Origin: Pseudomonadota bacterium
GTDB taxonomy: Bacteria; Pseudomonadota; Alphaproteobacteria; Rhizobiales; Rhizobiaceae
Direction of reading: 5' to 3'
DNA: 12,806 nt
Assembly (NCBI GenBank): GCA_023444445.1
Contig: JAEXMK010000220.1
Span: 1 to 12,806, forward strand
Shown here: positions 1 to 12,806 of the stretch, piece by piece
How positions within the stretch are numbered: position 1 is the first letter of the stretch
Layout of the letters: each line of letters starts with the position of its first letter
Translations under genes and position numbers: made by a program
The notes under the pieces: model-generated
The model's database searches: none
The model's input: the letters and a program-made list of their open reading frames with translations, nothing else
What the model was told of the DNA's origin: nothing

Positions 1-122
1 TCTTCTCTCCGCCGGGGAGAAGGTGGCGCGCAGCGCCGGATGAGGGGCGACGGTGGAGATATTCGGAGAGCTGGCCCCCTCATCTGCCCTTCGGGCATCT
101 TCTCCCCGGCGGGGAGAAGAAG
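1..122. repeat. RIME/REP-like paired palindrome element
   Basis: Two inverted copies of a roughly 45-base unit face each other, one at about 2-47 and one at about 75-119. Each unit carries two hairpins. The outer one has a 9-bp stem CTTCTCCCC/GGGGAGAAG around a 3-base loop; the copy at 99-119 is perfect and the first copy has one mismatch. The inner hairpin is GGCGC-GCA-GCGCC at 25-37 in one copy and TGCCC-TTC-GGGCA at 85-97 in the other, so its stem differs between copies but stays paired. This architecture resembles the Rhizobium intergenic mosaic elements (RIME). It lies 3' of the deacetylase gene and may act as a transcript end or mRNA stabiliser; that role is inference. The window starts at the element, so its left edge may be cut. 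Confidence 0.8.
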
Positions 123-141
123 TAGGCGGCAACCCTGGAGA

Positions 142-873
142 TCAATTCCCCGGCGGCGCGAAGGATGGGTCGTCCAGCCGGGCGAAGATCACACCGCGGG
201 CCTTGAGCGCCAGAAGGCCCTTCACCACGCCCTCGCCCGCCTCATGGGTGGGCTGGTTGATGTGGGAGATTATCACATCACCATTCTTTGCCGCAGCGAT
301 GTGTTTTGCCGTCATGGCCGCGCCCAGCAGCGAGCCGCCATCACCATTGACGGAATAACCGGCCACCCGCATGCCGAGGCGGTTGATGGTGGCCATGGAG
401 GAATTCGTGTATTTGGCCGTCGCGCCACGGAACCATTGCGGCTGGAAACCGGTGGCGGCGACAATTGCCTGACGACCGCCTTCCACTTCCTGCACGACCG
501 CAGCTTCCGATCCCGCAGCAGCGATGCCGTAAATCGAAACGGGCTTATCCACCGCCGGCACATGGTTTTCGCCGTGGTTTTCGATCTCGAAAAGATCAGG
601 ATGCGCCATGAGCACGGCGAGCGCCTCGCCATTGTGCTTCAGCCAACGGGAGGTGACGAAGATCGTCGCGGGGATACGCTCGCGCACGAGCGTATCGAGA
701 ATGCGGTGGTCGGTCTTGCCCATGCAGGCGTCCAGCGTCATCGCCACCCGCACCTTGCCGTCATGCTGCGGCGTCATTTTCAGCGACGGCTCGACAAGGC
801 CGTTCGCCGCAAAGGCGGCGGAGGCGGTAGAGGCAAACAGGACAGCAATAATGAGGCGACGCAGCATTTTCAT
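142..873 (-). CDS. Secreted polysaccharide deacetylase (NodB/CE4-like, divergent)
   Basis: The predicted product is an exported protein of about 243 residues with a NodB-homology fold, which in this family removes N-acetyl groups from glycans such as peptidoglycan or chitin-like polymers. A basic n-region and hydrophobic core, then an Ala-rich cleavage site (SAAFA), form a signal peptide. Counting from the upstream TTG at 882, recognisable motifs are TLDAC at 49-53 (motif 1), HGENH at 103-107 (motif 2, HxxxH), R152 in WFRGA (motif 3) and SH at 206-207. Motif 1 is unusual: the first Asp (D51) is kept but the second, a metal ligand in typical TFDDG motifs, is Ala. I prefer the ATG at 873 over the TTG at 882 because it keeps the signal peptide; the ATG at 867 is also possible. 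No strong ribosome binding site is visible. It lies 56 bases after the aldolase gene on the same strand, so the two may be cotranscribed. The substrate is unknown. Confidence 0.75.
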   Translation of the reverse strand: MKMLRRLIIAVLFASTASAAFAANGLVEPSLKMTPQHDGKVRVAMTLDACMGKTDHRILDTLVRERIPATIFVTSRWLKHNGEALAVLMAHPDLFEIENHGENHVPAVDKPVSIYGIAAAGSEAAVVQEVEGGRQAIVAATGFQPQWFRGATAKYTNSSMATINRLGMRVAGYSVNGDGGSLLGAAMTAKHIAAAKNGDVIISHINQPTHEAGEGVVKGLLALKARGVIFARLDDPSFAPPGN

Positions 874-929
874 TTTCCGCAATGTGGCAGAGTGTACTCC
901 CGTGGCAATCCGCCCGCAAAGCGCCCGAA

Positions 930-1838
930 TTATGGCGCGGTTTCCAGCGCGGAAAGCGCCTCCAGCGCCTCTTCCACCCGCTGGCGTTCCGCGCTGGTAA
1001 GCGGCAGGATCGGCCGGGGCGGTTCGCTTACCGTCAGCGACAGGATATTGGCGGCGGCATAAACAACCCGGATGCTGCCAAATTCCTTGAACAGCGCCCA
1101 GAGCGGCAGGAAGGCCGCATCACGCCTTTTTGCCTCATCCGCATTGCCGGTCTCTGCCGCCCGCATCAATTGCAGCGCCGGAACCGGCAGCAGGCCGGCT
1201 ACAACACTGTACCAGGTGTCACCGCCGGCGAGCGTCGCGTCAGTGCAGCCCCAGTCACCGCTATAGCCGATGGCGAAATCTTGCCCCAGCTTCGGGCGCA
1301 GCCGCGCAAGCTCGCCAGCATAATCGGAATCGGCGGGCAGCGGCATCTTGATGGCGCGGATATTCGGGATATAGGCGAGCCGCACCAGAAGTTCGTCGGT
1401 GAAGGTGAAGCGGGTGGTCGTCGGGTTATTATAGATGGCGAGCGGCAGAGCCGTTGCACCGGCCACGGCGGCGAAATGGTGATAGGCCTCTTCCTGCGTC
1501 AGCGGCGTGTAGGAGACCGGCGCGAGCAGCAGCGCATCCGCGCCGGCGGTCTCCGCATCCTTTGCCAGCGCCACGGCTTCATCGGTGCGCAACGCCCCGA
1601 CGCCGGCCATCAGTGTGCGCCTGCCCTTGAGGATGGCGGCGGCCGCTTCGATGGCACGGCGCCTCTCCTCACGCGTGAGATACATATAGATGCCGGTACT
1701 GCCGAGAATGCCGACGGAATCGACCGTCGCCGCATCCAGCCGCGAAATGAGGGCGGAGAAAGCCTCAACATCGACCCGCCCGGCCTCGTCAGCCGGCGTG
1801 ATCGGAAAAGCCGAAAGCCCCTTGAATCGTGTCGCCAT
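930..1838 (-). CDS. Dihydrodipicolinate synthase / N-acetylneuraminate lyase family protein
   Basis: This 302-residue protein is a class I (Schiff-base) aldolase of the DapA/NanA superfamily, a single TIM barrel of normal family length, expected in the cytosol. Visible landmarks are FPITP near the N-terminus (11-15), GSTG at 46-49, the catalytic Tyr in IYNNP (Y136) and the Schiff-base Lys in AIKMP (K164). The sequence around GSTG lacks the usual second Thr and following Glu of true DapA (TTGE-type), and the segment after YNNP is TTTR rather than GRT. It is therefore more likely a paralog acting on another 2-keto acid (for example a keto-deoxy sugar acid) than the lysine-pathway enzyme; substrate unknown. 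The ATG at 1838 is preferred over an in-frame start at 1865 because a GGGAG motif lies about 7 bases upstream and the family N-terminus begins there. Confidence 0.8.
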   Translation of the reverse strand: MATRFKGLSAFPITPADEAGRVDVEAFSALISRLDAATVDSVGILGSTGIYMYLTREERRRAIEAAAAILKGRRTLMAGVGALRTDEAVALAKDAETAGADALLLAPVSYTPLTQEEAYHHFAAVAGATALPLAIYNNPTTTRFTFTDELLVRLAYIPNIRAIKMPLPADSDYAGELARLRPKLGQDFAIGYSGDWGCTDATLAGGDTWYSVVAGLLPVPALQLMRAAETGNADEAKRRDAAFLPLWALFKEFGSIRVVYAAANILSLTVSEPPRPILPLTSAERQRVEEALEALSALETAP

Positions 1839-1942
1839 GTCCGTCTCCCTCACTTTGATCGGCAAGCAGGGTTACAGAGCCGCTGGCGGAGCGGCAAGAA
1901 AAGCGGGACTAAACTTCCTGCGGACTCGCAAGATTTCGGCGG

Positions 1943-2344
1943 TCAGTCATAAAGATACAACTTCTTCCACTGCTCTTCGGGAATTTTATCGCCCACACGG
2001 TAGTCGAAGGACTGGATGCTGAGACTGTCGCTCTTGAGCTGGCACTTGTATTTGAGCCTGTACCATTCGCCCGCACTTCTGAAGGCCGCGCCCGGTGCCT
2101 TGATGGAATTCTTGCCGACTTCGGGATCACCATAGGTGTAGGCGATGACCTTGTCGGGTTTCATGCCCTTCTGCTCCGTCGCGATACGTTCCATCGCCTC
2201 GATATCGCAACGCTGTTCCAGACGCTCTTCGGGGGCGAGCGCATTCAGCTGGCGCATGACGCTCGCGTCGATCGCAAAAGCGGGGGTGAAGGCCTGCAAG
2301 CCAAGGAAAAAGGCAGAAAGGGCAGCGGGAAGAAGCTTTCGCAT
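1943..2344 (-). CDS. Exported DUF930-type protein
   Basis: A 133-residue protein with a clear signal peptide (MRKLLPAAL, a hydrophobic core, then TPAFA at 20-24), so it is probably periplasmic. The mature part matches my memory of the DUF930 family, seen mainly in rhizobia: RLEQRCD at 41-47, DKVIAYT at 64-70, APGAAFRS at 83-90, WYRLKYKC at 94-101 and a C-terminal end in LYLYD. Only two Cys remain (C46 and C101); in the periplasm they could form a disulfide. The biochemical function is unknown. The ATG at 2344 has AGGA about 9 bases upstream. It is divergent from the oligopeptidase gene, with a 224-base shared upstream region, and its stop lies about 100 bases from the aldolase start on the same strand. 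No terminator is obvious after it. Confidence 0.75.
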   Translation of the reverse strand: MRKLLPAALSAFFLGLQAFTPAFAIDASVMRQLNALAPEERLEQRCDIEAMERIATEQKGMKPDKVIAYTYGDPEVGKNSIKAPGAAFRSAGEWYRLKYKCQLKSDSLSIQSFDYRVGDKIPEEQWKKLYLYD

Positions 2345-2568
2345 GGGGTCCTGTCAGTTTTTTCGTTTGTTCTTGACGATCAATTGCGTGCCGGAGGGCG
2401 GCGCGTATCATCGCTGATTTGCCGGATATTGCCAAAATGTGATCGAAAGCCGACGAAATTGTGCCGAGGCCTCATTTCCTCTGTGGAGATTTTGAAACTT
2501 GATCGGCCGCAGGCCGCACTCTACATCTTGGTGCCGCCCAGGAATTTTTACAGGAAAGCGAGTTTCCA
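2345..2568. other. Divergent intergenic region, DUF930 gene / oligopeptidase B
   Basis: These 224 bases must hold the promoters of both divergent genes. I find no convincing -35/-10 pair on either strand. A small palindrome CGGCC-GCA-GGCCG lies near 2504-2516. The oligopeptidase ribosome binding site AGGAAAG is at 2552-2558. No further gene is seen. Confidence 0.4.
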
Positions 2569-4668
2569 TTGCCGATTTTCAAGAACCTGCCCGCCGCTCC
2601 CACCGCCGAAAAACGGCCCGTTCAGGATACGCATCACGGCATTACCCGCACCGACGATTACGCATGGTTCCGGGCCGACAACTGGCAGGCCATGTTCAAG
2701 GACACCTCCATTCTCGACCCCGCCATCCGCGCCCATCTGGACGCGGAAAACGCTTATATGGAAGCGGCCATGGGTGACACCAAGGCGCTTCAGGAAAAGC
2801 TTTTCGAGGAGATGAAGGGCCGCATCAAGCAGGACGATTCCTCCGTACCCGTCAATGACGGGCCTTATGCTTACGGGACATTGTTCGTGACCGGCGGCGA
2901 GCAGCCGCATTATTTCCGCACCCCGCGCGGCGGCGGTGAGAAACAGGTGCTGTTGAATGGCGATAAAGAGGCCGAGGGCAAGGATTACTTCCGTCTGTCC
3001 GGCCTCGACCAGTCTTCCGATCACAGCCACGGCATCTGGGGTTACGACGACAAAGGGTCTGAATATTTCACCCTGCGCATCCGCAATCTCGAAAGCGGCG
3101 AGGACCTTGCCGATATCGTCGAAAACACCGGCGGCGGCGGCGCATGGGCGCCCGATGGCAAGAGCTTCTTTTACACGCTGCAGGATGAGAACCATCGCCC
3201 CTCCAAGGTTTTTCACCATATTATTGGTGAGCCGCAATCGGCTGACCGGCTGGTCTATGAGGAAAAGGATCCTGGCTTCTTCATGGGTGTCGGTGCGTCG
3301 GTTCTCGATGATTTCATCTTCATCGACATTCACGACCACGAGACCAGCGAATATCGCATTCTCTCCACGAAAGACCTGACCGCCGAACCGGCTATCGTAG
3401 CGGAACGCGAAGAGGGCATCGAATATTCGATGTGCGAAGGCGGCGACGTCTTCTACATCCTCACCAATGACGGCGATGCCAAGGATTTCCGCATTGTGGA
3501 AGCGCCGGTCACCGCACCCGGCAAGGAAAACTGGAAAGAAGTCGTGCCGCATGAGCCGGGCCGTCTCATTCTTTCCGTCGATGCCTATGCCCGCCATCTG
3601 ATCTGGCTGGAGCGCCGTGACGGCCTGCCGCGCATCGTCATCCGTGACCGCCGCACGGGCGAGGAACATTGCATCGCCTTTGCCGAAGAGGCCTATTCGC
3701 TCGGCCTGCATGGCGCGGCCGAATATGACACCGACGTCATCCGTTTCTCCTATTCCTCGATGACAACGCCAAGCCAGCTGTTCGATTACGACATGGTGAC
3801 GCGCGAGCGCACGCTTCTGAAGACGCAGGAAGTGCCCTCCGGCCACAACCCTGATGATTACATCACCCGCCGCATCATGGCCCCTGCGCATGATGGCGAG
3901 CTGGTGCCGGTCTCCCTGCTCTATCGCAAGGATGTAGCGCTTGACGGTTCCGCGCCCTGCCTGCTCTATGGCTACGGCGCTTACGGCATCACCATTCCCG
4001 CTTCATTCTCCACCACGACGCTCTCTCTGGCGGACCGCGGTTTCATCTATGCCATCGCCCATATTCGCGGCGGCAAGGACAAGGGTTTCGAATGGTACGA
4101 AACCGGCAAGATGGAGCACAAGCAGAACACCTTCAAAGACTTCATCGCCGCTGCGGATCATCTGGTGCAGGAAGGTTTCACCTCCTATGACCGCATCATT
4201 GCCGAAGGCGGTTCCGCCGGCGGCATGTTGATGGGCGCCGTCGCCAATATGGCGCCGGAGAAGTTCGCCGGCATCATCGCCGCGGTTCCCTTCGTGGATG
4301 TGCTGACGACCATGCTGGACGACACGCTGCCGCTCACCCCGCCGGAGTGGCCGGAATGGGGCAATCCGCTGGAATCGGCGGAAGAATATGGCTGGATCGC
4401 CGCCTACAGCCCCTATGATAATGTCGGCGCAAAAGCCTACCCGCCGATCCTTGCGCTATCCGGCCTCACCGATCCGCGCGTGACCTATTGGGAGCCGACC
4501 AAGTGGGTAGCGAAGCTGCGCGAGAAATCGACGGGGGAAGCCCCGATCCTGCTCAAGACCAACATGGCGGCAGGCCATGGCGGTAAATCCGGCCGCTTCC
4601 AGCGTCTGGAAGAAATCGCCTTCGAATATGCCTTCGCGCTGAAGGTGGCAGGAAAGGACACCGTCTAA
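2569..4668 (+). CDS. ptrB: Oligopeptidase B (S9A prolyl oligopeptidase family serine peptidase)
   Basis: A cytosolic serine peptidase of 699 residues, the usual length for the family, which cleaves short peptides after Arg or Lys. There is no signal peptide. The N-terminal part carries HHGITRTDDYAWFR, followed by a beta-propeller region (roughly 80-415) and a C-terminal alpha/beta hydrolase domain. The catalytic triad is visible: S549 in GGSAGG, D635 in LTDPRV and H670 in AGHGGKSG. Two acidic residues in LTPPEWPEWGNP (E593, E596) align with the Glu pair linked to basic P1 specificity in characterised oligopeptidase B; this alignment is by eye. The start is TTG at 2569 with AGGAAAG at 2552-2558; no ATG near this point gives the family N-terminus MPIFKNLP. 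A terminator hairpin follows within 20 bases, so it is probably a single-gene unit. Confidence 0.92.
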   Translation: MPIFKNLPAAPTAEKRPVQDTHHGITRTDDYAWFRADNWQAMFKDTSILDPAIRAHLDAENAYMEAAMGDTKALQEKLFEEMKGRIKQDDSSVPVNDGPYAYGTLFVTGGEQPHYFRTPRGGGEKQVLLNGDKEAEGKDYFRLSGLDQSSDHSHGIWGYDDKGSEYFTLRIRNLESGEDLADIVENTGGGGAWAPDGKSFFYTLQDENHRPSKVFHHIIGEPQSADRLVYEEKDPGFFMGVGASVLDDFIFIDIHDHETSEYRILSTKDLTAEPAIVAEREEGIEYSMCEGGDVFYILTNDGDAKDFRIVEAPVTAPGKENWKEVVPHEPGRLILSVDAYARHLIWLERRDGLPRIVIRDRRTGEEHCIAFAEEAYSLGLHGAAEYDTDVIRFSYSSMTTPSQLFDYDMVTRERTLLKTQEVPSGHNPDDYITRRIMAPAHDGELVPVSLLYRKDVALDGSAPCLLYGYGAYGITIPASFSTTTLSLADRGFIYAIAHIRGGKDKGFEWYETGKMEHKQNTFKDFIAAADHLVQEGFTSYDRIIAEGGSAGGMLMGAVANMAPEKFAGIIAAVPFVDVLTTMLDDTLPLTPPEWPEWGNPLESAEEYGWIAAYSPYDNVGAKAYPPILALSGLTDPRVTYWEPTKWVAKLREKSTGEAPILLKTNMAAGHGGKSGRFQRLEEIAFEYAFALKVAGKDTV

Positions 4669-4686
4669 CAGGCTGATTTCAAAAAT

Positions 4687-4722
4687 GGGCGGCGATCCAA
4701 ATCGCCGCCCAGTCGTATTTTG
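4687..4722 (+). terminator. Rho-independent-like terminator after oligopeptidase B
   Basis: A perfect 10-bp stem GGGCGGCGAT / ATCGCCGCCC (4687-4696, 4701-4710) with loop CCAA lies 18 bases after the stop codon. It is followed by a weak T-rich stretch (GTATTTTGG) rather than a clean T run, so efficiency may be modest. Confidence 0.75.
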
Positions 4723-5161
4723 GACGAAAATACCTGCAAAAATCTGCTATCTGAATATTTTTTCCACATTTTATCGCCCGAACATTTTATTTGAATGTAA
4801 ACTTGGTATTCATAGAATTTATGTTCTTTTTTTCTATATTTCCAAATATATTTCTGATATTAACTTTAATTACCATGTATTATTCAACATCTAAAAATGT
4901 TCCGCAAATTTAACGCATGGCTGCTCTGCGCCATCTCGCGTTGCAATATCACTTTTTAGCCGTATTATCCCCGTCGTTGACATATTCATGCGCCTTCTCG
5001 CCGCAGTTTCCGCGGCAATTTCGCGGCTTGTTCTGCGGATATTCTCTCGCCGGATTTTCGGCATTTCCACGCGCCATGTCAGTTCGCCCTTGGCAATCCG
5101 GGCTTTGCAGTGCTCCCGCTTTGCCAATTGAAAACACTGCATCAGACTTGGAGGTCTCCTC
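4723..5161. other. Long AT-rich intergenic region and leader of the ABC importer
   Basis: No convincing gene is seen here. Hand counting gives 37 G or C in 160 bases at 4741-4900 (about 23% GC), far below the flanking genes. Composition returns to normal from about 4905. A possible promoter is listed separately at 4941-4968. From 5000 to 5061 the motif GCGG recurs at 5012, 5023 and 5035, followed by GCCGG at 5049, at about one helical turn. The GGAGG ribosome binding site for the binding-protein gene is at 5150-5154. The region may bind AT-preferring regulators such as the Ros/MucR type; that is inference. Confidence 0.6.
4941..4968 (+). promoter_or_regulatory. Candidate sigma70-like promoter for the binding-protein gene
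   Basis: TTGCAA at 4941-4946 and TATTAT at 4963-4968 are separated by 16 bases, just downstream of the AT-rich tract, which could act as an UP element. It would give a leader of roughly 185 bases before the gene at 5162. This is a by-eye match only. Confidence 0.35.
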
Positions 5162-6172
5162 ATGAAGAAACTCCTGGCCTCGACCATTCTCGTAACGGGC
5201 TTTATCATCGCTGCCGGTGCAGCATCTTCCGCCAACGCCGCAGACAGCTGCGGCAGCATCACCATCGCTGAAATGAACTGGGCATCCGCCGGTGTCGCGG
5301 CTTACGTCGACAAGTTCATCATGGAAAACGGCTATGACTGCACGGTCAATGTCGTCAGCGGTGACACCACACCCACTTTCACCTCCATGAACGAAAAGGG
5401 CCAGCCAGATATGGCGCCGGAAATGTGGGTGAACACGCTGGGCACCCCCTATGAGGAAGCCGTTAAGAGCGGCAATCTCATTCAGGAAGTCAAAATCCTG
5501 AGCGATGGCGGTGTTGAGGGCTGGTGGATTCCGAAATATCTTGCCGACGAACATCCTGATATCAAGACCGTCGAGGATGCGTTGAAACATCCCGAACTGT
5601 TTCCCGCACCTGAAGACGCCAGCAAGGGCGCCGTGTTCGGCTGCCCGCCGGGCTGGGGCTGCCAGCCAACTACCGCCAACCTGTTCAAGGCCCGCAAGGC
5701 TGATGAAAAGGGCTTTGCATTGATCGATACGGGCTCCGCGGCCGGTCTGGATGGCTCAATTTCCAATGCCTATGAAAAGAAGCAAGGCTGGCTCGGCTAT
5801 TATTGGGCGCCGACCGCCATTCTTGGCAAATACGATATGGTGAAGCTAGACGATGGCGTTCCGCTTGACCGGGCAGCTTACGATAATTGCATCGCCAAGC
5901 CCGATTGTGCCGACCCTAAGCCCAATGCCTATCCGGTCGCCGAGGTGTTCACGGTCGTGACCAAGGACTTCGCCGAAAAGGCCGGCCCTTCCATCGACTA
6001 CATCCGCAAGCGGCAGTGGGATAACGACACCGTTGCCAAGGTTCTGGCATGGATGGACGAGAACCAGGGCACCAACGAAGATGGGGCCGAGTATTTCCTC
6101 GAGAACCATGAGGAACTCTGGACGAAGTGGGTTTCGCCCGAGGTGGCGGAGAAGATCAAGGCTTCGATGTGA
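5162..6172 (+). CDS. Periplasmic quaternary-amine-binding protein of ABC importer (ProX/ChoX-type)
   Basis: A 336-residue periplasmic solute-binding protein of the OpuAC/ProX class, which delivers choline, glycine betaine or related compounds to the permease. The signal peptide is MKKLLAST, a hydrophobic core, then SANA-AD at about 26-27. Aromatic residues spaced as in quaternary-amine cages are visible: W40 in AEMNW, W89 in PEMW, W121-W122 in EGWW and W215 in YYWAP. This resembles the box known for rhizobial ChoX, but ligand identity cannot be settled by eye. Six Cys fall in suggestive pairs (C30/C60, C161/C167, C243/C249), consistent with disulfides in the periplasm. The start at 5162 has GGAGG 7 bases upstream. 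The permease and ATPase genes follow on the same strand after a paired-hairpin element. Confidence 0.88.
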   Translation: MKKLLASTILVTGFIIAAGAASSANAADSCGSITIAEMNWASAGVAAYVDKFIMENGYDCTVNVVSGDTTPTFTSMNEKGQPDMAPEMWVNTLGTPYEEAVKSGNLIQEVKILSDGGVEGWWIPKYLADEHPDIKTVEDALKHPELFPAPEDASKGAVFGCPPGWGCQPTTANLFKARKADEKGFALIDTGSAAGLDGSISNAYEKKQGWLGYYWAPTAILGKYDMVKLDDGVPLDRAAYDNCIAKPDCADPKPNAYPVAEVFTVVTKDFAEKAGPSIDYIRKRQWDNDTVAKVLAWMDENQGTNEDGAEYFLENHEELWTKWVSPEVAEKIKASM

Positions 6173-6429
6173 TGGGATAATGGAGCGGGAAAGTTTCGGT
6201 TTGTAACCGTGGCTTACCCCCCTCTGCCCTGCCGGGCATCTCCCCCACAAGGAGGGAGATCGGCTGGGCGCGCTAGCACCGCTTCATCCTGAACCATCGA
6301 GATGGGCGAGGCCCTGCCGCAGGTCGATCTCCCCCCTTGAGGGGGAGATGCCCGGCAGGACAGAGGGGGGTGCCCGCACGCACCAACCTCCGCCGCACCA
6401 TCCCATAACCCAAAGGGAAAACAACAATA
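6173..6429. other. Intra-operon spacer between binding protein and permease
   Basis: This 257-base spacer is filled mostly by the paired hairpin element at 6216-6371. The permease ribosome binding site is weak: AAGGG near 6413-6417, 12 bases before the ATG. No gene is seen. Confidence 0.6.
6216..6371. repeat. RIME/REP-like paired hairpin element inside the ABC operon
   Basis: Two 47-base arms in inverted orientation (6216-6262 and 6325-6371) differ at 3 positions. Each arm contains a 9-bp hairpin ATCTCCCCC/GGGGGAGAT-type with loop ACAAG (6238-6260; CTTGT on the other strand) or CTTGA (6327-6349), plus a small TGCCC/GGGCA hairpin. The element sits between the binding-protein and permease genes. 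REP elements in that position, as in the Escherichia coli malE-malF gap, stabilise the upstream mRNA and raise the binding protein relative to membrane parts. The same effect is plausible here but inferred. Confidence 0.85.
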
Positions 6430-7338
6430 ATGGCCCTCTGCACCTACCTGCCGGACCTGCTCTGCAAGTTCCCGGCAATCGACAATTCAACCATGCGCGT
6501 GGCACGCAAGACCATCGATGACGGCTTTCGCGATATCGTGCGCAATTACGGCGATGCGATCGATGTCGTCGTGCATCCGCTGCAACTCTTCCTCAATTCC
6601 TCCGAGCGTCTGTTCATCCAGACGCCATGGATCATCACCATGCTGGTCATTCTGGCCATCGTGCATCTGGCCGGGCGCAGCTTCAAGATAACAGGCGGCA
6701 CCGCCATCTCGCTGCTGATGATCGGCGCCGTCGGCCTCTGGCGTGACGCCATGACGACGCTCTCCATCGTCGCCATCGCCACGCTGATCGCCATCGTCAT
6801 CGGCCTGCCGCTCGGCATTCTGATGGGTCGTTCCGAACGCCTGCAACGCCTCATCAATCCCGTGCTCGACGTGATGCAGACCCTGCCAAGCTTCGTTTAT
6901 CTCATCCCCGTGGTGGTGATTTTCGGCATCGGCAAGGTTCCGGGCCTGATCGCGGTGGTGATCTATGCCATTCCGCCCGTCATTCGCCTCACCAGCCTCG
7001 GCATCCGCCTGGTGGACCGCGAAGTGCTTGAGGCGGCAGACGCCTTCGGCTCCTCCAACGGGCAGAAGCTGTTCAATGTGCAGCTACCACTGGCGTTGCC
7101 GACCATCATGACCGGCATCAACCAGACCATCATGATGGCGCTCGCCATGGTCGTCGTCGCCTCCATGGTCGGTGTCGGTGGGCTTGGAAAGAATGTGCTG
7201 CAGGCCATCAACAACCAGTTCTTCACGGTGGGCTTCCTGAACGGTTTCGCTCTGGTCGCCATCGCCATCATGTTCGACAGGGCAAGCCAGGCTTTCGGCA
7301 AGCGCCTGCAGAAATACCGCGAGGTCTCCCATGGCTAA
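6430..7338 (+). CDS. Permease of choline/betaine-type ABC importer (ProW family)
   Basis: A 302-residue inner-membrane permease of the binding-protein-dependent transport family. The N-terminal part (1-60) is cytoplasmic-looking and begins MALCTYLPDLL. Hydrophobic segments follow at about 66-82, 88-103, 108-131, 152-167, 170-183, 231-250 and 266-282. The cytoplasmic coupling loop EAADAFGSS...LPLALPTIMTG at 201-229 is the EAA motif that contacts the ATPase. The ATG at 6430 is used; its Shine-Dalgarno is poor (AAGGG, 12 bases away), which fits lower expression than the binding protein. The stop codon overlaps the start of the ATPase gene, implying translational coupling. Confidence 0.88.
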   Translation: MALCTYLPDLLCKFPAIDNSTMRVARKTIDDGFRDIVRNYGDAIDVVVHPLQLFLNSSERLFIQTPWIITMLVILAIVHLAGRSFKITGGTAISLLMIGAVGLWRDAMTTLSIVAIATLIAIVIGLPLGILMGRSERLQRLINPVLDVMQTLPSFVYLIPVVVIFGIGKVPGLIAVVIYAIPPVIRLTSLGIRLVDREVLEAADAFGSSNGQKLFNVQLPLALPTIMTGINQTIMMALAMVVVASMVGVGGLGKNVLQAINNQFFTVGFLNGFALVAIAIMFDRASQAFGKRLQKYREVSHG

Positions 7339-8440
7339 AAGCATTGAAATCAGGAATCTTTACAAGATCTTCGGCAGGCATCCCGAGAAATACCTCGAAG
7401 CGGTGCGTAAAGGCATGGACAAGGTCGAACTGAACGACAGGCACAACCACGTTCTTGGCCTCAACAACATCAACATCACCATGCCGGGCGGCAAGATCAC
7501 CGTCGTCATGGGGCTGTCCGGCTCCGGCAAATCGACACTGATCCGCCACATCAACCGGCTGATAGACCCGACAGCCGGCGAGGTTCTCTATGACGGCGAG
7601 GACATTTGCGGCATGAGCACCTCGGCGCTCCGGAAATTCCGCCGCCACAAGACGGCGATGGTGTTCCAGAAATTCGGCCTTCTGCCACACCGCACCGTGC
7701 TCGAAAACAGCGTCTACGGCCTCGATATCCAGGGCGTGCCACGCAAGCAAAGCGAGGAAAAGGGCCGCTACTGGCTGGAGCGTGTCGGCCTTGCCGGTTA
7801 CGAGGATTATTATCCGAACCAGCTTTCCGGCGGCATGCAGCAGCGTGTCGGTCTTGCCCGGGCGCTCGCCAATGACGCCGATATTCTCCTGATGGACGAG
7901 GCCTATTCGGCGCTCGATCCGCTGATCCGTGTGGATATGCAGACCATGCTGCTCGATCTGCAACAGGAGTTGAAGAAGACCGTGGTGTTCATCACCCATG
8001 ATCTCGACGAGGCTTTGCGGCTCGGCGACCATATCGCCATTCTGAAAGACGGCGAAGTGGTGCAGCAGGGCGACGGCCAGAGCATCATCCTTTCGCCGGC
8101 CGATGGCTATGTCACCGACTTTGTGCGCGACGTCAATCGTGGCCGCGTGTTGCAGGCAAACACTGTCATGGGGCCGCTAGAAAGTCGCCCGGAAGGCATG
8201 CCCGTGCCGGAAACCGCAACGCTGGAAACCATTGCCCGCGACATGTCGGAAGCCAACGAGACTCAGGCCCATGTGGTGGACGAGGATGGCAAGCCTGTCG
8301 GCAGCATCGGGCTTGATACGCTGGTGGCTGCGATGGTGACGCCCGCGCCGCAGGAAGCGGCTGCGACGGTCGATGTTGTGGAAAAGGAGCCGGAGGCCGT
8401 GCGGCAAGCGGCGGCACCTGCGGAGAAGGAGACGGCGTGA
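7331..8440 (+). CDS. ATP-binding subunit of choline/betaine-type ABC importer (ProV family)
   Basis: A 369-residue cytoplasmic ATPase that energises the importer. All nucleotide-binding motifs are intact: Walker A GLSGSGKST at 61-69, Q-loop VFQKF with Q113, signature LSGGMQQR at 165-172, Walker B ILLMDEAYSALDP with catalytic E190, and H-loop FITHD with H223. The segment LYKIFGRHPEKYLEAVRKG near the N-terminus is typical of the ProV/OpuAA group. After the ATPase core (about 1-270) there is what looks like one CBS-like repeat (about 285-335, with HVVDEDGKPVGSIGLDTLV), fewer than the pair usual in OpuA-type subunits, and then an Ala/Glu-rich tail (338-369). The ATG at 7331 lies inside the permease gene, overlapping by 8 bases. 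Confidence 0.9.
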   Translation: MAKSIEIRNLYKIFGRHPEKYLEAVRKGMDKVELNDRHNHVLGLNNINITMPGGKITVVMGLSGSGKSTLIRHINRLIDPTAGEVLYDGEDICGMSTSALRKFRRHKTAMVFQKFGLLPHRTVLENSVYGLDIQGVPRKQSEEKGRYWLERVGLAGYEDYYPNQLSGGMQQRVGLARALANDADILLMDEAYSALDPLIRVDMQTMLLDLQQELKKTVVFITHDLDEALRLGDHIAILKDGEVVQQGDGQSIILSPADGYVTDFVRDVNRGRVLQANTVMGPLESRPEGMPVPETATLETIARDMSEANETQAHVVDEDGKPVGSIGLDTLVAAMVTPAPQEAAATVDVVEKEPEAVRQAAAPAEKETA

Positions 8441-8470
8441 TCTGCCTGCTTACCCTCTAGCACCTCTGTC

Positions 8471-8556
8471 CCTCATCCTCGGGCTTGTCCCGAGGATCCA
8501 AACACGTCGAGATGACCAAGACGTCGCAGATCCTCGGGACAAGCCCGAAGATGACC
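8471..8556. repeat. REP-type inverted pair with CTTGT loop, after the ABC operon
   Basis: Two 26-base arms (8473-8498 and 8529-8554) are inverted copies with one mismatch, separated by 30 bases. Each arm is itself a hairpin: CCTCGGG-CTTGT-CCCGAGG at 8477-8495, and CCTCGGG-ACAAG-CCCGAAG at 8532-8550. It starts about 30 bases after the ATPase stop codon and may serve as the operon's 3' boundary, although no T run follows. Confidence 0.85.
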
Positions 8557-8781
8557 TTGGCACATCTGGTGCGGTCCACCTTAAATCTGACCGCGCACGG
8601 TTCACTCACGTCCGGGGGGCTCATTCGCCAATCCACGGCCCGCCTCCGCCCCAAATGCAAAAACGAAGCACCACTTCGCCTGATGTCAACCCTTCCCCGT
8701 CGCTGCAGCGCAGCAAGCGCAAGTTTCGGACAAGTCGCCGCCGTTAACCATTCGTTAACTTTTGAACGCGGAATCACCGAC
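8557..8781. other. Intergenic region upstream of the CtrA-box gene
   Basis: About 225 bases without a credible gene. The only feature I can support is the CtrA-like box at 8744-8759. A frame open from 8485 through this stretch runs across the REP element and shows no protein-like character before 8782. Confidence 0.5.
8744..8759 (+). promoter_or_regulatory. CtrA-binding box (TTAA-N7-TTAAC)
   Basis: TTAA, seven bases (CCATTCG), then TTAAC is an exact match to the full consensus for CtrA, the alphaproteobacterial cell-cycle response regulator. It ends 22 bases before the ATG at 8782. In activated promoters this box overlaps the -35 region, which would place transcription start almost at the ATG. 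Alternatively it represses a promoter at the same place. Confidence 0.6.
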
Positions 8782-9069
8782 ATGCAGATCGAAAGCAATA
8801 TTGGCGGATATAACTATCAGGGTCGCATCCGCGACATCGAAAAAGCTGGCAGTGCGCAAAGCGCGCCGGAAGAGCAGACCGTGAAGCGCGGCCCGGGCAA
8901 CCCCACCGTTTCCAGCACCATTCTTTCCAAGTCGCTGGCCAATGTGCTGTGGGCTGTCGGTAATGGCAGCGCACCCGCCCGTCAGGATACGCCTGCGGCT
9001 TCCGCCGAAGACACGGCGGACGCGCAGGTCGAATGGGTGCGAAGCGCCTATTCGGAATATACCGAATAG
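8782..9069 (+). CDS. Hypothetical protein, 95 residues, possibly CtrA-regulated
   Basis: I do not recognise this protein. It begins MQIESNIGGYNYQGRIRDIEK, has one predicted helix with hydrophobic character (VSSTILSKSLANVLWAVG, 43-60), and is otherwise polar and probably flexible, ending in SAYSEYTE. There is no signal peptide, Cys or clear domain. The ATG at 8782 is the only Met in the frame here; the ribosome binding site is weak (GCGGA, 9 bases upstream). An exact CtrA box lies just upstream. It converges on dmeF with only 10 bases between stop codons and no visible terminator, so overlapping 3' transcripts are likely. Coding status rests on the Tyr/Gly-patterned N-terminus, clean composition and the placed regulatory box; moderate confidence. 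Confidence 0.55.
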   Translation: MQIESNIGGYNYQGRIRDIEKAGSAQSAPEEQTVKRGPGNPTVSSTILSKSLANVLWAVGNGSAPARQDTPAASAEDTADAQVEWVRSAYSEYTE

Positions 9070-9079
9070 GCGAGTCCGA

Positions 9080-10075
9080 TCAGGCCCTTGCCGGGCTCAC
9101 TTCCACCGTCACATGCGAGAGTTCATGTATGGCGGCAAGTTTCTGCTTATAAAATGCCGGCGCTTTCGGCGCCTGCGAATGGATCGCCACGATGGCCGCG
9201 TGGTGGCCGGGGCCTACCTGCCAGACATGCAGGTCGGTGATGCGGTCTTCTTCCGTTTCCACGGTTTCACGGATTTCCTGCGGCAGGTCGTCCGCCAGCG
9301 GCACCGCATCGACAAGCGTCGTTGCCGTGGAGCGAATGAGCCCCCATGACCAGCGGGCGATGACCAGACCGCCGACGATTCCCATCAGCGGGTCGAGAAA
9401 GTTCCAGCCGTTCCACTTTCCGAGCAGCAGCGCGACGATCGCAAGGACCGAGGTCAGCGCATCCGCCAGCACATGCAGATAGGCGGCGCGCAGATTATTG
9501 TCCCGCCCGCCTTTTGCACCATGCTCCGCATGCGAACCGTGATCGTGATGGGCATGTGAACCGTGGGCGTGGCCATGCCCGTGTCCATGCCCATGCCCAT
9601 GATCGTGGTGATGTTCATCCTTCAACAGCAGGGCGCTGACGAGATTGACCGCAAGACCGATGACAGCGACGAGAATCGCCTGGTTGAAATCGATTTCGAC
9701 GGGGCTGATGAGGCGCATGCCGCTTTCGACGGCAATCAGCAGCGCCACGACCGCAAGCACGACAGCGCTGGCAAAACCGGCGAGATCGCCGAACTTGCCG
9801 GTACCGAAGCTGAAGCGCGGATTGCGCGCCTCGCGCCTTGCATAGAGATAAGCGAGCGCCGAAATCAGCATCGCGCCCGCATGGGTGGACATATGCCATC
9901 CGTCCGCCGTCAGCGCCATGGAGCCGAACCAGTGTCCGGCGACGATCTCCGCCACCATCATGACGGTGGTCAATGCGATGACCATCCAGACGCGCCTTTC
10001 ATTGCGCTCATGATTCTGGCCGAGATAAATATGGTGGTGCTCCGCCGTGGCGAAAGGTTCGTAAGTCGTCGTCAT
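9080..10075 (-). CDS. dmeF: Cation diffusion facilitator DmeF, cobalt/nickel efflux
   Basis: A 331-residue inner-membrane cation diffusion facilitator that exports divalent metals, chiefly Co and Ni in characterised DmeF, by proton antiport. It has six predicted membrane segments, with TM2 carrying TADGWHMSTH (D58, H61, H65) and TM5 carrying HVLAD (H201, D205). The TM2 motif has His where zinc-type CDFs such as ZitB have the second Asp, a DmeF-type trait. The N-terminus has a His cluster (HHH at 13-15, H22). A cytoplasmic loop between TM4 and TM5 (about 155-185) contains 16 His in Gly-His repeats, a likely metal buffer. A C-terminal cytoplasmic domain (about 255-331) follows. The ATG at 10075 has GAGAGGA about 9 bases upstream. 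It is the second gene of dmeRF, 73 bases after dmeR. Confidence 0.92.
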   Translation of the reverse strand: MTTTYEPFATAEHHHIYLGQNHERNERRVWMVIALTTVMMVAEIVAGHWFGSMALTADGWHMSTHAGAMLISALAYLYARREARNPRFSFGTGKFGDLAGFASAVVLAVVALLIAVESGMRLISPVEIDFNQAILVAVIGLAVNLVSALLLKDEHHHDHGHGHGHGHGHAHGSHAHHDHGSHAEHGAKGGRDNNLRAAYLHVLADALTSVLAIVALLLGKWNGWNFLDPLMGIVGGLVIARWSWGLIRSTATTLVDAVPLADDLPQEIRETVETEEDRITDLHVWQVGPGHHAAIVAIHSQAPKAPAFYKQKLAAIHELSHVTVEVSPARA

Positions 10076-10112
10076 GTCGCTAATCCTCTCAACTCAACCC
10101 GTCTTTCAACTC

Positions 10113-10139
10113 TGCCGGCCTCTCTTCATTCCGCCGGCA
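10113..10139 (-). other. Weak inverted repeat in the dmeR-dmeF gap
   Basis: TGCCGGC at 10113-10119 and GCCGGCA at 10133-10139 are a perfect 7-bp inverted repeat with a 13-base loop. It could moderate dmeF expression or mRNA processing, but it has no T run and may be incidental. Confidence 0.3.
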
Positions 10140-10148
10140 TGCACCGAT

Positions 10149-10421
10149 TCACCGGATGTAGGTCTTCAGCACCTGGGCCAGCTCTTCCGCCGCCCGCGCC
10201 CGCTCATCTTCATTTTCAGCATGCACGACATGTTCGTGCAGATGCTCCTGCATCACCTCTCCCGTCAGGCCTGAAAGCGCGCCGCGCACCGAAGCGAGCA
10301 ATTGCAGCACCTCGCCGCAGGGCTTGGCATCATCAAGCGCACGCTCCACCGCCTCCATCTGCCCTTTCAGGCGGCGGATGCGGGCAAGCAGCTTGTCCTT
10401 GTTGCGGATCGTATGGGACAT
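10149..10421 (-). CDS. dmeR: Metal-sensing repressor DmeR (RcnR/CsoR/FrmR family)
   Basis: A 90-residue all-helical cytosolic repressor of the RcnR/CsoR family, expected to bind the dmeRF operator and release it on Ni or Co. The family N-terminus is seen: MSHTIRNKDKLLARIRRLKGQMEAVERAL. Candidate metal ligands are H3, C35 (in DDAKPCGEVLQLL), H60 and H64 (in EHLHEHVVHA), matching the His-Cys-His-His set of RcnR-type sensors. The ATG at 10421 is chosen because GAGG lies 6 bases upstream and the residues before it do not resemble the family. It is the first gene of the dmeRF operon and lies 10 bases from its operator. The size is normal for the family. Confidence 0.9.
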   Translation of the reverse strand: MSHTIRNKDKLLARIRRLKGQMEAVERALDDAKPCGEVLQLLASVRGALSGLTGEVMQEHLHEHVVHAENEDERARAAEELAQVLKTYIR

Positions 10422-10430
10422 GAGCACCTC

Positions 10431-10456
10431 ATATACTATAGGGGGGTATAGTATAT
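10431..10456. promoter_or_regulatory. DmeR operator (10-bp arms around G6/C6)
   Basis: A perfect inverted repeat ATATACTATA - G6 - TATAGTATAT (10431-10440, 10441-10446, 10447-10456). RcnR-type repressors recognise AT-rich or TACT-type arms flanking a run of six G or C, and the DmeR box described in Agrobacterium is, as I recall, of this form. The site covers the -10 region of dmeR. Confidence 0.85.
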
Positions 10457-10476
10457 TGCTGTTATTTTTTGCGCAA
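10448..10476 (-). promoter_or_regulatory. Predicted dmeRF promoter overlapping the operator
   Basis: On the minus strand TTGCGC (10476-10471), 17 bases, then TACTAT (10453-10448) gives a sigma70-like promoter whose -10 lies inside the right operator arm, so bound DmeR would block it. Confidence 0.6.
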
Positions 10477-10550
10477 GGCGAGCATGACGCAATCTTCGCG
10501 AATGTTTCGGACCTTAAAAATGGTCCATCAGAACTAGGGGACTCACAGTC

Positions 10551-10898
10551 ATGACGACTATCGCACCAACCAGCAGCATCAATTTCGCCTCTCCCGTCCG
10601 CGGCATCGCGCCTGCGCATAACCGGGAGAGCCAGTCAACCACCGAGGCTTTGCAGGAGCTGACTCGGGCGGCCCATCGCGCCATTTCGGTGGCAGGCAAT
10701 GTCGCCACCACCGTCGCTCCGCTCGCCGGTGCCTCCGCGAGCCTGGCTGCTGCTCTCTGGAACATGGACAGCGGCGCCTCCGCCTCCACTGGCGCCAATG
10801 CTGAGGTGGCCGCTTCCGCCCAGCCGGATATGGCAAGCCTCGAATCGCAGATTCTGAAGGCACTGGCCCAGGCGCTTGGCGTCAGCGACGCCGCTTAA
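10551..10898 (+). CDS. Hypothetical Ala-rich protein, divergent from dmeR
   Basis: I do not recognise this 115-residue protein. It is rich in Ala, Ser and Thr, with no Cys and no signal peptide. A probable helix is TEALQELTRAAHRAISVAG (31-49), then a hydrophobic low-complexity stretch VATTVAPLAGASASLAAALW (51-70), a Gly/Ser/Ala linker, and a C-terminal helix MASLESQILKALAQALGV (94-111). The pattern of two amphipathic helices suggests self-association or membrane contact, but no function can be assigned. The ATG at 10551 has AGGGG 10 bases upstream. It shares a 129-base upstream region with dmeR, so it might respond to the same metals. The MerR gene follows on the same strand 60 bases later. 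GGACC/GGTCC at 10509-10526 is a small dyad in its leader. Confidence 0.6.
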   Translation: MTTIAPTSSINFASPVRGIAPAHNRESQSTTEALQELTRAAHRAISVAGNVATTVAPLAGASASLAAALWNMDSGASASTGANAEVAASAQPDMASLESQILKALAQALGVSDAA

Positions 10899-10923
10899 AG
10901 CCATTGAACCGGGGACGGAAAAG

Positions 10924-10950
10924 CCATATCTCTAGAGACTGGAGATATGG
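10924..10950. promoter_or_regulatory. MerR-type dyad operator for the downstream regulator
   Basis: CCATATCTC (10924-10932) and GAGATATGG (10942-10950) form a perfect 9-bp inverted repeat with a 9-base spacer. A TTGAAC at 10904-10909 lies upstream as a possible -35. The length and symmetry fit a MerR-family operator and suggest autoregulation. It overlaps an in-frame ATG at 10947, which argues that translation starts at 10959 instead. Confidence 0.65.
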
Positions 10951-10958
10951 AGAAAGCC

Positions 10959-11372
10959 ATGCTGTCCATCGGTGAACTGTCGAAACGCACCGGCGTCAAG
11001 GTGCCGACGATCCGCTATTACGAGCAGATGGGCCTCATCCGCGAGGCGGATCGTTCGGATGGCAACCAGCGCCGTTACGAAAAATCTGACCTCGAAAGGC
11101 TGGCCTTCATCCGCCATGCGCGCGATCTCGGCCTGAACATCGAGGCCATCCGTGAGCTGCTCGCGCTCAGCCAGCACCGGCAGATGCCCTGCGAGGGTGC
11201 TGATCGCATCGCCGCCGAGCATCTTGCCCATGTGCGCGAGAAGATTGCCAGCCTGAAGAAGCTGGAACACGAGCTGGAACGCATCGTCTCCCATTGCCAC
11301 GGCCATTCGATCGAGGATTGTTATGTCATCCGCGCGCTTTCCAACCATGGCATGTGCGAGGGCGAGCATTGA
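10959..11372 (+). CDS. MerR-family heavy-metal-responsive transcriptional regulator
   Basis: A 137-residue cytosolic regulator: winged helix-turn-helix (about 1-70, with MLSIGELSKRTGVKVPTIRYYE and DGNQRRY), dimerisation helix (about 80-112) and a C-terminal metal loop. Likely ligands are C78 at the head of the dimer helix, C113, H114, H116 and C121 in SHCHGHSIEDC, and C133 with H137 at the end. A Cys at position 78 marks sensors of divalent ions (ZntR/CadR/PbrR/MerR type); monovalent sensors such as CueR have Ser there. The exact metal is unclear. The ATG at 10959 is chosen over 10947 because GGAG (10949-10952) sits 6 bases upstream and the earlier ATG lies within the operator. No cognate P-type ATPase is adjacent, so its target may be elsewhere or may be a neighbour here. 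Confidence 0.85.
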   Translation: MLSIGELSKRTGVKVPTIRYYEQMGLIREADRSDGNQRRYEKSDLERLAFIRHARDLGLNIEAIRELLALSQHRQMPCEGADRIAAEHLAHVREKIASLKKLEHELERIVSHCHGHSIEDCYVIRALSNHGMCEGEH

Positions 11373-11386
11373 GCCGACAACCGGGC

Positions 11387-11416
11387 TTGACAGATGACGG
11401 ATTCGGGCGCATTGCA
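11387..11416 (+). promoter_or_regulatory. Candidate promoter of the attenuator-GNAT-DJ-1 operon
   Basis: TTGACA at 11387-11392 is an exact -35 hexamer. With 18 bases of spacing the -10 would be ATTGCA (11411-11416), a poor match. The -35 lies at -36 relative to the leader ATG at 11423, so transcription may begin at or next to that ATG, giving a leaderless mRNA as described for the Sinorhizobium trp leader. Confidence 0.45.
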
Positions 11417-11422
11417 TCTCTC

Positions 11423-11476
11423 ATGATCAACGAACGCGCACCCATCTCCTGCTCGTACTTTTGGGCCTTCCTTTAA
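11423..11476 (+). CDS. 17-residue leader peptide of a transcription attenuator
   Basis: The short frame MINERAPISCSYFWAFL ends one base before the antiterminator region. It has no clear Shine-Dalgarno, so it may be leaderless. Its last codons are Ser, Tyr, Phe, Trp, Ala, Phe, Leu, so shortage of charged aromatic tRNAs, or an inhibitor that stalls ribosomes there, would leave the next RNA segment free. GCCTT at 11465-11469 can pair with AGGGC at 11476-11480. A ribosome stalled on the Tyr-Phe-Trp codons would cover the first of these. Reading it as a real peptide rests on its fixed position ahead of a terminator/antiterminator; I do not know this leader from the literature. Confidence 0.6.
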   Translation: MINERAPISCSYFWAFL

Positions 11477-11477
11477 G

Positions 11478-11512
11478 GGCGGCTCGACAGATCATATTGT
11501 CAACAAGCCGCC
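11478..11512 (+). promoter_or_regulatory. Antiterminator stem of the attenuator
   Basis: GGCGGCT (11478-11484) pairs perfectly with AGCCGCC (11506-11512), enclosing a small GACA/TGTC hairpin (11486-11489, 11498-11501). This pairing uses the same AGCCGCC that forms the left side of the terminator, so the two structures exclude each other. Confidence 0.65.
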
Positions 11513-11534
11513 GTCAGGCGGCTTTGTTGTTTTC
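11505..11534 (+). terminator. Rho-independent terminator (attenuator) before the GNAT gene
   Basis: AAGCCGCC (11505-11512), loop GTCA, GGCGGCTT (11517-11524): a perfect 8-bp stem followed by the T-rich TGTTGTTTT. It ends about 40 bases before the GNAT ATG, so it can stop transcription into that operon. It could also end transcripts from the MerR gene. Confidence 0.85.
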
Positions 11535-11575
11535 AAACGTCCTGACGGCACCGATAAGACCAAAGGACCGAAAAA

Positions 11576-12064
11576 ATGACCGAAGATAGCTCCCTCACAT
11601 TGGAAAGACCGCCCGTCGTCATCATTCGCGGCGCGCGCAAGACCGATCTGCCCGAACTCAATGAAATGATCACGCTGCTTGCCTCCTACCATGGCGATGC
11701 GGCGGCGATCACGCCGGCTAAGCTTGAGCGCGACCTGTTCGGCGCCCTGCCCTGGGTGCATGGTCTCGTCGCCGAAGCCGATGGTGCTCTGATCGGCTAC
11801 GCGCTGCTTCTGCCGCTCTACAGGGCGCAGGAAGGCCGGCGCGGGCTGGAGCTGCATCATCTCTTCGTGCGTGACGGTCATCGCGGCCATGGCACCGGCC
11901 AGCATCTGGTTTCCCGCGCTCGCGATATCGCCAAGCGTCTCGGCTGCGACTATCTTTCCGTCAGCGCCACGACGGGCAATGTCGCGGCGCATCGTTTCTA
12001 CGAAAACATGGATTTCGCGCCGCGTCCGGTTACCGGCATGCGCTACATGCAGTCCATCGCCTGA
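11576..12064 (+). CDS. GNAT-family N-acetyltransferase
   Basis: A 162-residue cytosolic acetyl-CoA-dependent acetyltransferase with one GNAT domain (about 15-160). Motif A is clear: LELHHLFVRDGHRGHGTGQHL, with R103-G-H-G-T-G108 as the pyrophosphate loop. Motif B is NVAAHRFYENMDF (135-147), where Y142 could be the general acid. By eye the layout resembles the diamine/thialysine acetyltransferase (SSAT-like) branch, but the substrate could also be another amine, an amino acid or an antibiotic; uncertain. The ATG at 11576 has AAGGA 8 bases upstream. It follows the attenuator and precedes the DJ-1 gene by 21 bases, so the pair is probably one operon under translation-sensitive control. Confidence 0.85.
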   Translation: MTEDSSLTLERPPVVIIRGARKTDLPELNEMITLLASYHGDAAAITPAKLERDLFGALPWVHGLVAEADGALIGYALLLPLYRAQEGRRGLELHHLFVRDGHRGHGTGQHLVSRARDIAKRLGCDYLSVSATTGNVAAHRFYENMDFAPRPVTGMRYMQSIA

Positions 12065-12085
12065 TTAAAAACCACGGAGACGGCC

Positions 12086-12652
12086 ATGACACGGATCGCC
12101 ATTGCGCTCGCACAGGATTTTGCGGACTGGGAGCCGGCGCTGCTCACTGCGGCGGCACGCAGCTATCTCGGCGTCGAGATCGTTTATGCGACCCCGGACG
12201 GGCGGCCGGTAACGTCGATGGGCGGGCTGAATGTAACACCGGATACATCCTATGATGCGCTCGATCCTGATAACATCGATGCGCTCGTCATTCCCGGCGG
12301 TCTCAGCTGGGAAAAGGGAACGGCTGTCGAACTTGGCGGGCTGGTGCAGCGCTTTCGCGAAAAGGACCGGCTGGTTGCCGGTATCTGTGCGGCGGCAAGC
12401 GCGCTGGCGGGAACTGGTATCCTGAACGATGTTGCCCATACCGGCAATTCGCTCGCCTCACACAAGGCCTATCCGGCCTATCGTGGCGATGGTCTTTATC
12501 GCGACCAGCCGAACGCGGTCAGCGATGGCGGCATCATCACTGCACCTGGCAGCGCGCCGGTGAGTTTTGCTGTGGAAATTCTGAAAAGCCTCGGCCTCTT
12601 TGGTCCGGAAGCTGAAGCGGAACTTCAGGTTTTTGCGGCGGAGCATCGGTAA
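12086..12652 (+). CDS. DJ-1/PfpI family (class I glutamine amidotransferase-like) protein
   Basis: A 188-residue cytosolic protein of the DJ-1/ThiJ/PfpI superfamily. The nucleophile elbow AGICAAASAL places C101 at the turn, with E16 near the N-terminus as the conserved partner acid and PGG at 70-72 after the third strand. This branch looks closest to the YdeA-type amidotransferase-like members, whose activity is often unknown. Stress protection, carbonyl or glyoxal detoxification and chaperone roles are reported across the family, but none can be assigned here. The ATG at 12086 has GGAG 6 bases upstream. It is the second gene of the attenuated operon, which suggests a shared role with the acetyltransferase, and it is followed by a paired palindrome. 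Confidence 0.85.
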   Translation: MTRIAIALAQDFADWEPALLTAAARSYLGVEIVYATPDGRPVTSMGGLNVTPDTSYDALDPDNIDALVIPGGLSWEKGTAVELGGLVQRFREKDRLVAGICAAASALAGTGILNDVAHTGNSLASHKAYPAYRGDGLYRDQPNAVSDGGIITAPGSAPVSFAVEILKSLGLFGPEAEAELQVFAAEHR

Positions 12653-12689
12653 GGCGGACGCTGATATTACAGGTCGCCTAAGCCCCCAC

Positions 12690-12806
12690 CCTCATTCCTG
12701 TGCTTGTCACAGGAATCCAGTCAGCCCAAGTCCTTGGGCGGAAAGGAGTCTTCCCGCCGCGCAGACGCGCGTCGGCTGGATTCCTGTGACAAGCACAGGA
12801 ATGAGG
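12690..12806. repeat. REP-type element: perfect 31-bp inverted repeat with CTTGT loop
   Basis: Arms at 12690-12720 and 12776-12806 are perfect 31-bp reverse complements separated by 55 bases. Each arm folds alone: ATTCCTGTG-CTTGT-CACAGGAAT at 12694-12716 and ATTCCTGTG-ACAAG-CACAGGAAT at 12780-12802. The centre holds CCCAAG-TC-CTTGGG near 12725-12738. It lies 37 bases after the DJ-1 stop and may be the 3' end of that operon. The window ends at the arm, so it may continue. Confidence 0.9.

Follow-up and report, generated by a model that had tools for sequence, protein, structure and literature searches.

Analysis of the window (the whole stretch of 12,806 nucleotides from a Rhizobiaceae contig) revealed a gene for a predicted GNAT N-acetyltransferase that is preceded by a short ORF and a series of complementary RNA segments, and followed by a gene for a DJ-1/PfpI protein (Table 1). 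An earlier note on this DNA had described a 17-codon, aromatic-rich frame, the segments GGCGGCT, AGCCGCC and GGCGGCTT, with 2:3 and 3:4 mutually exclusive, and a T-rich terminator ahead of the GNAT gene. All of these lie where it placed them, and the leader peptide reads M-I-N-E-R-A-P-I-S-C-S-Y-F-W-A-F-L.

Table 1. Positions of the leader elements and of the genes downstream, numbered within the window.
Feature	Position	Strand	Remark
−35 box TTGACA, leader promoter (predicted)	11387..11392	+	TTGAC 34–39 nt upstream of ATG in 163/165
Weak −10 region CATTGC	11410..11415	+	17 nt past −35 box; putative promoter
Leader ORF MINERAPISCSYFWAFL, stop included	11423..11476	+	ATG at 11423, TAA at 11474–11476; kept in 165/165 GNAT loci
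Leader 5′ end ATGATC	11423..11428	+	complementary to GATCAT 11490–11495
Control codons Tyr12 (TAC), Phe13 (TTT), Trp14 (TGG)	11456..11464	+	aromatic triplet conserved
Segment 1 (leader ORF end)	11461..11467	+	pairs with 11481–11487 when ribosome absent
Segment 2 GGCGGCT, antiterminator half	11478..11484	+	complementary to segment 3
GATCAT, loop between segments 2 and 3	11490..11495	+	partner of leader start codon
Segment 3 AGCCGCC	11506..11512	+	pairs alternatively with 2 or 4
Segment 4′ GCCGTCAGG, loop and inner arms of terminator hairpin	11510..11518	+	pairs with segment 5
Segment 4 GGCGGCTT, terminator hairpin arm	11517..11524	+	complementary to segment 3
T-rich tail	11525..11534	+	≥6 T in the 9 nt past the arm in 158/165
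GTCCT, overlaps segment 5	11539..11543	+	can pair with GNAT Shine–Dalgarno
Segment 5 CCTGACGGC	11541..11549	+	complementary to segment 4′
GNAT Shine–Dalgarno AGGAC	11564..11568	+	potential partner of GTCCT arm
GNAT N-acetyltransferase, 162 aa, controlled gene (predicted)	11576..12064	+	PF00583, 61.4 bits (cutoff 20.7)
DJ-1/PfpI protein, 188 aa, 3′ of GNAT	12086..12652	+	PF01965, 95.5 bits

The proposal that the acetyltransferase and DJ-1 genes form one regulated operon did not survive comparison: DJ-1 adjoins GNAT in just 36 of 80 loci (1500-base flank searched) and is missing from the S. meliloti locus, and it was therefore rejected as a core of the regulated unit. A MerR gene lies upstream of GNAT in 37/80 loci, and GNAT could also be transcribed from it. 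By sequence profile the nearest solved relatives of the GNAT protein are diamine acetyltransferase 2 (2bei, E 1.5e-12) and a thialysine acetyltransferase (12jc, E 1.1e-9), whose substrates are not transferable to it; the AlphaFold model has a mean pLDDT of 67.6, and among the best 120 of 272 matches in a protein search the names say GNAT only, without a function. A reading of the locus as a cyclophane RiPP cluster, with the leader as precursor and GNAT as HaaN, was rejected (NF041716, 51.5 vs 250 bits; leader of just 17 codons). Curated Rfam families at gathering score were found neither in the window nor in 20 related loci or nine sister loci, and the best sub-threshold match was RNAI (24 vs 47 bits).

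Leader ORF, control codons and sister leaders

The intergenic DNA was matched in 39/39 genomes of the genus. Conservation of the leader was followed through 165 related GNAT loci, which comprise 85 of 101 family genomes with a GNAT match (30 returned directly and 55 fetched afterwards) and 80 loci from a second search, the two sets overlapping in some species. Leader ORFs were located by patterns around the aromatic codons; 13 loci initially missed were read by eye and the pattern was widened. An ORF of 16–17 codons is present in all 165 loci which, together with the 39/39 matches, excludes chance as its source. Leader frame and paired segments are thus both conserved in homologous loci, a point on which the earlier note had staked its proposal.

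The recurring distance between TTGAC and the ATG suggests that the leader ORF is leaderless, with an RNA that would start at its ATG. No GGAG, GAGG or AGGA occurs within 14 nt upstream of the leader ATG in any of the 165 loci, and a consensus scan of 2.2 kb found no sigma-70-like promoter. A start at the ATG would lie upstream of 11534, in keeping with the original proposal, which a start downstream of that position would have contradicted.

The aromatic codons stand at a fixed distance before the stop codon in 165/165 loci. Their order is YFW in 152 leaders, WYF in 11, and YFTLF and WFYY in one each; Tyr is the sole codon common to every GNAT leader seen. The leader of locus L187 is without a Trp codon, and that of a Paracoccus relative has Tyr-Tyr only. 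Codon choice is also strongly biased: the Phe control codon is TTT in 152/152 YFW and 11/11 WYF leaders, although TTT accounts for just 47/839 Phe codons within the GNAT genes, and the Tyr control codon is TAT in 138/152 YFW leaders (202/800 in the GNAT genes). Two codons further along, the aromatic position reads TAC or TTC in 151/152 YFW leaders.

A covariance model built from GNAT leaders alone (R1) also revealed related leaders beyond the family. Eight matched at E ≤ 4.2e-7, all with aromatic codons, and precede tyrS (four), tyrA (two) and GNAT (two). Leaders before tyrS and tyrA in other Alphaproteobacteria carry Tyr codons, the combinations seen among sister leaders being YY, YF and WW. 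A Trp-Trp leader before trpS, again alphaproteobacterial (weaker match, E 1.3e-5), and a tyrA leader (L214, E 8.9e-5) were picked out by reading. Matches near 1e-5 were of several kinds, with leaders at L232 and L234, an ordinary terminator at L233 and a degenerate copy at L213. From about 1e-4 down, most of those read are ordinary terminators and were rejected, several standing behind an ORF that ends EYYSR or EFYSR, which we take to be ribosomal protein S4. The weakest tyrA case (L238, 8.2e-4), whose frame starts with GTG, continues across segment 2 and stops at a TGA beyond it, was not counted. A second model, R2, includes most of these sequences and matches them by construction; the aromatic leaders new with R2 are L246, L250, L252 and L253 (E ≤ 1.4e-8), L256 (1.5e-5) and L269–L295, and its matches L254 (1.3e-7), L255, L266 and L267 are false. 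When the order of one tyrS genome was searched, only that genome matched (1/43). Because the sister leaders precede aromatic amino-acid genes, the view that the genes of the GNAT locus are unconnected with amino-acid metabolism loses force.

These data bear on what the leader may sense. In an erm- or tnaC-like leader, the peptide Y-F-W-x-[FY]-x would arrest the ribosome together with a drug or metabolite. The constant positions of Tyr, Phe and Trp in 152/165 leaders, with the leader ending three codons past Trp, would fit such an arrest, and drug inactivation would suit a GNAT enzyme, whose weak resemblance to acetyltransferases for aminoglycosides and streptothricin stays well under the cutoff in every case. 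However, the fixed residues in fixed order that mark erm, cat and tnaC leaders were not found among the 165 loci, where W-Y-F occurs in 11 and other mixes in two; arrest would not need a fixed synonymous codon, although an RNA constraint could explain TTT too; and Tyr-Tyr or Trp-Trp leaders stand before tyrS, tyrA and trpS. We consider peptide arrest improbable. The codons of the sister leaders match their genes, the order of the aromatic codons is exchangeable and their choice is biased; together these features favour sensing of aromatic charged tRNA over antibiotic or nascent-peptide sensing. Of the two signals that the earlier note had entertained, aromatic aminoacyl-tRNA shortage thus gains from codon-order swaps, rare-codon bias and codon-matched sister leaders, and ribosome-targeting antibiotics lose ground.

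Alternative helices between leader and Shine–Dalgarno sequence

The predicted folding energy of the leader (112 nt) is −41.5 kcal/mol, compared with −27.8 (sd 3.3) for shuffled sequences (z −4.2; 0/200 equally stable). The scan for terminator-like sites found seven in 2.2 kb vs 1.6 (sd 1.6) in shuffled sequence and is weak on its own; the terminator-like hairpin in the window has eight pairs. Pairing and covariation were assessed in 57 sequences and again in 16 sequences of <65% identity, with covariation shuffles that ignore the relatedness of the sequences. Helix 2:3 is paired in 88.7% of cells and mostly invariant; its outer U-A/C-G pair covaries (13/57 cells) and its innermost pair forms in 28/57. 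Helix 3:4 is paired in 97.4% of cells, with one pair altered on both sides (six cells), and sliding it by +1 gives a higher covariation score (0.102 vs 0.074). Both helices are too invariant for a good covariation test: the pairing that had been expected of both stems is conserved, and their nearly constant arms leave little room for covariation.

Further pairings, absent from the earlier note, are a hairpin in which segment 2 joins the tail of the leader, a helix 4′:5, possible closure of the GNAT Shine–Dalgarno sequence and pairing of the start codon with the 2–3 loop. Helix 1:2 scores 18.5 with its own partners vs 15.8 with shuffled ones (0/2000 in the 57 sequences, 1/2000 in the 16-sequence set). 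For 4′:5 the values are 20.5 vs 15.8 (0/2000 in both sets); 90% of its cells are paired, with changes on both sides at four pairs (32 cells) and a covariation score of 0.212 vs 0.125 in shuffles (0/500 for score and for cells), the number of covarying pairs not being above shuffles (201/500). The segment-5 arm and the Shine–Dalgarno sequence score 14.1 vs 10.9 (0/2000 in both sets). Five contiguous pairs form in 49/57 sequences for 4′:5 and in only 36/57 for arm:Shine–Dalgarno. Pairing of the 5′ end with the loop (14.7 vs 13.6, 0/2000; 1/2000 in the 16-sequence set) is compensated in L182 and L187 and weak or missing in some loci.

The GNAT Shine–Dalgarno sequence appears to be part of the switch. 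In seven of the 165 loci, all of one genus, there is no U tract (2–4 T in 9 nt), so termination cannot be the sole output, and the likely output is termination combined with closure of the ribosome-binding site. Six of these seven loci, which lie within alignment A1, keep an arm:Shine–Dalgarno helix of 5–7 contiguous pairs, and a purely translational attenuator whose hairpin is no terminator would accommodate them. We nevertheless give such a device a small chance only, given the T-rich stretch past the hairpin in the other 158 loci.

Folding with the ribosome placed on the leader illustrates the alternatives. In RNA that ends with segment 3, a ribosome at Tyr12 leaves 2:3 at P 1.0 (−17.7 kcal/mol), compared with −0.9 for a ribosome at the stop codon. 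When the ribosome is absent, an OFF fold is predicted that consists of 1:2, 3:4 and arm:Shine–Dalgarno, with P(3:4) 0.998. This bears on a general sensor of slow or absent leader translation, answering to any inhibitor, in which the aromatic codons would be incidental. Segment 2 would be released by a ribosome stopped anywhere ahead of it, and in S. meliloti a DUF1127 gene under uORF control reportedly answers tetracycline, by another, probably Rho-dependent mechanism (PMC12218461). Such a sensor is nonetheless quite improbable, as the ribosome-free fold is predicted to be OFF and the aromatic codons keep a constant distance from the stop in every locus. For the full leader at equilibrium, P(3:4) is 0.77, 0.96 and 0.96 with the ribosome at Tyr12, Phe13 and Trp14, respectively. 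At none of these three positions did equilibrium folding reproduce Shine–Dalgarno opening: the sequence is unpaired at only 0.06–0.07 and, in the Tyr12 case, partly paired with leader bases 47–52. The equilibrium model shows the switch weakly, and antitermination would depend on folding during transcription because 3:4 persists at equilibrium.

Taken together, the leader is probably a ribosome-dependent attenuator with a leaderless ORF, in which shortage of aromatic aminoacyl-tRNA would switch GNAT on. A mechanism is proposed where the RNA begins at or beside the leader ATG. As long as charged tRNAs for Tyr, Phe and Trp are plentiful, the ribosome would reach the stop codon and, by its geometry, cover segment 2, so that 3:4 would form and transcription would terminate where a U tract exists; in any read-through RNA the segment-5 arm could pair with the GNAT Shine–Dalgarno sequence (OFF). 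When any aromatic aminoacyl-tRNA is scarce, the ribosome would pause at codons 12–14 and leave segment 2 free to pair with segment 3 before segment 4 is made. Segment 4′ would then be able to pair with segment 5, competing with the Shine–Dalgarno helix and presumably opening the ribosome-binding site (ON). As in other amino-acid attenuators, an ORF with candidate regulatory codons, exclusive 2:3 and 3:4 helices and a U-tract terminator occur together, and the control codons fit the gene served in sister leaders (tyrS, tyrA, trpS).

Relation to known attenuators

Classical attenuators of Proteobacteria (trp, phe, his, ilv, leu) use segments 1–4, with control codons just upstream of segment 2, which a ribosome at the stop codon masks. 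The GNAT leader shares the segments, the codon placement and the masking, which is predicted here, but differs in that the gene is a GNAT and that a second relay would extend to its Shine–Dalgarno sequence. We know of no aromatic-codon sensing by the vmlR leader of Bacillus subtilis. That leader reportedly combines transcription and translation attenuation on one RNA (PMC9226507), a duality which the GNAT leader would share, but it serves an antibiotic-induced ABCF gene in a Gram-positive.

A close parallel is the trp attenuator of S. meliloti, which reportedly also has a leaderless ORF at the RNA 5′ end, together with aromatic control codons and a terminator opposed to an antiterminator (PMC7298713; PMC7143759). 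The GNAT leader differs in gene, in having three aromatics per leader and in the additional segment 5 and Shine–Dalgarno pairing. Rfam RcsR1 is reported at the trpL/rnTrpL position in S. meliloti; membership of the GNAT leader in RcsR1 (RF02552)/rnTrpL was rejected (14.7 bits vs gathering 60, E 1.1), as was SmelC165, a 116-nt S. meliloti sRNA considered for its length, whose family reportedly has no A. tumefaciens members (PMC3927594). The sRNA rnTrpL reportedly starts with the trpL ATG and acts in trans (PMC7298713); termination at the GNAT locus would yield a similar RNA, about 110 nt long and with ATG at its 5′ end. A mainly trans-acting sRNA or small peptide (rnTrpL/peTrpL-like) that affects GNAT little is very improbable, however: GNAT follows the leader in 165/165 loci, and segment 5 and the Shine–Dalgarno arm, which lie 3′ of the terminator, covary with the leader or the Shine–Dalgarno sequence, which a cis role alone explains.

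A description of the GNAT attenuator element was not found in the open-licence PMC literature. Judged by its sequence, the GNAT leader appears to be a new form of ribosome-dependent amino-acid attenuation. If this is true, GNAT belongs with the genes regulated by aromatic amino acids in Agrobacterium, Rhizobium, Sinorhizobium and their relatives, and its function becomes directly testable; the chain of alternative helices to the Shine–Dalgarno sequence would be a compact natural design for joint control of termination and translation. Tentatively, and with some doubt, we propose that the GNAT leader is one branch of an ancient family of leaderless attenuators in Alphaproteobacteria, all built on a common RNA chassis. 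Codon choice would retarget this chassis, with Tyr-Tyr serving tyrS and tyrA, Trp-Trp serving trpS, and Tyr, Phe and Trp serving GNAT, and a six-segment relay would tie leader translation to termination as well as to Shine–Dalgarno closure. As part of the aromatic amino-acid regulon, GNAT might then safeguard the charging of aromatic tRNAs, for instance through acetylation of amino-acid analogues or of synthetase inhibitors encountered near plant roots.

T-box riboswitches, which sense tRNA charging and control tyrS and trpS in Gram-positives, share the charging readout; the GNAT leader would sense it via translation, and matches no Rfam family at gathering score. One Gram-negative attenuator chassis would, if the proposal is true, be retargeted among tyrS, tyrA, trpS and GNAT by two to three codons, a role that T-boxes fill correspondingly in Gram-positives.

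Conservation of the leader peptide

The attenuator in front of the GNAT gene is real and widely conserved. The earlier note had placed a leader-peptide attenuator upstream of this acetyltransferase gene, with coordinates that were all correct when the window sequence was rechecked. A leader ORF is present in all of the 165 GNAT loci compared. These comprise 85 loci from genomes of the family (394 searched, 101 with a GNAT match at E ≤ 1e-25, 85 of these used) and 80 of the 214 from a second search, some species being in both sets.

Features of the window around the attenuator, with neighboring genes and repeats
Feature	Position	Strand	Remarks
DmeF cobalt/nickel efflux gene, adjoined by an RcnR/FrmR-type repressor gene	9080-10619	-	DmeF: 497.7 bits against a cutoff of 250
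MerR-type gene	10947-11372	+	
17-codon ORF (leader)	11423-11476	+	control codons Tyr12, Phe13, Trp14
Inverted-repeat hairpin with T-rich tail	between 17-codon ORF and GNAT gene	+	
Segment 1	11461-11467		
Segment 2	11478-11484		2:3, antiterminator
Segment 3	11506-11512		3:4, terminator hairpin
Segment 4	11517-11524		
Segment 4'	11510-11518		terminator loop and inner arms
Segment 5	11541-11549		complementary to 4'
Arm of arm:SD	11539-11543		can pair with GNAT Shine-Dalgarno, 11564-11568
GNAT gene	11576-12064	+	GNAT domain protein
DJ-1 gene	12086-12652	+	
31-nt inverted repeat	12690-12806		perfect, 55 nt between arms, 3' of DJ-1 gene; resembles a rhizobial intergenic mosaic repeat

Protein identity to the window GNAT falls as low as 46% across the 165 loci, and the aromatic leader codons are kept in every one. 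The aromatic group is Y-F-W in 152 loci and W-Y-F in 11; the remaining two leaders read R-Y-F-T-L-F-R (L187) and C-W-F-Y-Y-A-N-L-P (L194). The N-terminal part of the peptide is variable, while the aromatic group is constant and its distance from the stop codon fixed. Closest to the window, the intergenic DNA is matched in 39/39 genomes of the genus, and the nearest named record (Agrobacterium salinitolerans, L061) encodes a GNAT that is identical over 162 residues, so that the window probably stems from Agrobacterium or a near relative. By reading, the leader was also recognized in one S. meliloti and one Shinella record.

The Phe control codon is TTT in 152/152 Y-F-W and 11/11 W-Y-F leaders, with TTT making up 47 of the 839 Phe codons in the GNAT genes that these leaders precede, and the Tyr control codon is TAT in 138/152 Y-F-W leaders (TAC at Tyr12 of the window leader) versus 202/800 Tyr codons in GNAT genes, counts that come from related species and hence are not independent. 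The aromatic codon two positions past Trp is TAC or TTC in 151/152 Y-F-W leaders. The leader ORF thus has rare aromatic codons where a pause would matter and common ones close to the stop; a constraint on the RNA sequence is a possible alternative cause of this bias.

In 163/165 loci a TTGAC motif starts 34-39 nt upstream of the leader's ATG (35 or 36 nt in 151); the other two have their last TTGAC 11 nt upstream. The 14 nt preceding this ATG contain GGAG, GAGG or AGGA in none of the 165 loci, and a simple promoter scan of the window locus found no promoter. From the TTGAC spacing and the missing Shine-Dalgarno-like motifs we infer a leaderless transcript starting at the leader ATG, a start of the kind reported for trpL of S. 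meliloti (PMC7298713).

RNA helices and predicted folding

Alignment A1 contains the window and 56 of 69 representatives of less than 90% identity, 13 near duplicates having been removed by hand. Helix 3:4 is paired in 97.4% of cells, with three pairs invariant, and helix 2:3 in 88.7%, its innermost pair being formed in 28/57 sequences. Of these two stems, which the earlier note had proposed to test for covariation, 2:3 has an outer pair that switches between U-A and C-G (13 cells), and 3:4 has one pair changed on both sides (6 cells), with a higher covariation score when the helix is slid by +1.

Helix 4':5 is paired in 90% of cells, and four of its pairs are changed on both sides, as in GCCGTCAGG/CCTGACGGC, GCCATCAGG/CCTGATGGC and GCCGCAAGG/CCTTGCGGC. 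Its both-side-changed cells (32 versus 9.7 in shuffles) and covariation score (0.212 versus 0.125) were reached in 0/500 shuffles; the number of both-side-changed pairs was not above shuffles (201/500). The arm overlapping segment 5 complements the GNAT Shine-Dalgarno in many forms across A1, including GCGTCCT/AGGACGC, GCATCCT/AGGATGC, GCTTCCC/GGGAAGC, ACTTTCCC/GGGAAAGT, GGCTCCT/AGGAGCC and ACGTCCC/GGGACGT. Five contiguous pairs are present in 36/57 sequences for arm:SD and 49/57 for 4':5.

The leader start codon is itself complementary to the loop that separates segment 2 from segment 3 (11423-11495 in the window, and in relatives), and this pairing is compensated at changed 5' ends (ATGATGACG/CGTCATCAT in L182, ATGACAG/TTGTCAT in L187); it is weak in several loci and missing from some sister leaders (related leaders outside the window's family). 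It may form a pseudoknot with 2:3, or damp re-initiation once the leader is complete. For arm:SD, 4':5, 5' end:loop and 1:2, own partners exceeded shuffled ones in 2000/2000 shuffles of the 57 sequences, and among 16 sequences of less than 65% identity 0, 0, 1 and 1 shuffles, respectively, scored as high. By reading, a Paracoccus plasmid GNAT (L197, 39.6% identical to the window GNAT) has, in the region 2853-2995, a Tyr-Tyr leader ending N-Y-Y-R-R-L-N, with a matching hairpin, a perfect 4':5 pair (GCCGCAGG/CCTGCGGC) and a possible SD arm.

For fold prediction, a ribosome was assumed to reach 15 nt beyond its first P-site base. The ribosome-free leader is predicted to form 1:2, 3:4 (P 0.998) and arm:SD (P 0.990), and placing a ribosome at the stop brings 3:4 to P 1.0. 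For RNA extending to the end of segment 3, a ribosome at Tyr12 gives 2:3 at 1.0 (-17.7 kcal/mol) and a ribosome at the stop no helix (-0.9). In the full leader with a ribosome at Tyr12, the minimum-energy fold is 2:3 with 4':5, but 3:4 reaches 0.77 in the ensemble, and 0.96 with a ribosome at Phe13 or Trp14. Because 3:4 dominates these ensembles, antitermination would, on this model, have to be kinetic. Kinetic antitermination is usual for amino-acid attenuators. Opening of the Shine-Dalgarno was not reproduced, since it is paired in the full-leader ensembles at all three control codons.

At least 6 T follow the hairpin arm within 9 nt in 158/165 loci. The other seven (L144, L147-L150, L155, L160), from one genus of the family, have 2-4 T there and no U tract; this genus retains leader and hairpin, and control in it should be translational, if any.

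Sister leaders before aromatic amino-acid genes and other genes

Model R1, trained solely on 28 GNAT leaders from the window's family, matched 98 of 397 genomes of the order and 32 of 289 of the class at E ≤ 0.01; most matches were weak, and those read were mostly ordinary terminators. At E ≤ 4.2e-7, 8/8 matches outside the family are leaders with aromatic codons: Tyr-Tyr (L208, L209, L211) and Tyr-Phe (L229) before tyrS, Tyr-Tyr before prephenate-dehydrogenase-like genes (L210, L212), and Trp-Tyr-Phe before GNAT genes (L230, L231). Weaker matches, judged by reading, are a Trp-Trp leader before trpS (L234, E 1.3e-5, gene above cutoff), a Tyr-Phe leader before a small S4-domain protein (L232, E 1.1e-5) and a Tyr-Tyr leader before a prephenate-dehydrogenase-like gene (L214, E 8.9e-5). 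With NCBIfam, the L208 and L229 genes exceed the tyrS cutoff and those at L210 and L212 give sub-cutoff matches to prephenate dehydrogenase models; the genes at L209, L211 and L231 were assigned by reading. The leaders before tyrS, prephenate-dehydrogenase-like and trpS genes lie in other alphaproteobacterial families. Control codons stand at equal distance from the stop in GNAT and Tyr leaders, with Tyr-Tyr filling the places of Tyr-Phe; Trp codons are absent from the seven Tyr-gene leaders (L208-L212, L214, L229), as Tyr codons are from the trpS leader.

Model R2, which includes the sister leaders, added leaders before GNAT genes (L246, L250, L252) and small S4-domain proteins (L253, L256), all but L252 judged by reading. 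The S4-domain proteins, of about 90 aa, stand behind Tyr-Phe or Trp-Tyr-Phe leaders (L232, L253, L256). In the order of one genome, G987, 70/76 genomes have an R2 match at E ≤ 1e-4, and 27 new loci sampled from it (L269-L295) all carry W-Y-F, 24 with a GNAT-like ORF. This order is probably that of Reyranella, since homologues of its GNAT carry Reyranella names. Sister GNATs are remote from the window GNAT (BLASTP E 0.43 for L230, 1e-6 for L252), and the leader is therefore better conserved than kinship between the enzymes.

Possible function and comparison with known attenuators

As far as we infer its mechanism from sequence, the attenuator is most likely a sensor of charged aromatic tRNAs that controls the acetyltransferase at transcription, and probably also at translation. 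The nearest solved sequences to the window GNAT are diamine acetyltransferase 2 and thialysine acetyltransferase, with phosphinothricin acetyltransferases more remote, all enzymes acting on small amines and amino-acid analogues. No GNAT leader that was read lacks a Tyr codon. Our guess that the GNAT protects against compounds disturbing aromatic tRNA charging fits both observations, as would an unrecognized step in the metabolism of aromatic compounds.

Searches of the window, 20 related loci and 9 sister loci against Rfam gave no match that attained a gathering score. Term searches did not find the element in the available main texts on S. meliloti small proteins, S. meliloti and Agrobacterium transcripts, alphaproteobacterial RNA motifs or premature terminators. 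The GNAT leader follows the same logic as known amino-acid attenuators, and differs from them in its three-amino-acid leader, its GNAT target and its proposed relay to the Shine-Dalgarno, all of them new. Also new is that a single chassis serves several different aromatic genes.
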